Shown in pieces: positions 1 to 63,922 of a DNA stretch of 63,922 nt. A program made the position numbers and the translations under genes. Below the pieces are notes generated by a model, which saw only the letters and a list, made by a program, of their open reading frames with translations, searched no databases and was not told the DNA's origin. Numbering within the stretch: position 1 is the stretch's first letter; each line of letters starts with the position of its first letter. Source of the stretch: Gammaproteobacteria bacterium (GTDB taxonomy: Bacteria; Pseudomonadota; Gammaproteobacteria; SZUA-140); contig JAKISP010000019.1 in the NCBI GenBank assembly GCA_021648525.1, forward strand, positions 1 to 63,922, given 5' to 3'.

Positions 1-108
1 TTACAACTACATGAATGGGCTAAAGAAAGCAGCCATAATATAGTTGGCACCGCGGTTATCAACGCATCCCCGGCATCCCCGGCTGTGAAACTTATTTCCC
101 GTAACTAA
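1..108 (+). CDS. C-terminal end of an unidentified protein (cut by window edge)
   Basis: The first 35 codons are open from base 1 to a TAA at 106-108, so this is the tail of a gene that begins outside the window. The visible peptide ends in ...PAVKLISRN and contains a small Ala/Ser/Pro-rich stretch. That is too little to name a family. The 175 bases that follow, up to the convergent methyltransferase gene, show no gene and no obvious terminator. Confidence 0.5.
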   Translation, partial: LQLHEWAKESSHNIVGTAVINASPASPAVKLISRN

Positions 109-283
109 ACACACAGCGATTTAACGTAAAGTATGATCAATGCCATATTGATAGTTGCCGATGGAAGGGTTTCTTAAAGTAGGATGAAACTGGATCGATA
201 GATGGCTCCTTTCAATAGAAGCATGAATATTTCACAGTAATTCCGCTAAATTAAATCATCATAATGAATTTGGTGGTTTGAAG

Positions 284-904
284 TCAGTTTTTAAAAGGGA
301 TGCCTTCCTTCCTTGCAATAACTGAGAATATATGCCAGTCATGTGGTGTGCCTTGAGAAGTTTTACCTGATAATTTATGTTCAGTGAAAATACAAATTTC
401 ATAGTTTTTAAAAATATTTTTCACCTGTTTCTCGTTAAAAATCATAATGTTTTTCCAGAGATTTTGTTTAGAAAAACCTGGCTTCGCCATTGTATCGTCT
501 GTCCCTAGAAAAGAGCCGCAAAACACCCCTTCAGTATAGAGGCTCTCGTGTATTTTTTGCCATACAAAACCGAACTCACTTTCAGGGCAGTAAAACAAAC
601 TTGCATCTGCTAAAATTAGCGACGTTCTTGGGTAGTTAAATGTACTGAAACTATCTTTAGATAAAATAACTTTATTATTGTTTTTAAATCGTTCTTTACA
701 CATCGAAATTGATTCATCTTCAATATCATATCCGTGTACGGTAAACCCTTGTGAGACTAAGTAATTAATGTCTGAACCAGATCCACATCCACAATCAACT
801 GCTATTTTTGGTTCGTTAACAAGCTCAATCGCTTTTAATAAGTCAGGACGAGTTTCACTTAATTTTGTATCATTGTAATACGTTTTAATTTCTTCAGTAG
901 TCAT
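284..904 (-). CDS. Class I SAM-dependent methyltransferase, TehB-like
   Basis: A 206-residue single-domain methyltransferase. The SAM-binding glycine-rich loop is visible near residues 36-45 (VDCGCGSGSD), followed by an acidic residue at the end of the second strand (GYDIED, about 59-64). The N-terminal half resembles the compact TehB/tellurite-resistance methyltransferase fold, but the substrate cannot be read from sequence. It lies on the minus strand, 80 bases downstream of a second methyltransferase in the same direction, so the two may be co-transcribed. The gene is AT-rich compared with ung and gyrA nearby, in keeping with acquired DNA. The family assignment is secure; the function is not. 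Confidence 0.75.
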   Translation of the reverse strand: MTTEEIKTYYNDTKLSETRPDLLKAIELVNEPKIAVDCGCGSGSDINYLVSQGFTVHGYDIEDESISMCKERFKNNNKVILSKDSFSTFNYPRTSLILADASLFYCPESEFGFVWQKIHESLYTEGVFCGSFLGTDDTMAKPGFSKQNLWKNIMIFNEKQVKNIFKNYEICIFTEHKLSGKTSQGTPHDWHIFSVIARKEGIPFKN

Positions 905-984
905 TTTAAAAAAATCTAATGTTTAGCCTGAGCCGAATATTTTGGAACGCAGGGGATCTCCTTTAGTTCTGAAAATATACTTTA

Positions 985-1665
985 TTATGTATTTTTTGCC
1001 ACCAGCATTTTTGTGGCGCCCTTTTGAAACTCATATTTCACCGAAACCAATGATACGTTGACGCCATCTCTTTCCAGCTCTGCCATGACCGAATGAAGGT
1101 GCGGGGATTCTTCATTGTTGCTTATAGATAGCGGGTACACTCGAACTTCCTTCGCAACTCGACACAGTTCTTTCATTGATTGTATGTGCGCACTAAAATT
1201 CACATGCTCACTGTAGAGAAACAAATAATGAGAACACAAAGCTAACTCAAATTCACCCTCTTCAAACGGTAGCGTTGGTAATGATGCATTTATATATCGT
1301 CCTGATTTTTGATTGTTTTTTTTATAATCCCTGAGAAAAAGGCTCATTGCTGTCATTCGGACTTTTCCAAGTTCTTCAACACTTTCTATATCATTCCAGA
1401 CATAATCAGTATGGTTTTTTGAAACCTGATCCATGATTTGAGGATAAACCTCTTCAATTCTTGAGCGTATTTGGTCAGGACTAAACTGATAGATGGGATC
1501 TATGGATGTGACATTGCCACCATTGGTATTTAGCTCAACGTTGAAAGATGCTGGGCCATCTCCACAACCCAATATCTTTTTGCGAAGATCATCGTTTGTA
1601 AGCGAGAACATTTCTCTATACTCGCTAAATGTTCTCCCCCATGGTACTACTTCTGATAGTTCCAC
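985..1665 (-). CDS. SAM-dependent methyltransferase-like protein
   Basis: A 226-residue protein with a recognisable but degenerate SAM loop (KILGCGDGPASFN, residues 30-42), an aspartate after the second strand (SIDPIYQF), and a later FELALCSHYLFLYS stretch that matches the motif IV region of class I methyltransferases. This type is usually annotated only as a SAM-dependent methyltransferase and I do not recognise a substrate. It is co-directional with the methyltransferase at 284-904. Upstream (higher coordinates) is a decayed fragment, so this pair forms a small accessory unit at the edge of the window. Confidence 0.65.
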   Translation of the reverse strand: MELSEVVPWGRTFSEYREMFSLTNDDLRKKILGCGDGPASFNVELNTNGGNVTSIDPIYQFSPDQIRSRIEEVYPQIMDQVSKNHTDYVWNDIESVEELGKVRMTAMSLFLRDYKKNNQKSGRYINASLPTLPFEEGEFELALCSHYLFLYSEHVNFSAHIQSMKELCRVAKEVRVYPLSISNNEESPHLHSVMAELERDGVNVSLVSVKYEFQKGATKMLVAKNT

Positions 1666-1765
1666 GATGATCCCTTTTATGTAAAATGATTGAACTCAGT
1701 TGACCTGCAATGGAGCGTGTAGCGAAATGAAACGGCGTACTACAGTGTCGGCTTGAGCTACTGGT

Positions 1766-1924
1766 TTATGTGGTGACGTACAAACAAACCCAGTGCCACG
1801 GTTCATAGATAATTTTTCTATTAAGGTTTTTTGGATACGACAGTTTGAAACCATAATGTTTTCCATTCCGTTGCAACCACTCAAATGCTTTGATTTTATC
1901 AAAACTTTCAAAAAGAGCATCAAC
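1766..1924 (-). pseudogene. Remnant of a VanY-type D-alanyl-D-alanine carboxypeptidase
   Basis: Read on the minus strand in the frame ending with TAA at 1768-1766, the translation gives ...FEWLQRNGKHYGFKLSYPK, then a short linker, then YEPWHWVCLYVTT. This matches the C-terminal end of VanY/DacB-like L-Ala-D-Glu/D-Ala-D-Ala peptidases, whose zinc-binding histidine lies in the motif YEPWHxR. A stop codon lies just upstream of the preserved segment, no start codon or N-terminal half is present, and the usual Arg after WH is replaced, so this is a broken leftover. A 75-codon open frame at 1696-1923 overlaps it in another frame and looks like a shadow of this remnant. Confidence 0.6.
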
Positions 1925-2045
1925 TTAATTTACAGTCTCTGAAAATGTCGTCAGGTAACGAAGCGTTGAATTCATCGTAACCTTACTCAGTTTCTTACCT
2001 GTTTGCTAGTTTTCCTGATTGGTTAGATTTTTCTTAAAGGCACCG

Positions 2046-2750
2046 CTACTCCCTCATTAGCTCAATCACCCCGTTGATTCCAACCTGAACCGTCTGCTCC
2101 CCCGCTTCCAGTACCGGCGCAGATGCGATATCTGACTCCAACATTCCACCCATGGCGCGCATCATCGGCATGGGGCGACCGCGAAAACCGGACGATGAGA
2201 TGTTCAGCGACACAATTCGGAAGTCATTGGCATTAAACTGTTGCGCAACTAATCTGGCCTTCTGCTTGAAACGTGCTATCACTGTTTTGGTCAATGTATC
2301 TTCTGCCTGACGGCGCTTGTCTGCTGAAAGCTGGTATCCGATATGCTGTATCGCCAGCTTTTCCTGCAGCTCTTCGAGTAACGTACTCAGCCTGGTGACA
2401 TCCTTGCTCTCCAGTCTGAATGACTGGCGCACCTGCCAGATCCCGCTCAACTTCCCATTCTGGTAGAGAGGTTGGGTCTGATAATCAAGCGTTTTTACTT
2501 TGACGTTTTGTTCTTGCCTGGCGCGTTCCACTCCCCAGGTAATCATCTGATTCACTTTATCTGCCACATCAGCGGAGTTTCGTCCCTGACGCTGAAAATA
2601 GAGAATAGCGGTCAGCGTATCATTGTCTATCTCTTCGCTGGCGGTGACATCCAGGCTGATTCGGTCGTAGGTCAAAGTATCATCAGCAACTGCGCTTAGC
2701 GGTACGTAGTTCAATAAAAACAGTAACAGGAGCATCTTTGCTTTTTTCAT
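2046..2750 (-). CDS. SIMPL (DUF541) family exported protein
   Basis: A 234-residue protein with a typical signal peptide: MKKAK followed by a leucine-rich core, with likely cleavage after about residue 22 (...SAVA|DD). The mature part has the SIMPL/DUF541 pattern: an N-terminal beta strand with acid-rich turns, a central NGKLSGIWQVRQSF-type stretch, and a C-terminal strand (EQTVQVGINGVIEL). Members of this family in Gram-negatives are periplasmic or surface-associated proteins of poorly defined role. It is divergent from ung across a 214-base gap. Family confidence is good; function is unknown. Confidence 0.8.
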   Translation of the reverse strand: MKKAKMLLLLFLLNYVPLSAVADDTLTYDRISLDVTASEEIDNDTLTAILYFQRQGRNSADVADKVNQMITWGVERARQEQNVKVKTLDYQTQPLYQNGKLSGIWQVRQSFRLESKDVTRLSTLLEELQEKLAIQHIGYQLSADKRRQAEDTLTKTVIARFKQKARLVAQQFNANDFRIVSLNISSSGFRGRPMPMMRAMGGMLESDIASAPVLEAGEQTVQVGINGVIELMRE

Positions 2751-2964
2751 GACATGATTCCTCGTTCAATCTATTCAGAACCCATTGGCATAGGGTGGTG
2801 GCGACAGCAGGGCAACTCTATCACAGCTATTGCAACAAACGCTAAACAGCCAGGTTGCGATTAAACTGGACGTTGCCAATATGTCAAACGAAACAATCTC
2901 TGGTGTAGTATGAGACACTATAGGGCACCTCCATTAACTAAACAGAAAATAACAAACCAACACC

Positions 2965-3672
2965 ATGTCCGAAAAAATCATCAACCAATTAGACCCCGCC
3001 TGGAAGGCTCATTTCGAACAGGAATTCGCGCAGGATTACATGATCAAACTACGTGAATTTCTGAAAACTGAAAAACAGAACAGGCAGGTGATCTACCCAT
3101 CGAGTGATCGTTGGTTTAACGCTTTTTTACAGGCTCCCTTCGAAACAATAAAAGTGGTGATTGTGGGGCAAGACCCTTATCACGGTGAAGGCCAGGCGCA
3201 TGGGCTGAGTTTTAGTGTGCCGGATGGGATTAAGATTCCACCGTCGTTACGTAATATCTACAAAGAACTTAATCGTGATCTGGGGATGGAAATTCCAACC
3301 TCGGGTAATTTAGAGGCGTGGGCGAAGCAGGGGGTGTTGTTGCTTAATGCCTCGCTCACGGTGCGTGCGGGTGATGCCAACAGTCATAGCCAACAAGGAT
3401 GGTTGAAATTTACCAACAGCTGTATTCAACATATTAACCAACATAAAGCAGGCGTGGTGTTTCTGGCATGGGGCCGTTTTGCACATGATGTCTGTTCGGT
3501 GGTGGATACTGACAAACACTGCGTGATTAAAACTTCGCACCCCAGCCCGTTAGGGGCGAGTAAAACCGGTAGGGATTTTAGTGCGTTTATTGGTTCTGGC
3601 TGTTTTTCGTTGGCGAATGAGTATTTAACTGCACAGGGTGAAAAGCCTGTTCAGTGGGATTTGGCTGGATGA
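2965..3672 (+). CDS. ung: Uracil-DNA glycosylase
   Basis: A 235-residue family 1 uracil-DNA glycosylase that removes uracil from DNA as the first step of base-excision repair. The water-activating motif GQDPYHGEGQAHGLSFSV is at about residues 66-83, the PPSLRNIYKEL segment follows, and the DNA-intercalating loop HPSPLGAS is at about 191-198. Length and all motifs match the family, so it should be active. The ATG at 2965 is used; the upstream gap holds only a weak ribosome-binding site. It is convergent with the Hsp70-like gene, with a palindromic element between them. Confidence 0.97.
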   Translation: MSEKIINQLDPAWKAHFEQEFAQDYMIKLREFLKTEKQNRQVIYPSSDRWFNAFLQAPFETIKVVIVGQDPYHGEGQAHGLSFSVPDGIKIPPSLRNIYKELNRDLGMEIPTSGNLEAWAKQGVLLLNASLTVRAGDANSHSQQGWLKFTNSCIQHINQHKAGVVFLAWGRFAHDVCSVVDTDKHCVIKTSHPSPLGASKTGRDFSAFIGSGCFSLANEYLTAQGEKPVQWDLAG

Positions 3673-3712
3673 GTGGGGGCGGCTGGTTAGTCGCTCTTTG
3701 ATGGTTTTCTGG

Positions 3713-3737
3713 ATCCCGGCTAAAAGCCTGCCGGGAT
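3713..3737. repeat. Palindromic intergenic repeat, possible bidirectional terminator
   Basis: ATCCCGGC (3713-3720) and GCCGGGAT (3730-3737) form a perfect 8-bp stem around a 9-base loop. It lies between the convergent ends of ung and the yegD-like gene. The sequence has the style of the short dispersed CCCGGC...GCCGGG palindromes found in many copies in some proteobacterial genomes, and could end transcription from both sides. Only this copy was noticed in the window. Confidence 0.55.
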
Positions 3738-3809
3738 GACGGTGAGAGAGAGTTTCTTTAGTGTTGTTTAGTCGTGACGGGGTGACGATAGACGCTGCTG
3801 ATTTACTGG

Positions 3810-5066
3810 TTATTTAAACCGTCTCTGCGCATCCAGCGTTAACCCCAGACCGACACTACCAAAACGGTCCCCTTCAACGATTTCACAATGGTTAAAGATC
3901 GCCTGTACTGCATGGCGTACTGAGGGCAGGCCGGTGGTGCCACCGGTGAGGAAGACGCTGTTGATCTGTTCGGGCTTGAGTTGTGCGCTTTGCAGGCTCG
4001 CTTTAATGGTTTCGCTAATGCCGTTGACCTCTGTCTGGGTGGCTTCATCAAACTCGCTGCGTTGGCAGGTCAGGCTAAGTGACTGTTCGATGAAGCTGAG
4101 ATCGAGCTTGGTCTCCAATTGGTTGGCGAGTCTGATTTTGCACGCTTCGACTTTGCCAATCAGGCGGTGGCCATCCTGGTTCTTCAGTAAGCGAACGAGG
4201 CGGTCAATTAATTGCGGCTGTTCACAGTGGAGGCGAAATTGTTCCATCTGGTGAATGTTTCTGGGGTCGTACTGGTGGTGGATCAGGTGCCAGGTGGCGA
4301 GGTTGAAGTAAGGGGCGCTGGGTAGCTTCAGACGTGATGCCCCTTTCATGTGGCTGTTCATGCCGAGGGCGGGCATCGCTGTGGCGAGGTTAAAGCGCCG
4401 GTCGAAATCGTTACCGCCGATATGGACGCCGCCGGTAGCGAGGATGTCATCAACGCGGTCGGCTCTGTTCTGGTTTTCTGGTGAGAGACGAATAATGGTG
4501 AAATCGGATGTACCACCACCGATATCAACAATCAGTGCCAACGCCTCTTTTTGTAGCTGTTGTTCGTAGTTGAGCGCGGCGGCGATCGGTTCAAACTGGA
4601 ATGCAACGCCTTTAAAGCCAGCGTCGCGGTAGATTGTTTCAAGGGTCGCTTGCGCGGCATCATCGGCGGTTTTATCGCCATCAACAAAATGAACCGGACG
4701 ACCGGCGACCACGTAATCCAATGGTGCATTAAGTTGCCACTCGGCGCGTTGTTTCATCTCACCAATAAACTCTGCGATGATCTGTTGATAGTTAAGCTGG
4801 CGATGTTTGATCTGAGTGCTTTTGAGCATCAGTGAACTGCCGAGGATGCTTTTGAGCGAGCGCATCAATCGGCCATATTCGCCCTCGATATAGTCCTCGA
4901 TTGCGGCACGGCCAAAGCGCGTGTGGTTCTCTTCGAAATTAAAAAACAGTGCGCTCGGTAACGTTAGTTCATTACCCTCTAGCGGCAGCAGGCGCGGCTG
5001 GCCATGATCGATAACACCAATGGTGGAGTTGGAGGTGCCAAAATCGATACCGCAAATCGCGCTCAT
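3810..5066 (-). CDS. Hsp70-family chaperone-like protein (YegD type)
   Basis: A roughly 418-residue actin-fold ATPase related to DnaK but lacking the peptide-binding C-terminal domain, as in E. coli YegD. The phosphate-1 loop GIDFGTSNSTIGV is at the N-terminus, phosphate-2 is IVDIGGGTSDFTI (about 190-202), and the adenosine motif is FLTGGTTGLPSVR near the C-terminus. The start at the ATG at 5066 is chosen because an AAGG lies at suitable spacing; an in-frame TTG 21 bases upstream is less likely. It is divergent from an exonuclease gene. YegD proteins have no settled role. Confidence 0.85.
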   Translation of the reverse strand: MSAICGIDFGTSNSTIGVIDHGQPRLLPLEGNELTLPSALFFNFEENHTRFGRAAIEDYIEGEYGRLMRSLKSILGSSLMLKSTQIKHRQLNYQQIIAEFIGEMKQRAEWQLNAPLDYVVAGRPVHFVDGDKTADDAAQATLETIYRDAGFKGVAFQFEPIAAALNYEQQLQKEALALIVDIGGGTSDFTIIRLSPENQNRADRVDDILATGGVHIGGNDFDRRFNLATAMPALGMNSHMKGASRLKLPSAPYFNLATWHLIHHQYDPRNIHQMEQFRLHCEQPQLIDRLVRLLKNQDGHRLIGKVEACKIRLANQLETKLDLSFIEQSLSLTCQRSEFDEATQTEVNGISETIKASLQSAQLKPEQINSVFLTGGTTGLPSVRHAVQAIFNHCEIVEGDRFGSVGLGLTLDAQRRFK

Positions 5067-5180
5067 CAAGCCTTGTCTCAAATTCAAAAACGATGCGTAC
5101 TATACTGGATGTACAGGCGTGGGTCACCACTTGCGGTGCCTGTTACAATGTCTCTTCTTTTAGCAAGTGCGTTTGTCTCA

Positions 5181-5810
5181 ATGACTAATATTTTAGATTC
5201 CTGTGCGCAAACGGTGGTTGTGCTTGATTTCGAGACCTCGGGGCTTTCGCCTAATTTCGGTGATCGTGCGATTGAGGTCGGTGCGGTGCGCATTGAGGGC
5301 GGTGTGATTACCGATCGTTTTCAGCGTTTGATGAATCCGGGGCGACGCATTGATGGCTTTATCGAATCCTATACTGGGATCACCAACGCGATGCTGGCAA
5401 AGGCGGCCCCGTGTGCCGAGGTGATGGATGAGTTTGCCGACTTTATCGGCGACTATGACCTGGTGGCGCACAACGCCTCGTTTGATCAGCGCTTTCTGGA
5501 TGCAGAGTTAAAGCGGGTGCAACGTCGATACGGTGGCTCGTTTGCCTGCTCAATGCTGGCGGCGCGCCGTCTTTATCCTGATGCCTTTAACCATAAACTC
5601 GGCACGTTAGTGGAATATAAGGTGTTACCCAATGATGGCACCTTTCACCGTGCATTGGCCGATGCGGAAATGACTGCATATCTCTGGCTGGCGATGCTGG
5701 CGGATATCGAACGTGAGCATGCGCTGGGGCAGATTAGCTTTGAGGTGATGCAGAAGTTGAGCAAAGTGCCTAAAGCATCTGTAGATAAATTTTTTCGGCG
5801 GTATTGCTGA
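5181..5810 (+). CDS. DnaQ-like 3'-5' exonuclease (DEDDh)
   Basis: A 209-residue exonuclease of the DnaQ/epsilon superfamily. ExoI is VVVLDFETSGL (Asp16, Glu18), ExoII is HNASFDQRFL, and ExoIIIepsilon is HRALADAEMT with the catalytic His and Asp, so all four metal-binding acids and the general base are present. It is too short for PolC and resembles the stand-alone exonucleases often paired with DNA polymerase accessory proteins. The start is placed at ATG 5181; in-frame ATG 5148 is possible, and longer versions would overlap the divergent yegD-like gene. It is convergent with the transporter that follows. Confidence 0.85.
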   Translation: MTNILDSCAQTVVVLDFETSGLSPNFGDRAIEVGAVRIEGGVITDRFQRLMNPGRRIDGFIESYTGITNAMLAKAAPCAEVMDEFADFIGDYDLVAHNASFDQRFLDAELKRVQRRYGGSFACSMLAARRLYPDAFNHKLGTLVEYKVLPNDGTFHRALADAEMTAYLWLAMLADIEREHALGQISFEVMQKLSKVPKASVDKFFRRYC

Positions 5811-5822
5811 GCGCAGGCAGAA

Positions 5823-6722
5823 TCAGCGGGTTTTGATCTCGATGGGGCGTTTATCGCGCTGCAAAATTACCGTCGCGATCACTGATATCATAATGCCGGG
5901 AATAATCGCATTTGGAATCGGTGTGCCTTCAATGATGAGCAGTAGAAATACGACCAGGGCTGGGTTGAGGTAGATGTACGCGTTGACCCGCTTCGGCCCT
6001 AGTGCGACAGTCGTTATCTGATAAAGAAAAACGGTTGCAAGCGTGGCGCCGAGAATAAGGTAGGTCATGTGAAAGATCGCATCATGTTGTAATAGCTGCC
6101 ATTCAAGCGGTTGCCCGGTGATGAGCAGTGCGAGTGCCATCCAGAATGAGCCGCCAACCAGGGTGCAGAAGGCGAGCACAATCATCTCATCGTTGCGGTA
6201 GAGCATTTTCATCGCGATAGAATAGAACGACATAAAAAATATCGTCCCCATAAAAATCAGGTCACCTCTGTTGAGGGTGAATGACATTAGCAGCGTTAAC
6301 TGCCCGCCAAAGATTACCCAGATGGTGCCGAGTGCGCCTATCGCATAGACCAGGAGCTGTTTGCCTGTGAGTTTCTCTCGAAAGGCGATGATCGATAACA
6401 GCCCGGTGATCAGTGGCACCAGGGTAAAGATGGTTGCGGTATTGGTGGCGTTGGTGGTGTTGAGCGCTTCAAAAAAACCAATGAAAAATATGGCGTAAAA
6501 TAGGCTGATGACGGTTGCGCGAGGCAGGGTGGGTAATATATTTTTACGCCATTTTTCTTTTGAGAGTACCAATGGCAGCAGGATTAATGACGCGCCGATG
6601 AAGCGTAGCAGTGTTAATGAGATGGGATTGATTATCCCGGCAAGTTTTTCGGATGCCCAGAAAGAGCCTGCGACGAGGGTCGTCGCAAGTAATACCAGCA
6701 GGTGATATTTGATGTTGTGCAA
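5823..6722 (-). CDS. EamA/DMT-superfamily transporter
   Basis: A 299-residue membrane protein with about ten hydrophobic segments and the two tandem EamA repeats typical of the drug/metabolite transporter superfamily. An early WASEKLAG helix and a ...ITTVALGPKRVNAYIYLNPALVV segment near helix 9 fit the RhaT/YdcZ-like branch. It is the last gene of a three-gene minus-strand unit with a nitroreductase (6-base gap) and a VOC protein, which suggests export of a small metabolite or toxic product. The substrate is unknown. Confidence 0.85.
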   Translation of the reverse strand: MHNIKYHLLVLLATTLVAGSFWASEKLAGIINPISLTLLRFIGASLILLPLVLSKEKWRKNILPTLPRATVISLFYAIFFIGFFEALNTTNATNTATIFTLVPLITGLLSIIAFREKLTGKQLLVYAIGALGTIWVIFGGQLTLLMSFTLNRGDLIFMGTIFFMSFYSIAMKMLYRNDEMIVLAFCTLVGGSFWMALALLITGQPLEWQLLQHDAIFHMTYLILGATLATVFLYQITTVALGPKRVNAYIYLNPALVVFLLLIIEGTPIPNAIIPGIMISVIATVILQRDKRPIEIKTR

Positions 6723-6727
6723 TGTGG

Positions 6728-7336
6728 TTATGGCTCGAATCTGTTTTTGATGACGACTTCGTTTAGTGCCAGTTGTCCTGCTCGTGGGCTGGCTGGCTGA
6801 ATCCCTTTTCCGATTGCGACAAACATGGTGATGATGTGATCATCGGGCAGTTGAATCAGTTGTGCAACTTGTTCAAAGTCAAAGCCGACCATCGGACTTG
6901 AGTCGTAACCGAATGTCTTTGCGCTCAGCATCAGGGTCTGTGCCGCAATACCGCAGGAGCGCATCGCTTCATCTCGTTGCGTCTGTTCTTTGTCGCGATA
7001 GAAGTTATCGATCGCGGGTAGCATAAACGACAAAACCTCATCCGGTGCATTTGCCCAGTAGCGTGCCGGTTGCTTTTGCCATGCCATCAGGTCGGCACAA
7101 AGAATCACTAGCATCGATGCGTCGCTGACCTGTTCCTGTCCGTGTGCGGCCGCTTTGAGCTGCTCGCGCAGTGCAGCGTCATCCGCCACCACAAAACGCC
7201 AGTGCTGAATGTTAAAGGCGGAGGGGGAGAGGATGGCGAGCGAAAGGATTTCATCGCGCTCTTTGTCGCTGATGCGGTGGTCGGGATCAAAATGCTTAAC
7301 CGAACGGCGTGATTGTATCGTTTCAATGGTATTCAT
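6728..7336 (-). CDS. Nitroreductase family FMN oxidoreductase
   Basis: A 202-residue protein with the FMN-binding signature RRSVKHFDPDH at the N-terminus, the LSPSAFNIQHWRFVV motif (about 37-51) and the C-terminal IGKGIQPASPR segment of NfsB/RdxA-like nitroreductases. These enzymes reduce nitroaromatics, quinones or similar electrophiles with NAD(P)H. It sits between a VOC protein and an exporter, all on the minus strand and all downstream of an operator shared with a divergent LysR gene. This context supports a role in handling an inducing electrophile. Confidence 0.9.
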   Translation of the reverse strand: MNTIETIQSRRSVKHFDPDHRISDKERDEILSLAILSPSAFNIQHWRFVVADDAALREQLKAAAHGQEQVSDASMLVILCADLMAWQKQPARYWANAPDEVLSFMLPAIDNFYRDKEQTQRDEAMRSCGIAAQTLMLSAKTFGYDSSPMVGFDFEQVAQLIQLPDDHIITMFVAIGKGIQPASPRAGQLALNEVVIKNRFEP

Positions 7337-7361
7337 TATGTCTTCTCAGTTGATGAGTGGT

Positions 7362-7760
7362 TCAGGTGCTGGGGTCCTGGGTGAACTCAATGACGTTGTA
7401 GTCAGGGTCGCGTATAAACAGTGAGGTCTTGCCGTTGCCAAAGGTTACGGGGCCTTCGCTGATTGGGATGTTATTTTCTTTGGTGAACTTGAGTGCTTCT
7501 TCAATGGTGTCAACGTGAAAGGCGCAGTGGGTGTAGCCCGTGTGTTTTTCCGCAATATCCATCAATACGTTTTTAATATCATAGCGATTATCGGCGCTAT
7601 CGAGAAAGTTAAGCGTGATACCGCAGGGGTGACTGACGGCAACCACGCGTTCATTCATATCTTCTCTGAATGGCTCAAAGCCCAGTTGTGCGTAAAATAC
7701 TTTGGTACGTGCGAAATCGGTGACGCGAATCCCGATGTGGTCGATTTTGTTGATCTTCAT
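7362..7760 (-). CDS. VOC (glyoxalase/bleomycin resistance) family protein
   Basis: A 132-residue protein with two beta-alpha-beta-beta-beta modules. The first starts KIDHIGIRVTDFARTKVFY with a metal-ligand His, and the second contains GYTHCAFHVDTIEEAL. The end LFIRDPDYNVIEFTQ supplies the usual final Glu ligand. Such proteins are isomerases, glutathione/thiol transferases or dioxygenases; the exact chemistry cannot be told. It is the first gene of the minus-strand unit next to the LysR operator. Confidence 0.85.
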   Translation of the reverse strand: MKINKIDHIGIRVTDFARTKVFYAQLGFEPFREDMNERVVAVSHPCGITLNFLDSADNRYDIKNVLMDIAEKHTGYTHCAFHVDTIEEALKFTKENNIPISEGPVTFGNGKTSLFIRDPDYNVIEFTQDPST

Positions 7761-7847
7761 TATGCCTTCCTGAATCTGGTCTGAATAACGATGGGAAGAA
7801 GCTTACCTCGTTTCTTCTTGATTGATAATCTAGCTAAATGGATAATA

Positions 7848-7870
7848 ACTGTTGAGATATTATCAACAGT
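7848..7870. promoter_or_regulatory. Dyad operator, probable LysR binding site
   Basis: ACTGTTGA (7848-7855) and TCAACAGT (7863-7870) are perfect 8-base inverted arms separated by 7 bases. The dyad lies 10 bases before the LysR start codon and in the only gap shared with the divergent VOC-nitroreductase-exporter unit. It contains the T-N11-A spacing expected of LysR sites. The likely role is autoregulation and control of the divergent genes. Confidence 0.6.
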
Positions 7871-7880
7871 GAGTGTGATT

Positions 7881-8780
7881 ATGGATGGGTTTAGTGCAAT
7901 TCCGGTGTTTGTGGCGGTGGTCGAATGTGATGGTTTTTCCCCGGCTGCGCGTAAGCTGGGGGTATCAAAGTCTGCGGTGAGTAAGCGTATTACTCAGTTG
8001 GAAGATAAACTTGGCGTTCGCCTGCTCTATCGCACCACGCGCAAACTGAGTCTCACCGAGGCGGGGGAGTATTACTACGCCAATGCGGTGAAGGCGTTGG
8101 CCTATGCCAGTGAGGCGGAGGATGCGGTGACGCAGTTGCAGCAGACGCCGCAGGGGCGTTTGCGGATTAATACCCCGATGTCGTTTGGGCGGCTGCACAT
8201 TGCACCGCTCATCCCGCAGTTTCTTAAACGTTATCCCAGGATACAGGTTGATATGGTGATGGATGATCGAGTGGTGGATCTGGTGGAGAGCGGTTTTGAC
8301 TGTGCCATCCGCGGTGGTGATCTACCGGATTCAACCTTGATTGCGCGTAAGCTTGCCTCACTGAGGCTGGTATTATGTGCTTCGCCCGACTATGTGGCGC
8401 AGCATGTGATGCCAACAACTCCAGCGGATCTGGTCGAGCATGACTGTCTGCTATTTACCTATTCAGTGAGCGAATGGCCTTTTTCAGCCGCTGGCAAAAT
8501 GGAATCGGTGCGGGTGAGCGGCAGCTATCAGGCGAATAATAGTGAGGCGTTACGCGAGGCGGTGCTGCAGGGGATGGGGATCAGTCGTATCCCTTTATTT
8601 GTGGTGGGGAAGGATATCAGGGCAGGGCGACTGGTTGAGGTGCTGGCGGATTATCAGATGCCAGTAAAGGCGCTCTATGCCCTGTTTCCCAGGCGCCAGC
8701 ATCTGCCAGCCAAGGTGCGAGTATTTATTGACTTTTTGGTGGAACATCTGGGGGGGGATCTGCCTTATTGGGATGCGTGA
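7881..8780 (+). CDS. LysR-family transcriptional regulator
   Basis: A 299-residue regulator. The winged helix-turn-helix spans about residues 1-60 (GFSPAARKLGVSKSAVSKRI as recognition region, then LEDKLGVRLLYRTTRKLSLTEAG), followed by a periplasmic-binding-like effector domain beginning near residue 90 (GRLRINTPMSFGR). The ATG at 7881 is used because upstream in-frame codons run through the operator region and lack conservation with the family. It is transcribed divergently from the VOC/nitroreductase/exporter genes, the usual position for their activator. The subgroup resembles the DsdC/AaeR-like regulators of detoxification genes. Confidence 0.9.
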   Translation: MDGFSAIPVFVAVVECDGFSPAARKLGVSKSAVSKRITQLEDKLGVRLLYRTTRKLSLTEAGEYYYANAVKALAYASEAEDAVTQLQQTPQGRLRINTPMSFGRLHIAPLIPQFLKRYPRIQVDMVMDDRVVDLVESGFDCAIRGGDLPDSTLIARKLASLRLVLCASPDYVAQHVMPTTPADLVEHDCLLFTYSVSEWPFSAAGKMESVRVSGSYQANNSEALREAVLQGMGISRIPLFVVGKDIRAGRLVEVLADYQMPVKALYALFPRRQHLPAKVRVFIDFLVEHLGGDLPYWDA

Positions 8781-9089
8781 GTTCAAGCCAGAGGTGCTAA
8801 TGATGGCTCGCTATTGCAGCGGTTTGTAGACCATTGCCTTAGGGGTGGGTTAGCCTGTCGAGAAAAAAGCGCTGAGATCGGCGCTGCTGGGCCACAAAGG
8901 TGTGGTTAAGTTGGCGTTTATGGTACTATTTCGGGCTTGATACGAGAGTACGGGTCTGGGGCTGTTGTGAAGTGGGCGGATATTCGCTGGTCAGTGTTAG
9001 ATTGGTGCTCTGCACACCCTTAAGTTAGTAGATGCTAGACAGACTTCGACGTTTAATGCGCCATTTAGACAGGACAGATTAATTCCCCG
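8781..9089. other. Intergenic region upstream of gyrA
   Basis: This 309-base gap between the LysR gene and gyrA has no credible gene. It contains only a weak 5-bp hairpin (AGCGC...GCGCT near 8867-8886). It must hold the gyrA promoter, but I saw no hexamer pair with good spacing and do not place one. Confidence 0.5.
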
Positions 9090-11732
9090 ATGAGTGAAAT
9101 CGCTAAAGAGATAGTCTCCACCAATATTGAGGAGGAGATGAAGCGCTCCTACATGGAATACGCAATGAGCGTAATCGTAGGGCGTGCTTTGCCGGATGTT
9201 CGAGACGGTTTGAAGCCGGTTCATCGTCGCGTGTTATATGCGATGCATGGGCTCAATAACGACTGGAATAAACCTTACAAGAAGTCGGCACGTGTGGTCG
9301 GTGATGTGATTGGTAAATACCATCCACATGGTGACTCTGCTGTTTACGACACCATCGTGCGTATGGCACAGCCATTTTCATTGCGCTACATGCTAGTCGA
9401 TGGTCAGGGTAACTTCGGTTCTGTCGATGGTGATTCACCGGCGGCGATGCGTTACACGGAAGTGCGGATGTCAAAGATCGCGCACGAAATGATTGCTGAT
9501 CTTGAAAAAGAGACGGTTGATTTCGTCTCCAATTATGACGAATCTGAGAAAGAACCGGTTGTCTTCCCGGCGCGTATCCCATGCCTGTTGATTAACGGTT
9601 CGGCGGGTATTGCGGTTGGCCTTGCGACCAATATTCCACCACATAATCTGACCGAAGTAATCAACGCCTGTCTGGCGGTGATCGATGATCCTGAGATTGG
9701 TATCGCGCGCCTGCTTGATTTTATTCCGGGGCCAGATTTCCCAACCGCTGCGATTATTAACGGCGTGCGTGGTATTCAGGAGGCCTACTATACCGGCCGT
9801 GGGCGTATCCATATTCGTGCACGCTCTCACTTTGAGCCTTACGGTAAGCACAATGACCGTGAACGTATTGTTGTGACCGAGTTGCCGTATCAGGTTAATA
9901 AAGCGAATCTACTGGAGAAGATTGCACAGCTAGTTCGTGAGAAAAAACTTGAAGGTATCAGTGAGTTACGAGATGAATCTGATAAAGACGGTATGCGCAT
10001 GGTGATCGAGCTAAAGCGCGGCGAAGTGACCGAAGTCGTGCTGAATAATCTTTACAAGCACACCCAGATGCAGAATGTCTTTGGCATCAACATGGTGGCG
10101 CTGATCGATGGTCAGCCGAAGCTGCTTAACCTGAAGCAGATTCTGGAGGCGTTTGTACGTCATCGTCGTGAGGTAGTGACACGCCGTACCGTATTTGAAC
10201 TGCGTAAAGCGCGTGATCGCGCCCATAACCTTGAAGGGCTTGCGGTAGCGCTCTCTAATATTGATGAAGTGATCGCCCTGATTAAGGCGGCGCAAAACCC
10301 TGCTGAGGCGAAGCTTCAGCTGGTATCGAAGGCGTGGCGTCCGGGTGCGGTTAGCGACATGCTGGATCGTGCCGATGCGACTGCCCGCCCTGAAGAGCTG
10401 GGTGTTGAATATGGCCTGGGTGACGAGGGCTACCGTCTTTCACCGACTCAGGCTCAGGCAATTCTTGATCTACGTTTACATCGCTTGACAGGGCTTGAGC
10501 AAGATAAAATAATTAAAGAATACAGGGAGATACTGGATGTTATTGCGAAATTACTTGAGATACTGACTAATCCGGATCGCCTGATGGAAATAATCCGAGA
10601 AGAGCTGACAGCGATCCGTGATCAATATGGTGATGAGCGTCGTACAGAAATTCTTGCTTCTTCACTCGATCTTTCACTGGAAGATCTAATCACTGAAGAA
10701 GATGTGGTGGTAACGCTTTCACACGGTGGTTACGTGAAGGCGCAGTCGCTTGATACCTATCAGGCGCAGAAGCGTGGTGGCCGTGGTAAGTCGGCAACTA
10801 ATATGAAAGACGAAGATTTTATCGACAAGCTAGTCGTGACCAATACCCATGACACCATTCTATGCTTTTCTAGCCGCGGTAAGGTCTACTGGAAAAAAGT
10901 ATACGAGTTGCCGCAGGCAAGCCGTACTTCGCGTGGTAAGCCGATTATTAATCTGCTGCCGCTGGAAGAGGGTGAGCGTATCAATGCGGTACTGTCGGTG
11001 CGTGAGTATGATGCTGATAAATATATCTTGATGGCGACCAGCAGCGGTGTGGTTAAAAAAACGCCGTTGGCGGATTTCTCGCGGCCGCGTACAAACGGGA
11101 TTATTGCGCTAGAGCTGCGTGATGATGACCGTCTGATCGGGGTCGATATCACCGATGGCTCAAAAGATGTGATGTTGATGACCAGTGCCGGTAAAGCGAT
11201 CCGTTTCAATGAAGAGGCGGTGCGTCCGATGGGCCGTACCGCGCGCGGTGTGCGTGGTGTTAAGCTAGGGCCAGATCAGACTGCGATCTCACTCATTGTG
11301 GTGGATGACGGTGATGTATTGACCGTGACCGAGAAGGGCTACGGTAAACGTACCGCGATGAGCGATTATCCAGTGCACGGGCGTGGTGGCCAGGGTGTGA
11401 TCTCGATTCAAACCTCGTCGCGCAATGGTAATGTGGTTGGTGCCGATCTGGTGCACGATGATGATGAGTTGATGTTAATCACCAATGGCGGGACGTTGGT
11501 TAGAACCCGAGTAAACGAAGTCTCGATTCAGGGGCGTAATACTCAGGGTGTGCGTCTAATCCGCTTGAGTGATGATGAGCGCCTGGTGGGGCTGGATCGT
11601 ATCGCAAATCTTTCAGCGGATGAGGTTGCTGGCGATGCTGATGCTGAAGCAGCAAGTGATGTAGAAGGTACTGTTGATGATGGGCCTGAATCACCGGCAG
11701 ATAATACGCCGGAAGCTCCAGTTAAAGATTAG
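9090..11732 (+). CDS. gyrA: DNA gyrase subunit A
   Basis: An 880-residue breakage-reunion subunit of the type II topoisomerase that introduces negative supercoils. The catalytic tyrosine is Tyr122 within MRYTEVRM, at the same number as in E. coli. The quinolone-resistance region reads [10 protein letters not shown] with Ser83 and Asp87, i.e. the sensitive wild-type form. The GyrA box KRGGRGK that allows DNA wrapping is present near residue 560, followed by the beta-pinwheel repeats. The C-terminus ends in an acidic Ala/Asp/Glu/Pro-rich tail. A 53-base gap leads to serC. Confidence 0.98.
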
Positions 11733-11785
11733 AATCCATTAATAATCACTTGATTTAATTTGGTATTATTTTAAAGGAAGCGTGA

Positions 11786-12868
11786 ATGTCACCGATTTAT
11801 AATTTTAGTGCGGGACCGGCTTGTCTGCCGGATGCGGTATTGAAACAGGCGCAGGAAGAGATGACCGACTGGCAGGGTGCCGGTATATCTGTGATGGAGA
11901 TGAGCCATCGTGGCAAAGACTTTATATCGATTGCGGCACAGGCGGAGGCCGATCTGCGTGAGCTGATGGCGATTCCGGAAAATTACAAAGTACTCTTTCT
12001 GCAGGGGGGGGCCAGCGCGCAGTTTGCCAATGTGCCGATTAATCTGTTGCGCGGCAAAAAGGGCGCGGATTACATCTACACTGGGCAATGGTCGAAAAAG
12101 GCGATCGCTGAGGGCAAGCGCCTATGTGATGTGAATGTGGCGGCGAGTGCTGAGGCGAGCAACTTTAGTGTGCTGCCGGCGCAATCAGAATGGAATCTGA
12201 ATAGCGACGCGGCCTATGTGCATTACACGCCCAATGAAACGATAGGTGGGCTGGAATTTCACTGGACACCAGAGACGGGTGATGTGCCGTTAGTGGCGGA
12301 TATGTCATCGACCATTCTGTCGCGTCAGATTGATGTCTCTAAATTTGGTGTGATCTACGCTGGGGCGCAGAAGAACATTGGTCCTGCCGGGTTGACGGTT
12401 GTGATTATACGTGACGATCTGATTGGTGAAACCGTGTCGGGCATGCCTGCGATGTGTGATTACAAAATCATGGCGGACAACGATTCAATGTACAACACGC
12501 CGCCGACCTACGGTTGGTACCTGGCGGGACTGGTCTTCGCGTGGTTGAAGAAAAATGGCGGACTTGCGGCGATGGCTGAGATCAATGCGCGTAAAGCGAA
12601 AAAGCTGTACGCAGCGATTGATGACTCTGGCTTTTACGCCAACCCCATTGACCTCAATTGCCGTTCGTTGATGAACATACCGTTTACTCTTGCCGACGCT
12701 GAACTTGATGCCGCGTTTCTGAGTGGTGCGAAAGAGGCGGGGCTGATGACGTTGAAGGGTCATCGTTCAGTGGGCGGGATGCGTGCCAGTATCTATAATG
12801 CGATGCCGGAAGCGGGTGTCGATGCGCTGATCAGCTTTATGGCTGATTTCGAAAAACGGAACGGATAG
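11786..12868 (+). CDS. serC: Phosphoserine aminotransferase
   Basis: A 360-residue PLP enzyme that converts 3-phosphohydroxypyruvate to phosphoserine (and acts in the parallel PLP synthesis step). It begins YNFSAGPACLP, carries the substrate-binding HRGKDF segment and the PLP lysine in YAGAQKNIGPAG (about Lys194), and ends with the VGGMRASIYNAMP motif. It opens the serine/aromatic block; the next gene begins 10 bases after its stop. The ribosome-binding site is AAAGGAAG before ATG 11786. Confidence 0.97.
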   Translation: MSPIYNFSAGPACLPDAVLKQAQEEMTDWQGAGISVMEMSHRGKDFISIAAQAEADLRELMAIPENYKVLFLQGGASAQFANVPINLLRGKKGADYIYTGQWSKKAIAEGKRLCDVNVAASAEASNFSVLPAQSEWNLNSDAAYVHYTPNETIGGLEFHWTPETGDVPLVADMSSTILSRQIDVSKFGVIYAGAQKNIGPAGLTVVIIRDDLIGETVSGMPAMCDYKIMADNDSMYNTPPTYGWYLAGLVFAWLKKNGGLAAMAEINARKAKKLYAAIDDSGFYANPIDLNCRSLMNIPFTLADAELDAAFLSGAKEAGLMTLKGHRSVGGMRASIYNAMPEAGVDALISFMADFEKRNG

Positions 12869-12878
12869 GGTCGCCGCC

Positions 12879-14051
12879 ATGTATAAAGTCCAGACGCTTA
12901 ATAATATTTCTGACCTTGGTTTGAAACGTTTGCCATTAGGACAATATACGGTGGATGATGAGGTGGCAGAGCCGGATGCCATTTTGGTGCGCTCCACCAG
13001 GATGCACGATATGCCGCTTTCGGATTCGCTCAAGGCGATTGGTCGCGCGGGCGCGGGTGTTAATAATATTCCGCTCGAGGCGATGACCAAACGTGGGGTG
13101 GCAGTCTTTAATTCACCGGGCGCGAATGCCAACGCGGTAAAAGAGCTGGTGCTGGCGGGGATGTTACTGGCGAGTCGTAACATCTGTCAGGCGTGGGATT
13201 ATGCGCGTAACCTTGAGGGTGATGACGCCAGCATTCACAAGCAGGTAGAGGCGGGTAAAAAGAATTATGTTGGTGTCGAGCTGCCAGGGCGCACCCTGGG
13301 TGTGGTTGGGCTGGGTGCGATCGGTGTGCAGGTGACCAATGCGGCGCTAAAACTGGGTATGAATGTGATCGGCTACGACCCCAGCATCACGGTACGCAGT
13401 GCGTGGCGTCTGTCGGCTGAAGCAACGCAGGCGCATAGCATCGAAGAGCTATTGTCACAGGTTGATTATGTCTCGTTTCACGTCCCATTGATTGAAGCGA
13501 CCAAGCATATGATCAATTCTGAACGGATTAAACTGATGAAAGATGGTGCGGTGATATTGAATTTCTCACGTGATGGCATCGTGGATGACGCGGCGGTGTG
13601 TGATGCGATTGAGGCGGGTAAGCTTTACTCATATGTCTGTGATTACGCCAGCAATACCCTGAAGCGCCATGAACGGGTGATTACCTTGCCGCATATCGGC
13701 GCATCGACTGGTGAAGCGGAAGATAACTGTGCGGTGATGGTGGTGGATCAAATTCGCAACTATTTAGAAAATGGCAATATTGTTAATTCGGTGAATTTCC
13801 CTGAGGTGGTGATGCCGCGCAGTGGTAATACTGGGAATTCGCGTATTGCGATTGTTAATTCAAATGTGCCGAATATGGTGGGACAGATTTCAACCGCGAT
13901 GGCTGAGGCTAATCTCAATATCATCGACCTGTTGAATAAGTCCCGCGGTGATATTGCCTATACGCTAGCGGATGTCGAAGGTGATATTCCGGTGGATGTG
14001 ATTGAAAAAATCAGAGCGATTGATGGTGTGGTGTGTGTTCGAACGCTCTGA
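12879..14051 (+). CDS. serA: D-3-phosphoglycerate dehydrogenase family protein
   Basis: A 390-residue NAD-dependent 2-hydroxyacid dehydrogenase that should make 3-phosphohydroxypyruvate, the substrate of SerC next door. The Rossmann motif is VVGLGAIG (about 142-149), the catalytic Arg lies in NFSRDGIVDD, and the catalytic His in LPHIGAST. A C-terminal ACT-like domain follows from about residue 320 (NVPNMVGQISTAMAEANLNI), the usual serine-sensing module. It is about 20 residues shorter than E. coli SerA and belongs to the variant found beside serC in many non-enteric bacteria. Only the exact regulatory behaviour is uncertain. Confidence 0.88.
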   Translation: MYKVQTLNNISDLGLKRLPLGQYTVDDEVAEPDAILVRSTRMHDMPLSDSLKAIGRAGAGVNNIPLEAMTKRGVAVFNSPGANANAVKELVLAGMLLASRNICQAWDYARNLEGDDASIHKQVEAGKKNYVGVELPGRTLGVVGLGAIGVQVTNAALKLGMNVIGYDPSITVRSAWRLSAEATQAHSIEELLSQVDYVSFHVPLIEATKHMINSERIKLMKDGAVILNFSRDGIVDDAAVCDAIEAGKLYSYVCDYASNTLKRHERVITLPHIGASTGEAEDNCAVMVVDQIRNYLENGNIVNSVNFPEVVMPRSGNTGNSRIAIVNSNVPNMVGQISTAMAEANLNIIDLLNKSRGDIAYTLADVEGDIPVDVIEKIRAIDGVVCVRTL

Positions 14052-14078
14052 ATTCTGTGATTGGCTGGATTGAATAAG

Positions 14079-15161
14079 ATGCAAGATACTGGTGGTCTAC
14101 AGGCAGTGCGTGTGCGCATTGATGAGATCGATGAAAAAATTCAGGCGTTGATTACCGAGCGAGCCAGGTGTGCCGAGGAAGTGGCGCGCCAAAAAGGCAA
14201 TGGCCCGGAAGTGGTCTATTATCGCCCTGAACGTGAGGCGCAGGTATTGCGTGCGGTAATGGCGCGTAATAAAGGGCCGCTCGATGATGAGACCATGGCA
14301 CGTCATTTTCGTGAGATTATGTCGTCCTGCCTGGCACTGCAATATCCGATGAAAATTGCATTTCTGGGGCCGGCCGGGACGTTTACCGAGGCGGCGGCAA
14401 CCAAACATTTTGGCAATGCAGTGACAACAGTGCCGATGGTGGCGATTGATGATATCTTTCGTGAGGTTGAATCTGGCAGCGCGCACTATGGCGTGGTACC
14501 AGTGGAGAACTCAATCGAAGGGGTGGTTAATCACACGCTTGATATGTTTATGAACTCACCGCTTAATATTTATGGTGAGGTTGAATTGCGTATTCATCAT
14601 AATTTGATGAGTCGTTCGAAAGATTTAAAATCGATTAAAAAGCTTTATGTTCACTACCAGGCGCATGCGCAGTGTCGCGGCTGGCTCGATGCAAATTTGT
14701 CGGGGATTGATTATGCAGTGGTCAGTAGCAATGCCGAGGCAGCCAGATGTGCGGCTGAAGATGAGAGCGCTGCGGCGATTGCGGGCGAGAAGGCGGCGGA
14801 GATTTACGGGCTTGAGATATTAGCGAGTAATATTGAAGATGAGCCGGATAACACCACGCGCTTTTTGGTGATTGGTAATAATCTGGCGCAGCCAGGTGGG
14901 CAGGACAAAACCTCGCTGTTGGTTTCGACGGTCAATAATCCGGGTGCGTTACACAAACTGTTAAAGATATTTGCTGATAGTGATATCTCGATGACGCGTA
15001 TCGAGTCTCGTCCGTCACGACGAGGCATGTGGGACTATGTCTTTTTTATCGATATCGAAGGACATGTACAGGAACCTGTGGTCGAAAAATCACTACAGCG
15101 GCTGCAAAATGAGGGCTATATGGTTAAGGTGCTCGGTTCGTATCCTAATGCGGTGCTGTAG
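14079..15161 (+). CDS. pheA: Bifunctional chorismate mutase/prephenate dehydratase (P-protein)
   Basis: About 360 residues in three modules: an AroQ-type chorismate mutase helix bundle (about 10-90, VRVRIDEIDEKIQALI and YRPEREAQVLR), the prephenate dehydratase domain starting IAFLGPAGTFTEAA (about 98), and a C-terminal ACT domain with GALHKLLKIF and IESRPSRRGMWDY for phenylalanine feedback. It makes phenylpyruvate from chorismate. The ATG at 14079 is preferred; a TTG at 14061 would add six residues. It is part of the operon running from serC, followed by a strong hairpin before the DAHP synthase gene. Confidence 0.96.
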   Translation: MQDTGGLQAVRVRIDEIDEKIQALITERARCAEEVARQKGNGPEVVYYRPEREAQVLRAVMARNKGPLDDETMARHFREIMSSCLALQYPMKIAFLGPAGTFTEAAATKHFGNAVTTVPMVAIDDIFREVESGSAHYGVVPVENSIEGVVNHTLDMFMNSPLNIYGEVELRIHHNLMSRSKDLKSIKKLYVHYQAHAQCRGWLDANLSGIDYAVVSSNAEAARCAAEDESAAAIAGEKAAEIYGLEILASNIEDEPDNTTRFLVIGNNLAQPGGQDKTSLLVSTVNNPGALHKLLKIFADSDISMTRIESRPSRRGMWDYVFFIDIEGHVQEPVVEKSLQRLQNEGYMVKVLGSYPNAVL

Positions 15162-15179
15162 TACGTAACCAATGAACGT

Positions 15180-15208
15180 GTCGCTGTTCAGATGAGCTGA
15201 ATAGCGAC
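15180..15208 (+). promoter_or_regulatory. Strong RNA hairpin between pheA and the DAHP synthase gene
   Basis: Bases 15180-15191 and 15197-15208 form a 12-bp stem with a single G-U pair around the loop ATGAG. No T-run follows directly. A seven-codon frame (ATG at 15171, stop at 15192-15194, one Phe) overlaps the 5' arm. This could be an attenuator, an mRNA-processing site or a stabiliser between two genes of the same pathway. Confidence 0.5.
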
Positions 15209-15246
15209 TGAATATTTAAGATTATTTTAGAACCAGGAAAAGTAAC

Positions 15247-16263
15247 ATGATCATTATCATGAACACGAAAGCTGCGGATGAGCAGGTAAGCGCAGTAGAA
15301 GAAAAACTGGCCCAGATGGGGTTGAGTTCAAATGTATCACGCGGCATTCAGCGGATTGTCATCGGCGCGATCGGTGATGAGCAGGCGGTCGATCAGGAAG
15401 CACTGGAAGCGCTGCATGGCGTTGAAAAAGTGGTACGGGTGATGAAGCCGTATAAAATTGTGGCGCGTGAGTCACATGAGGAAAGTACCATTGTTAATGT
15501 GGCGGGTATTCCTATTGGCGGTAATACGGTGCAGGTGATTGCAGGGCCTTGCTCTGTTGAGACACCGTCGCAGATGGCAGCGGCGGCGGAAGGTGTTGCA
15601 GCCGCGGGTTGTCGTTTAATGCGCGGCGGTGCGTTTAAGCCGCGTACCAGCCCTTACTCTTTTCAGGGGGTGGGTGAAGATGGTCTATCCATGTTTCGTG
15701 ATGCGGCGAGTGTGCATAATCTACCGATTGTTACTGAGCTGATGGATGTGCGCATGCTCGACACCTTCCTTGAAAACAAGGTTGATGTGATTCAGATTGG
15801 TACGCGCAACATGCAAAACTTTGATCTATTGAAAGAGGTGGGTAGAACGCAGGTGCCGGTGATTTTGAAACGCGGTATGTGTGCGACGATCTCTGAGTGG
15901 TTGATGTCGGCGGAGTACATAGCTGCGGGTGGTAATCACAATATTATCTTTTGTGAACGTGGTGTTCGTTCATTCGAAACCGCGTACCGCAATATGCTTG
16001 ATGTCACTGCGATACCAGTACTGAAACGTGAAACACATCTACCGGTGATTGTTGATCCCAGTCATGCTGGCGGTAAAGCATGGATGGTGCCTGAGCTATC
16101 ACGCGCGGCTGTTGCAGCGGGCGCGGATGCACTACTGGTTGAAATGCACCCTTGTCCGCAGGATGCATGGTGTGATGCTGACCAGGCGTTGAGTGCACCA
16201 GAGCTGGCCGCACTCATGGTTGAGCTGGGTGGTATTGCTAAAGTGCTTGGACGCGATATCTAG
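15247..16263 (+). CDS. aroF: 3-deoxy-7-phosphoheptulonate (DAHP) synthase, type I-beta
   Basis: A 338-residue DAHP synthase that joins PEP and erythrose-4-phosphate, the entry step of the shikimate pathway. An N-terminal ferredoxin-like regulatory domain (about 1-75, starting [14 protein letters not shown]) precedes the barrel with [35 protein letters not shown] and [15 protein letters not shown]. This is the Thermotoga/Bacillus I-beta architecture with a feedback domain, unlike the I-alpha AroF/G/H of E. coli, so the symbol is by function only. It lies between pheA and tyrA, where many gammaproteobacteria have hisC. Confidence 0.93.
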
Positions 16264-16291
16264 GTTATCATTCAGGCTCTCATTTCAGCAT

Positions 16292-17167
16292 ATGACGACT
16301 CACGCTTTCTCCAGCAAACGACTGACAATTATCGGTGTGGGTCTGATTGGAGGCTCGTTGGCACGTGCATTGCGCCGTGCTAACGCGTGTGATGAGATTG
16401 TTGGTTATAGCCGTGATGAGGCACATCTGCAAAAGGCGCTTGAATTGGGCGTGATCGATCGCTACGAGGTTGATCCTGCGGCAGCCGTTAGTGGTGCCGA
16501 TGTGGTGGTGCTGGCAGTACCGCTACGTGCGATGGTGACGGTGTTGACGCAGATCGCACCAGGACTCGCGGCGGATGTCGTCATTACCGATGTTGGCAGT
16601 GCCAAGGGTTGTGTGGTTGAGGAAGTTCGTTCCGTGTTGGGTGAGCGCCTCTGTGATTTCGTGCCGGGACATCCGATTGCCGGTGCGGAGAAGAGTGGCG
16701 TTGAGGCTTCGTTTGCGGAGTTGTTTGATAATCATAGTGTGATTTTGACGCCGATCGAAGAGACCGACCTCGATAAGTGCGCGCGCATACGTGCGATGTG
16801 GGAAGTGGCAGGTGCCAATGTCACGGAGATGGCCGTGCTGCATCACGATGAGGTGTTGGCGGCGACCAGCCACTTGCCGCATCTATTGGCATTTTCGCTG
16901 GTTAATACACTCGCCAGCCTTGATGAACGTAAAGAGATATTTGATTACGCAGCGGGTGGTTTTCGGGATTTCACCCGGATTGCTTCTAGTGATCCGGTGA
17001 TGTGGCGTGATATCTGTATGGAAAATCGTGATGCGTTGCTGGAGGTGTTAGCGCATTTCAATAATGACCTCAAGCAGCTCGAAGAGGCAGTGCACGATAA
17101 TGATGGCGAAGCAGTGCTCAATGTCTTTACGCGTGCCAAGATGACGCGTGATCGTTTCTGCGGTTGA
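16292..17167 (+). CDS. tyrA: Prephenate dehydrogenase
   Basis: A 291-residue NAD(P)-dependent TyrA-core protein that makes 4-hydroxyphenylpyruvate for tyrosine synthesis. The Rossmann loop is LTIIGVGLIGGSLARAL near the N-terminus, and the substrate segment DVGSAKG...PGHPIAGAEKSGVEA carries the catalytic histidine. ATG 16292 is used; upstream in-frame codons overlap the DAHP synthase end and do not look like TyrA. There is no fused mutase or ACT domain. It sits 28 bases after the DAHP synthase and 50 bases before aroA, so it is clearly in the operon. Confidence 0.95.
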   Translation: MTTHAFSSKRLTIIGVGLIGGSLARALRRANACDEIVGYSRDEAHLQKALELGVIDRYEVDPAAAVSGADVVVLAVPLRAMVTVLTQIAPGLAADVVITDVGSAKGCVVEEVRSVLGERLCDFVPGHPIAGAEKSGVEASFAELFDNHSVILTPIEETDLDKCARIRAMWEVAGANVTEMAVLHHDEVLAATSHLPHLLAFSLVNTLASLDERKEIFDYAAGGFRDFTRIASSDPVMWRDICMENRDALLEVLAHFNNDLKQLEEAVHDNDGEAVLNVFTRAKMTRDRFCG

Positions 17168-17217
17168 GCTTTCTGCTGCCGTTTTATTTTTAACATGACT
17201 GTTTGGAAAATTTAGCT

Positions 17218-18552
17218 ATGTCAGGTTCAGATTTAATTTTTAAAGTCTCGCCAGGTGGCTGCCTTAAGGGTGAAATTCGTGTCGCGGGCGATAAATCCAT
17301 TTCGCACCGTTCTATTATGCTGGGTTCGTTAGCGAATGGTGTGACTGAGATTAGCGGTTTCCTTGAGGGTGAAGATAGCCTTGCAACGTTGAATGCCTTT
17401 CGTGCGATGGGGGTTAAAATTGATGGGCCAGATAACGGTAATGTAACGGTGTATGGTGTTGGTCTTCAAGGCCTTAAAGCGCCGGACGGAGTGTTAGACC
17501 TGGGGAACTCGGGCACATCAATGCGCCTGCTTTCTGGTCTGTTATCGGGGCAGGCATTTGATGTGGAGATGTCGGGTGATGGCTCGCTGAACTCACGTCC
17601 GATGAAACGCATCTCTGTACCGTTAGGCTCGATGGGCGCAGTCGTTGAAGGGACAGAAGCGGGAACGCCGCCGTTAAAAGTGAAAGGCGGCCAGGCGCTG
17701 AAGGGAATCCGCTATAAAATGCCAATGGCGAGTGCGCAGGTGAAATCATCGCTGCTGCTGGCCGGGCTCTATGCAGAGGGTGAGACTTGTGTGATCGAAC
17801 CAGCACCGACACGTGACCATACTGAACGGATGTTACAGGGCTTTGGGTATGAGGTGCGAGTGGATGGGCGTACTGTTTGTCTGTCTGGTGGTGGTGAGCT
17901 ACAGGCGACCTCGATCGATGTGCCTGCCGATATCTCATCGGCGACCTTTTTTATGGTGGGCGCGGCTATCGCGCCGGACTCCGATGTGTTGTTGCGGCAT
18001 GTCGGCATCAATCCAACCCGTATCGGTGTGATCAACATTTTACGCCTGATGGGGGGTGATATTGAGTTGCAGAATGAGCGTATGGTGGGTGGTGAGCCGG
18101 TTGCGGATATCCGTGTGCGCTCCCGTCAGCTACATGGGATTCAAATTCCAGAAGAGCAGGTGCCGTTGGCGATTGATGAATTCCCTGCGCTGTTTGTTGC
18201 GGCTGCCTGTGCTGAAGGTGAAACGGTGTTGACAGGGGCTGAAGAGCTGCGGGTCAAAGAGACAGATCGGATTCAGGTGATGGCCGATGGGCTGAAAGCG
18301 CTTGGTGTTGATGCTGAGTCAACCGCAGATGGGATGGTGATTCGTGGCGGTGAAATGAGTGGCGGTAGCGTCGATAGTGGTGGTGACCATCGTATCGCAA
18401 TGTCATTTGCGATGGCGGCTTTACGTGCGACAGGCGAGGTTAAAATTGCGGATTGCGCCAATGTAAATACCTCATTTCCGGGGTTTGTAGCGCTTGCGCG
18501 TGGCGCAGGGCTTCAGATCAGCAGCCAAAACGGCGAGCAAAATAGCACATGA
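17218..18552 (+). CDS. aroA: 3-phosphoshikimate 1-carboxyvinyltransferase (EPSP synthase)
   Basis: A 444-residue enzyme of the sixth shikimate step. Visible motifs are GDKSISHRSIMLGSLA near the N-terminus, LGNSGTSMRLLSGLL (about 98-112), NSRPMKRI, the PEP/S3P region DEFPALFVAAA, and KETDRIQVMADGL near the C-terminus. The ATG at 17218 is chosen over a TTG 15 bases upstream. In many Pseudomonas the tyrA and aroA parts are fused; here they are separate. Its stop overlaps the cmk start by 4 bases (ATGA), indicating translational coupling. Confidence 0.96.
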   Translation: MSGSDLIFKVSPGGCLKGEIRVAGDKSISHRSIMLGSLANGVTEISGFLEGEDSLATLNAFRAMGVKIDGPDNGNVTVYGVGLQGLKAPDGVLDLGNSGTSMRLLSGLLSGQAFDVEMSGDGSLNSRPMKRISVPLGSMGAVVEGTEAGTPPLKVKGGQALKGIRYKMPMASAQVKSSLLLAGLYAEGETCVIEPAPTRDHTERMLQGFGYEVRVDGRTVCLSGGGELQATSIDVPADISSATFFMVGAAIAPDSDVLLRHVGINPTRIGVINILRLMGGDIELQNERMVGGEPVADIRVRSRQLHGIQIPEEQVPLAIDEFPALFVAAACAEGETVLTGAEELRVKETDRIQVMADGLKALGVDAESTADGMVIRGGEMSGGSVDSGGDHRIAMSFAMAALRATGEVKIADCANVNTSFPGFVALARGAGLQISSQNGEQNST

Positions 18553-19247
18553 ATAAAAGAGTCGATGAGTCAGTTGTGGTACCCGTTATTACCATTGATG
18601 GCCCTGGTGGTTCAGGAAAGGGGACGGTGAGCCGACGTATTGCACATCAGCTTGGATGGCATTTTCTTGATAGTGGTGCACTCTATCGCCTGGTAGCGCT
18701 AGCTACATTGAAACGCCAGATAGACCCCTCTGAAGAAAGTAAAATATCATTGATAGCCAGTCAGTTAGAAGTTGAATTTAAGGTTGATTCTGGTATTGGC
18801 GAGCCGCAAATTCTACTTGAAGGGACGCTGGTTGGTGATGAAATCCGTAGTGAACAGTGTGGTGATTCAGCCTCAAAAGTGGCGGCATTGCCTGCTGTTC
18901 GAGAAGCGTTATTGCAGCGGCAGCGAGATTTCAGGTGTTCACCGGGGCTGGTAGCTGATGGGCGGGATATGGGAAGTGTTGTTTTTCGACACGCTGAACT
19001 CAAAATTTTCCTTGATGCGAGTGCCGAAGAACGGGCTCAAAGACGCTATAAACAGTTGAAAGAAAAGGGGATGAGTGCTAATCTTGCGGCCCTTCTGGAA
19101 GAGATTCAGGTTCGTGATGCGAGAGACAGAAATCGCAGTGTGGCGCCCTTGGCACCAGCGGATGGTGCGATACTGGTCGATTCAACGACACAGGGAATCG
19201 ATGAGGTGGTCGCAGGTATTTTAGAAAAATGGTTTAAACTCATTTGA
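18549..19247 (+). CDS. cmk: Cytidylate kinase
   Basis: A 232-residue nucleoside monophosphate kinase that phosphorylates CMP and dCMP. The P-loop is DGPGGSGKGTVSRR (about 17-30), the NMP-binding DGRDMGSVVF segment is near residue 137, and RDARDRNRSVAPL is the lid region. Length and motifs match the family. It is coupled to aroA by an ATGA overlap and followed by a 169-base leader before rpsA that holds two inverted repeats. Confidence 0.96.
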   Translation: MNKRVDESVVVPVITIDGPGGSGKGTVSRRIAHQLGWHFLDSGALYRLVALATLKRQIDPSEESKISLIASQLEVEFKVDSGIGEPQILLEGTLVGDEIRSEQCGDSASKVAALPAVREALLQRQRDFRCSPGLVADGRDMGSVVFRHAELKIFLDASAEERAQRRYKQLKEKGMSANLAALLEEIQVRDARDRNRSVAPLAPADGAILVDSTTQGIDEVVAGILEKWFKLI

Positions 19248-19281
19248 GTAAGGGCCTTATCTGTATCGGACGTTCTTTGAT

Positions 19282-19297
19282 TTCGGCATATGCCGAA
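19282..19297. promoter_or_regulatory. Perfect 16-bp palindrome upstream of rpsA
   Basis: TTCGGCATATGCCGAA is a perfect two-fold palindrome with no spacer, 35 bases after the cmk stop. It is followed about 18 bases later by a short T-run (19314-19319). It could be a protein-binding site for control of rpsA, or part of a weak cmk terminator. No known factor is assigned. Confidence 0.4.
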
Positions 19298-19330
19298 CTG
19301 CAATTTTAGAGCGGTTTTTTAATTAAATAT

Positions 19331-19346
19331 AACCGTGTAAACGGTT
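19331..19346 (+). promoter_or_regulatory. Small hairpin in the rpsA leader
   Basis: AACCGT and ACGGTT enclose a GTAA tetraloop-like loop, 70 bases before the rpsA start. Structured leaders upstream of rpsA are known in gammaproteobacteria to mediate S1 autoregulation; whether this hairpin takes part is an inference. Confidence 0.35.
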
Positions 19347-19416
19347 TCAACAAGCGGGTTCGCTGCAAACGTTATTTTTGTTTGGCGTGTCTAAGTGAAT
19401 CAAGGGTTTTTAAATA

Positions 19417-21093
19417 ATGAGTGAAAGTTTCGCGCAACTCTTTGAAGAGAGTCAGGTAGAAAAATTAATGCGTCCAGGCGCCATCGTAACAGGTATTGTT
19501 ATGTCGGTTGGATCAGATGTGGTTGTAGTGAATGCAGGACTTAAGTCTGAAGGTGTCATTCCCCTTGAACAGTTCCTGAATGAAAAAGGCGAACTCGAAG
19601 TCGCGGTTGGCGATGAGGTTGATGTTGCCCTTGATGCAATCGAAGATGGTTTTGGCGAAACAAGACTTTCTCGTGAAAAAGCGAAACGTGCGAAACTTTG
19701 GGACGAGCTTGAAGGCGCCCTTGAAAGTAACGCGATTGTTACCGGTATCATCACTGGTAAAGTTAAAGGTGGTTTCACGGTTGAAATCGGCGCAGTACGC
19801 GCATTTCTTCCTGGTTCTCTGGTTGATGTTCGCCCAGTACGCGACACCTCATACCTTGAAGGTAAGGATCTGGAATTTAAAGTTGTTAAGCTTGATCGTA
19901 AGCGCAACAACGTGGTTGTTTCTCGCCGTGCAGTGGTTGAGAAAGAGAGCAGTGCAGAGCGTGAAGAGTTGCTGGCTAACCTTCAGGAAGGTCAGGTCAT
20001 TAAGGGTGTGGTTAAAAATCTTACTGACTATGGCGCGTTTATCGACCTGGGTGGTATTGATGGTCTGCTGCATATTACCGATATGGCATGGAAGCGTGTT
20101 AAACAGCCTTCAGAGATTGTTAACATTGGTGACGAGATCGACGTTAAGGTGCTGAAGTTCGATAAAGAGCGTAATCGCGTATCACTTGGCCTGAAACAGA
20201 TGGGCGAAGATCCATGGGGTAACCTGACTCGTCGCTACCCAGTCGGCCATCAGGTTTTTGGTAAGGTCACTAACATTGCAGACTACGGTTGCTTTGTTGA
20301 GATCGAAGATGGTGTTGAAGGTCTTGTTCACGTTTCTGAAATGGATTGGACCAACAAGAACATTCATCCTTCTAAGGTTGTTCATCTGGGTGATGAGGTT
20401 GAAGTTAAGGTTCTGGATATTGACGAAGAACGTCGTCGTATCTCCCTTGGTATGAAGCAGTGTTTCTCTAACCCCTGGGAAGAGTTTGCCTCTACCCATA
20501 ATAAGGGCGACAAGTTGACAGGTACGATTAAGTCTATTACTGACTTTGGCGTGTTTGTTGGCCTGACTGGCAGCATTGATGGCCTGTTGCATCTGTCTGA
20601 TCTATCATGGAACGAAGCGGGTGAAGAAGCGGTTCATGGCTATAAGAAAGGCGATGAAATTGACACCGTTATCCTGGCGATTGATCCTGAGCGTGAGCGT
20701 ATTTCACTGGGTGTTAAGCAGCTTGAGCGTGATCCATTCTCAAACTACGTTGCTGACCACCCTAAAGGTGAGATCGTTAAGGGTGTTGTGAGCGAAGTTG
20801 ATGCTAAAGGGGCTATTATCACTTTGGCTGAGAGTGTTGAAGGGCACTTGCGTTCATCAGAGATGTCGCGTGATCGTGTTGAAGATGCACGTACTGTTAT
20901 GACTGTTGGTGATGAAATTGAAGCACGTTTTATGGGCGTGGATCGCAAGAATCGTACTATTATGCTTTCTATTAAAGCGAAAGATGCATATGAAGAAGCG
21001 GCGGCTGTAAAAGATTACGGTCAGTCTGCCAGTTCAACGGGCTCGACTTCATTAGGTGATCTGTTGAAAGAGAAGCTGGAAGGCAACTCGTAA
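19417..21093 (+). CDS. rpsA: 30S ribosomal protein S1
   Basis: A 558-residue protein with six S1 RNA-binding domains in a row. Repeats such as [44 protein letters not shown] and [21 protein letters not shown] (each about 86-90 residues apart) are plainly visible from about residue 190 on. The first two, ribosome-binding domains are more divergent. S1 recruits mRNA to the 30S subunit. It lies between cmk and ihfB, the standard gammaproteobacterial order. Codon use is that of a highly expressed gene. Confidence 0.98.
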
Positions 21094-21101
21094 GTTGATT
21101 C

Positions 21102-21158
21102 ATGCCTGGTTATCGCTTGTTATTGCAAATTGCTGCGTAACAGGCGATGATCAGGTAT
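21102..21158 (+). promoter_or_regulatory. Long stem-loop between rpsA and ihfB
   Basis: Bases 21102-21122 and 21138-21158 can pair over 21 positions with only G-U wobbles as departures (four of them), around a 15-base loop that itself contains GCAA-A-TTGC. Wobble-only departures suggest the RNA, not the DNA, is what matters. There is no T-run, so it is more likely a processing site, a 3' stabiliser for rpsA mRNA or a control element for ihfB than an intrinsic terminator. Confidence 0.6.
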
Positions 21159-21208
21159 ACATATAGTATGCAGTCGTGTGGCGCTTTATCTGTTTTGGGG
21201 CGGAATAA

Positions 21209-21514
21209 ATGACCAAGTCTGAATTAATTGAAATTATCGCGCAGAAGCAAAAGCATTTATCATATAAGGATATTGAATATGCTGTAAAAACCATGATTGA
21301 ACAGATGGCACAGTCGCTGGCGAGTGGTGAGCGGATCGAGATTCGTGGCTTTGGGAGTTTCTCTTTGCATTTTCGACCACCAAGAATGGGGCGGAATCCG
21401 AAGACGGGTGAGCCGGTACCGCTTTCAGGAAAGCATGTACCACATTTTAAGCCTGGTAAGGAATTGCGTGAGCGAGTGAATGAGAGTATCGGAACCACAA
21501 CGATTCAGGAATAG
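21209..21514 (+). CDS. ihfB: Integration host factor subunit beta
   Basis: A 101-residue HU/IHF-family DNA-bending protein. The N-terminus [13 protein letters not shown], the core [25 protein letters not shown] and the DNA-intercalating proline in the beta arm ([10 protein letters not shown]) are typical of IHF-beta rather than HU. It acts as heterodimer with IhfA in nucleoid structure and transcription. It follows rpsA as in most gammaproteobacteria. Confidence 0.96.
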
Positions 21515-21594
21515 CCCTGGTCTGTTAGTTTGACACTCTGTTCTAGAGAGTTTATCGGCTGGCAAAACTTCACATAGTAAAGGGGTGTGATGAG

Positions 21595-21828
21595 ATGATG
21601 AAAATATTTTTATTTATTTTTACTTTAGCAATTTTGGTGCTAGGCGCAAGCTTTACACTATTAAATGCAGATCCCGTTCAGGTGAACTACTATTTTGGAA
21701 CGGCGGATATTGCACTGTCGGTGATTTTAGTGGGCACACTGATTGCTGGTGCATTGATTGGTATTTCTGCGACGATGGGCAAGTTGCTTCGCCTTAAATT
21801 GCAAGTTTCAAAGTTGCGTCGTTCATAA
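21595..21828 (+). CDS. lapA: LapA-family inner-membrane protein (DUF1049)
   Basis: A 77-residue protein with two transmembrane helices: about 4-24 (FLFIFTLAILVLGASFTLLNA) and about 40-62 (IALSVILVGTLIAGALIGIS...), separated by the conserved NADPVQVNYYFGT loop, and a short basic C-terminus. LapA works with LapB (YciM) in controlling LpxC and LPS assembly. lapB normally comes next in this neighbourhood, but here a terminator and pyrF follow directly. A second ATG three bases on is an equally good start. Confidence 0.88.
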   Translation: MMKIFLFIFTLAILVLGASFTLLNADPVQVNYYFGTADIALSVILVGTLIAGALIGISATMGKLLRLKLQVSKLRRS

Positions 21829-21904
21829 TATTGCCTACTGTACATACTTTGAGGTTTTTCACAGGGTGATGTTTAGTAGCGTATGTTGATGTATTAATTA
21901 GAGA

Positions 21905-21929
21905 GCCTCATTTAGCGATGGGGTTTTTT
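21905..21929 (+). terminator. Rho-independent terminator after lapA
   Basis: GCCTCAT (21905-21911) pairs with ATGGGGT (21918-21924), two G-U pairs included, around a 6-base loop, followed by a run of six T. It closes the rpsA-ihfB-lapA unit 77 bases after the lapA stop. Confidence 0.65.
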
Positions 21930-21972
21930 ATTGCCTGAAATTCAAGGTGGAGATTGTGGTTGGAGGTTTGAT

Positions 21973-22713
21973 GTGGCAAGTGAAAAAGAAAAAAAAGTGA
22001 TTGATTCTAAATGTGTGATTGTAGCACTCGATTTTTCGGATTCAGGTGAAGTACTAGAGCTGGTGAGTGGACTAGATCCGAACAGCTGTCGCCTAAAAGT
22101 TGGTAAAGAACTTTATACGCACTGTGGGCCAGTTTTGGTAGAGCGATTGGCAGCGGATGGTTTTGATGTATTTCTGGATTTAAAGTTTCATGACATCCCA
22201 AATACAGTTGCGGGTGCGTGTGCCGCTGCTGCTGATTTAGGCGTGTGGATGGTCAATGTTCATGCGCTGGGTGGAAGACGTATGATGGAGGGGGCACGAG
22301 AAGCGATTACCCAGAAGTCTCATCAGCCTTTGTTGATTGCGGTGACTATTCTGACAAGTATGGGTGAGAGTGACCTACATGAAATTGGCTTGAATGGCTC
22401 TACTGAAGAGAATGTTGTTCGACTTGCTAAATTGGCTGAACAGTCAGGATTGAATGGTGTCGTCTGTTCACCGTTAGAGGTAGAAGTCTTAGACCGGCAG
22501 TGCGATGACGCATTTTATTTTGTTACTCCGGGGGTCCGGCCTGCTGGTACCGAAGCAAATGATCAAAAAAGGATTACAACCCCAGTCGATGCGCTTAACT
22601 CAGGGGCTAATTATCTCGTTATTGGGCGCCCGATAACGGCTGCAACTGATCCATTGGTAGCCTTACAGGCAATAAACAGCGATATAAGGTCCTCTTTTAT
22701 TCTATCTGCTTGA
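21973..22713 (+). CDS. pyrF: Orotidine 5'-phosphate decarboxylase
   Basis: A 246-residue OMP decarboxylase, last step of UMP synthesis. The barrel shows VIVALDFSD with substrate Asp, LKVGKELY, the catalytic FLDLKFHDIPNTV motif (Asp-x-Lys-x-x-Asp, about 67-79), VNVHALGG and TPGVRP. The GTG at 21973 is taken as start because GGAGG lies 6 bases before it; a TTG 42 bases upstream sits inside the terminator T-run and is unlikely. It follows lapA without an intervening lapB. Confidence 0.95.
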   Translation: MASEKEKKVIDSKCVIVALDFSDSGEVLELVSGLDPNSCRLKVGKELYTHCGPVLVERLAADGFDVFLDLKFHDIPNTVAGACAAAADLGVWMVNVHALGGRRMMEGAREAITQKSHQPLLIAVTILTSMGESDLHEIGLNGSTEENVVRLAKLAEQSGLNGVVCSPLEVEVLDRQCDDAFYFVTPGVRPAGTEANDQKRITTPVDALNSGANYLVIGRPITAATDPLVALQAINSDIRSSFILSA

Positions 22714-22770
22714 CAGCGAAATTTTTCTGCGGTTAGCTAGCAAAGTCGATATCAGGAAGTGTCGGCGTGG

Positions 22771-22789
22771 CCCTGTTAAAAGGGTTTTT
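22771..22789 (+). terminator. Weak Rho-independent terminator after pyrF
   Basis: CCCT (22771-22774) and AGGG (22780-22784 region) form a short stem around GTTAAA, followed by five T. The stem is only 4-5 bp, so efficiency may be low. It lies between pyrF and comEA. Confidence 0.4.
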
Positions 22790-22812
22790 CAGTTAATCAT
22801 AAGGAGGTGGAT

Positions 22813-23091
22813 ATGCGATATCTAAGGCAGTTACTATTAGTAGCTTTTCTATGTTTGGGTGCTCAATTTGCATTAGCGGGTACCATTGATATAAACAGTG
22901 CAAATGCAGAAGTCCTGGCGGCTGAACTTCATGGCGTTGGCGAAAAAAAAGCAGCAGAAATTATAAAATATAGAGAAGCGAATGGTGGCTTCAAATCAAT
23001 AGAAGAACTGATAAACGTAAAGGGAATTGGTGGTACAATTCTGGATCAGAATCGGGGGCGTATTGTGGCTGGTGTTGATGACGAGGAGTAG
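22813..23091 (+). CDS. ComEA-like helix-hairpin-helix protein
   Basis: A 92-residue exported DNA-binding protein. A signal peptide (MRYLRQLLLVAFLCLGAQFALA) is followed by IDINSANAEVLAAELHGVGEKKAAEII and FKSIEELINVKGIGGTILDQN, the two helix-hairpin-helix units of ComEA C-terminal domains. Such small periplasmic ComEA proteins bind incoming DNA in natural transformation. ATG 22813 is used, with AGGAGG five bases upstream. A ComEA-like gene also borders the O-antigen locus in Pseudomonas aeruginosa, though at the other end. Confidence 0.9.
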   Translation: MRYLRQLLLVAFLCLGAQFALAGTIDINSANAEVLAAELHGVGEKKAAEIIKYREANGGFKSIEELINVKGIGGTILDQNRGRIVAGVDDEE

Positions 23092-23130
23092 CGTCTCCCT
23101 ACTGTAACAAGTAATGATAGTGCAACAATT

Positions 23131-23161
23131 AGCTTCCGATGTAGCAATCGGAAGCTTTTTT
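23131..23161 (+). terminator. Rho-independent terminator after comEA
   Basis: AGCTTCCGAT (23131-23140) and ATCGGAAGCT (23147-23156) form a perfect 10-bp stem with the loop GTAGCA, followed by a T-run. It is the clearest terminator in the window and separates comEA from the polysaccharide locus. Confidence 0.9.
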
Positions 23162-23210
23162 ATATCTTAAACAGAGGTTGTGTTGCTAAGAAAAATAGCA
23201 GGAATGGGTG

Positions 23211-24260
23211 ATGGGAAAGGATAGTAGTGCTGAGGTGGCACGTCTCAGGCAAGAGTATTTATCGGATGCTGATGATGAAATAAGTCTCATTGAATTGTGG
23301 ATGATATTTGTTAGGCGCTGGAAAGTAGCGGCTGTAATTTTCTCTCTTTTTCTAGTGATAGGTGTTGTCATTGCATTATCTTCACCCCTAAAATATCAAT
23401 ATTCTACGACGGTAGAGATTGGAAGTTTTGAAACTAAAGCCGGTGCTCGTGCTTTTTTGGAGCCATTAAAAATGGTTCAAACAAACCTTGAGAATAACTA
23501 TATACCCAATATTGTTGAAAATATGAAGGCTACTCATTGGGCGTCACCTCAATCTGTCGATGTCAGTGTTGTTGGAAAGCATGTTGTAATCAAGAGCCTG
23601 GGGCGGGTTTTAGACTCTGCCGAAATCAAGCAAATGCACTTATCCGCTATCGATAAGGTTATTGAAGATCATCATGTGTTTGCTGAAAATAGAATGAAAT
23701 TACTTGAGCAGGAATATCGTCAGAAGAGTGAGCAATTCAGGCTGGCAAAAGAATTGACTGAAGCGCTTGATAGCAGGCAGAGTGATCTGCTAAGTAGTTC
23801 ACTGACATTACAAACTAAATTGAATAAAATACACGAATATATCACTGAAGTGAATAAAAACAGGTTTAGTAGTGATGTGGAAGAAAATAATATATTAAAG
23901 GCCCTGATGATAAGTCGAAAGCTAGAAGCGCATGAGGCGCGTTTACTTGCTATTGAAAATCGACTTTATGTTTCAACTCCTCAGGAGCTTGTGAATATTA
24001 AAAAAATGTTGGTAGATAATTATGAAAATAGCCTTGAAATTCAACTTTCATTAGGCGCCGTGACAGCTCAAATGGTTACTCAATTGCCTACGCAGTTAAT
24101 TGCACTGGCAGTTCGAGCTAAAAATCCATCTGGTATTGGCTGGCTAGCGACGGTGGTTTTATCTATGTTGATAGGGGTTTTTGTTAGTGTATTGGTTGTA
24201 TTTATATGTGAATTCATATCTAAAGCAAATGCAGCGGTGAGAAATGCAAATGGTACTTAA
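23211..24260 (+). CDS. wzz: Wzz-family O-antigen chain-length determinant
   Basis: A 349-residue polysaccharide co-polymerase with the Wzz layout. It has a cytoplasmic N-terminus (ISLIELWMIFVRRWK), a first membrane helix at about 38-60, a long periplasmic helical domain, and a second helix near 310-333 preceded by the AKNPSGIGWL proline motif. There is no C-terminal tyrosine-kinase domain. It controls the modal length of Wzy-polymerised chains. The ATG at 23211 is the start. It opens the polysaccharide locus right after a strong terminator, so a promoter should lie in 23162-23210. Confidence 0.85.
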   Translation: MGKDSSAEVARLRQEYLSDADDEISLIELWMIFVRRWKVAAVIFSLFLVIGVVIALSSPLKYQYSTTVEIGSFETKAGARAFLEPLKMVQTNLENNYIPNIVENMKATHWASPQSVDVSVVGKHVVIKSLGRVLDSAEIKQMHLSAIDKVIEDHHVFAENRMKLLEQEYRQKSEQFRLAKELTEALDSRQSDLLSSSLTLQTKLNKIHEYITEVNKNRFSSDVEENNILKALMISRKLEAHEARLLAIENRLYVSTPQELVNIKKMLVDNYENSLEIQLSLGAVTAQMVTQLPTQLIALAVRAKNPSGIGWLATVVLSMLIGVFVSVLVVFICEFISKANAAVRNANGT

Positions 24261-24299
24261 ATGGTCATTTTCTATGAGAGTGCCTCAAAGGGTCTGTAA

Positions 24300-25760
24300 A
24301 TGAATATTCAACCTGTCATTTTATCTGGTGGATCAGGTACTCGATTGTGGCCACTTTCCCGCGAACTTTTCCCAAAGCAGTTACACGCGCCTTTTGGTGG
24401 TAAGTTGACGTTGTTGCAGCATACGATAATGCGCTTAAAAGGCATTGAAACGTTGCATGATGAGGTGAAGGTTTTGCCTCCATTATTAGTTTGTAATGAA
24501 GAACATCGTTTTTTAGTTGCAGAACAAATGCGTCAGATTCAAACAGATACAAATGGATTGATTCTTGAGCCTGTTGGAAGAAATACAGCACCAGCCTTAA
24601 CACTTGCTGCGTTACATGCAGTGTCGGTCTCTGGTGATAGTGTGATGTTAGTGATGCCAGCTGATCACGTAATTCGTGATGTCGATGCTTTTCAGCACAT
24701 TATTTTTGACGGGGCACTTAAGGCTGCAACAGGCTGTACGGTGACATTTGGTGTGACACCAACCTTCGCAGCAACGGGTTATGGTTATATTAAACGAAGT
24801 AATGCCGCAGATAATGATGAGTATTCGGTCTCTAGCTTCATTGAGAAACCGGATGAGGAAAAGGCACAGCAACTATTTGAAGATGATAGTTACTCATGGA
24901 ATAGCGGTATCTTTATGATGAAGCCATCAATCTGGCTGGGGCAGCTCAGTCATTTTAGGAAAGATATGCATGACATCTGTAAGGAAGCGAGTGAGAAAGG
25001 TATAGCAGATGGGGATTTTCAGCGAGTGGATGGGCCTACGTTTGAAAGGTGTCCCAGTGATTCAATTGATTATGCGGTGATGGAGCACTTAGCTTCTGAC
25101 AAGTCGTTAATTGATGTTGATTCACGTCTATTGGTTATTCCATTGGATGCGGGATGGTCGGATGTTGGCGGATGGGCAAACCTTCAGGAAGAGGCCCCGC
25201 ATGATGAGCATGGTAATGCTATTTTGGGCGATGTCATCACGCATAACGTAAAAGACTCCTTGTTGTTATCTAGTCATCGTTTAATTGCTGGCGTTGGCCT
25301 GGATAGTCTGATCGTTGTTGAAACGGCAGATGCGGTGCTAGTTGCTAATAAAGATGATGCGCATCATGTGAAGGAGATTGTCGCGCAGTTGAAATTAGAG
25401 GGCCGGAGCGAGCACCAGATACATAAGCGAGTTCATCGCCCCTGGGGAGACTATGAGGGCATTGATCTTGGTGAGCGCTATCAGGTGAAACGAATTACAG
25501 TGCGGCCTGGGGCTTCATTATCACTGCAAATGCATCACCATCGTGCGGAACACTGGATTGTGGTGAGTGGCACCGCAAAGGTTACTCGTGGTGATGACGA
25601 GTTCTTGTTAAGTGAGAATGAATCGACCTACATTCCAGTTGGGGTCAAGCACCGACTTGTTAACCCAGGGCAGGTTTCCCTGGAAATTATCGAGGTGCAG
25701 TCAGGAAGTTATCTGGGAGAGGATGACATAGTGCGATTTGATGATGAGTATGGACGTTAA
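24300..25760 (+). CDS. manC: Mannose-1-phosphate guanylyltransferase/mannose-6-phosphate isomerase
   Basis: A 486-residue type II bifunctional enzyme giving GDP-mannose. The nucleotidyltransferase starts with LSGGSGTRLWPLSRELFPKQ, has the FVEKP-like motif FIEKPD, and the DAGWSDVGGWANL segment. A cupin-type isomerase domain occupies the C-terminal 120 residues (RPWGDYEGID, LQMHHHRAEHWIVVSGTA). It feeds the two Gmd proteins downstream. No phosphomannomutase (manB/algC) gene is seen in the window, so mannose-1-phosphate must come from elsewhere. Confidence 0.95.
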   Translation: MNIQPVILSGGSGTRLWPLSRELFPKQLHAPFGGKLTLLQHTIMRLKGIETLHDEVKVLPPLLVCNEEHRFLVAEQMRQIQTDTNGLILEPVGRNTAPALTLAALHAVSVSGDSVMLVMPADHVIRDVDAFQHIIFDGALKAATGCTVTFGVTPTFAATGYGYIKRSNAADNDEYSVSSFIEKPDEEKAQQLFEDDSYSWNSGIFMMKPSIWLGQLSHFRKDMHDICKEASEKGIADGDFQRVDGPTFERCPSDSIDYAVMEHLASDKSLIDVDSRLLVIPLDAGWSDVGGWANLQEEAPHDEHGNAILGDVITHNVKDSLLLSSHRLIAGVGLDSLIVVETADAVLVANKDDAHHVKEIVAQLKLEGRSEHQIHKRVHRPWGDYEGIDLGERYQVKRITVRPGASLSLQMHHHRAEHWIVVSGTAKVTRGDDEFLLSENESTYIPVGVKHRLVNPGQVSLEIIEVQSGSYLGEDDIVRFDDEYGR

Positions 25761-25767
25761 TTTTTAA

Positions 25768-26724
25768 ATGGCTAAACGTGCTTTGATTTGTGGTGTTTCA
25801 GGGCAGGATGGCGGATACCTGGCTCAGCTGTTGCTTGCTAAAGGCTATGAAGTTTTTGGCACTTCTCGTGATGCACAAATATCACCTTTTCAGAATTTAT
25901 CATTGCTAGGAATTAAGGATCAGGTCCGCTGCGAATCAATGAGCCTTAATGACTTTAGAAGTGTTATTCAGGTGTTGATTAATGTGGAACCTGATGAAGT
26001 TTATAATTTAGCAGGGCAAAGCTCCGTTGGCTTGTCATTTCAGCAGCCAGTGGAAGCGCTGGAGAGTATTTGTATCGGAACCCTGAATTTACTTGAAGCG
26101 ATACGTTTGACAGGGAAGAGCGTTAAGCTGTACAACGCGGGTTCAAGTGAGTGTTTTGGTGATGTTGGTGATAGTCAGGCGAATGAAAAGACACCGTTTC
26201 ACCCACGAAGTCCCTATGCTGTTGCAAAAGCAGCTGCTTTTTGGGAGGTGGCAAACTATAGAGAGGCATACGATCTATTTGCCTGTTCTGGAATTTTATT
26301 CAATCATGAGTCACCCTTAAGACCTGATCGCTTCGTTACGCGCAAAATAATATCAGCAGTCTGTCGGATTGCTAAAGAAAACGAAGGAGTGATTCGCTTA
26401 GGGAATATGGATATAAAACGTGACTGGGGATGGGCACCAGAATATGTTGAAGCCATGTGGTTGATGCTTCAGCAGGAACAGCCTGATGACTTTGTGATTG
26501 CTACTGGAGAAACCAATTCGTTGCAGGATTTTGTGGCAACTGCTTTTTCATGTATTGGACTTGATTGGCAAAACCATGTTGAGACTGATTCATCATTATT
26601 GAGGCCAACTGATCTGGCGGTGAGTAAGGGCGATCCGCAAAAAGCATTGAGGGTGCTCGGTTGGAAGGCAAAATATAAGATGAAAGATGTTGTGAAAATG
26701 ATGGTCGATTCTGATATGGCTTGA
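25768..26724 (+). CDS. GDP-mannose 4,6-dehydratase family protein, short paralogue
   Basis: A 318-residue short-chain dehydrogenase/reductase of the Gmd branch. It has NAD(P) loop GVSGQDGGYLAQLLL, the SSECFG triad segment, YAVAKAAAFW catalytic Tyr-x-x-x-Lys, and the GDP-mannose-binding NHESPLRPDRFVTRKI and GNMDIKRDWGWAPEYVEAMW motifs. It is about 40 residues shorter than the Gmd encoded immediately downstream and lacks that protein's insert after the cofactor loop (the [17 protein letters not shown] region). It may be a second 4,6-dehydratase or a GDP-4-keto-6-deoxymannose reductase-like relative. The spacing to manC is 7 bases. Confidence 0.8.
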   Translation: MAKRALICGVSGQDGGYLAQLLLAKGYEVFGTSRDAQISPFQNLSLLGIKDQVRCESMSLNDFRSVIQVLINVEPDEVYNLAGQSSVGLSFQQPVEALESICIGTLNLLEAIRLTGKSVKLYNAGSSECFGDVGDSQANEKTPFHPRSPYAVAKAAAFWEVANYREAYDLFACSGILFNHESPLRPDRFVTRKIISAVCRIAKENEGVIRLGNMDIKRDWGWAPEYVEAMWLMLQQEQPDDFVIATGETNSLQDFVATAFSCIGLDWQNHVETDSSLLRPTDLAVSKGDPQKALRVLGWKAKYKMKDVVKMMVDSDMA

Positions 26725-26781
26725 TGAGATGGAGAGTGCTAGTAATGGCTGAGGGTTTGAAAAAGAAGGTATCATTAGGTG

Positions 26782-26790
26782 TGCTATAAT
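26782..26790 (+). promoter_or_regulatory. Candidate extended -10 promoter upstream of gmd
   Basis: TGCTATAAT matches the extended -10 consensus TGnTATAAT exactly, 85 bases before gmd in the only sizeable gap (150 bases) in this part of the locus. No good -35 box is at 16-18 bases, as expected for extended -10 promoters. Confidence 0.4.
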
Positions 26791-26874
26791 TTGGCACCGG
26801 AATTGGGGCTGCTATATGTGTTTCTCCAAAACCAGTTGAAAAGTACGCACTAGATACGATCGTTAAGGATTGAG

Positions 26875-27960
26875 ATGAAGAAAAAGGCATTAATTACCGG
26901 TGTTACCGGCCAGGATGGCGCATATCTGGCTGAGTTTCTTTTGGATAAGGGATATGAGGTTCATGGAATCAAGCGTCGTACCTCCTTATTCAACACCGAT
27001 CGAATTGACCATTTGTACCAGGACCCACACGAGTTAGACCAACGCTTTATTTTGCATCATGGTGATATGACGGATTCAAGTTGCTTGATCCGCATTATGA
27101 AGCAAGTGCAACCTGATGAGGTCTACAATCTTGCTGCGCAGAGTCACGTGGCAGTTTCATTTGAAGAACCAGAATACACGGCTGATTCTGATGCGCTTGG
27201 CCCGCTTCGTTTGCTAGAAGCTATTCGTCTTCTTGGACTAGAAAAAAAGACACGCTTCTACCAGGCCTCAACATCTGAACTGTATGGTGAAGTACAGGAA
27301 ACCCCACAGACGGAAACCACTCCTTTTTATCCGCGTTCCCCTTACGCTGTAGCAAAGCTCTATGCTTATTGGATTACCGTGAATTACCGGGAAGCTTATG
27401 GCATTTATGCATGTAATGGGATTTTGTTTAACCATGAATCACCTATTCGAGGCGAAACATTTGTGACTCGTAAGATTACACGGGCTTTGGCTCGAATTAA
27501 ACTTGGCCTACAAGAGTGTCTCTTTCTTGGCAACATGGATGCGAAGCGCGATTGGGGACATGCAAAAGATTATGTGGAAATGCAATGGCTGATGTTGCAG
27601 CAAGAGAAGCCTGAAGACTTTGTTATTGCTACTGGTGTTCAATACAGCGTACGTGATTTTGTTAATGCAGCGGGGAAAGAATTAGGGATCAATATTTCCT
27701 GGAAAGGTAATGGGATTGATGAGAAGGGCTACGATGCCAGCGGTAAATGTATAGTTGCTGTTGATCAGCGTTATTTTCGACCTACTGAGGTTGAAACCTT
27801 ACTTGGGGATCCAGGAAAAGCAAAAGAGAAGCTGGGTTGGGCACCTAAAATTTCATTTCGTGAACTGGTAGCTGAAATGGCCAGTGAAGATCTTAAAGCT
27901 GCAGAGCGTGATGAGTTGGTCAAGAATCATGGTTATAAGACTATGGACTACCATGAATGA
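26875..27960 (+). CDS. gmd: GDP-mannose 4,6-dehydratase
   Basis: A 361-residue full-length Gmd. The cofactor loop is [15 protein letters not shown], the [16 protein letters not shown] insert is typical of Gmd, the catalytic region is [11 protein letters not shown] with [10 protein letters not shown], and GDP-mannose binding is [16 protein letters not shown]. The product GDP-4-keto-6-deoxy-mannose is the substrate of the next gene, whose start overlaps its stop by 4 bases. A shorter paralogue lies just upstream. Confidence 0.97.
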
Positions 27961-28937
27961 ACGATCTTGATGCCAAAATTTATGTCGCAGGCCATCGTGG
28001 TATGGTGGGTTCAGCGATCGTTCGCCTGCTGAAAAAGCGGGGTTATAGTAATATAATTTATCGGACTCATAGTGAGCTTGATCTTACTAATCAACAGGCG
28101 GTGCGTTCTTTTTTTCAAGCTGAGCAGCCAGAACAAGTCTATCTTGCTGCCGCAAAAGTAGGTGGTATCCATGCCAATAACACCTATCCAGCTGAATTTA
28201 TTTACAAAAACTTGATGATTGAGGTCAATGTCATTCACGAAGCCCGGCTAGTTGGCGTCAAAAAATTATTGTTCCTAGGTTCCAGTTGTATCTATCCAAA
28301 ACTCGCCCCGCAACCGATGGCTGAAGATGCTTTACTTACTGGCGCATTAGAACCGACTAATGAACCTTATGCCATTGCTAAAATTGCTGGAATTAAGCTA
28401 TGTGAGTCCTATAATCGTCAATATGGAACCGACTACCGTAGTGTGATGCCTACAAACTTGTATGGTCCGGGGGATAATTACCACCCGGAAAACAGCCATG
28501 TTATTCCCGCACTGATACGTCGCTTCCATGAAGCGAAGCGAGAAAAAAAGGATAATGTTGTCATATGGGGCTCTGGTGCACCGAGAAGAGAGTTTCTTTA
28601 TGTCGATGATATGGCTGATGCAAGTGTTCACGTGATGGGGTTAGACAAGTGTCTTTATAAAGCACATGCAAAACCAATGTGTAGTCATCTTAATGTCGGT
28701 ACGGGTACTGATATGACTATCTGTGAACTGACCACAGTTATTAGTGAAGTGATTGGCTACACTGGTGATATTGTATTTGATAAATCTAAAGCTGATGGTG
28801 CACCGCGAAAGCTTATGCAAAGTGATTTGCTTAATCGACTCGGATGGAAGCCTCAGGTTTGTTTGACTGACGGGATTAGGGTTACATATGAAAATTTTGT
28901 ATGTCTAATGGAAGAAAATAATAGCAGGGATCAATAA
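27957..28937 (+). CDS. fcl: GDP-L-fucose synthase
   Basis: A 326-residue epimerase/reductase that converts GDP-4-keto-6-deoxymannose to GDP-L-fucose. The motifs are [29 protein letters not shown] with catalytic Ser/Cys, [18 protein letters not shown] (Tyr-x-x-x-Lys) and [24 protein letters not shown]. It overlaps gmd by ATGA. The fucose it makes is the natural donor for the GT11 fucosyltransferase at 39963. Confidence 0.97.
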
Positions 28938-29711
28938 ATGAAAGCAGTTATTCTTGCTGGTGGACTTGGCACAAGAATCTCAGAGGAGTCTCACCTAAAG
29001 CCTAAACCAATGATTGAAGTTGGTGGTAAGCCTATTTTATGGCATATTATGAAGATTTATTCTCATTATGGGATTAATAATTTTATTATTTGTCTAGGTT
29101 ATAAAGGCTACGTAATTAAAGAGTATTTCGCGAATTATTTCTTACATATGTCTGATGTAACATTTGATATGCAACACAATTCGATGGAGGTGCATGAGAA
29201 AAATGTTGAGCCATGGAGAGTAACGCTGGTTGATACTGGAGAAAACACGCTTACAGGTGGGCGGTTGAAGCGGGTGGCTAAATATATTGGAACAGAACCA
29301 TTTTGTTTTACATATGGTGATGGTGTTTCAGATATTAATATTAGCAACCTTATTGACACCCATATTAAAGGTGCTAATAAAGCGACTGTAACCGCAATTC
29401 AACCGCCTGGTCGTTATGGGGCATTAAATATAAACGATGCTGAGATGGTTACCAGTTTTCAAGAAAAACCAGCAGGTGATGGTGCGTGGATAAACGGCGG
29501 TTTTTTTGTACTTGATCCGGTCGTTTTAGATCTTATTGAAGGGGATCACGTTAGCTGGGAGTCCGAGCCTCTGATGAGGCTTGCGCTGACTGGGCATTTA
29601 CAGGCTTATCAGCACAAAGGTTTTTGGCAGGCAATGGATACCTTAAGAGATAAAAATCATTTGGAAGCGCTATGGGCTTCTGGTAAAGCGCCCTGGAAAG
29701 TTTGGGAATGA
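28938..29711 (+). CDS. rfbF: Glucose-1-phosphate cytidylyltransferase
   Basis: A 257-residue nucleotidyltransferase: VILAGGLGTRISEESHLKPKPMIEVGG, the FCFTYGDGVSDIN acidic metal site, and FQEKPAGDGAWINGGFFV. These are signatures of the CDP-glucose pyrophosphorylase of the CDP-deoxysugar pathways. It begins at the base after the fcl stop and overlaps rfbG. It opens the CDP branch of the locus. Confidence 0.96.
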   Translation: MKAVILAGGLGTRISEESHLKPKPMIEVGGKPILWHIMKIYSHYGINNFIICLGYKGYVIKEYFANYFLHMSDVTFDMQHNSMEVHEKNVEPWRVTLVDTGENTLTGGRLKRVAKYIGTEPFCFTYGDGVSDINISNLIDTHIKGANKATVTAIQPPGRYGALNINDAEMVTSFQEKPAGDGAWINGGFFVLDPVVLDLIEGDHVSWESEPLMRLALTGHLQAYQHKGFWQAMDTLRDKNHLEALWASGKAPWKVWE

Positions 29712-30787
29712 TGCTGTTTGGTGATACTTATCGTGACCGTCGAGTATTAGTGACAGGTCATACCGGTTTTAAGGGGAGTTGGCTAACCTTTTGGTTGAAT
29801 CAATTAGGCGCCCAAATTGGGTGTATCTCCTTGAACCCGGAGTCTGAATTAAACCATTGGGATTTATTAAATCTTAGTGTTGAAGATTTTCGTCTTGATA
29901 TTCAAAATGCCGAAAAAGTGCGAGCAGCAATAGAAGTATTTCGCCCAGAGATTGTTTTTCACCTTGCAGCACAGTCGTTGGTTCGGCGTTCATATCGAAA
30001 GCCAATTGAAAATTGGTCCAGCAATGTGATGGGTACCGCGCATGTATTAGAGGCTTGTCGACATATAGAAAGTGTTAAAGCGATAGTTGCCGTTACGACA
30101 GACAAAGTTTACGCTAATAAAGAATGGCCTTGGGGATATCGTGAAAACGATCGCCTGGGAGGGCATGATCCATATAGCGCCTCAAAGGCTGCTTGTGAAT
30201 TGTTGATAGATAGCTATCGTAAAGCCTTTTATTGTGAAGATAATGCGCCACTTTTAGCGTCTGCACGTGCCGGTAATGTTATTGGTGGAGGTGATTGGTC
30301 GGAAGATCGTCTTATTCCTGATCTGATCAGGTCTGTATGTCAGGATGAGTCTTTAACAATTCGTTCACCCCATGCGACTCGACCCTGGCAACATGTATTA
30401 GAATGCCTTACTGGGTATTTACTACTGGGTCAGCGTCTTTTGGATGGGCGTGAGGAGGATGGATGTGCCTGGAATTTTGGCCCAGCATTAGAGGGAAATC
30501 GCACTGTGGAAGAAGTTTTAGTTTTGTTACAGGAGTACTGGCCAAAATTGAAATGGGGCCAAACTGACACTCAGCAACCTCACGAGTCCTCACTTCTTTA
30601 TCTTGATCATGCTAAAGCTAAAGCAGGATTGGAGTGGCAGCCTGTTTGGAGTCTTGAGCAGGCGTTACAGGCAACTGCCGATTGGTACCGTCAATTTCAT
30701 GAACAGGGGGCTGTACCAACTGGTTCTCAATTAACTAAATATATCGATGATGCGTGTTCGGCAGGCGTATCCTGGACGCTCAGATGA
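29708..30787 (+). CDS. rfbG: CDP-glucose 4,6-dehydratase
   Basis: About 359 residues of an extended SDR: VTGHTGFKGSWLTFWL cofactor loop, VVTTDKVYANKEW catalytic Thr-Asp-Lys, and DPYSASKAACELL Tyr-x-x-x-Lys, with AGNVIGGGDWSEDRLIPDL in the substrate site. It gives CDP-4-keto-6-deoxyglucose. The ATG at 29708 overlaps the rfbF stop. No rfbH (3-dehydrase) gene follows, so the path does not go to 3,6-dideoxyhexoses; a C-methyltransferase follows instead. Confidence 0.96.
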   Translation: MMLFGDTYRDRRVLVTGHTGFKGSWLTFWLNQLGAQIGCISLNPESELNHWDLLNLSVEDFRLDIQNAEKVRAAIEVFRPEIVFHLAAQSLVRRSYRKPIENWSSNVMGTAHVLEACRHIESVKAIVAVTTDKVYANKEWPWGYRENDRLGGHDPYSASKAACELLIDSYRKAFYCEDNAPLLASARAGNVIGGGDWSEDRLIPDLIRSVCQDESLTIRSPHATRPWQHVLECLTGYLLLGQRLLDGREEDGCAWNFGPALEGNRTVEEVLVLLQEYWPKLKWGQTDTQQPHESSLLYLDHAKAKAGLEWQPVWSLEQALQATADWYRQFHEQGAVPTGSQLTKYIDDACSAGVSWTLR

Positions 30788-31335
30788 AAATTGGCCATAC
30801 TCCTATTTCAGGTCTAATAGTGGTTGAAACTGAATTTCATTCGGATCATCGAGGCGCTTTTTCACGGCTCTATTGTCAGAATGCACTTCAGGAAATAGTC
30901 GGTGCTCGCCAGATCTTGCAGATTAATCAGTCTTGCACGCAGGCAGTTGGCGCGGTACGTGGTTTACATTTTCAGCAATCGCCATGCGCCGAGATGAAAC
31001 TGATACGCTGTCTTAAAGGCAAGGTTTGGGATGTGGCCGTAGATCTGCGTTCCGATTCACCAACATTTCTCAGTTGGCATGCTGAAGAGCTTTCAAGAAG
31101 TAACATGAAGATGATGGTTGTTCCTGAGGGTTTCGCTCACGGCTTTCAGGTATTGGAAGAAGATAGTGAGTTATTATATCTTCATACAGCCTATTATACC
31201 CCGTCATCAGAAGGGGGAATTCAGCCAATGGACCCAGCTCTGTCTATTGATTGGCCATTATCCATTCAGGATCTTTCAGATCGTGATCATCACCACCCAT
31301 TATTGACTTCCTATTTTACAGGGCTGGTTGTATGA
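30784..31335 (+). CDS. NDP-4-keto-6-deoxyhexose 3,5-epimerase (RfbC-like)
   Basis: A 183-residue cupin of the RmlC family: FHSDHRGAFSRLY, GAVRGLHFQ with the catalytic His, KGKVWDVAVDLR, VVPEGFAHGFQVL and the catalytic-tyrosine region LLYLHTAYYTP. By context it should act on CDP-4-keto-6-deoxyglucose, as dTDP-rhamnose genes are absent. It is coupled to rfbG (ATGA overlap) and to the next gene (ATGA overlap). Whether it epimerises C3, C5 or both cannot be read. Confidence 0.88.
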   Translation: MKIGHTPISGLIVVETEFHSDHRGAFSRLYCQNALQEIVGARQILQINQSCTQAVGAVRGLHFQQSPCAEMKLIRCLKGKVWDVAVDLRSDSPTFLSWHAEELSRSNMKMMVVPEGFAHGFQVLEEDSELLYLHTAYYTPSSEGGIQPMDPALSIDWPLSIQDLSDRDHHHPLLTSYFTGLVV

Positions 31336-32567
31336 ATTGTCGACATTGTGACTCACCGCTGGAGCATACTTTTCTGGACCTTGGTTTTGCGCCGCCCTCG
31401 AATGCCTACTTGAGTGGTGAAGATCTCACTAAACCTGAACTGTACTATCCGCTTAAACTCAAAGTGTGTTGTCAGTGCTGGTTGGTGCAGACCGAGGATT
31501 ACACTCAGGCTGATGAATTGTTTTCACCAGACTATGCCTATTTTTCATCGACTTCATCTGGGTGGCTTGCCCACGCAAAAAATTATGCCAGTGTCATGAT
31601 GGATAGATTTGGACTTAATGAAAAGAGCTTGGTTATTGAAGTCGCATCCAATGATGGCTATCTACTGAAAAATTTTGTTGAGGCAAGCGTACCTTGTCTC
31701 GGAATCGAACCCACAGCCAGTACTGCAGTCGTAGCGGAAAGCCTTGGCATTTCAGTATTGCGCGAATTTTTTGGTGAGTCACTAGGGCTACGGCTTGCTG
31801 ATGAAGGTAAGCAGGCTGATTTGATTGCCGGTAATAATGTCTACGCACATGTGCCAGATATCAACGATTTTACGCTTGGACTAAAAGCTGCATTGAAACC
31901 AGGAGGCACTATTACCTTAGAGTTCCCCCATTTGATGCGGTTGATCGAGCATACTCAGTTCGATACTGTTTATCATGAGCACTTTTCCTATCTCTCGCTC
32001 TACACGGTCAGTCGTATTTTTGAGCAAGCGGGGTTGCGGGTGTTTGATGTAGAGGAACTCTGCACGCACGGTGGAAGCTTACGTGTCTTTGGATGTCATC
32101 AAAATGATCCGAGAGAAAGAGCAGAATCTATCCATAGTATGTTGACGAAAGAAACATTATATGGAATGCAGTCACTACCAACCTACAATGCATTCCAATC
32201 TCGCGCTGATCATGTTAAAGATGAGGTGCTATCATTCCTACTTGCACAGAAGAAAGGAGGAAAGAGCGTAATGGCTTATGGCGCTGCAGCTAAGGGCAAT
32301 ACGCTGCTCAATTATGCTGGTGTTAAACCAGATCTTCTGCCTATGGTGTGTGATGCTGCACTAGCCAAGCAGGAGAAATTTATGCCTGGCAGCCATATCG
32401 CTATTGTTGAGCCGAATAAGTTAAGAGAAGTGAAGCCTGATGTTGTGCTTATACTTCCATGGAATATTGCCGAGGAAGTGGCTGAACAGCATTCTTATAT
32501 TCAAAATTGGGGTGGTCGATTTGCTATTGCCGTACCAGAAGTTCGGGTGCTATCGGTATTTAGCTAA
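31332..32567 (+). CDS. NDP-hexose C-methyltransferase (TylCIII-like)
   Basis: A 411-residue three-part methyltransferase. It has an N-terminal zinc domain (CRHCDSPLEHTFLDLG ... VCCQCWLVQT, four cysteines), a central SAM domain (VIEVASNDGYLLKNF, about residues 99-113, and the YHEHFSYLSLYTV motif with the catalytic His/Glu pair), and a C-terminal C-methyltransferase domain (YGAAAKGNTLLNYAG). This is the layout of sugar C3-methyltransferases such as TylCIII. With rfbF, rfbG and the epimerase it predicts a C-methyl-branched CDP-6-deoxyhexose. Confidence 0.9.
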   Translation: MNCRHCDSPLEHTFLDLGFAPPSNAYLSGEDLTKPELYYPLKLKVCCQCWLVQTEDYTQADELFSPDYAYFSSTSSGWLAHAKNYASVMMDRFGLNEKSLVIEVASNDGYLLKNFVEASVPCLGIEPTASTAVVAESLGISVLREFFGESLGLRLADEGKQADLIAGNNVYAHVPDINDFTLGLKAALKPGGTITLEFPHLMRLIEHTQFDTVYHEHFSYLSLYTVSRIFEQAGLRVFDVEELCTHGGSLRVFGCHQNDPRERAESIHSMLTKETLYGMQSLPTYNAFQSRADHVKDEVLSFLLAQKKGGKSVMAYGAAAKGNTLLNYAGVKPDLLPMVCDAALAKQEKFMPGSHIAIVEPNKLREVKPDVVLILPWNIAEEVAEQHSYIQNWGGRFAIAVPEVRVLSVFS

Positions 32568-32576
32568 TAGGAGTTG

Positions 32577-33449
32577 ATGGTGCGAATTTTATTGACAGGG
32601 GCGTCGGGATTTATTGGAAGGCATCTTGTACCATGTCTAATTGAACGTGGTCATCAGATTATAGCCGTTGCACGTGATAAGGAAAAGGCATCTGAATTGC
32701 CTTGGTATTCAGACGTAGATTTTCATTTCCTTGATATCCATGCCCAAAGAGGGGGACGAGGGCATTACGCTGAATTTAATAACCCAGATGCGTTAATTCA
32801 TCTTGCGTGGCCTGGTTTACCAAATTATAAAGAATTATTTCATTTTGAAGAGAGTCTGGCGAGAGACTATAAGTTTATTAAAACTCTTGTAGAGCAAGGA
32901 ATTACGCAGGTTCTTGTTACAGGAACCTGTTTTGAATACGGCATGCAAAATGGATGTTTAGATGAAGGGAAAGACACCTTTCCTTCAAGCCCTTATGCAT
33001 TAGCTAAAGATACGCTGCGTAAATTCCTGCAGTCATTGCAGTTAAAGGAATCTTTTTCACTTCAATGGGTAAGATTGTTCTATATGTACGGTGCAGGGCA
33101 AAACTCAAATAGCATACTAGCTCAACTAGATAGTGCTATTGAGAATGGTGACCAGTATTTCAATATGTCTGGAGGTGAGCAGTTGCGTGATTATCTCCCT
33201 GTAGAAGAAGTTGCAAAGCGTATTACCGCTATTATTGAGTGTGACAAAATGGAAGGGATATACAATTGCAGCAGTGGTGTTCCTATATCTATTCGAAGGC
33301 TTGTAGAGAACAGAATTAAAGAGAGAAAATCAAGCATAAAGTTAAATCTTGGTTATTACCCATATCCTGATTATGAACCGATGGCATTTTGGGGTGATGA
33401 CAGTAAATTTAATAAAGAAATAAGTGAGTCGGGAGTTAAGTATGAGTAA
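32577..33449 (+). CDS. NAD(P)-dependent sugar reductase/epimerase
   Basis: A 290-residue SDR with ILLTGASGFIGRHLV, SPYALAKDTLRKFL (Tyr-x-x-x-Lys) and YGAGQNSNSILAQLD. It is the probable 4-ketoreductase that finishes the CDP-linked branched deoxysugar made by the four preceding genes. The ATG at 32577 has AGGAG upstream. Its end overlaps the next gene by 8 bases. The exact stereochemistry is open. Confidence 0.8.
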   Translation: MVRILLTGASGFIGRHLVPCLIERGHQIIAVARDKEKASELPWYSDVDFHFLDIHAQRGGRGHYAEFNNPDALIHLAWPGLPNYKELFHFEESLARDYKFIKTLVEQGITQVLVTGTCFEYGMQNGCLDEGKDTFPSSPYALAKDTLRKFLQSLQLKESFSLQWVRLFYMYGAGQNSNSILAQLDSAIENGDQYFNMSGGEQLRDYLPVEEVAKRITAIIECDKMEGIYNCSSGVPISIRRLVENRIKERKSSIKLNLGYYPYPDYEPMAFWGDDSKFNKEISESGVKYE

Positions 33450-34224
33450 TTCGGTTGTTGATGATTTTTTTCTTGAATGTCAAGATAGGATAGAGGTATA
33501 CCCAGAGAGCGAACTCGCTCGATCAGCTCAAAAATTCATGTTGGCCAGTACTGAGCCAAAGTATTCGTATAATTTTTCATGGTTAGAGCGGCCTATAATT
33601 CAATATCCACAAGATATTGTAGCCATGCAAGAACTCATTTGGAAAATCAAGCCAGACCTCATTATCGAGACTGGCATCGCACATGGTGGGTCGTTGATTC
33701 TGAGCGCGTCAATGCTAGCACTGCTGGATTATACTGATGCTGTAGAATCAGGGAAATCGCTTGATCCGAAGGGCAGTCATCGCCGTGTATTGGGGGTTGA
33801 TATCGACATACGATCACACAATTGGGCGGCCATTGAGGCGCATCCGATGGCGCACAAAATTGATATGATTGAGGGATCCAGTATTGCCCCTGAAATTATT
33901 GCTCAAGTATATGAACATGCAAAAGGGTACGAGCGTATTTTAGTATGTCTTGATTCAAATCATACTCATGATCATGTATTGGCCGAATTGGAAGCTTATG
34001 CTCCCCTCACTAGCAAAGAAAGTTATTGCGTTGTTTTTGATACTATTATCGAAGACCTACCAGCCGACATGTTTCCAGAGCGTCAGTGGGGGCCTGGTGA
34101 TAACCCAAAAACGGCTGTATGGGAATTTTTAAAAACTCATTCTGAATTTGAAATCGATAAGCAAATAGATAACAAGCTGCTTATCAGTGTCGCTCCAGAT
34201 GGATACCTAAAGAGAACACGATAG
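33442..34224 (+). CDS. CmcI/rhamnosyl O-methyltransferase-like protein
   Basis: A 260-residue protein of the cephalosporin hydroxylase (CmcI)/rhamnosyl O-methyltransferase family. LIIETGIAHGGSLILSASM is the SAM loop, GVDIDIRSHN supplies the ribose-binding acid, and DSNHTHDHVLAELEAYAPL the metal/catalytic segment. In polysaccharide loci these proteins usually methylate a sugar hydroxyl. It is translationally coupled to the reductase before it, so its target may be the same deoxysugar. Confidence 0.82.
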   Translation: MSNSVVDDFFLECQDRIEVYPESELARSAQKFMLASTEPKYSYNFSWLERPIIQYPQDIVAMQELIWKIKPDLIIETGIAHGGSLILSASMLALLDYTDAVESGKSLDPKGSHRRVLGVDIDIRSHNWAAIEAHPMAHKIDMIEGSSIAPEIIAQVYEHAKGYERILVCLDSNHTHDHVLAELEAYAPLTSKESYCVVFDTIIEDLPADMFPERQWGPGDNPKTAVWEFLKTHSEFEIDKQIDNKLLISVAPDGYLKRTR

Positions 34225-34245
34225 TTATATATAGGTTAACCCCAT

Positions 34246-35757
34246 ATGTCTCTAAAGAAAAATGTCCTTGCCAATTACCTAGGCCAGGTGTGGGTTGCTC
34301 TAATGGGCTTAGCTTTTATCCCTTTATATATTAAATATCTTGGAATTGAATCCTATGGGCTGATCGGTTTATTTGCGATGTTGCAAGTTTGGTTTGTATT
34401 GCTAGATATGGGGATGACTCCTACGCTGAATCGCGAAATGGCACGCTTTACAGGGGGCGCGCATGAGATACAGGCTGTCCGTGATTTATTACGAAGTATT
34501 GAAGTGTTAGCGTTTGGAATAGCTATCGTAATTGCACTAAGTGTTTGGTTTGGATCAGGGTGGTTAGCTAGTGTTTGGTTAAAGTCGGAAACACTGACTT
34601 TTGAAACAGTAAAGCAGGCATTAGTTTTAATAGGTGGGGTGGTTGCTTTACGTTTTGTTGAAGGTATTTACCGTAGCTGTCTTTTGGGGTTACAGTATCA
34701 AGTATTATTTAATGTAGTCAATAGTCTCATGGCTTCGCTTCGAGCAGTAGGAGCTGTGATTGTGCTAGTTTGGATTTCTCCTACCATAGATGCTTTTTTT
34801 GTATGGCAGGGTGTCGTGTCAGGTCTTGCTTTGTTGGCTTTGGCAGTGTCCGTATATAAAAAATTGCCTAGTGCTGAGCGATCAGGGCGTTTTTCGTTGC
34901 AGGCTCTAAGAGGTGTATGGCGCTTTGCGGGGGGAGTAATGGGCATTACATTTTTGTCGTTGCTGCTGATGCAAGCAGATAAAGTGTTGCTTTCAAACCT
35001 CCTTAGACTTTCTGAATACGGCTATTACATGCTTGCCTCAGTGGTTGCTGGGGCTTTATATATGGTAGCAAGTCCGATTGGCCAAGCATGGCTACCGCGA
35101 CTTACTAAGCTTCAAAAGAAAGGAACTGCAGGTGAGTTTATTTTTGCATATCACTTCGGGTCTCAGTTAATCGCGGTTATTTTCGGTAGTGTTGCCGTGT
35201 TTTTGGTGGTTTTTGCTGAGCCAGTTCTTTTACTATGGAGTCGTGATCCTCAGCTCGCAGACAGTAGTTCAATGTTGGTTAGTTTGCTGGCTTTGGGGAA
35301 TCTGCTCAACGGATTGATGTGGATGCCATATAGGGCTCAACTTGCATATGGGTGGACTAGTCTCTCCATTAGAGTTAATGCTATTGCCGTGTTAATTATT
35401 GTGCCCGCAATTATCTTTGTTGCGCCTCGTTATGGCGCTGAGGGCACCGCGTGGTTGTGGATTCTCCTAAATACAGGCTACTTGTTGATAGGTGTCCATT
35501 TTATGTACCTCAAAATATTGCGTACTGAAAAATGGTATTGGTATAAAAATGATATATTGAAACCCATTGGTATGGCTTTTATAACTGGTTTTGTTATTGA
35601 TAGCATAATATCGGTTGACCAATTGTCGTTATTTTTGCAGATGGTGGTTCTTGGTTTTGTTTGTTGCTTTATTATGCTGGCTGCAGGTACGGCAGCTCCC
35701 CTCGTTAGGGAAAAGGTTTTAATTCATGGTGCCCACAGGATCTGTGGCGCGAAATAA
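34246..35757 (+). CDS. wzx: Wzx-like O-unit flippase
   Basis: A 503-residue membrane protein of the MOP/polysaccharide transporter superfamily with about 12-14 hydrophobic helices. It starts NVLANYLGQVWVALMGLAFIPLYIKYLGIESYGLIGLF, the standard first two helices and loop of Wzx/RfbX. It moves undecaprenyl-linked O-units across the inner membrane. It comes after the sugar genes and before the transferases and polymerase, as expected for a Wzx/Wzy-dependent pathway. Confidence 0.88.
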   Translation: MSLKKNVLANYLGQVWVALMGLAFIPLYIKYLGIESYGLIGLFAMLQVWFVLLDMGMTPTLNREMARFTGGAHEIQAVRDLLRSIEVLAFGIAIVIALSVWFGSGWLASVWLKSETLTFETVKQALVLIGGVVALRFVEGIYRSCLLGLQYQVLFNVVNSLMASLRAVGAVIVLVWISPTIDAFFVWQGVVSGLALLALAVSVYKKLPSAERSGRFSLQALRGVWRFAGGVMGITFLSLLLMQADKVLLSNLLRLSEYGYYMLASVVAGALYMVASPIGQAWLPRLTKLQKKGTAGEFIFAYHFGSQLIAVIFGSVAVFLVVFAEPVLLLWSRDPQLADSSSMLVSLLALGNLLNGLMWMPYRAQLAYGWTSLSIRVNAIAVLIIVPAIIFVAPRYGAEGTAWLWILLNTGYLLIGVHFMYLKILRTEKWYWYKNDILKPIGMAFITGFVIDSIISVDQLSLFLQMVVLGFVCCFIMLAAGTAAPLVREKVLIHGAHRICGAK

Positions 35758-35769
35758 TGGGATTTATAA

Positions 35770-36636
35770 ATGTTACGGACAATACCCGGCGTTAGTATTG
35801 GCATGCCTGTATATAATGGAGAGTCTTATATTCGGAAGGCTCTTGATGCACTTCTAGGCCAGACATACACTGATTTTGAATTAGTGATTTCCGATAATTT
35901 ATCCACTGACTCAACCTGGGCAATTTGTAGTGAATATGCGGCGAGGGATTCGCGCATCAAAATTTTTAGGCAGCCAGAAAATATGGGGGCTATGGGGAAT
36001 TTTCAGTTCGTGTTGGGTGAGGCTAGGCGAAAATATTTTATGTGGGCTGCTTGTGATGATGTTTGGGATAAAGATTTTATATCAGAGTGTGTCGCTTGCC
36101 TCGACGAAGACGCGCAAGCAACAATGGTTTTCCCAAGAGCTTGCGTTATGTCTGCCGCTTTTCCTCTACTTAGCATGAAGACTTTGCCTGATTTGTCATT
36201 TGTCAGTAATGAGGATGCGTGCGTTAGAATAAAAAACTTTATTTTTCTGGATGAATCATCCCATAAGGCTAATGTTATCTATGGCGTATGGAGGGTGGGT
36301 AAGGCAAAACATTTTATGGAGGTATGGAAAGGGCTTGCTGCTGTGAAAATAAACCTCAGGTTTAGTCTGGATGGTGTGGCTTGCGCTATTTTCTTTGCGC
36401 AAAACAGGGCTGTTCAGATTGATAAGGTTTTGTTTTACAAATATTATCGATATATCCCACCAGGCCATTCTTTAGGTAATATTGTAGCTAAGATTAATTT
36501 TAATGCGGATACTAGGAAAAAATCTAAGCAGGAACTGGTTTCTAATAATGCAAAAGTAATAAAACGTACATTGAAAAAGCAGGGAGTGTGGAGTGAAAAA
36601 CATGAAAAAATCATTGCTATGTACATTGCTCGGTAG
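35770..36636 (+). CDS. Family 2 glycosyltransferase
   Basis: A 288-residue GT-A enzyme: VSIGMPVYNGESYIRKALDALLGQTYTDFELVISDN at the start and a MWAACDDVW segment holding the DxD-type metal site. The acceptor and donor are not predictable. Its reading frame stays open for 36 more codons after the TAG at 36634-36636, to a TAA at 36745-36747, so the C-terminus may have been shortened by a point change. It is followed by a 148-base gap. Confidence 0.85.
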   Translation: MLRTIPGVSIGMPVYNGESYIRKALDALLGQTYTDFELVISDNLSTDSTWAICSEYAARDSRIKIFRQPENMGAMGNFQFVLGEARRKYFMWAACDDVWDKDFISECVACLDEDAQATMVFPRACVMSAAFPLLSMKTLPDLSFVSNEDACVRIKNFIFLDESSHKANVIYGVWRVGKAKHFMEVWKGLAAVKINLRFSLDGVACAIFFAQNRAVQIDKVLFYKYYRYIPPGHSLGNIVAKINFNADTRKKSKQELVSNNAKVIKRTLKKQGVWSEKHEKIIAMYIAR

Positions 36637-36784
36637 AGTAGCGCAATAATTATTGATGATATGGAGCAGTTTTCTTTAAGGGAATTATCTTCCAGCATGG
36701 AAGTATCTCTGCTGAATTTGAGTGACAGGCTAAGGGAAATTATATAATTACTATATTGAGATTGGACTAGCGGGAAATAGTTGA

Positions 36785-37291
36785 ATGGTTGAACTAGAGC
36801 GGCGGCTTCCATCCTTCTTGAGTGGAAGGTTTGTATTCGAAAGAAGCGACTTGATAGGAATAGATAGGCTGTACGTGGGCCTATTAAGTAGCAATGTGAC
36901 TCCTAGAATAAAGTATGTGTCTATATACGATACACCTCATTATGCCTATGCATCTCATGTTTTAAGGAATATTCCGTTGAGATCAGCATATGGATACAGA
37001 GACTATTTGGAGTATAAGTCATTGCACTCGCACTTACACTCACACTCTGAAATAGGCTTTAGGAATCTTATTTTTAGCATGCAGAAAGAAGGTTATGATA
37101 GTCAGAACTACCCTATTCTTGTGTTTAGGCATTGGAGTAGACAGTCGCCCTTAAATCGTTGGGATGTTGCTGATGGTTTTCATAGATTATCGGTTCTGGC
37201 AGCATTAGGTGAAAAAAACATTAAAGTCGATAGGCTGAAATATAAATATAGTCTTGTTGAGCGAATAAAAAGGCGTCTGTTTAGTGGTTAA
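36785..37291 (+). CDS. Small protein with ParB/Srx-like DGFHRLS motif, function unknown
   Basis: A 168-residue soluble protein not assigned to a known polysaccharide enzyme. Near residue 140 it has WDVADGFHRLSVLAALG, resembling the phosphate-binding DGxHR box of the ParB/sulfiredoxin fold, which includes ParB CTPases and a family of free-serine kinases. The N-terminal half is basic and aromatic with a His-rich SLHSHLHSHSE stretch. It overlaps the next gene (a nucleotidyltransferase/kinase-like fusion) by 8 bases, so the two probably act together. AT-rich codon use matches its neighbours. Confidence 0.55.
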   Translation: MVELERRLPSFLSGRFVFERSDLIGIDRLYVGLLSSNVTPRIKYVSIYDTPHYAYASHVLRNIPLRSAYGYRDYLEYKSLHSHLHSHSEIGFRNLIFSMQKEGYDSQNYPILVFRHWSRQSPLNRWDVADGFHRLSVLAALGEKNIKVDRLKYKYSLVERIKRRLFSG

Positions 37292-38564
37292 GGAAGATAA
37301 AACATTTGAGAGCGTGGTTTTGCCGCCCCAGCAACAACTGCTTGTCCAGTTAGGTGTGGCAGATGTTGACTACGTTCTTATGAGGGAACCCAGTCAGTGG
37401 GCTGATTCTGGTGATATTGATATATTAGTACGGGATGTGGATGAGTGTGATGAGCTGTTGAAGTCGTGGGGGTTCCTAGGGTTTTCTACGGATAAGCATA
37501 GTAAAAAATACCTTAAATATGATGGTGATAGTGGCTGGTGGATACATCTCGATGTCGTGTCAGCTATTTGTATTGGGGGTGTTGAGGCACCAGCAGGATT
37601 CGTAGAAAACTTGTTAAGTTTATCTGAAGTAGGTGTGGACGGAATCAGCCGATTGAACGCCTATGATGAGGCGATACTCCTTATCTACCATGCGGCATTG
37701 AATAAAAACTACTTTAGTCAAAGATATATGAAGGACATTTTGCAAGTAGATCTAATAGGGTTAGAAGAACGTGCAGCTTCATATCAATTTTTGCCAATGT
37801 CTCCGGGGGGATACATACAGCTAATTCAAAGGTTCCAAAGTGGCACGATCAAAGAGAGTGACGTAGTTAAGGCTATTCAATCTAGTTTTCCCAGAGCGGC
37901 CTCAGGAAAATCTTACTTACTGGCACGAGTAACTAGCAGGCTTAAAATGTTTATGAAGAGGAATCAGGCTATTGTTTTTTTAGGGCCAGATGGGGCTGGT
38001 AAAAGTACTATAACAGAATCGCTTACAGGCTTAAGATGGCCAAGTGTGCAGCGTCAATTCATGGGGCCTGCCAGGAAGGCTGCGATGAAGCCGTTGTTTT
38101 TTTTCTTATTATCATTTTTGGGAAAGTTACGAGAAAGGCATACAAAAGGAACGCCCATTGGGTTGGCTGCGCGTAGTATATGGCAATTTGTCTGCTATGT
38201 TGATTTCCTTGAGCGTTTGTATAGGCATAAATGGTATTGGGGGAGTGGTGGAGTCGTAATTTTCGACCGTTACGCTTGCGATATGTTTTTTAGGAAACCA
38301 TCATGGCTTAATGAGATAATTTTCATTAAATTATTTCCAAAACCTAAATTTGTTTTTTTGTGCATGGGTGAACCCGGTTTGATATACCAAAGAAAACCGG
38401 AACTCACTATATCCGAAATAGAAAATACGATTGAATTATACCGAAAAAAACTCTTGCAATACGATATTCCATACAGTGAGGTTGATACTACGAGTAATAC
38501 CCCAGCTGATAATATCGATCAAATTGTAACTAAACTAATTAGTGATGATTGGTATAGGAATTAA
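37284..38564 (+). CDS. Nucleotidyltransferase-like plus thymidylate-kinase-like fusion protein
   Basis: A 426-residue protein of two parts. Residues about 25-145 resemble a MNT-type nucleotidyltransferase (DSGDIDILVRD at 41-51, then WWIHLDVV supplying a third acid). From about residue 228, VFLGPDGAGKST is a clear P-loop (234-242) of the thymidylate-kinase type, with a FDRYACDMFF segment and an Arg-rich lid later on. Such proteins occur in capsule and O-antigen loci without a settled role. The start is uncertain: GTG 37284 overlaps the preceding gene. It may phosphorylate a sugar, glycerol-like group or lipid in the glycan pathway, but that is inference. Confidence 0.6.
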   Translation: MVKEDKTFESVVLPPQQQLLVQLGVADVDYVLMREPSQWADSGDIDILVRDVDECDELLKSWGFLGFSTDKHSKKYLKYDGDSGWWIHLDVVSAICIGGVEAPAGFVENLLSLSEVGVDGISRLNAYDEAILLIYHAALNKNYFSQRYMKDILQVDLIGLEERAASYQFLPMSPGGYIQLIQRFQSGTIKESDVVKAIQSSFPRAASGKSYLLARVTSRLKMFMKRNQAIVFLGPDGAGKSTITESLTGLRWPSVQRQFMGPARKAAMKPLFFFLLSFLGKLRERHTKGTPIGLAARSIWQFVCYVDFLERLYRHKWYWGSGGVVIFDRYACDMFFRKPSWLNEIIFIKLFPKPKFVFLCMGEPGLIYQRKPELTISEIENTIELYRKKLLQYDIPYSEVDTTSNTPADNIDQIVTKLISDDWYRN

Positions 38565-38658
38565 AAATGTGCGGGAATCTGAGTGAATTTTCATCATATC
38601 CAGCAGAAAATTCAAGTAGGGAAAATGGGAGTAAGTAAAAAATGTTGCGTGAAATATT

Positions 38659-39912
38659 GTGAGCAATGACCTGTTAAAAACCTGTCTAGTTCTTGCCTGC
38701 GTTTCAATAGTGATACTTTTTGTATTCCGCTATCTTAGAGAGAGAGATCGTGTCTTTTGGGATAGCAGTACCTATTTTATTTTGCTGTCGTGTTTGTATA
38801 TTGGGATTCCTGCGTGGGTACATCTTGATTCAGGAGTAACGCATGTTGGCGCGTCAAAAGATACAATTCGATTTTTTGCGCAATATTCACTTTACTTTTT
38901 ATGCATATTGGTCGTGTATTACACTGTTAAGGTGTTTTTGTATAATAGTTTACGCCCGGTTATAGGCAGTATATCGCTATTGCCAATTAGGACGAATGTC
39001 ATATATACATTGTATGCACTGATTTTTTCATATATTTGGCTAGTGTTCTTCGCTAATTCACCTGGGATTAATGAGCTTTGGTCTAACCGATCGCTAGCAA
39101 GCTCATTTTCCACAGGTATTAATAATAGATTCAAAGTTACATTTTTATTTTTTTCTGTTGTATCAATGGTAGTCTATTTAGTATTGAAAAATAGACGAAC
39201 ATGGTATTTCATCATGTTGCTCCCATTTATAACATTAGACTTGATGACTACCGGCCGTGATTTTTTGTATCAGTCTTTGATGGTGTGGATTGTTATTCTT
39301 CTGATTCAGAATCGAAAGATACCGATTGTTAAGTTAGTATTGGCATGTTTTTTGGTGACTTCATTTGAGGTAATCCGGGTTGTCTGGAAGCGAAGCTTTG
39401 AGTGGGAGGAGTTTTTATTTATTCCCGGAGAGCTAAGATTAAGCGCGGAATCTGGGTTGTTGATTTTAGAGTCCAATAAGTCAGTAGACATGCTCGCTTA
39501 CGTTATATATTCGATTGGAAAGGTGTTTACTCCTCAGGCAATGACTATCTTATTTAATGGTACTCCCCATTTTTCAAAAATAATTACGGAAGAGGCTTCG
39601 TTCTTACATTTTGGTTTAGGGGGGTCACTTCTCTCCGAAGTATTTAGTTTTAAAAACAATATAGCTTTGATTTTATATCCTTTTTTAATTATAGTTTATT
39701 TGGAGTTTATAAATTTGTTACGTCGCAAAGGGGGGATGTTTGGCCTTTTGGTTTTCGTCTATTTTTTAATGTCAACAATATCCATGTTTCGTGCGGGTGT
39801 GCTATTTGCCGGAGTCGACCCCTTCTACTATGCTATATACGCATGCATATGGTATTGGGTTCTTGTCTCTTCTTTCAACAGTAGGAAACTCTCTAAAACC
39901 CATACTCTTTAA
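38659..39912 (+). CDS. wzy: O-antigen polymerase (Wzy-like)
   Basis: A 417-residue protein with about ten to twelve membrane helices and a large hydrophilic loop between about residues 235 and 310 (GRDFLYQSLMV helix before it), the general topology of Wzy. Sequence identity in this family is too low to prove the assignment, but a locus with wzx and wzz needs one and this is the only candidate. It starts at a GTG. Codon use is very AT-rich. Confidence 0.7.
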   Translation: MSNDLLKTCLVLACVSIVILFVFRYLRERDRVFWDSSTYFILLSCLYIGIPAWVHLDSGVTHVGASKDTIRFFAQYSLYFLCILVVYYTVKVFLYNSLRPVIGSISLLPIRTNVIYTLYALIFSYIWLVFFANSPGINELWSNRSLASSFSTGINNRFKVTFLFFSVVSMVVYLVLKNRRTWYFIMLLPFITLDLMTTGRDFLYQSLMVWIVILLIQNRKIPIVKLVLACFLVTSFEVIRVVWKRSFEWEEFLFIPGELRLSAESGLLILESNKSVDMLAYVIYSIGKVFTPQAMTILFNGTPHFSKIITEEASFLHFGLGGSLLSEVFSFKNNIALILYPFLIIVYLEFINLLRRKGGMFGLLVFVYFLMSTISMFRAGVLFAGVDPFYYAIYACIWYWVLVSSFNSRKLSKTHTL

Positions 39913-39962
39913 GGCTGTAAAATATATTGGCTTATACGCATTGGAACAAAAGAATTATATAA

Positions 39963-40844
39963 ATGATTGTTACAAGAATTTTAGGTGGTTTAGGGAATCA
40001 GCTTTTTGCATATTCTGCTGCACGAAGGTTGTCGTTTATTAATAATTGCGAACTCGTGATTGATGATGTGAGTGGTTTTGCTCAAGATTTCGAGTATCAG
40101 CGCCAGTATCAACTTCACCATTTCAATATTGATGCTCGGAAAGCAACACCTACAGAGCGCTTTGCACCACTTTCTCGTGTTCGTAGGTATCTAACACGAT
40201 TTTCGAATCGATGGAAAGAGTACGGGGAGCGAGACTACATTCAGCAAGAAGGTGTTGGATTTGATTCAAGGTTATTGACTATTAAAGCTCGCGGTAGGCT
40301 ATATCTCGAAGGGTACTGGCAAAGCGAGCAGTATTTTAAAGACATAGAATCCATAATTCGTAGCGATTTAAGGATCACTCCACCAACTGATGATGAAAAT
40401 CTAAATATAGCTTCGAAAATTCAATCTAACCTATCTGTTGCTGTCCACGTACGTTTTTTTGATGCTCCTGATCAAAAAGGCCTAAACAATGCCCCAGCTG
40501 GTTATTACCAACGATCGCTTTTAAAAATGGACGAACTCATTCCAAACGCTCACTACTTCATATTTTCTGATGCACCCGATGCTGCATGTGAATTAGTTTT
40601 ACTTCCGCGTAATCGGTTTACCTTGGTTTCTCACAACAAAGGGGATGAGCATGCTTATGCTGATCTTTGGCTTATGAGCCAATGTAAGCACTTTATTATT
40701 GCTAATAGTACTTTTAGCTGGTGGGGGGCATGGTTATCTAAAAATCCGCATAAGCACGTAATAGCGCCAGGGTTTAATATATCAGGGAGTAAAACCTCCT
40801 GGGGATTCGATGGGCTACTTCCTCAGCATTGGCGTAAATTATGA
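39963..40844 (+). CDS. GT11 alpha-1,2-fucosyltransferase-like protein
   Basis: A 293-residue GT11 protein. The N-terminal ILGGLGNQLFAYSAARRLS is diagnostic of the family, and the C-terminal FIIANSTFSWWGAWLS is the conserved GDP-fucose region. The usual HxRRxD box reads HVRFFD (162-167), so the second arginine is lost while His, first Arg and Asp are kept. This change may affect activity or specificity. The donor GDP-L-fucose is made by gmd-fcl in the same locus. It is the last plus-strand gene before the IS-rich inverted insert. Confidence 0.88.
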   Translation: MIVTRILGGLGNQLFAYSAARRLSFINNCELVIDDVSGFAQDFEYQRQYQLHHFNIDARKATPTERFAPLSRVRRYLTRFSNRWKEYGERDYIQQEGVGFDSRLLTIKARGRLYLEGYWQSEQYFKDIESIIRSDLRITPPTDDENLNIASKIQSNLSVAVHVRFFDAPDQKGLNNAPAGYYQRSLLKMDELIPNAHYFIFSDAPDAACELVLLPRNRFTLVSHNKGDEHAYADLWLMSQCKHFIIANSTFSWWGAWLSKNPHKHVIAPGFNISGSKTSWGFDGLLPQHWRKL

Positions 40845-41044
40845 CCAATAAAGAAAAATGCCCTAGAAATTTCGTAACTATTCAGCGTAAATAACCAAAA
40901 AAAGTACTTGACAGGTTTTTTCGTTATTTTTTCTAGTTCAAAATAAATTGCAAAAATCAAACAGCAACCTGTTTTATCAAAAAGTAACGTAAGCGCAAAA
41001 CAAACCACAGGGTTACACTTTAATACTTCATCAGATCTTGGCTA

Positions 41045-41191
41045 ATGACACCTGGTAAGTTGTCGCTGGATTTCGCACCTCTGACGCTGGGCCCACGAAG
41101 TGCTTTGGGTACGATGCCAATTAGAAACTGGAAAGAAGCCATGAATCACTTTATGATTGTATTTGAGGAGCAGCTAGCTCCTCATATTTGA
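41045..41191 (+). pseudogene. C-terminal remnant of an IS256-family (Mutator) transposase
   Basis: The frame ending TGA at 41189-41191 gives ...LGTMPIRNWKEAMNHFMIVFEEQLAPHI, the standard RNWxxALNxFxIxFE end of IS256-type DDE transposases. Nothing of the catalytic domain precedes it in the 200 bases upstream. A typical element end follows within 7 bases of the stop. It marks an old insertion at the 3' border of the fucosyltransferase gene. Confidence 0.6.
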
Positions 41192-41197
41192 AAAGGG

Positions 41198-41228
41198 CAG
41201 TTACACAGAATTATTTACAGCCTCAAAA
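41198..41228 (+). repeat. IS256-like element end, copy 1
   Basis: The motif GCAGTTACACAGAATTAT... ending in ...AGCCTCAAA follows a transposase C-terminus by 6 bases. It agrees at 26 of 31 positions with the sequence at 42472-42502 in the same orientation. This is the expected place and style of the right end of an IS256-family element. Confidence 0.55.
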
Positions 41229-41230
41229 AA

Positions 41231-41983
41231 TCAGCGCTTTATGATCACCCTCATCAATTCAATCACTGACCAATATACTGCCTTGATGAAAAAACCTCTA
41301 CGGTAGCCAGATTTAACCCTTGCCATCACTCCATATAATATAGATGATAATTTATATTGACGATTACTTAACTGATATTTAACCAAAATTTCTGGTAAAT
41401 TGTGATATTTAAAAGACCTCATACCTCGCGCCCATAACTCGTAGTCTTGGGCTCTCCGTAGTTGGCAATTATATCCCCCGGTCTCAATAAAAAATTTTCT
41501 TCTCGCAATAACAGATGCGTGAATAAATGGGGACGACTTCGGTATAAATTCTATTATTTCATCATGCGTTTTTGGCATTAATACCTCTTTAATAACGTGC
41601 CCCCCTTCATTAATAAATTGAGCTCCAGTCCCCAGAACAGAAATATCAGGATTTTTATCGAGAAACAAAACTTGCTTCTTAAGTCGATCAGGGAACGATA
41701 GATCATCCGCATCAATTCTTGCTATATAAGTGCCAGAAGAAGCCTTAATGCCCCTGTTCAGGCCTGCCGCCAACCCCATATTTACCTGGTTAACTAGCAT
41801 TTTTATTCGACGGTCTGAATTCTCATATTCCCGAATAATCAAAGCACTCGAGTCAGTTGAGCAATCATCAATAATAATAAGCTCCCAGTCATCAAATGTC
41901 TGTGCCAATATACTATCAATGGAATTAGCAATAGTATCTTCACCATTAAAAACAGACATAACTACTGATACGGTAGGAGGCAT
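41231..41983 (-). CDS. Family 2 glycosyltransferase (minus strand)
   Basis: A 250-residue GT-A enzyme: VSVVMSVFNGEDTIANSIDSILAQTFDDWELIIIDDCSTD, then GTYIARIDADDLS with the DxD metal site, and RRAQDYELWAR near the acceptor loop. It is intact but is transcribed against the rest of the locus and is flanked on both sides by IS256-like ends, so it was probably brought in or inverted by transposition. Its stop lies within a few bases of the left element end, so the 3' edge may be junctional. Confidence 0.88.
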   Translation of the reverse strand: MPPTVSVVMSVFNGEDTIANSIDSILAQTFDDWELIIIDDCSTDSSALIIREYENSDRRIKMLVNQVNMGLAAGLNRGIKASSGTYIARIDADDLSFPDRLKKQVLFLDKNPDISVLGTGAQFINEGGHVIKEVLMPKTHDEIIEFIPKSSPFIHASVIARRKFFIETGGYNCQLRRAQDYELWARGMRSFKYHNLPEILVKYQLSNRQYKLSSILYGVMARVKSGYRRGFFIKAVYWSVIELMRVIIKR

Positions 41984-41997
41984 AGTAATAGTTTAAT

Positions 41998-42461
41998 TTA
42001 TTTCAGGTTGAAGTGTTTAAGTTTTTGATGCTCAATACCAGCATCATTAAGGAAAATAGACGAGCACTGATCCCACAACGCTTTTACAATAATAAGCAAG
42101 AGAGTCAGAAACCTATCTACGCTACGAAGCGTTATTTATGAGCAATTCATGTTTGGTCAAATAGCTATAAACTTCTAGCATCTCCCCCATACTATCAATT
42201 ATAGACAACCCGGAACCAATAAATATTAACTGATTACCCTTCATTGTAAATTCAAGCTGAGCCTCTAGTGGCGAGAGTTTACAAAATATCGTGGGCATCA
42301 AGCCTTGCAGTCCGTTAACTATGCACTTTTTTAATTCCAGTATTGGTTTTTGTAATGACTAACATATGGGAATCTATTTCGGCAGAGTGCTTAATAATTT
42401 CAGGTGAACTATCAGCACGGTCATCACCCACGATAATAAACTTAAAAAACTTAGTAACTAT
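41998..42461 (-). pseudogene. Decayed, multiply frameshifted gene of unknown family
   Basis: Three coding-like stretches follow one another on the minus strand in shifting frames. The first starts KFFKFIIVGDDRADSSPEII, the second contains QLIFIGSGLSIIDSMGEML, and the third ends ...EHQKLKHFNLK before a TAA at 41998-42000. Each is open and protein-like, but frame changes near 42335 and 42125 break them. The 5' end is cut by an IS256-like end. I do not recognise the family. Confidence 0.45.
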
Positions 42462-42471
42462 TCAATAATGA

Positions 42472-42502
42472 GCAGTTACACAATTTAATTTATAGCCTCA
42501 AA
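42472..42502 (+). repeat. IS256-like element end, copy 2
   Basis: This matches the element end at 41198-41228 at 26 of 31 positions, same orientation, beginning GCAGTTACACA and ending AGCCTCAAA. A shared GTAACTATTCA is found 8 bases before this copy and also at 40874-40884, before the first one. No transposase is present beside this copy. Confidence 0.5.
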
Positions 42503-42569
42503 TCAAGCTGAATAGCTGTTGACGTGCTGTTTATAGACCCTCAGCGCTTTTCCTTATTCGTTATGCGAT

Positions 42570-43265
42570 TTACTTGGCTAAAACCATAAGTGAATAGCCG
42601 CCCAACAATCTAACCGCCAAGTCTTTATTTGCAGAGAATGCAAGCTTTCTTGGTATTTTTAATAGATTGGCTTTCCATCCACGATTTGGTGATTCTAAGG
42701 AGCCACCTGTGTAAAAATGATCGATAATCTCATAGCCGGTATCCTTTATGGTTTCCAGTGCTGTTTCTTTGGTGAAGTAGTGAATATGTCCAACAGATTT
42801 CCTGCCTTTCATTATGGGAGAAGAGCGAAGAACTGTTTGAACGGATAGATCAAGCGGAATATGAAATATTTTGTATTCAGCTTTTTCTTTTAGCTTTCTT
42901 AAAAAACCAAAGTAGTCCTCTACATGTTCAAAAACGTCAATGGCCATTACAATATCGAAATAAGCATCATTATCTTTCAATAAATCTGATGGCTTAAAAA
43001 TCAAATTAGGTGTTGACTTTTTATTGCATAATTCAAATGCTTGTGGTGATATCTCATAACCGAAAAGTTCTATATTATCACCGTACTGCACTGACAATTG
43101 GTTAAGAATTTCTCCTGCACCACATCCTATTTCACAAATACTTATCGGATTCAAAGAGTTTCTTTCAATTATATTTTGTATCTGCCTTGCTTTCCATGGC
43201 GAGTCTTCCTCGTGCCATGATGGATTATTATTAAGATACGTTCCATCTTCATAAATTTCTGTCAT
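42570..43265 (-). CDS. SAM-dependent methyltransferase (polysaccharide locus)
   Basis: A 231-residue class I methyltransferase: ISICEIGCGAGEILNQL is the SAM loop, ELFGYEISPQA holds the ribose acid, and FDIVMAIDVFEHVEDYFGFLR is motif IV with the usual post-acid helix. Its substrate is likely a sugar or lipid-linked glycan given the location. The ATG at 43265 is chosen because GGAG lies 6 bases before it. It is on the minus strand inside the IS-rich insert, like the glycosyltransferase at 41231. Confidence 0.8.
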   Translation of the reverse strand: MTEIYEDGTYLNNNPSWHEEDSPWKARQIQNIIERNSLNPISICEIGCGAGEILNQLSVQYGDNIELFGYEISPQAFELCNKKSTPNLIFKPSDLLKDNDAYFDIVMAIDVFEHVEDYFGFLRKLKEKAEYKIFHIPLDLSVQTVLRSSPIMKGRKSVGHIHYFTKETALETIKDTGYEIIDHFYTGGSLESPNRGWKANLLKIPRKLAFSANKDLAVRLLGGYSLMVLAK

Positions 43266-43369
43266 TTGGTACTCCATGGGTCGGTGTTTGCTAGCAAAGA
43301 TTGAAGTGGCGCTCTTCAAGCTAGACAACCTGAGGAAAAGTTAAGCTCTAACGTGGTTATCAATTAAGC

Positions 43370-43735
43370 TCAGGCAGCTTGTGAAATGGTTTGATGTTGA
43401 TAGTAAACCTCATCTGGGGTTAAGTTATCAAGACCTTGATGGAATCGTTATTCGATTATACCATCCAAACCAGTGGATTAAGCTTTGCTTTGCCTCCTTT
43501 AAGGTTGTTGAACGCTCGGGTATGTAGGTGCTTGTACTTCACGGTACGCCAGAGCCGTTCAACGAAAATATTATCGCGATAACAGCCTTTGCCATCCATG
43601 TTAATCTGGATGTGGTTGGCCTTCAGGATGTCCGTGAAGGCCTCGCTAGCATAGCAGGAACCCTGCGGTGAGGTGCTTGCTGTGGCGTAAATTCCCCAAC
43701 GTTCACAGCCGCTGGCTATGTGAGAGATAGAGGCA
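43370..43735 (-). pseudogene. IS3-family transposase remnant (minus strand)
   Basis: Minus-strand segments in three frames give YASEAFTDILKANHIQINMDGKG, DNIFVERLWRTVKYKHLHTRAF, EAKQSLIHWFGWYN and FHQGLDNLTPDEVYYQH in the right order for the ORFB C-terminal half of an IS3-type DDE integrase. Two frameshifts are needed, and the usual TDxGSQ aspartate segment reads TSPQGSC, so the catalytic site is lost. Only the last ~120 residues survive. Confidence 0.75.
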
Positions 43736-43766
43736 AGTAGATGTTATCTAAAAATCAACTGTCCAT

Positions 43767-43996
43767 TTGAGGTTGACACGTTCCGCACATCGACATAGTA
43801 CAATCCGTTTTGTCACGCCAGACGAGCGTTACAGAGGAGAAGATAAAGTGGTATTGGAGGGGAGAGACGGTCTAAGAGAGTTAAAGAGAAGAAGCCTCAG
43901 CGCTGGTCAGGCGAGATCAGGAACTGGAATCCGGTGGCTGAAGTATGATTGAATCCGTCGAAAGAGATGCGTGATGAAGAACAAGATTTTCATTAG
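43767..43996 (+). pseudogene. Second IS3-type transposase tail (plus strand), frameshifted
   Basis: The segment reads IRFVTPDERYRGEDKVVLEGRD and, after a frameshift, KKPQRWSGEIRNWNPVAEV then LNPSKEM, with a stop codon inside. This RYVTPxxRH...RWSGxTRNWxPVxxVxLNP arrangement is the C-terminal tail of a different group of IS3-like transposases from the one on the minus strand beside it. It is a remnant only. Confidence 0.55.
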
Positions 43997-44030
43997 GCGG
44001 TGTGAAAAATACCGGGCATCTTTGCTGACA

Positions 44031-44205
44031 AATACCGGGGTTCGATGTACTGTAGAGCGAGTATTCGGTGTGCTGAAGTTACATTACGGGATGGCGAAAG
44101 CCCGTTACCTTAAGGTTGTCACAAAACCAAGCACGGTTTGAATTGATGTGTGTGGCCCATAATATTAAGCGAGGGGTATCGAATCGCCTGGTAAGTTATG
44201 TCTGA
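44031..44205 (+). pseudogene. IS5-family transposase C-terminal remnant
   Basis: VRCTVERVFGVLKLHYGMAKARYL followed, after one frameshift, by LSQNQARFELMCVAHNIKRG is the conserved end of IS5-type transposases, where the Glu of the DDE triad lies in VERVFG. The stop is at 44203-44205. The N-terminal part is missing. The next 310 bases to the glycosyltransferase hold no gene, only the candidate promoter listed next. Confidence 0.7.
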
Positions 44206-44397
44206 AAAACGAAAAATGGAGAAGAAATCAGGTCTGTTTTACCTGCCCTGAGTGGATTAATAAATCGTTATTTTTTTGGATAGTCTTCAAAAATGCAACA
44301 TTAAAGTATTGGCTGCTGAGTAGTATCGTGCAAAGATCTCAGAATGTTTTTATGGAAAAATCTAATTACTCGCGTCAATGTGTGTGAATGAATCATT

Positions 44398-44406
44398 TGT
44401 TATAAT
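44398..44406 (+). promoter_or_regulatory. Candidate extended -10 promoter for the second half of the locus
   Basis: TGTTATAAT is an exact TGnTATAAT match, 109 bases upstream of the glycosyltransferase gene and downstream of the IS remnants. The interrupted locus needs a new promoter here because transcripts from wzz would have to cross 3.6 kb of inverted, decayed DNA. Confidence 0.45.
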
Positions 44407-44514
44407 CCCCCAATCGCCCTATTTTTTGTTAAAAAAAGATTGACAATCGTGCTTAAGAGGTTTGATGCACAAAAAATTGTGTATTTTCATACCTTAATTA
44501 TCTGGTAAGTAATA

Positions 44515-45627
44515 ATGTTACGTGTATATCACTTTATTCTTGATCATAGGATCGGCGGCCCTCATATCTATGTTGATACAATACGTAAGGCACTCCTCAA
44601 AAGTGTGGAGTCATTTATCGTAACCACCAATCGTGGAAGTATGACGGATATCGCTTTACTCAATCTCAGGCATCTATGGACGCCTTTTTATGTTTTAGAA
44701 GTGATGTTGAATAGTATGCTGTTGGTTGTTTTGGCCCTTCTAGGTAGAATTCCCTGTGACATGACTATTTTCAATGTTCATGGGGGGGCGAATATCGCAC
44801 CGATAATAGCTGCGCGTATCCTTGGTGTGCCAGTGGTCTGGCATTTTCATGAGACAACCCCTCGGTTTTGCTGGTTGGTGTATATAGGTAAATGGATTTT
44901 GAAAAAGCATCCTCATAGGTTGGTCGTGGTCGCACGCAAGGCAGAAAAGGTCTATGGCCTCGAAAATGCCGATTTTATCCCAGGAGCTGTTGATGAAAAA
45001 TTCTGGTCGCGAAATAGAGTGAGTGATGAGGGGAGGTCCTGGAACGGGATATTAGGCGACAATGAGGAGGTGTTAAAAATACTCTCAGTAGGTAATCTTA
45101 ACCCGCTCAAAGGCATTGACGTATTATTGGGAGCGTTGGATGGTTTAGCTTCTCCGTACAAGGTTAAGATTGTAGGCTTGGAGTTAGAAACACATGCCGC
45201 ATATGCAAGGTCGCTTTATGTACATGCGAGCGAAATTACGGCTTTGGAAAAAGAATGTACTATTGAGTTTATCGGGTGGCAAGAAAAAGGTAAAATTCGC
45301 TCTCTCTTGGCTGGTTGTGATGTTTTTGTTCTACCTTCACGTAGTGAGGCATGTCCAATAGTGTTGCTTGAAGCGATGGCAATGAAGTGTATATGTGTGG
45401 CTTCTGATGTGGGTGATGTCAAAAATATGCTGACTGATTACACGCGTGGCAAAATTTTCCCCAGTGGCTCTGCTGAAGATTTGCGGTTATGTCTTGGCTT
45501 GGCCGAAATTGGGCGTTTAAAACGCCAGGTGATTGATGAGAAAACGAATGGTAGCTATCGACTAGAGTCCATATCGCATAAAATTTTTTGTGTTTATAAC
45601 TCTTTAATTCCGCAGGATAAACAGTAG
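44515..45627 (+). CDS. Family 4 glycosyltransferase
   Basis: A 370-residue GT-B enzyme. The C-terminal donor half shows LSVGNLNPLKGIDVLLGAL, the IEFIGWQEKGKIRSLLAGCDVFVLPSRSEACPIVLLEAMAM region with the E-x7-E motif, and the N-terminal acceptor half starts YHFILDHRIGGPHIYV. The donor is not predictable. It starts the second plus-strand part of the polysaccharide locus. Confidence 0.88.
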   Translation: MLRVYHFILDHRIGGPHIYVDTIRKALLKSVESFIVTTNRGSMTDIALLNLRHLWTPFYVLEVMLNSMLLVVLALLGRIPCDMTIFNVHGGANIAPIIAARILGVPVVWHFHETTPRFCWLVYIGKWILKKHPHRLVVVARKAEKVYGLENADFIPGAVDEKFWSRNRVSDEGRSWNGILGDNEEVLKILSVGNLNPLKGIDVLLGALDGLASPYKVKIVGLELETHAAYARSLYVHASEITALEKECTIEFIGWQEKGKIRSLLAGCDVFVLPSRSEACPIVLLEAMAMKCICVASDVGDVKNMLTDYTRGKIFPSGSAEDLRLCLGLAEIGRLKRQVIDEKTNGSYRLESISHKIFCVYNSLIPQDKQ

Positions 45628-45771
45628 AGTTGCTTGGGTGGTGAGGTTAAGGTATTTTTCTTTTTTCGGTAGTGCGTGTGAAAATTCGTAGCTTGTTAGT
45701 GAGGAAGAAAGTAGTAAATGTGAGGGTGTGCAAGTTGATAAGCACTGTAGTAATCGAAAGGACAAGGTTTG

Positions 45772-47517
45772 ATGTATATATTGGGAATTAATGCTTATCA
45801 TGGCGATTCTTCTGCATGCCTGGTTAAAGATGGTGTGCTGATTGCCGCTGCTGAGGAAGAGCGTTTTCGTAGGTTAAAACACTGGGCTGGATTTCCATCC
45901 GAGTCAATAAAGTATTGTTTGACTGAGGCTGGAATCAACTTGAATGAAGTGACTCATGTGGCTATTAATCAGGATTCAAAAGCGAATTTATGGAAAAAAA
46001 TAGGGTTCACATTGGCAAAGCGTCCTGACGTAGGCATGTTAATGGATCGTATTCGCAATAAGCAAGAGCGAGCCAATGTACGAGATGAATTGAGTCAAAG
46101 TGTCGATATGGGTCTCTTCTCGGGTAAAGTGCATGAGGTTGAACATCATTTAGCTCATTTATCTTCGGCATTTCATGTATCACCTTTTGATAAAGCAGTG
46201 GTGGTTTCTATTGATGGATTTGGTGATTTTGCGAGTACTGCCTGGGGCTTTGGGAATGGAAAAAATATAGCGATTGATGACAAGGTTTATTTTCCGAATT
46301 CATTAGGTATTTTTTACCAGGCGATGACTCAGTGGTTAGGTTTTCCTCATTATGGTGATGAGTATAAGGTGATGGGATTGGCACCTTACGGACAGCCAAA
46401 CTATATGGATGAAATGCGACAATTGGTGACATTGCAGGAAGATGGCGGCTTTAAGCTTACGCTTAAGTATTTTCGTCACCATAAAGAGAAAGTAGAATAC
46501 GAGTGGGAAAATGGTGAGCCTAAGGTTGGCAGGTTGTTTTCTGATGCTTTAGTTGATTTGTTAGGGCCAGTACGCCAGAAAGACGAGGCTCTTAGTCAGT
46601 GGCATATGGATATTGCACGCTCAATACAGGCGATGTATGAGGAGGCATTCTTTCATTTGTTGAATGTATTGCATAAGCGGCATGGTAGCGACTATTTGGC
46701 CTTGGCCGGTGGTTGTGCGATGAACTCAGTGGCTAATGGCAAAGTATATAGACAGACACCCTTTAAGAATATATATATTCAATCGGCTGCCGGTGATGCA
46801 GGTGGTGCTATTGGCGCCGCGTTTTCAGTTTGGCACAAGCTTGGTGGGGCTCGTGATTTTGTGATGGATCATGCTTATTGGGGGCCTGGCTTTAGCGGTC
46901 TCGATTTCCGTAAGCTATTAGAAGTGAACTCAGATCGCCTTGAGGAAAAGGGCTGTGTCGTAACACATATTACTGATGAGGTTGCGTTGTGTGAACGCAC
47001 TGCTATCGCTATTGCTGAGGGGAATGTAATTGGCTGGTTTCAAGGGCGCATGGAATGGGGGCCTCGTGCGTTAGGTAATCGTTCTATATTAGGAGATCCA
47101 CGCCGAGCAGATATGAAGGATATCCTGAATTTAAAAATTAAGCGGCGGGAATCTTTCCGGCCTTTCGCTCCTTCTATTTTACGCGAGGCAGTGGCCGAGT
47201 GGTTTGAGCAAGATGACGATGTGCCTTTTATGATGCAGGTGTATCCTATTCGGGAGAGTAAGCGTGAAATGATCCCGGCAGTTACTCATGTTGATGGCTC
47301 AGGGCGGTTACAGACTGTCAGTCAAGAAAGCAATGGCCGATACTATCGCTTGATCAAGGCTTTTGGTAACAAGACGGGAGTTCCGATTGTTCTGAATACA
47401 TCGTTTAACGAAAATGAGCCTGTGGTCTGTAGGCCAGAAGAGGCACTTGATTGTTTTTTGCGTACGAAGATGGATGTGCTAGTGCTTGGTGACTGGTTTA
47501 TTCAGCGAGTTTCGTGA
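45772..47517 (+). CDS. Carbamoyltransferase (NodU/CmcH family)
   Basis: A 581-residue enzyme: ILGINAYHGDSSACLVKDG, EVEHHLAHLSSAFHVSPF and VVVSIDGFGDFAS make up the Kae1-like N-terminal domain, with metal-binding histidines in the HHLAH segment; LAGGCAMNSVANGK and WFQGRMEWGPRALGNRSIL mark the YrdC-like end. It transfers a carbamoyl group from carbamoyl phosphate to a hydroxyl, here most likely on a sugar of the O-unit. The ATG at 45772 is used; a TTG precedes it. Confidence 0.92.
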   Translation: MYILGINAYHGDSSACLVKDGVLIAAAEEERFRRLKHWAGFPSESIKYCLTEAGINLNEVTHVAINQDSKANLWKKIGFTLAKRPDVGMLMDRIRNKQERANVRDELSQSVDMGLFSGKVHEVEHHLAHLSSAFHVSPFDKAVVVSIDGFGDFASTAWGFGNGKNIAIDDKVYFPNSLGIFYQAMTQWLGFPHYGDEYKVMGLAPYGQPNYMDEMRQLVTLQEDGGFKLTLKYFRHHKEKVEYEWENGEPKVGRLFSDALVDLLGPVRQKDEALSQWHMDIARSIQAMYEEAFFHLLNVLHKRHGSDYLALAGGCAMNSVANGKVYRQTPFKNIYIQSAAGDAGGAIGAAFSVWHKLGGARDFVMDHAYWGPGFSGLDFRKLLEVNSDRLEEKGCVVTHITDEVALCERTAIAIAEGNVIGWFQGRMEWGPRALGNRSILGDPRRADMKDILNLKIKRRESFRPFAPSILREAVAEWFEQDDDVPFMMQVYPIRESKREMIPAVTHVDGSGRLQTVSQESNGRYYRLIKAFGNKTGVPIVLNTSFNENEPVVCRPEEALDCFLRTKMDVLVLGDWFIQRVS

Positions 47518-47569
47518 TGACATTTGAGTTGGTTTGTGAGACTTGCAGGCAGCCGTTGGAAATCATTAA

Positions 47570-48322
47570 GTGAAAAAAGTTAGCATTATTACAGTGTGTT
47601 TTGATAGTGCCTCAACTATACGAGATACAATAGAGTCTGTGCTTGCTCAGGACTACCCTAATATTGAGTACATCATCGTCGATGGTGTCTCAAAAGACGG
47701 AACAATGGACATTATCAGGGAGTATGGCGATAGCATTAATATGGTGATCTCTGAACCTGATAAAGGGATCTATGATGCTATGAATAAGGGTATTCAATTG
47801 GCAACAGGTTGTGTGGTCGGTTTATTAAACGCTGATGACTTCTATGTGGATGACTCATCGGTTAGTCGCTTGATAGCATGTATGAAAGCAACAGATTCAG
47901 ATACGGTTTTTGCTGACTTAGCCATTGTTGATGGAAAAAATACTGAACGTACTATTCGTTATTATAGTTCCGGTGAATTTAACCCGGGTCGTTTGCGTTA
48001 TGGCTGGATGCCTGCTCACCCAACTTTTTTTGTAAAGCGTGAACTCTATGAAATTCATGGTGGGTTTTCATTGGATTATCATATTGCTTCGGATTTTGAA
48101 ATGGTCGCACGGTTGCTTCATACCGCTAAGGCTAGTTATTCATACCTGCCTTGGGTGGTGGTCAAAATGCGAGCGGGGGGAGTCAGCACCAGAGGGTTAA
48201 AAAGTAGCTGGATTCTTAATCGAGAAATTGTCAAAGCCTGTAGAGCGAATGGCATTAAGACCAGTCTTCCTCGTGTGCTGTTAAAAATCCCGGCTAAGCT
48301 GATGGAGTATATTAAAAAATAA
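47570..48322 (+). CDS. Family 2 glycosyltransferase (WcaA-like)
   Basis: A 250-residue GT-A enzyme: VSIITVCFDSASTIRDTIESVLAQDYPNIEYIIVDGVSKDGT, GIYDAMNKGIQLATGCVVGLLNADDFY with the DD metal site, and WMPAHPTFFVKRELYE, the standard set for the WcaA/WbbD-like group. A GTG start is inferred. It is followed after two bases by the sugar reductase gene. Confidence 0.9.
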   Translation: MKKVSIITVCFDSASTIRDTIESVLAQDYPNIEYIIVDGVSKDGTMDIIREYGDSINMVISEPDKGIYDAMNKGIQLATGCVVGLLNADDFYVDDSSVSRLIACMKATDSDTVFADLAIVDGKNTERTIRYYSSGEFNPGRLRYGWMPAHPTFFVKRELYEIHGGFSLDYHIASDFEMVARLLHTAKASYSYLPWVVVKMRAGGVSTRGLKSSWILNREIVKACRANGIKTSLPRVLLKIPAKLMEYIKK

Positions 48323-48324
48323 AC

Positions 48325-49275
48325 ATGAAGCTTGTGACTGGTGCTAATGGGTTTGTTGGGTCTGCTGTGATAGCCGCGCTTAAAAGAAAGCAGTTGGCTG
48401 TTCGGGGGGCTGTTCGTTCTTCCTCAATGGAGGGTTGCGTTACTGTTGGTGATATTGGTTCGGGTACTAATTGGCTGTCTGCGTTGGCTGGTGTTGATAC
48501 TGTCATTCATACTGCGGCTCGGGTACATGTGATGGCTGATACAGCGAGCGATCCGATAGCAGCATTTCGGCATGTTAATGTTGAGGGTACTCGGCGACTT
48601 GCTGAACAGGCTGCGCAGGCTGGCGTTAATCGGTTGATATTTATCAGCTCGATTAAGGTCAATGGAGAGACGACTAGTGGGAGTCAAGGCGCTGTCCCTT
48701 TCTCCTCATTTTCCCCCGCTTCTCCAGTAGATACATACGGACAATCGAAATGGGAGGCGGAACAAGCTCTTCATGAGATAGCCTCGCGCACAGGGTTAGA
48801 AGTGGTGATCATTCGCCCCGTGTTGGTTTATGGCCCCGGGGTGAAAGCCAATTTTCATGCGATGATGCGCTGGCTGTATAAAGGTGTGCCATTACCTTTT
48901 GGTGCAATTCATAATAAACGCAGTCTGGTAGCGCTGGATAATCTGGTGGACCTGATAGTGACATGTATTGATCATCCTGAAGCCGCGAATCAGACATTTT
49001 TGGTGAGTGATGGTGAAGATATGTCGACTAGCGAGTTGTTGATGCGTATGGGTGAATCTTTGAGCAAGCCTGCACGATTATTACCAGTGCCCGAAATTTT
49101 ATTGAGAGGTGGGGCGCTTTTGCTTGGTAGACGCGATATTGCGCGGCGCCTGACAGGTTCGCTGCAGGTGGATATCAAGCAAACGAAGTCGAAATTAGAC
49201 TGGATACCGCCAGTGAGTGTTGATGATGCGCTGAAAAGAACGGCGGAAGAATTTCTATTGCAGAAGCCTGATTGA
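48325..49275 (+). CDS. wbpV: UDP-sugar 4-ketoreductase, WbpV/WreQ-like
   Basis: A 316-residue SDR: LVTGANGFVGSAVIAALKRKQLAVRGAVR, FISSIKVNGE with catalytic Ser, DTYGQSKWEAEQAL Tyr-x-x-x-Lys, and YGPGVKANFHAMM. This pattern is that of WbpV/WreQ, which reduce UDP-4-keto-6-deoxy-GlcNAc to UDP-QuiNAc; WbpK (FucNAc) is a close relative and cannot be excluded. The partner dehydratase (WbpM-like) and transferase (WbpL-like) follow immediately. Confidence 0.8.
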   Translation: MKLVTGANGFVGSAVIAALKRKQLAVRGAVRSSSMEGCVTVGDIGSGTNWLSALAGVDTVIHTAARVHVMADTASDPIAAFRHVNVEGTRRLAEQAAQAGVNRLIFISSIKVNGETTSGSQGAVPFSSFSPASPVDTYGQSKWEAEQALHEIASRTGLEVVIIRPVLVYGPGVKANFHAMMRWLYKGVPLPFGAIHNKRSLVALDNLVDLIVTCIDHPEAANQTFLVSDGEDMSTSELLMRMGESLSKPARLLPVPEILLRGGALLLGRRDIARRLTGSLQVDIKQTKSKLDWIPPVSVDDALKRTAEEFLLQKPD

Positions 49276-49357
49276 ATTTAAGCGGTGGCTGGTGCGGAAA
49301 AACTGAAAACTAAAGTAAATTCATGCAATTGGCATAGGAGGTGGGTATAATTCGTCG

Positions 49358-50383
49358 ATGATAAGTGCTTTGGTTATTATTCCGTTTCTACTCTCTATGT
49401 GCTTAACACGCACATTCCTCAGCCCAGGCTCTCCGCTACGGATAATGGATCACCCTAATGAGCGTTCTCTTCATTTAATTCCACTGCCTAGAGCGGGTGG
49501 AGTGGCAATCCTGGCCGCTTTTTTTACCGGTATTATTCTGTTGATACCGTTATTGGGTGTTACGCTTCACCCCGTTTTGCTTTTGTGTACGCTAATAATT
49601 GCCGTGATCTCATTTTTGGATGATTGTTATTCACTGAGTGCAGGGCTACGCTTCATTATTCACGTCTGTACGGCTGTGTTACTGGTGATGAATGGTTTTG
49701 CACTTGAAGTGTTAGAATTGCCTGGTTTGTCATGGCAGTGGCCAGCATTCGTTGCAGTGTTTGTATCCGCTTGTTTTATTGTGTGGTTGATAAATCTGTA
49801 TAACTTTATGGATGGCATGGATGGGTTTGCTGCGGGGATGGCGATGATTGGGTTTTCCTGTTTCGCTTTGTTGGGATGGAATGCCGGGCATCTGCTCTTT
49901 ATTAGCGCTAATCTTATCCTCGTGGCATCGGTAGCTGGGTTTCTGTTATTTAATTTTCCACCCGCAAAAATTTTTATGGGTGACAGTGGCTCATCGACAC
50001 TCGGTTTTTTAGTTGCTGCTTATTCATTATGGGCCAGCGCTGAAGGGATTTTTCCTGTATGGGTTGGCTTATTGGTCTTTTCACCTTTTATTGTGGATGC
50101 ATCGGTTACACTGATGCGTAGAATAGTGGCACGTGAGCGCGTATGGGAAGCGCATAAAAGGCACTTTTATCAGCGACTTGTTCAGGCTGGTTGGGGGCAC
50201 AAAAAAACCGTATTGTGTGCTTACTTGCTGATGGCATCGTGTAGTGCTACGGCATGGTTAGCAATGCAGGTTGATGTTGCCTTTCAGTGGATGATCGCCA
50301 TTGGTTGGGTGGTGGTATACATCATGATTATGACTGGGGTTGTAAAATTAGCGCGTCAATATGCATCAAACTATGTTGAGTGA
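49358..50383 (+). CDS. wbpL: Undecaprenyl-phosphate sugar-1-phosphate transferase (WbpL/WecA-like)
   Basis: A 341-residue polytopic protein with about ten helices. NERSLHLIPLPRAGGVAI, ISFLDDCYSLSAGLR with the Mg-binding Asp pair, NFMDGMDGFAAG, and FMGDSGSSTLGF are diagnostic of the WecA/WbpL branch of PNPT transferases. It loads the first sugar-1-phosphate, here probably QuiNAc or FucNAc, onto undecaprenyl phosphate. Its last codons overlap the next gene's alternative start. Confidence 0.92.
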   Translation: MISALVIIPFLLSMCLTRTFLSPGSPLRIMDHPNERSLHLIPLPRAGGVAILAAFFTGIILLIPLLGVTLHPVLLLCTLIIAVISFLDDCYSLSAGLRFIIHVCTAVLLVMNGFALEVLELPGLSWQWPAFVAVFVSACFIVWLINLYNFMDGMDGFAAGMAMIGFSCFALLGWNAGHLLFISANLILVASVAGFLLFNFPPAKIFMGDSGSSTLGFLVAAYSLWASAEGIFPVWVGLLVFSPFIVDASVTLMRRIVARERVWEAHKRHFYQRLVQAGWGHKKTVLCAYLLMASCSATAWLAMQVDVAFQWMIAIGWVVVYIMIMTGVVKLARQYASNYVE

Positions 50384-50391
50384 CTTTTAAT

Positions 50392-52284
50392 ATGCGGGAA
50401 AAAATAACATTGAGGCTCCAGAGTAGGCGTCTAGCGGTGATTACCCATGACCTCTTAATGGTGGTGCTAGCATGGGGGCTGGCTTTTTATACCCGCTATA
50501 ATTTCTCATTACCAGACAGTGCCTGGGCGATGGTCTGGCAGACGCTTGTTATTGTCACGATTGCTCAAGCGATCGTTTTCTGGGCTACAGGGTTATATAA
50601 AGGGCTATGGCGCTTTGCGAGTCTTCCTGATATGTGGAATATTAGCCGTGCAGCAATTATTGGTGTTTTAGCGATATCCCTGTGTCTGTTCCTGTTTAAT
50701 CGTATGGAAGGTGTTCCTAGAACAATATTACTATTTTACCCGGTCTACCTTGTTTTTTTGTTAAGTGTGCCGCGGATAACCTATCGAATGTGGAAAGAGC
50801 ACGGGTTAAATTTAAAAAATGTGGTTGGACGTAAACATGTATTAATTGTGGGTGCTGGCCGCTCTGGTGAAATGCTGGTTAGAGATCTGTTACGAGAGGG
50901 CGAATATCTGGTTGTTGGTTTTCTTGATGATAATCATCGTTTGAAGGGTGCAAAAGTGAGGGGGATACCTGTTTTGGGTACGATTTGCGATATTCCCGAT
51001 ATCGTGGATGTTTATCAGGTTAATATCATCATGATATCGATTCCCTCAGCGAGCAGTAAACAGATGCGTCGGATTGTAGAGCTGTGCGAACAGACTGAGG
51101 TACCATTCCGAACATTGCCAGGAATGCAGGATTTAGTTTCAGGTCAGTCAACTTTGAATGAATTACGAGAAGTCGCGATTGATGATTTATTGGGGCGTGA
51201 TCCCGTTCAACTTGACTGGGAGGGGATCAATCTGGGGATCTCAGGTAAAACGGTTTTAATTAGTGGTGGTGGTGGTTCTATAGGTTCTGAACTCTGTCGA
51301 CAAGTAGCAAAACTGGGTCCAGCGAAATTAATTCTGTTTGAAAAATCAGAATTCAATCTTTATAGCATTGGTTGTGAGCTTAAAAATGACTACCCGAATC
51401 TAATTTTCCATTCTGTGCTGGGGGATGTGTGTGATGTAGCGTCAGTCGAACATGTATTGAAAAATCATACACCTGAAATTATTTTTCATGCGGCTGCTTA
51501 TAAACATGTCCCAATGCTTGAGTATCAGGTACGTGAGGCCGTTAGAAACAATGTGCTTGGCACTCGTTTGATGGCTCAGACAGCCGCAAAATTTGGTTGT
51601 GAAACATTTGTGATGATTTCAACGGATAAGGCAGTCAACCCTGCGAATGTGATGGGGGCGACTAAGCGTGCTTCAGAGATCTATTGCCAGACGTTAAACT
51701 CACGTGTTAATACGCATTATATAACGGTGCGCTTTGGTAATGTGCTGGGTTCAGCTGGAAGCGTTGTACCCTTATTTAAAGAACAAATTGCCCGTGGTGG
51801 CCCTGTTACTGTTACGCACCCTGATATTACTCGGTTTTTTATGACGATCCCGGAAGCAAGTCAGCTTATCCTGCAGGCTGCAACCATGGGTGACGGCGGT
51901 GAGATATTTGTACTGGATATGGGAGAGCCGCTTAAGATTGGCTACCTGGCAGAACAGATGATTCGTCTGTCTGGAAAGACGCCGGGTGATGATATCGAAA
52001 TTAAATACACAGGACTGCGTCCAGGTGAAAAGCTTTTCGAAGAGCTTTTTTATAAGCAGGAAGACCTGATGAAAACCCGGCATAAAAAGATATTACAGGC
52101 ACATTCAACTAAATCTGAGTGGGATGAGATAGAGCGTAATATGGCAATATTGCAAAAGGCGAGCGATAATTTTGATGAAAAGCAGGTTCAGGCGGTTTTA
52201 CATCAACTGGTTCCTGAACTGAGTGAGCAGCAGGCGATCACTTTGTCGAATGAGAGTAACGTTGTTGAGTTCAATCGTTCTTAA
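50392..52284 (+). CDS. wbpM: UDP-GlcNAc 4,6-dehydratase, WbpM-like
   Basis: A 630-residue membrane-anchored SDR. Four N-terminal helices (to about residue 125) are followed by a vestigial cofactor domain (VLIVGAGRSGEML) and the catalytic domain from about residue 280 with LISGGGGSIGSELCRQVAK, MISTDKAVNPANVMGATKRASE and TVRFGNVLGSAGSVVPLFKEQI. This is the long WbpM/CapD type that produces UDP-4-keto-6-deoxy-GlcNAc. The ATG at 50392 is preferred to a GTG at 50380. It ends the polysaccharide locus. Confidence 0.94.
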   Translation: MREKITLRLQSRRLAVITHDLLMVVLAWGLAFYTRYNFSLPDSAWAMVWQTLVIVTIAQAIVFWATGLYKGLWRFASLPDMWNISRAAIIGVLAISLCLFLFNRMEGVPRTILLFYPVYLVFLLSVPRITYRMWKEHGLNLKNVVGRKHVLIVGAGRSGEMLVRDLLREGEYLVVGFLDDNHRLKGAKVRGIPVLGTICDIPDIVDVYQVNIIMISIPSASSKQMRRIVELCEQTEVPFRTLPGMQDLVSGQSTLNELREVAIDDLLGRDPVQLDWEGINLGISGKTVLISGGGGSIGSELCRQVAKLGPAKLILFEKSEFNLYSIGCELKNDYPNLIFHSVLGDVCDVASVEHVLKNHTPEIIFHAAAYKHVPMLEYQVREAVRNNVLGTRLMAQTAAKFGCETFVMISTDKAVNPANVMGATKRASEIYCQTLNSRVNTHYITVRFGNVLGSAGSVVPLFKEQIARGGPVTVTHPDITRFFMTIPEASQLILQAATMGDGGEIFVLDMGEPLKIGYLAEQMIRLSGKTPGDDIEIKYTGLRPGEKLFEELFYKQEDLMKTRHKKILQAHSTKSEWDEIERNMAILQKASDNFDEKQVQAVLHQLVPELSEQQAITLSNESNVVEFNRS

Positions 52285-52330
52285 ATGGGTAAGGTTTGAT
52301 GAGTAAACTATCCTTTTTTGGGGCTTAAAC

Positions 52331-53236
52331 ATGTCGTATCCAACCATTGAGGATTTTATTGGTAATACCCCGCTGGTAAAATTGCAGCGTTTGCCGGGTG
52401 ATGCTAGTAATGTCATTTTAGCGAAGCTGGAAGGGAATAATCCCGCTGGCTCGGTCAAAGATCGTCCCGCGTTAAGTATGATTCAGCAGGCTGAAGCGCG
52501 AGGCCAGATTAAACCGGGTGATACGCTGATCGAGCCGACCAGTGGCAATACTGGGATTGCATTGGCGATGGCATCAGCGATTAAGGGTTATCGCTTGATC
52601 CTGATTATGCCGGAACATATGAGTGTTGAGCGCCGTACGAGTATGGCGGCCTATGGCGCTGAGATTGTCTTGACGCCGAAAGAAGGCAACATGGAAGCCG
52701 CGATTGATCGCGCACGCGGGATGGTAGCGAATGGTGACGGGGTGATGCTTGACCAGTTCTCAAACCCGGATAACCCGGTTGCGCACTACAATGGCACTGG
52801 CCCTGAAATCTGGCATGATACCAAGGGTAAGATAACTCATTTTGTGAGCTCGATGGGTACCACGGGCACCATCATGGGGACATCACGTTTTTTGAAAGAG
52901 CAAAATCCTGATATTCAGATCATCGGTGTACAGCCGATGGCGGGGGCACAGATTCCCGGTATCCGTCGCTGGCCAAAAGCATATCTGCCGAAAATTTATG
53001 ATGAACAGCGTGTAGATCGCATCATTGATGTGAGTCAGGAAGCCGCGGAAGAGACCACCCGAGAGCTGGCTAGACGTGAAGGGATTTTTGCCGGGATCTC
53101 ATCTGGCGGTGCAGTGAGTGCGGCACTGCAACTTTCTCAGGAAGTGAGTGATGCGGTGATCGTGGTCATTATCTGTGACCGAGGGGATCGCTATCTTTCA
53201 ACCCCCGTTTTTTCAATACCGGCACTTTCAACTTAA
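52331..53236 (+). CDS. cysM: Cysteine synthase B
   Basis: A 301-residue PLP-dependent O-acetylserine (thiol)-lyase. The PLP lysine is in NPAGSVKDRPALSMI (about 36-50), followed by EPTSGNTGIALAMA, GTTGTIMGTSRFL and GISSGGAVSAAL. The shorter length and the KAYLPKIYD segment fit CysM rather than CysK. It comes before rlmD, an arrangement common in gammaproteobacteria, where relA often follows; relA is not present here. Confidence 0.94.
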   Translation: MSYPTIEDFIGNTPLVKLQRLPGDASNVILAKLEGNNPAGSVKDRPALSMIQQAEARGQIKPGDTLIEPTSGNTGIALAMASAIKGYRLILIMPEHMSVERRTSMAAYGAEIVLTPKEGNMEAAIDRARGMVANGDGVMLDQFSNPDNPVAHYNGTGPEIWHDTKGKITHFVSSMGTTGTIMGTSRFLKEQNPDIQIIGVQPMAGAQIPGIRRWPKAYLPKIYDEQRVDRIIDVSQEAAEETTRELARREGIFAGISSGGAVSAALQLSQEVSDAVIVVIICDRGDRYLSTPVFSIPALST

Positions 53237-53250
53237 ATAACAGGGTTAAG

Positions 53251-54645
53251 ATGGCACGTAAACAGAAGCGCTCGCGTAGACGCTCATCAAATAACGGTGG
53301 TCGTGTAGACCTGAAACAGAGCGTTTATGCGGCGGTTGAATCGCTGAGTCATGACTCACGTGGTGTGGCACATATTAACGGTAAAGCGGTTTTTATCGAC
53401 GGCGCACTGCCAGGAGAAGAGGTGCTCTTTTCCTATCTGAAACGGAAAGGTCGTTATGACGAAGGTGGTGTAGCCCATGTGATAAAGGCGGCCCCTGAGC
53501 GTGTTAAACCGGGTTGTGCTCACTTTGGTATGTGTGGCGGTTGTAGCCTGCAACACATGGCGGCAGAGACGCAGATACATGCCAAACAGCAGGTGCTGCT
53601 CGATAACCTCAAGCATATCGGCAGTGTTGAGGCGGAGGAATTGCTAACGCCAATGACAGGGCCGCTGTGGGGGTACCGCCGTAAGGCGCGCCTGGGTGTT
53701 AAGTACGTGCTTAAAAAAGAGAAGGTGCTGGTTGGCTTTCGTGAAAAGCACAGCGCGTTTCTGGCCGAAATTGAGGGTTGTGAGGTATTGCACCGGTCGG
53801 TTGGCAAACAGATTAATGCGTTGAAAACGCTGGTCGGTGAGCTATCGATCTACATGCGAATCCCGCAGATCGAGATTGCCGTTGGTGATGATGGTGCGGC
53901 GATGATTTTTCGCCATCTGGAACCCTTTATCAGTAGTGACATCGATAAACTTCGTGCCTTTGCGCAACAGCACCATGTTCTGCTTTATCTGCAGTCTAAA
54001 GGGCCGGATACCGTGCAGCTATTGTGGCCAGAAATGGCGAAAGAGAGTAGCCAGCATGCGCTCTGTTACCGTTTGCCTCAGTATGATATTGAATACCGCT
54101 TTGGGCCGACGAATTTTGTACAGGTCAATGCTGAGATCAATAGCAAGATGATTGATAAAGTGATTGAGTTACTTGATCTGCAGCCCGAAGACCGTGTGAT
54201 GGATCTCTTTTGTGGATTGGGGAACTTCACCTTACCGATGGCAAAGCGTGTTGCATCAATAGTCGGTATTGAAGGCGATGATGCGTTGGTTGAGCTGGCG
54301 AAGCATAATGCTGAACATAACGGCATTGAGAATGCAGAGTTTTACACCGCAGACCTAAGCAAGCCAGAGCTATTGCCGCAGGCCGGCTTTATGCTGGATG
54401 GGCAACGTTTTGATAAAGTACTGCTAGATCCCGCACGTGCCGGGGCACTGGAAATGATGGCACCACTAGCGAAAATGGCACCGAAGCTGATCGTCTATGT
54501 CTCATGTAACCCAGCCACCCTGGCGCGTGATGCGGATGAGCTGGTCAATAAACATGGCTACCGCATGACAAAAGTAGGCGTGATGGATATGTTTCCACAC
54601 ACCTCACATGTTGAGGCGATGGCGCTGTTTGTGCTTGACGAATAG
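53251..54645 (+). CDS. rlmD: 23S rRNA (uracil-1939-C5)-methyltransferase
   Basis: A 464-residue enzyme with a TRAM domain (VESLSHDSRGVAHINGKAVFIDGALPGE), the iron-sulfur cysteines in CAHFGMCGGCSLQHM (about residues 90-104) plus a further Cys in IEGCEVL, and the SAM domain with MDLFCGLGNFTLPMA and catalytic VYVSCNPATLARD. It methylates U1939. The CYTH gene starts 11 bases later. Confidence 0.95.
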   Translation: MARKQKRSRRRSSNNGGRVDLKQSVYAAVESLSHDSRGVAHINGKAVFIDGALPGEEVLFSYLKRKGRYDEGGVAHVIKAAPERVKPGCAHFGMCGGCSLQHMAAETQIHAKQQVLLDNLKHIGSVEAEELLTPMTGPLWGYRRKARLGVKYVLKKEKVLVGFREKHSAFLAEIEGCEVLHRSVGKQINALKTLVGELSIYMRIPQIEIAVGDDGAAMIFRHLEPFISSDIDKLRAFAQQHHVLLYLQSKGPDTVQLLWPEMAKESSQHALCYRLPQYDIEYRFGPTNFVQVNAEINSKMIDKVIELLDLQPEDRVMDLFCGLGNFTLPMAKRVASIVGIEGDDALVELAKHNAEHNGIENAEFYTADLSKPELLPQAGFMLDGQRFDKVLLDPARAGALEMMAPLAKMAPKLIVYVSCNPATLARDADELVNKHGYRMTKVGVMDMFPHTSHVEAMALFVLDE

Positions 54646-54656
54646 AGGTAACTAAT

Positions 54657-55130
54657 ATGGCTACAGAGATCGAAAGAAAATTCCTACTAGTCAATGACGA
54701 CTGGCGTGATGAGGTGGACGCTTCCTGTCACTATGCGCAGGGTTATCTCTCGAATTCCGATAAAATATCTATTCGAATTCGAACCTCTGGTGAAAAGGCA
54801 TACCTCAATTTTAAGAGTGCCACGCTGGGGATCAGCCGCACTGAATATGAATATGAAGTGCCGCTTGCGGATGCCGATGATATGCTGGCTAACTTTTGTA
54901 ATGGCTCGTTGATCAAGAAGGTACGTTACTTTGTGAAGCGTGGTGATCACACCTGGGAGATCGATGTTTTTGAGGGTGATAATGCCGGTCTGGTCGTGGC
55001 AGAGATTGAACTGCAGGCCGAAGATGAGGCCTTTGCTCACCCCGACTGGATGGGTGCCGAGGTGTCGGATGATCCACGTTATTACAACGTCTGCTTGGTG
55101 ACACACCCATATTGTGAGTGGACTGATTAG
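54657..55130 (+). CDS. CYTH domain protein
   Basis: A 157-residue triphosphate tunnel protein: it begins MATEIERKFLL, the EXEXK signature, and continues with basic strands (IRIRTSGEKAYLNFKS) and the acidic EIDVFEGDNAGLVVAEIEL stretch lining the tunnel. Stand-alone bacterial CYTH proteins hydrolyse inorganic tripolyphosphate or similar triphosphates. It lies four bases before the ABC-importer operon and may be in the same transcript. Confidence 0.92.
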   Translation: MATEIERKFLLVNDDWRDEVDASCHYAQGYLSNSDKISIRIRTSGEKAYLNFKSATLGISRTEYEYEVPLADADDMLANFCNGSLIKKVRYFVKRGDHTWEIDVFEGDNAGLVVAEIELQAEDEAFAHPDWMGAEVSDDPRYYNVCLVTHPYCEWTD

Positions 55131-55133
55131 CTT

Positions 55134-56636
55134 ATGCCGCATTTAACAGGGAAACATTTTTTTGCGCTGCTCCTGTTACTGCCGTTGTCACTTTTGCTGG
55201 CCTCCTGTGCTGCCCCCGATAATGGTGCGTTACGTTTTGGTCTATCGAAAATGCCAGTCACGCTCGACCCACGTTTTTCCACCGATGCTACTTCATCGCG
55301 GATTAATCGCCTGTTATACCAGCGTTTAGTTGACTTCGATGCTGCGTCGATGCCCGCGCCATCGCTGGCAACCTGGCAAAAACTAAGCCCACTGCATTAC
55401 CGTTTTACACTGGCTTCTGAGCGTGCCTTGTTTAGCAATGGTGAGCGCCTCACCAGTGAAGACGTGAAGGCAACCTACGCATTTATTTTGGATGCTGAGA
55501 ACGCGTCGCCACATCGTCTTACCCTTGCGCGTTCGATTGAACGTATCGAAACCAGAGGGGATGATGTGATCGATTTCATTCTTAAAGAAGCAGACCTACT
55601 ATTTCCGGGGCGGCTTGGTATCGGCATTCTGCCCAGGGCGCTGATTGAATCCCAACATCCCTTTAACCGCTCGCCGCTGGGCAGTGGTGCGTATCAATTA
55701 GTCGCGTGGCCGGATGATACCCATCTACGACTCAAGCGCCGTAGTGATGATTTGCTGCTGGAATTTATTGAGGTGACTGATCCTAACGTACGTGTATTGA
55801 AGTTGATGCGTGGCGAGATCGACATGATGCAAAATGATCTGCCACCTGAGCTGATCCGTTACCTGTCGAACGAGTCTGGCATTACGATTACCCACGGTGC
55901 CGGTTCTAACTTCGCCTATCTTGGTTTTAATATGGAAGATGAGTTCACTGGTGTGCAACAGGTTCGCGAAGCGATCTCGCTAGCACTGGATCGTGATTCA
56001 ATTATTCAATATGTACTGGGTGAATCCGCACGCCCTGCCAATGCACTACTGTCACCGGACCACTGGGCCGGTGCGCCTGCACTGCATCAGATAGCCTATG
56101 ATCCCGCAGCGGCGAAGTCGTTATTAATGCCTCTGGGTTACACCCCTGAAAATCCATTGCACCTTACCTATAAAACCTCCAGCGATCCTTTTCGTTTGCG
56201 GCTTGCCACGGTGATTCAGCAACAGCTTGCAGAGGTAGGCATTAAAGTAGAGCTGAAGAGCTACGACTGGGGAACTTTCTATGGCGATATCAAAGCCGGA
56301 CGCTTTCAGATGTATAGCCTGATGTGGGTCGGGATTAAGCTGCCGGATATCTTTCGTTACGTGTTTCATAGCACGGCAGTTCCGCCGGAAGGGGCGAATC
56401 GTGGGCGGTTTATTGATGCCGAGACTGATCGTTTGATTGAGGCTGCCGAGGCGGCGAATACCATTGAAAAACAGTCTGAACTTTACCAGCAGCTTCAGCA
56501 TCATCTGGTACAGCAGTTGCCATTTGTACCGCTATGGTATGAAGACCATGTCTTTATTGCGCGTGACCATGTGAGTGGGTATACGATTGCAAGGGATGGG
56601 AACTATGATGGCTTGCTGGACGTTAAGCGACAGTAA
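55134..56636 (+). CDS. ABC peptide importer, lipoprotein solute-binding protein
   Basis: A 500-residue family 5 solute-binding protein (DppA/OppA type). The signal peptide ends in the lipobox LLASC with Cys25, so it is a lipoprotein. The core shows LDPRFSTDATSSRINRLLYQRLVDFD, LTSEDVKATYAFI and the C-terminal VPLWYEDHVFIARDHVSGY typical of peptide binders. It is followed by a YkuD enzyme and the permease pair. No ATP-binding subunit is encoded in the window, so the importer must share one encoded elsewhere. Confidence 0.92.
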   Translation: MPHLTGKHFFALLLLLPLSLLLASCAAPDNGALRFGLSKMPVTLDPRFSTDATSSRINRLLYQRLVDFDAASMPAPSLATWQKLSPLHYRFTLASERALFSNGERLTSEDVKATYAFILDAENASPHRLTLARSIERIETRGDDVIDFILKEADLLFPGRLGIGILPRALIESQHPFNRSPLGSGAYQLVAWPDDTHLRLKRRSDDLLLEFIEVTDPNVRVLKLMRGEIDMMQNDLPPELIRYLSNESGITITHGAGSNFAYLGFNMEDEFTGVQQVREAISLALDRDSIIQYVLGESARPANALLSPDHWAGAPALHQIAYDPAAAKSLLMPLGYTPENPLHLTYKTSSDPFRLRLATVIQQQLAEVGIKVELKSYDWGTFYGDIKAGRFQMYSLMWVGIKLPDIFRYVFHSTAVPPEGANRGRFIDAETDRLIEAAEAANTIEKQSELYQQLQHHLVQQLPFVPLWYEDHVFIARDHVSGYTIARDGNYDGLLDVKRQ

Positions 56637-56656
56637 CAGATTATTATAAGGTCACC

Positions 56657-57145
56657 ATGGCTAAGATTATCATTGATATTGCAACACAACGGCTGCGCTT
56701 AAAAGAGGGCGATGAGGTTGTCATGGATGTGGCGATCTCATCAGCCAAAAATGGTGGCGGTGAAGCACCGGGCAGCGAGTGTACCCCGCGTGGCAGCCAT
56801 ATCATTCGCGCGAAGATCGGTGCGGACTTTCCGCTGAATAGTGTTTTTATCGGTCGTCGTCCAACGGGTGAGATTTATTCCCCTGAGCTTGATGCTATTC
56901 AACCTGGACGTGACTGGGTGCTGAGCCGTATTTTATGGCTGAGTGGTACCGAGATCGGAATAAACCGTCTGGGTGGTGTTGATTCAATGCGGCGTTATAT
57001 CTATATCCATGGTACTCCTGATAGTGAACCGATGGGAATTCCAATGTCGCACGGCTGTGTGCGAATGCGTAATGATCAATTGATCGAACTCTTTGATCGG
57101 GTAGCCGTGGGCACGCATGTGCAGATCAATGGCGTACGATGTTGA
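56657..57145 (+). CDS. YkuD-fold L,D-transpeptidase/L,D-carboxypeptidase without signal peptide
   Basis: A 162-residue YkuD enzyme. The catalytic box is IPMSHGCVRMRN (Ser131, His132, Gly133, Cys134, Arg136), with the companion histidine in YIYIHGT (His118). Residues 1-25 (MAKIIIDIATQRLRLKEG...) form the first YkuD strands and are hydrophilic, so there is no signal peptide or anchor and the protein should be cytosolic. Known cytosolic YkuD proteins act as L,D-carboxypeptidases in peptidoglycan recycling. It is between a peptide-binding lipoprotein and its permeases and overlaps the dppB-like gene by 7 bases. Confidence 0.9.
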   Translation: MAKIIIDIATQRLRLKEGDEVVMDVAISSAKNGGGEAPGSECTPRGSHIIRAKIGADFPLNSVFIGRRPTGEIYSPELDAIQPGRDWVLSRILWLSGTEIGINRLGGVDSMRRYIYIHGTPDSEPMGIPMSHGCVRMRNDQLIELFDRVAVGTHVQINGVRC

Positions 57146-58068
57146 GTTTTGTCATCTCTCGCCTGCTCAGCGCACTGTTTGTGATCTTTGGCGTCTCGTG
57201 CCTGGTCTTTTTTCTGATTCATCTGGTGCCGGGTGATCCGGTTGAGGTCATGTTAGGTGAGTCAAGCCAACCGGCGGATCGTGAAGCATTGCGTGCGGCG
57301 CTGGGGCTTGATCAACCGATTCTGGTTCAACTGATGAACTATTTTAATGGTTTGCTCCATTTTGATCTTGGTGAGTCATTGCATTCGAAACGGCCGATTG
57401 CCGATATGTTGATGGAACGTATTCCTGCGACGGCGACATTGGCTGCGGCGGGACTGTTGGTTGCCGTGATTATCGCTTTTCCGTTGGGCATCATGGCGGC
57501 GATGAAAAAAGATACCGCATGGGATAGCGGCGCGATGTTCTTTTCACTGTTTGGCATCTCAATCCCTAACTTTTGGATGGGGCCGTTGCTGATTCTATTT
57601 TTCTCGTTATGGCTTGGCTGGTTACCAGTGAGCGGGCAGTCGGGTATTGAGTCGTTGGTACTGCCCGCGTTGACGTTGGGCACTGCACTGGCGGCGATCC
57701 TTGCGCGTATGATTCGTGCCACGCTACTGGAAGTGATGGGTGAAGATTACATTCGTACCGCACGTGCTAAAGGGCTTTCGGAGCGTGCTGTGATCATGAA
57801 TCACGGGCTGAAGAATGCGATGCTGCCGGTGATTACACTATTAGGATTACAGTTGGGTGCTTTGTTGGGTGGCGCGATGATCACCGAGATTGTTTTTTCC
57901 TGGCCCGGCATTGGTCAGTTAACGATTGATGCGATCAACCGCCGAGACTACCCAGTCGTACAGGCATGCATTCTGTTGATTAGTCTCACTTACGTGGTGG
58001 TCAACACATTGACCGACCTGGTCTATGCCTGGATGGATCCCAGGATTCGACTGGGGAATGCCCAATGA
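57139..58068 (+). CDS. ABC peptide importer permease, DppB/OppB-like
   Basis: A 309-residue integral membrane protein with six helices. The N-terminus MLSFVISRLLSALFVIFGVSCLVFFLIHLVPGDP is the family hallmark, and the cytoplasmic EAA loop DYIRTARAKGLSERAVIMNHGLKNAMLPV sits before the last helices. It overlaps the YkuD gene by 7 bases and the next permease by 4, so the genes form one translational unit. Confidence 0.94.
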   Translation: MLSFVISRLLSALFVIFGVSCLVFFLIHLVPGDPVEVMLGESSQPADREALRAALGLDQPILVQLMNYFNGLLHFDLGESLHSKRPIADMLMERIPATATLAAAGLLVAVIIAFPLGIMAAMKKDTAWDSGAMFFSLFGISIPNFWMGPLLILFFSLWLGWLPVSGQSGIESLVLPALTLGTALAAILARMIRATLLEVMGEDYIRTARAKGLSERAVIMNHGLKNAMLPVITLLGLQLGALLGGAMITEIVFSWPGIGQLTIDAINRRDYPVVQACILLISLTYVVVNTLTDLVYAWMDPRIRLGNAQ

Positions 58069-58868
58069 TGCGGCTCTGGTTTCCTGCTGCAATCTTTATT
58101 TTATGGTTTGTGCTGGCGCTTTTTGGCCAGCTGTTTTCATTATCACCCGATCATATCGAACTCAGTCGTATCCTGTTACCGCCGGATGCAAACGAGTGGT
58201 TTGGTTATGACGACCTTGGCCGTTCGCTGTGGGATCGGCTGATTGTTGGCGCGCAGACATCGTTTATTGTGTCGATTGCTGTGGTGGCGATCTCGATGTT
58301 AATCGGGGTGACGATCGGCTCATTCAGTGCCTTTATTGGTGGCTGGTTTGACCACTTGATTGTACGCATCATCGATATTTTTCTCGCCTTCCCCGGTATT
58401 CTACTGGCGATTGCACTGGCGGGTTTGATGGGGCCGGGAATTGATAATGTAGTGATTGCGCTTTGCGTTGTCGGCTGGGTGGGCTTTGCACGGCTATCAC
58501 GCGCACAGGTGATGACACTAAAAAACCGGGACCACGTACAGGCTGCGATTGCACTGGGGGCTAGTCGTTCTCGTATTATTTTTAAACACCTGGTACCACT
58601 GATGGCTGCACCACTGATTGTTGAAGCGACCTTTGCTATCGCCAGTGTGGTGATTGCTGAGGCCGGTTTATCATTCCTTGGTCTGGGTATTCAACCGCCA
58701 ACGCCATCCTGGGGCAGCATGATTCGTGATGGCACACGTTATATGCTGGTTGCACCGCACATGGTGCTAGTGCCGGGCATTGCATTGATGCTGGTGGTGC
58801 TGTCGGTTAATCTATTGGGTGATCGGTTGCGTGACTGGCTGGATGTGCGCACGCGTGATCGTCATTAA
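58065..58868 (+). CDS. ABC peptide importer permease, DppC/OppC-like
   Basis: A 267-residue permease with six helices. The motif GYDDLGRSLWDRLIVGAQTSF follows the first helix, and the EAA loop reads DHVQAAIALGASRSRIIFKHLVPLM. The usual PSWGSMIRDG end segment is present. It pairs with the DppB-like subunit. The next gene on the plus strand is 2.5 kb away, so ATPase subunits do not follow; the neighbouring AAA protein is convergent and of another kind. Confidence 0.94.
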   Translation: MMRLWFPAAIFILWFVLALFGQLFSLSPDHIELSRILLPPDANEWFGYDDLGRSLWDRLIVGAQTSFIVSIAVVAISMLIGVTIGSFSAFIGGWFDHLIVRIIDIFLAFPGILLAIALAGLMGPGIDNVVIALCVVGWVGFARLSRAQVMTLKNRDHVQAAIALGASRSRIIFKHLVPLMAAPLIVEATFAIASVVIAEAGLSFLGLGIQPPTPSWGSMIRDGTRYMLVAPHMVLVPGIALMLVVLSVNLLGDRLRDWLDVRTRDRH

Positions 58869-58886
58869 ATGACAACCGCCCCCTTC

Positions 58887-61010
58887 TCACATGAACCCAA
58901 TGGATTTTCCGGCGCCTGGTTTAGCCTGACACTCTTTTTCCAGCGCACTCAGTAAATAATGCGGGTGAATGGTTTTATTCAGGCTGCGGGACTGGCGCAC
59001 AACCGTTGCAAAATCCCCAGGCGTGAGGTTATCAAGTCGCGCTAAATCTGTTTTGTACTGTTTTATTTCACTCTTTTTCAGGTCACAGTCATGTTCTTCC
59101 AGTACTTGCAAAAACAATCCCCATGCCTGTTTCGGTTTCATATAATCAAATTTTATCTTCAGATCAAAACGGCGTAACGCGGCAGCATCGACAAGATTCA
59201 GTAAATTCGTGGAGGCAATAAACACACCATTGAAGCTTTCCATCTGGACCAGTAGTTCATTAACCTGGGTGATCTCCCATGAGTGTTGCGAAGTGCCACG
59301 ATCGAGGAGAAAACTGTCCACTTCATCCACCAGCAGCACCATATCGTCAGCTTCAGCTTCATCAAACATGGCAGCAATATTCTTTTCTGCTTCACCCACC
59401 CATTTGCTAAGAATGTCTGAGGCCTGTTTTTTAAGCAGCGGCCTGTCCAGCTGTTCTGCGACATAATGTGCAAAAGCGGTTTTCCCGGTGCCCGGTGCAC
59501 CATACAGACAAATGCGTGCCTGGTGATTTTGTTGTAATCCACTGGTTAACGCTTCCAGATCCTGGTCTGGATTCAAATACTCAAGGCTATAGTGGGTTTC
59601 ACGGCTGATCACCGTGCGGGGTTTACGCGATAAACCCATGACCTGTAGTTTGTTACCAATAATCCTTTCCAGATTTTTTTCCAGTGCACTGGTATTTTCA
59701 GCATCCAGATGTACTGCAATTTTGGCCGCGCTTTCAGCATGTGCTGGCACTAGGTGTTCATGTTCAGCCATTTTCGCCATCCAAGTGTCACTCAAACCAA
59801 GATGCCCAAGATATTTATCAAGAATACGCCGACGAATATTGCGTGTGGGCGACCGCAAATTCAGCACAAAGTCAAAACGGCGCAGCACCGAATCATCCAG
59901 TTGGATGACACTATTGCATAACCAGAAGGCCGGTATCAGGTTTTCTTCCAGTAGCTGATGTACCCAGGCTTTTTTAAAATCAGGGCGTGTTACATGACCG
60001 AACGGGCTGAAATTGACATCAGGAAAAGCATCTTCTATTTCATCAAACAAAATGGCCGATTTTTCTTTATTGGCCAGCATTTTCTGGGTCAATTGATAGG
60101 CGGAAAAACGATCTTTTCCATCAATCGGGTTACCTTCCATATCCTGCATGGTGATTTCGAATAACTCAAACCCACAATGCCTGCTGAGGGTTTTCACCAG
60201 TTCAGTTTTACCGGTGCCGGGTTCGCCGTATATCAATACATTGACCCCCGGGGTCTGATTTTTTTCAGCTGAACGTAAATAAGCTGTCAACAGGTCAACA
60301 TCCGTTTTTAGATGGGAAAAATCCCCAATTAACAGCGGTGACTGATCTGCAATTTTAAAAAAACATTGTAATATTGCCGCTGGATTATTTTGTTCCTGTG
60401 TCAGGGCGTGTTTGATGCTGTGCGGAACATCAAAGCAATTGTGTAATAAACGCATATATTGACCACTGGTGTCGATGCGCAGCAGTCCTGAGGATCTCAG
60501 TGCGCCATTGCTACGTATGGCATTGTCAATTTCATTACGAGGAAGATTGAGGATAATCGACAAAGTATGTCTTATTTGTTCATTACTCATTTCCCCAAGT
60601 GTCTCAATCACCAGATTAAAACCGGTAGACGAACTTGAGACGATCACAAAGCGTAATATGTCGATCTCATACTGAGTTAGATTTAACGATTTTTGAAGAA
60701 CCGCAATATTGGTGGAAAAAACATCATCAGGAAAAGTCAGTGTATGGCTTTCCAGGGTTTTTAAGGTGTCGCGAAGCGTAGAAAATACTATTTTTTTATC
60801 AACCTCTTCATCTTGCTGAAGTTCAGACAAACCCAGCACATGCATGGTTTCCGGGTCATGCAAACCACCGTAGCGATCAAAAAACCGGTTGAATACATTG
60901 AGACGAACCAGAATACGTAAATTCCAGAGTTTCAACAACGGGTTGTTACCCGATATTTTATCAGTATCCGTATGATCGGAAGATTGTTCGTTAGCATTTA
61001 ACAGCGTCAT
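58887..61010 (-). CDS. Tandem AAA+ ATPase
   Basis: A 707-residue protein with two AAA+ modules after an N-terminal helical part of about 230 residues. Module 1: Walker A GEPGTGKTEL (262-271), Walker B AILFDEIEDAF (319-329), arginine finger region SVLRRFDF. Module 2: Walker A GAPGTGKTAF (504-513), Walker B VLLVDEVDSFL (558-568), AALRRFDLKIKF. Both modules keep the catalytic residues. It resembles CDC48/SpoVK-like ATPases of unknown target found singly in proteobacteria. Convergent with the permease gene, and divergent from the LysM gene with 340 bases between. Confidence 0.9.
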   Translation of the reverse strand: MTLLNANEQSSDHTDTDKISGNNPLLKLWNLRILVRLNVFNRFFDRYGGLHDPETMHVLGLSELQQDEEVDKKIVFSTLRDTLKTLESHTLTFPDDVFSTNIAVLQKSLNLTQYEIDILRFVIVSSSSTGFNLVIETLGEMSNEQIRHTLSIILNLPRNEIDNAIRSNGALRSSGLLRIDTSGQYMRLLHNCFDVPHSIKHALTQEQNNPAAILQCFFKIADQSPLLIGDFSHLKTDVDLLTAYLRSAEKNQTPGVNVLIYGEPGTGKTELVKTLSRHCGFELFEITMQDMEGNPIDGKDRFSAYQLTQKMLANKEKSAILFDEIEDAFPDVNFSPFGHVTRPDFKKAWVHQLLEENLIPAFWLCNSVIQLDDSVLRRFDFVLNLRSPTRNIRRRILDKYLGHLGLSDTWMAKMAEHEHLVPAHAESAAKIAVHLDAENTSALEKNLERIIGNKLQVMGLSRKPRTVISRETHYSLEYLNPDQDLEALTSGLQQNHQARICLYGAPGTGKTAFAHYVAEQLDRPLLKKQASDILSKWVGEAEKNIAAMFDEAEADDMVLLVDEVDSFLLDRGTSQHSWEITQVNELLVQMESFNGVFIASTNLLNLVDAAALRRFDLKIKFDYMKPKQAWGLFLQVLEEHDCDLKKSEIKQYKTDLARLDNLTPGDFATVVRQSRSLNKTIHPHYLLSALEKECQAKPGAGKSIGFM

Positions 61011-61350
61011 GATTCAGTACCAGGAAATTGCCCCAGTCAGGGCCAACAAATCGTTATCATAAAATATTTTAATCATGCTGCCTATCGCTTAATTCAGACC
61101 CGCAAACAATGGATGCTCACGGACATTGCCACACGCTCCCCTTTATCAAAGATGCAAGGCCAGAATATTTCAAATAATGCCACAAATACTATCCTATCCA
61201 AAAGAATGGCACCATAAAAATGGTGCTACTGAGCGCTGTGGCTCAAATGTTCTCTCAATTTAAGCCTCATGGGGCTGGTGATGCCCGGGGTTTTTATGTA
61301 AATATAGTGTTGATAGCTTCTATACCGCTCAATGAGCCAGCGAGATAAAT
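61011..61350. other. Intergenic region between the AAA gene and the LysM gene
   Basis: A 340-base gap with no supportable gene. It must hold two divergent promoters. The one visible structure is a hairpin at 61207-61228 (stem GCACCAT/ATGGTGC, loop AAAA, plus a wobble and one more pair) with no T-run after it. A long open frame on the minus strand from 61977 to 61294 is antisense to the LysM gene and is not believed. Confidence 0.4.
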
Positions 61351-62289
61351 ATGTACTATGAATACAAAATCAAAAATGGTGATACCTTTTCCGGCATCAT
61401 ATACAGCATGTTTGGTCTCGTCCCCAATGACACCCGTTATGTGAAAACGGTCAAACACCTGCTGGCGCTGAACCCGCAGATAAAAAACCCGGATCACATC
61501 AGAGCGGGTGAAATGTTTCGTTTGGGCGTGCTGCCGGTAACGTCTCAGGCAACACCGCCAGCAGTTCATACACCGCCAGCTTTTATCACTCAACCCACCC
61601 ATTCTGGCGATATGGCGGGCTTCTGGGCACTCTCCTGGCTGGAGCACAACGGAAATTACCTCACCATCCCGGGCAGCATTGCCGCAGGTGCGGCGGGCAA
61701 CCTGCTTAGCCCCGGCAACGTCAACCTCATTAATGAAGTCAGTGACCATTACGCAGACTATAAAACAGAGAAAACCACCAAAGGGCAATATGATGCCCGG
61801 CGTAAAAAAGCCCTGGATCAACTCAAGAAAAATATAGGGCCGATGGAAAAACTGCTGTTCGGTAACCAGACGCCTCATCAAAGTGTCCGCATTGCGAGGA
61901 GAGGTGCCATCCCCGCCACCGCACAAATCACCCAGCATGCCGACAGACTCAAACGGTTGAGTGCAATGAGCAAACACGGTGGCTTTGTGCTCGCGGGAGT
62001 TGGTTTGACCGCTGCTTGTATGCAGATCGCCAGTACTACGGATACTAAAGAGAAAAACGAGATATTGGTGGAGACCATTACGAGTGCGACAGTGGGGATT
62101 GGCTTAGGTTGGGCCGTTGGCCTGTTTTTGATCTCCAACCCGGTTGGCTGGGGAACCGCAATTGTGCTGGCGGTGGGTAGCGTAGCGACGAGTTATTTGG
62201 CAGGAAAAGGTGCGCGCATTGCCTATGATACATCGGGAACGGAGATTGATCTTGTCGAGGGTACCGGTGTGGACAGGCTATGCCAATAA
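61351..62289 (+). CDS. LysM domain protein with hydrophobic C-terminal region, possible secreted effector
   Basis: A 312-residue protein. Residues 3-57 are a LysM domain (YKIKNGDTFSGIIY ... NPDHIRAGEMFRL). A Pro/Thr linker (60-85) leads to a Gly/Ala-rich middle, and two hydrophobic helices lie near 210-226 and 245-285 (TATVGIGLGWAVGLFL-like and AIVLAVGSVATSYLAGKG). No signal peptide is seen. The combination of cell-wall-binding domain and membrane-inserting end, followed by membrane proteins and a truncated copy of itself, resembles effector/immunity arrays of contact-dependent systems. That is inference; no known toxin motif was recognised. Confidence 0.7.
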   Translation: MYYEYKIKNGDTFSGIIYSMFGLVPNDTRYVKTVKHLLALNPQIKNPDHIRAGEMFRLGVLPVTSQATPPAVHTPPAFITQPTHSGDMAGFWALSWLEHNGNYLTIPGSIAAGAAGNLLSPGNVNLINEVSDHYADYKTEKTTKGQYDARRKKALDQLKKNIGPMEKLLFGNQTPHQSVRIARRGAIPATAQITQHADRLKRLSAMSKHGGFVLAGVGLTAACMQIASTTDTKEKNEILVETITSATVGIGLGWAVGLFLISNPVGWGTAIVLAVGSVATSYLAGKGARIAYDTSGTEIDLVEGTGVDRLCQ

Positions 62290-62290
62290 C

Positions 62291-62692
62291 ATGAGTTTAT
62301 TTGATGGGACTTTATTTGAGCAGGTACTCCTCACCATTTTCGTAGCAACATTGTTCTGTCTCATGTTAAGCCTGGTATTCATTTTGATTATGCACATTTT
62401 AATGCCAAAGAAGGTGCTGAAAGCTTATTTTAAGGAACCCTATTTCAATGCAGGGGAAATAGCCATGTTTACCGGCTTCCCTTTTGGTTATATGAGAACA
62501 GCCATGTTTAGCCGTGTGCTGGGGTTTCCTGCCAGCGGGAAAAAAAGAGGTCTGGAAAATGCCTATCAACTGGCACCCGTGTGGTATTGCAAAATATCAA
62601 AGTATTTTCTTTATTTTTTTGTGCCCAATTTGGCGTTGCTGGTAATATCTGTCGTGATTGTATTTATACATTTTGAAGCATGGAAACAATGA
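62291..62692 (+). CDS. Small membrane protein, candidate immunity partner
   Basis: A 133-residue protein with a hydrophobic helix near 12-36 (VLLTIFVATLFCLMLSLVFI), a cytoplasmic-looking middle with conserved-looking EPYFNAGEIAMFTGFPFGYMRTA, and a second helix near 105-126. The start ATG lies one base after the stop of the LysM gene, so they are co-transcribed. Function unknown; the position directly behind a candidate membrane-active protein suggests protection against it. Its own stop overlaps the next ATG. Confidence 0.6.
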   Translation: MSLFDGTLFEQVLLTIFVATLFCLMLSLVFILIMHILMPKKVLKAYFKEPYFNAGEIAMFTGFPFGYMRTAMFSRVLGFPASGKKRGLENAYQLAPVWYCKISKYFLYFFVPNLALLVISVVIVFIHFEAWKQ

Positions 62693-62955
62693 GTAAGTCT
62701 GGAATCAGGTTTTTCGCTTGCTTGTTCTATAAAAAAATCACCAAAGGGCAATATGATGCAGAGGCGTCATTCATTCCCGCGACCGCACACATTACCCAAC
62801 ATGCCAACAGACTGAAACACCTCGGTGCGATCAGTAAATACGGTGGCATCGTCCTCGCGGGGGTGGGCTTAACCGCCGCCTGTATGAAAATCACCAATAC
62901 TGCGGATACAAAAAATGAAATGTTCAGTGAAACTGGATGGAATCTTCACAAATAA
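62689..62955 (+). pseudogene. Truncated duplicate of the LysM protein's central region
   Basis: An 88-codon frame. The part KKITKGQYDA...IPATAHITQHANRLKHL, then GGIVLAGVGLTAACMKI, repeats residues about 141-238 of the protein at 61351 with a deletion of about 38 residues. Twenty bases at 62740-62759 are identical to 61777-61796. The LysM part and the hydrophobic end are missing; similarity ceases near 62934. It starts in an ATGA overlap with the preceding gene, so it might still be translated. This is a partial duplication of the effector-like gene. Confidence 0.7.
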
Positions 62956-63167
62956 TACTCACAGTATTTTTGTTGGCTGTGACAGCGACGCTTTTAATAC
63001 TTGCGCTACTGTTTTACATTGGTCGTATCCGCATTAGAGAAATTGACTTTGAATTTTTTTTATTTAATAACAACATTTACCATTCTCAGCGGATTGTTAT
63101 ATCTGGTCATATTGTTGATCAAAAATTTTGTCAGCCGAAAGAATTTAAAACGTTCTTTAGGGATTGA
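62937..63167 (+). CDS. Short membrane-protein frame, possibly the 5' part of the next gene
   Basis: A 76-codon frame whose first 40 residues form a good membrane anchor (SSQIILTVFLLAVTATLLILALLFYIG) followed by a basic stop-transfer (RIRIRE). After a run of eight T (63053-63060) the frame turns non-hydrophobic, while the +1 frame becomes a strong membrane helix that continues to the window end. A frameshift at the T-run would join the two. It begins within the end of the truncated duplicate. Confidence 0.35.
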   Translation: MESSQIILTVFLLAVTATLLILALLFYIGRIRIREIDFEFFLFNNNIYHSQRIVISGHIVDQKFCQPKEFKTFFRD

Positions 63168-63922
63168 TTTTGGCAGCTATATGATGCCCAGCAATCAATC
63201 GCATCCTGTTCAATATTACTACGTTAGACCATTTGTTTCTCAGGGGCCTGGAATTGATTTCTTTATGATGTGCGCGGCTATGCCACGTAATTCTGCGAGT
63301 TTTATCGTCGTAAGAGAGCGTGTTTTTGATAAAATATTCAAAATGTTTGGCATCAGTAATGAGTTACAAACGGGGTATCACTGGTTTGATAAGCACCATT
63401 ATATCATTTCAGAAACCAACGAAACGATACAGAAACACTTATTAGCTAACGAGCAGACATGTAAAATTATTGCGGATCTGCTCGCCGAGGGATTTGACTA
63501 TATTAAACTGGAAGAAGGTGTTCTAAAAACAGGATTTAGTACCTTTACTGGGTGGCGTTGGTTCAGGTTGGGAGTGGTCGAGCGAAGTGCTGAACTGCTC
63601 ATGCAACTGCGTGATCATCTGGAGAAATCTCCCCCAGTGAATAAACGCTCGAAAAAGGTAGCGTCATTATCGTCTTACGGCAGTATAGAAGGTTTCGTTA
63701 ATTTCTATATAAGACCTTCTGATAAATTATTCAAACACTACCCTGAAAAATGGGTGCGACAACGAAAATTCTGGATGTTAAGTGCGGGTTATGTTTTTTT
63801 AATCGGTATCGTTTTTATGGCTATCGGGGTATTTTTTAACCCATACCCTGTCATTGAATTTGAACAGCTCTTTACCAGGGGAATTCTCTACCTGGCTTTG
63901 CCCGTTATGTTGCTGCATCTTT
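63001..63922 (+). CDS. Membrane protein of unknown family, continues past the window end
   Basis: One frame is open from a TTG at 63001 to the last base (about 307 codons, no stop). It has a membrane helix near residues 22-46 (FFYLITTFTILSGLLYLVILLI), a soluble middle with paired Trp/Phe residues (TGWRWFRLGVVER) and two further helices near the end (WMLSAGYVFLIGIVFMAIGVFF and ILYLALPVMLLHL). The 5' end is uncertain: TTG 63001, a later ATG (63181), or fusion to the 62937 frame across the T8 run. The gene ends outside the window. Confidence 0.55.
   Translation, partial: MRYCFTLVVSALEKLTLNFFYLITTFTILSGLLYLVILLIKNFVSRKNLKRSLGIDFGSYMMPSNQSHPVQYYYVRPFVSQGPGIDFFMMCAAMPRNSASFIVVRERVFDKIFKMFGISNELQTGYHWFDKHHYIISETNETIQKHLLANEQTCKIIADLLAEGFDYIKLEEGVLKTGFSTFTGWRWFRLGVVERSAELLMQLRDHLEKSPPVNKRSKKVASLSSYGSIEGFVNFYIRPSDKLFKHYPEKWVRQRKFWMLSAGYVFLIGIVFMAIGVFFNPYPVIEFEQLFTRGILYLALPVMLLHL

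Follow-up and report, generated by a model that had tools for sequence, protein, structure and literature searches.

An overlapping gene pair in an O-antigen-type locus and evidence for a recurrent kinase, nucleotidyltransferase and thymidylate-kinase-like module in polysaccharide loci

We analyzed two genes, referred to here as A and B, that lie on the forward strand of a 63.9-kb stretch of bacterial DNA (the window). Gene A (positions 36785 to 37291) starts with ATG and encodes 168 amino acids, while gene B (37284 to 38564) starts with GTG and encodes 426 amino acids. Both frames are open, and profile searches (below) make a chance origin of either frame unlikely. The two genes overlap by 8 bases (37284 to 37291), which suggests that they are translationally coupled. 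They are flanked upstream by a GT2 glycosyltransferase gene (35770 to 36636) and downstream by a 417-amino-acid open reading frame (38659 to 39912) with no Pfam match at E ≤ 1. Within the locus Pfam identifies Wzz, NTP_transferase with mannose-6-phosphate isomerase (ManC-like), GDP_Man_Dehyd, Polysacc_synt_2, methyltransferases, Glycos_transf_1/2/4/11 and a carbamoyltransferase, and by this gene content the surroundings of A and B are an O-antigen-type locus. The first-pass annotation of this DNA had described an 8-base overlap inside such a locus, and both the coordinates and the Pfam neighbors agree with it. Beyond the TAG stop of the GT2 gene the frame stays open for 36 codons up to a TAA (window positions 36634 to 36747), which could reflect a premature stop or chance.

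We found that B is a nucleotidyltransferase (NTase) domain fused to a thymidylate-kinase-like (TMK) P-loop domain, with its motifs intact. The NTase active-site stretch (37410 to 37559, forward strand) runs from GDIDIL (residues 43 to 48) to HLDVV (residues 88 to 92) and contains three acidic residues. The P-loop LGPDGAGKST (37980 to 38009, forward strand; residues 233 to 242), a DRY motif of the TMK type, FDRYACD (38262 to 38282, forward strand; residues 327 to 333), and the motif YQRKPEL (residues 368 to 374) follow. Every one of the 12 aligned fusions keeps the NTase DxD, the third acidic residue, the P-loop, [DE]R[YF] and RKxE, which indicates that the P-loop domain is not visibly degenerate; a degenerate P-loop, named in the first-pass annotation as an argument against its own reading, was not seen. 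Its description of B as an NTase and TMK-like fusion also stands. A profile of eight fusions from which B had been left out finds B over residues 17 to 418 (E 3.7e-22). None of 2000 shuffled B sequences was found by that profile up to E 1. Against the PDB, the C-terminal domain of a profile of six fusions (A2) matches thymidylate kinase structures (4unn, E 1.6e-5) together with many other P-loop proteins, the top row among the best 60 of 206 being a small 'phosphate-loop protein' (6c2u).

B passes no Pfam cut-off. It shares the P-loop GxDGxGKST and the DRY motif with thymidylate kinases (PF02223), but differs from them in giving no match to that model at E ≤ 1, in its fusion to an NTase domain and in its setting, where dTMP is an unlikely substrate; two relatives of B, L064 (33.1 bits) and L032 (31.9 bits), do exceed the PF02223 cut-off of 27. 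With the NTP_transf_5 nucleotidyltransferases (PF14907), which include the lasso-peptide enzyme PsmN, B has in common the DxD, the third acidic residue and a kinase partner, whereas its score (E 0.0041, 17.1 bits) lies below the cut-off of 31.2 and a TMK-like domain is present in B. A structure prediction of B from its single sequence had a mean pLDDT of 36.

We defined a strong fusion as a protein with both domains that matches the A2 profile at E ≤ 1e-30. With B as the query, 15 of 369 genomes of the class matched at E ≤ 0.001, and with A2 there were matches in 8 of 94 relatives at E ≤ 1e-5 and in 10 of 369 genomes at E ≤ 1e-15 (own genome included throughout). These searches produced eight other strong fusions, one in the same genome (contig C70; L005) and another in a second genome of that genus (L066). 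Six further strong fusions came from plasmid records (four of Leisingera, one each of Agrobacterium leguminum and Hymenobacter swuensis); with B itself as the query, plasmids gave no match. Short P-loop-only matches to B (L014 to L022, L025) are outside the locus comparison, and one candidate fusion, L087 (G044), turned out to be a stand-alone tmk.

An APH-fold kinase is present in the same locus in all 14 stretches with a strong fusion, as judged by an APH model built without the tested locus. The stretches are a non-random sample; counting the nearly identical L005 and L028 as one lineage, and the four Leisingera plasmids likewise, they represent approximately 10 lineages. The APH gene is the next gene in five stretches (L005, L026, L028, L029, L066), one to four genes away in seven (L027, L065, L079, L082, L084, L085, L086) and fused in two, with opposite domain orders: NTase-TMK-APH in L064 (816 amino acids) and APH-NTase-TMK in L080 from Hymenobacter (823 amino acids). 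As an independent check, the Pfam APH model passes its cut-off in 9 of the 14 stretches, gives subthreshold matches (E 1e-4 to 7e-4) in three (L029, L066 and L064, the last at E 7.1e-4 only when the segment was scanned alone), and is absent at E ≤ 1 in two (L080, L085). Given that absence, the assignment in L080 rests on our APH model (E 1.8e-24, with L080 outside the training set) and on a kept HGDFTPWN motif. Our APH models matched 0 of 17 other stretches of at least 10 kb, a set that includes L087 and the loci of five weaker two-domain proteins described below. One of these 17, the A-like locus L077, contains an APH gene according to Pfam, and an APH model whose training set included a fragment of this protein (L036) matches the gene too; in L077 an A-like gene lies near the APH gene, without B. 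L069 is not counted here, since it had been retrieved with an APH query. No APH gene was found in the 63.9 kb of the window with our APH models.

On these sequence comparisons, the strong relatives of B are well supported as part of a recurrent module of kinase, NTase and TMK-like domain in polysaccharide loci. All six plasmid records label the fusion 'hypothetical protein'. The APH partner carries the label 'phosphotransferase' in Agrobacterium and on three of the four Leisingera plasmids. The second B-type gene of the same genome, with its own APH kinase, lies on contig C70 (L005:477-9248). By eye, the other products of this locus include an FkbH-like HAD-type protein, a flippase and a dehydratase/SDR-like fusion, and the cluster is nearly identical in G177 (L028).

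Against a reference model of 11 APH-associated fusions, from which three of the four Leisingera copies were omitted, B scores 73.9 bits. Scored with models built without them, the 11 members reach 156 to 364 bits (L005 and L028 were withheld jointly, the others singly), five weaker APH-less two-domain proteins (L067, L068, L073, L074, L088) score 39 to 51 bits, and a housekeeping-type tmk scores 49.5 bits. B's score is outside the range of the APH-associated group. In sequence, B has diverged further than every APH-associated fusion in the sample and is nearer the APH-less ones, and because of this divergence it may belong to a group that never had an APH partner. Two readings of B remain: it may have diverged along with a change of partner from APH to A, or it may come from such a never-APH group. 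A tree of 12 B-type fusions has good support for one of nine inner branches and places the window row on a long branch, and it therefore does not date the gain or loss of APH.

Four of the weaker proteins (L067, L068, L073, L074) form a second group of NTase/P-loop proteins of approximately 480 to 515 amino acids, in which an N-terminal CHWKS/N-type motif can be seen by eye. A different P-loop kinase-like gene, of 257 to 265 amino acids, adjoins the fusion in L068 and L074, and in L073 such a gene lies near it on the other strand with a small open reading frame between (all by eye). No adjacent or nearby gene of this kind was seen in L067 or L088. The latter (G079) is a weaker NTase-TMK fusion; its locus is glycan-like by eye and, over 12 kb, lacks both APH and A-like genes.

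Protein A contains a box of the ParB/Srx type, DGFHRLSVLAALG (residues 130 to 142 of A, forward strand), with DGFHR at residues 130 to 134. Searches of Pfam and NCBIfam assign A to no family at E ≤ 1. We found that a family profile of A and five relatives (A3) matches SbnI in the PDB (5uje, E 4.9e-4; 6nr6, 0.0045; 5ujd, 0.0053), and that this is its only significant match, the next row having E 1.1; A alone as the query did not find SbnI up to E 10. The profile alignment spans approximately 60 residues and includes a DG-x-HR box common to both proteins, DGFHR in A and DGVHR in SbnI; we have set RYMVIDGVHRFMSLKALG of SbnI alongside RWDVADGFHRLSVLAALG of A. The N-terminal part, in which the catalytic glutamate of SbnI/SerK presumably lies, is outside this alignment. 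When Pfam ParB_N (PF02195) is run against the genome with a limit of E 10, A is not matched, the sole match being a ParB-type protein on contig C59 (E 8.8e-41). The first-pass view that A has a ParB/Srx-type box thus holds at the level of profile comparison, where the DGFHR box and the SbnI match support the fold, and not at that of the ParB_N model. AlphaFold2, run on two sequences (A and the L038 fragment), predicted A with a mean pLDDT of 33.2.

Like the free serine kinases SbnI and SerK, A has a DG-x-HR box followed by a stretch that ends in ALG; unlike them, it is 168 amino acids long, lies in an O-antigen locus and matches no named family. Its likeness to the APH-fold phosphotransferases (e.g., L005, L026, L029) is one of position, since both accompany a B-type fusion in loci of this type, and it differs from them in having no match to our APH models or to Pfam APH.

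The relatives of A are remote and rare. With A alone as the query we found matches in 1 of 94 relatives at E ≤ 0.001 and in 4 of 369 genomes of the class at E ≤ 0.01, with the A1 profile in 4 of 274 at E ≤ 0.01, and with A3 in 5 of 299 genomes of the phylum at E ≤ 0.001 (own genome included in each). The pairwise matches are weak (E 0.004 to 0.01). A profile of the five relatives, with A left out, recovers A at E 1.2e-6 and none of 2000 shuffled A sequences up to E 10, a test that is not fully independent because the relatives came from searches with A or its first relatives. Plasmids gave no match to A, viral contigs gave none to A or B, and among public genome contigs 0 of 82 pattern matches were confirmed with the A1 profile. 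A DNA-pattern search returned two stretches, both rejected: L037 has no A-like open reading frame at the matched site, and the protein of L038 is a repeat of that in L030. We also dropped a match in G106, which has two internal stop codons, and one in G207 (L034), by eye a ParB-like protein beside a transposase-like gene.

Nine A-like stretches reach at least 10 kb, and in four of these a glycan or polysaccharide gene supported by Pfam lies within approximately 2.5 kb of the A-like gene: TupA-like ATP-grasp and sulfotransferase in L030, a GT4-type gene in L071, a heptosyltransferase (GT9) in L076 and a GT2 gene in L077. The other five are L031, L070, L072, L078 and L081. The lipopolysaccharide-type locus of L076 holds two adjacent, overlapping A-like genes (8067 to 8747 and 8741 to 9400, reverse strand), along with a third, weaker one (14901 to 15542, forward strand) that appeared at E 1.2e-4 in one profile search and was missing from another. 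In two stretches the A-family profile matches the C-terminal part of a larger protein: residues 276 to 343 (E 3.9e-7) of a protein that is RHS-like by eye (L072:7010-8053, reverse strand), and residues 490 to 548 (E 2.4e-6) of a protein encoded in a region that is haemagglutinin/CdiA-like by eye (L078:5237-6937, forward strand). A small open reading frame directly follows each (L072, 6687 to 7010; L078, 6939 to 7313), and these are candidate immunity genes.

The first-pass annotation had presented A and B as a coupled pair and took co-occurrence outside this genome as the mark of one. We found an A-like gene in 0 of the 14 stretches with another strong B-type fusion, and a strong B-type fusion in 0 of the 9 A-like stretches of at least 10 kb. 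Within our samples the claim is refuted on these terms, and we reject A-B as a conserved unit, the pair being seen in one genome only. Since each genome search was a sample of at most 369 genomes, closer A-B pairs may exist elsewhere. The open-access literature, with subscription journals mostly outside it, yielded no published description of the A-B pair or of a module of kinase, NTase and TMK. Overall, the first-pass observation is confirmed and its interpretation is partly supported.

We tentatively place B, as an NTase/nucleotide-kinase-like enzyme, in a pathway that decorates polysaccharides with phospho-groups, and propose that A, replacing APH, serves as its partner kinase; we regard this as possible, though it is more doubtful than probable. 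Such a pathway would have three catalytic parts: a kinase acting on small molecules or sugars, a domain of the NTase fold and a TMK domain resembling nucleotide kinases. The kinase part would be APH-fold in the strong loci; in the window it would be A, as a minimal kinase of the SbnI type (ParB/Srx fold) whose reading frame overlaps that of B. A would phosphorylate a small hydroxyl compound, for which the SbnI product O-phospho-L-serine offers a precedent. The NTase domain of B would then couple a nucleotide to the phospho-compound, or transfer the phospho-compound, and the TMK-like domain would phosphorylate the nucleotide conjugate in the manner of APS kinase, an enzyme that phosphorylates a nucleotide conjugate. 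The activated group would finally be placed onto the O-antigen. We infer the kinase activity of A, its role as a substitute, the sharing by B of the function of the strong group, all substrates and the order of steps. A phosphoryl or nucleotidyl modification, which the first-pass annotation had suggested, is the natural reading, and the APH kinases beside the strong fusions point the same way.

Known systems offer analogies for this mechanism, and we claim no homology to any of them. Campylobacter Cj1415-1418 make CDP-phosphoramidate 3'-phosphate, a likely donor for capsule decoration, from glutamine, ATP and CTP (PMC11800397); this methyl-phosphoramidate pathway works like the one proposed for B in that it supplies a nucleotide-activated phospho-decoration, there for a capsule. 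Cj1436 converts L-serine phosphate to ethanolamine phosphate, a precursor of capsule decoration (PMC11800397). LicD-domain proteins, which are members of the NTase superfamily, are described in phosphocholine metabolism and phosphomannosylation (PMC5681524). PsmK and PsmN, discussed below, are a further works-like case.

As a stand-in for the APH kinase, A is plausible, from sequence, but unproven. The proposal that A replaces APH draws on the APH kinase in 14 of 14 strong stretches and its absence from the window, on the SbnI match of A and on the use of L-serine phosphate in Campylobacter. It is weakened by the divergence of B, by the single occurrence of A-B, by the weak pairwise matches of A and by an SbnI match that stops short of the N-terminal part, as well as by the B-type gene of the same genome that has its own APH (L005) and by L077, where an A-like gene and an APH gene occur without B. 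The APH kinase on contig C70 might serve B. There is a serious possibility, if somewhat short of an even chance, that A and B are independent, with B lacking a dedicated kinase or using one in trans such as that on C70, and A an unrelated ParB/Srx-fold protein in a mosaic O-antigen locus. The score of B between the APH-associated group and the APH-less proteins, the weaker fusion of L088, the adjacent APH gene of the second B-type gene in this genome and the absence of strong fusions from all nine A-like stretches favor independence, while the translational coupling suggested by the overlap and the kinase found in every locus of the strong group argue against it.

A might also be no enzyme at all. 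It would then be a ParB/Srx-fold regulator, either an NTP-binding subunit or a sensor, of B or of the polymer machinery. Domains of the ParB fold frequently serve to bind NTPs (CTP, ATP or GTP) and may be retained as binders without catalysis (PMC12704722), and A is small, with 168 amino acids compared to 242 to 256 for SbnI chains. We nevertheless consider a regulatory A quite unlikely, given that it shares the DG-x-HR box with the kinase SbnI and that strong B-type fusions elsewhere adjoin a kinase-fold protein. It is similarly conceivable that B, alone or together with A, modifies the polymer directly. One example would be a PsmN-like reaction in which a phosphate-linked glycosyl or capping modification is added to a phosphate placed by a kinase. 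In the lasso peptide pseudomycoidin PsmK phosphorylates a serine and the NTase homologue PsmN then adds hexoses (PMC9266682), and the NTase domain of B is weakly similar to PF14907. However, a review treats the PsmN assignment itself as uncertain (PMC9266682), and the additional nucleotide-kinase-like domain of B is not needed in the PsmN scheme; action on the polymer appears distinctly improbable.

From the module of kinase, NTase and TMK-like domain one would expect many surface polysaccharides to bear decorations that contain phosphorus or are nucleotide-activated. For the window, a stronger form of our proposal would make A a small-molecule kinase of the ParB/Srx fold that replaces the APH-fold kinase in a three-part decoration pathway and yields a new nucleotide-activated phospho-group, which we consider unlikely on present evidence. 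As far as the open-access literature shows, no ParB-fold kinase is known to work in glycan decoration, and A, if this were true, would be the first. The words polysaccharide, O-antigen and lipopolysaccharide are absent from the main text of a 2025 survey of the ParB/Srx fold (PMC12704722). If A does the work of the APH kinase, the ParB/Srx fold would gain a role in glycan chemistry.
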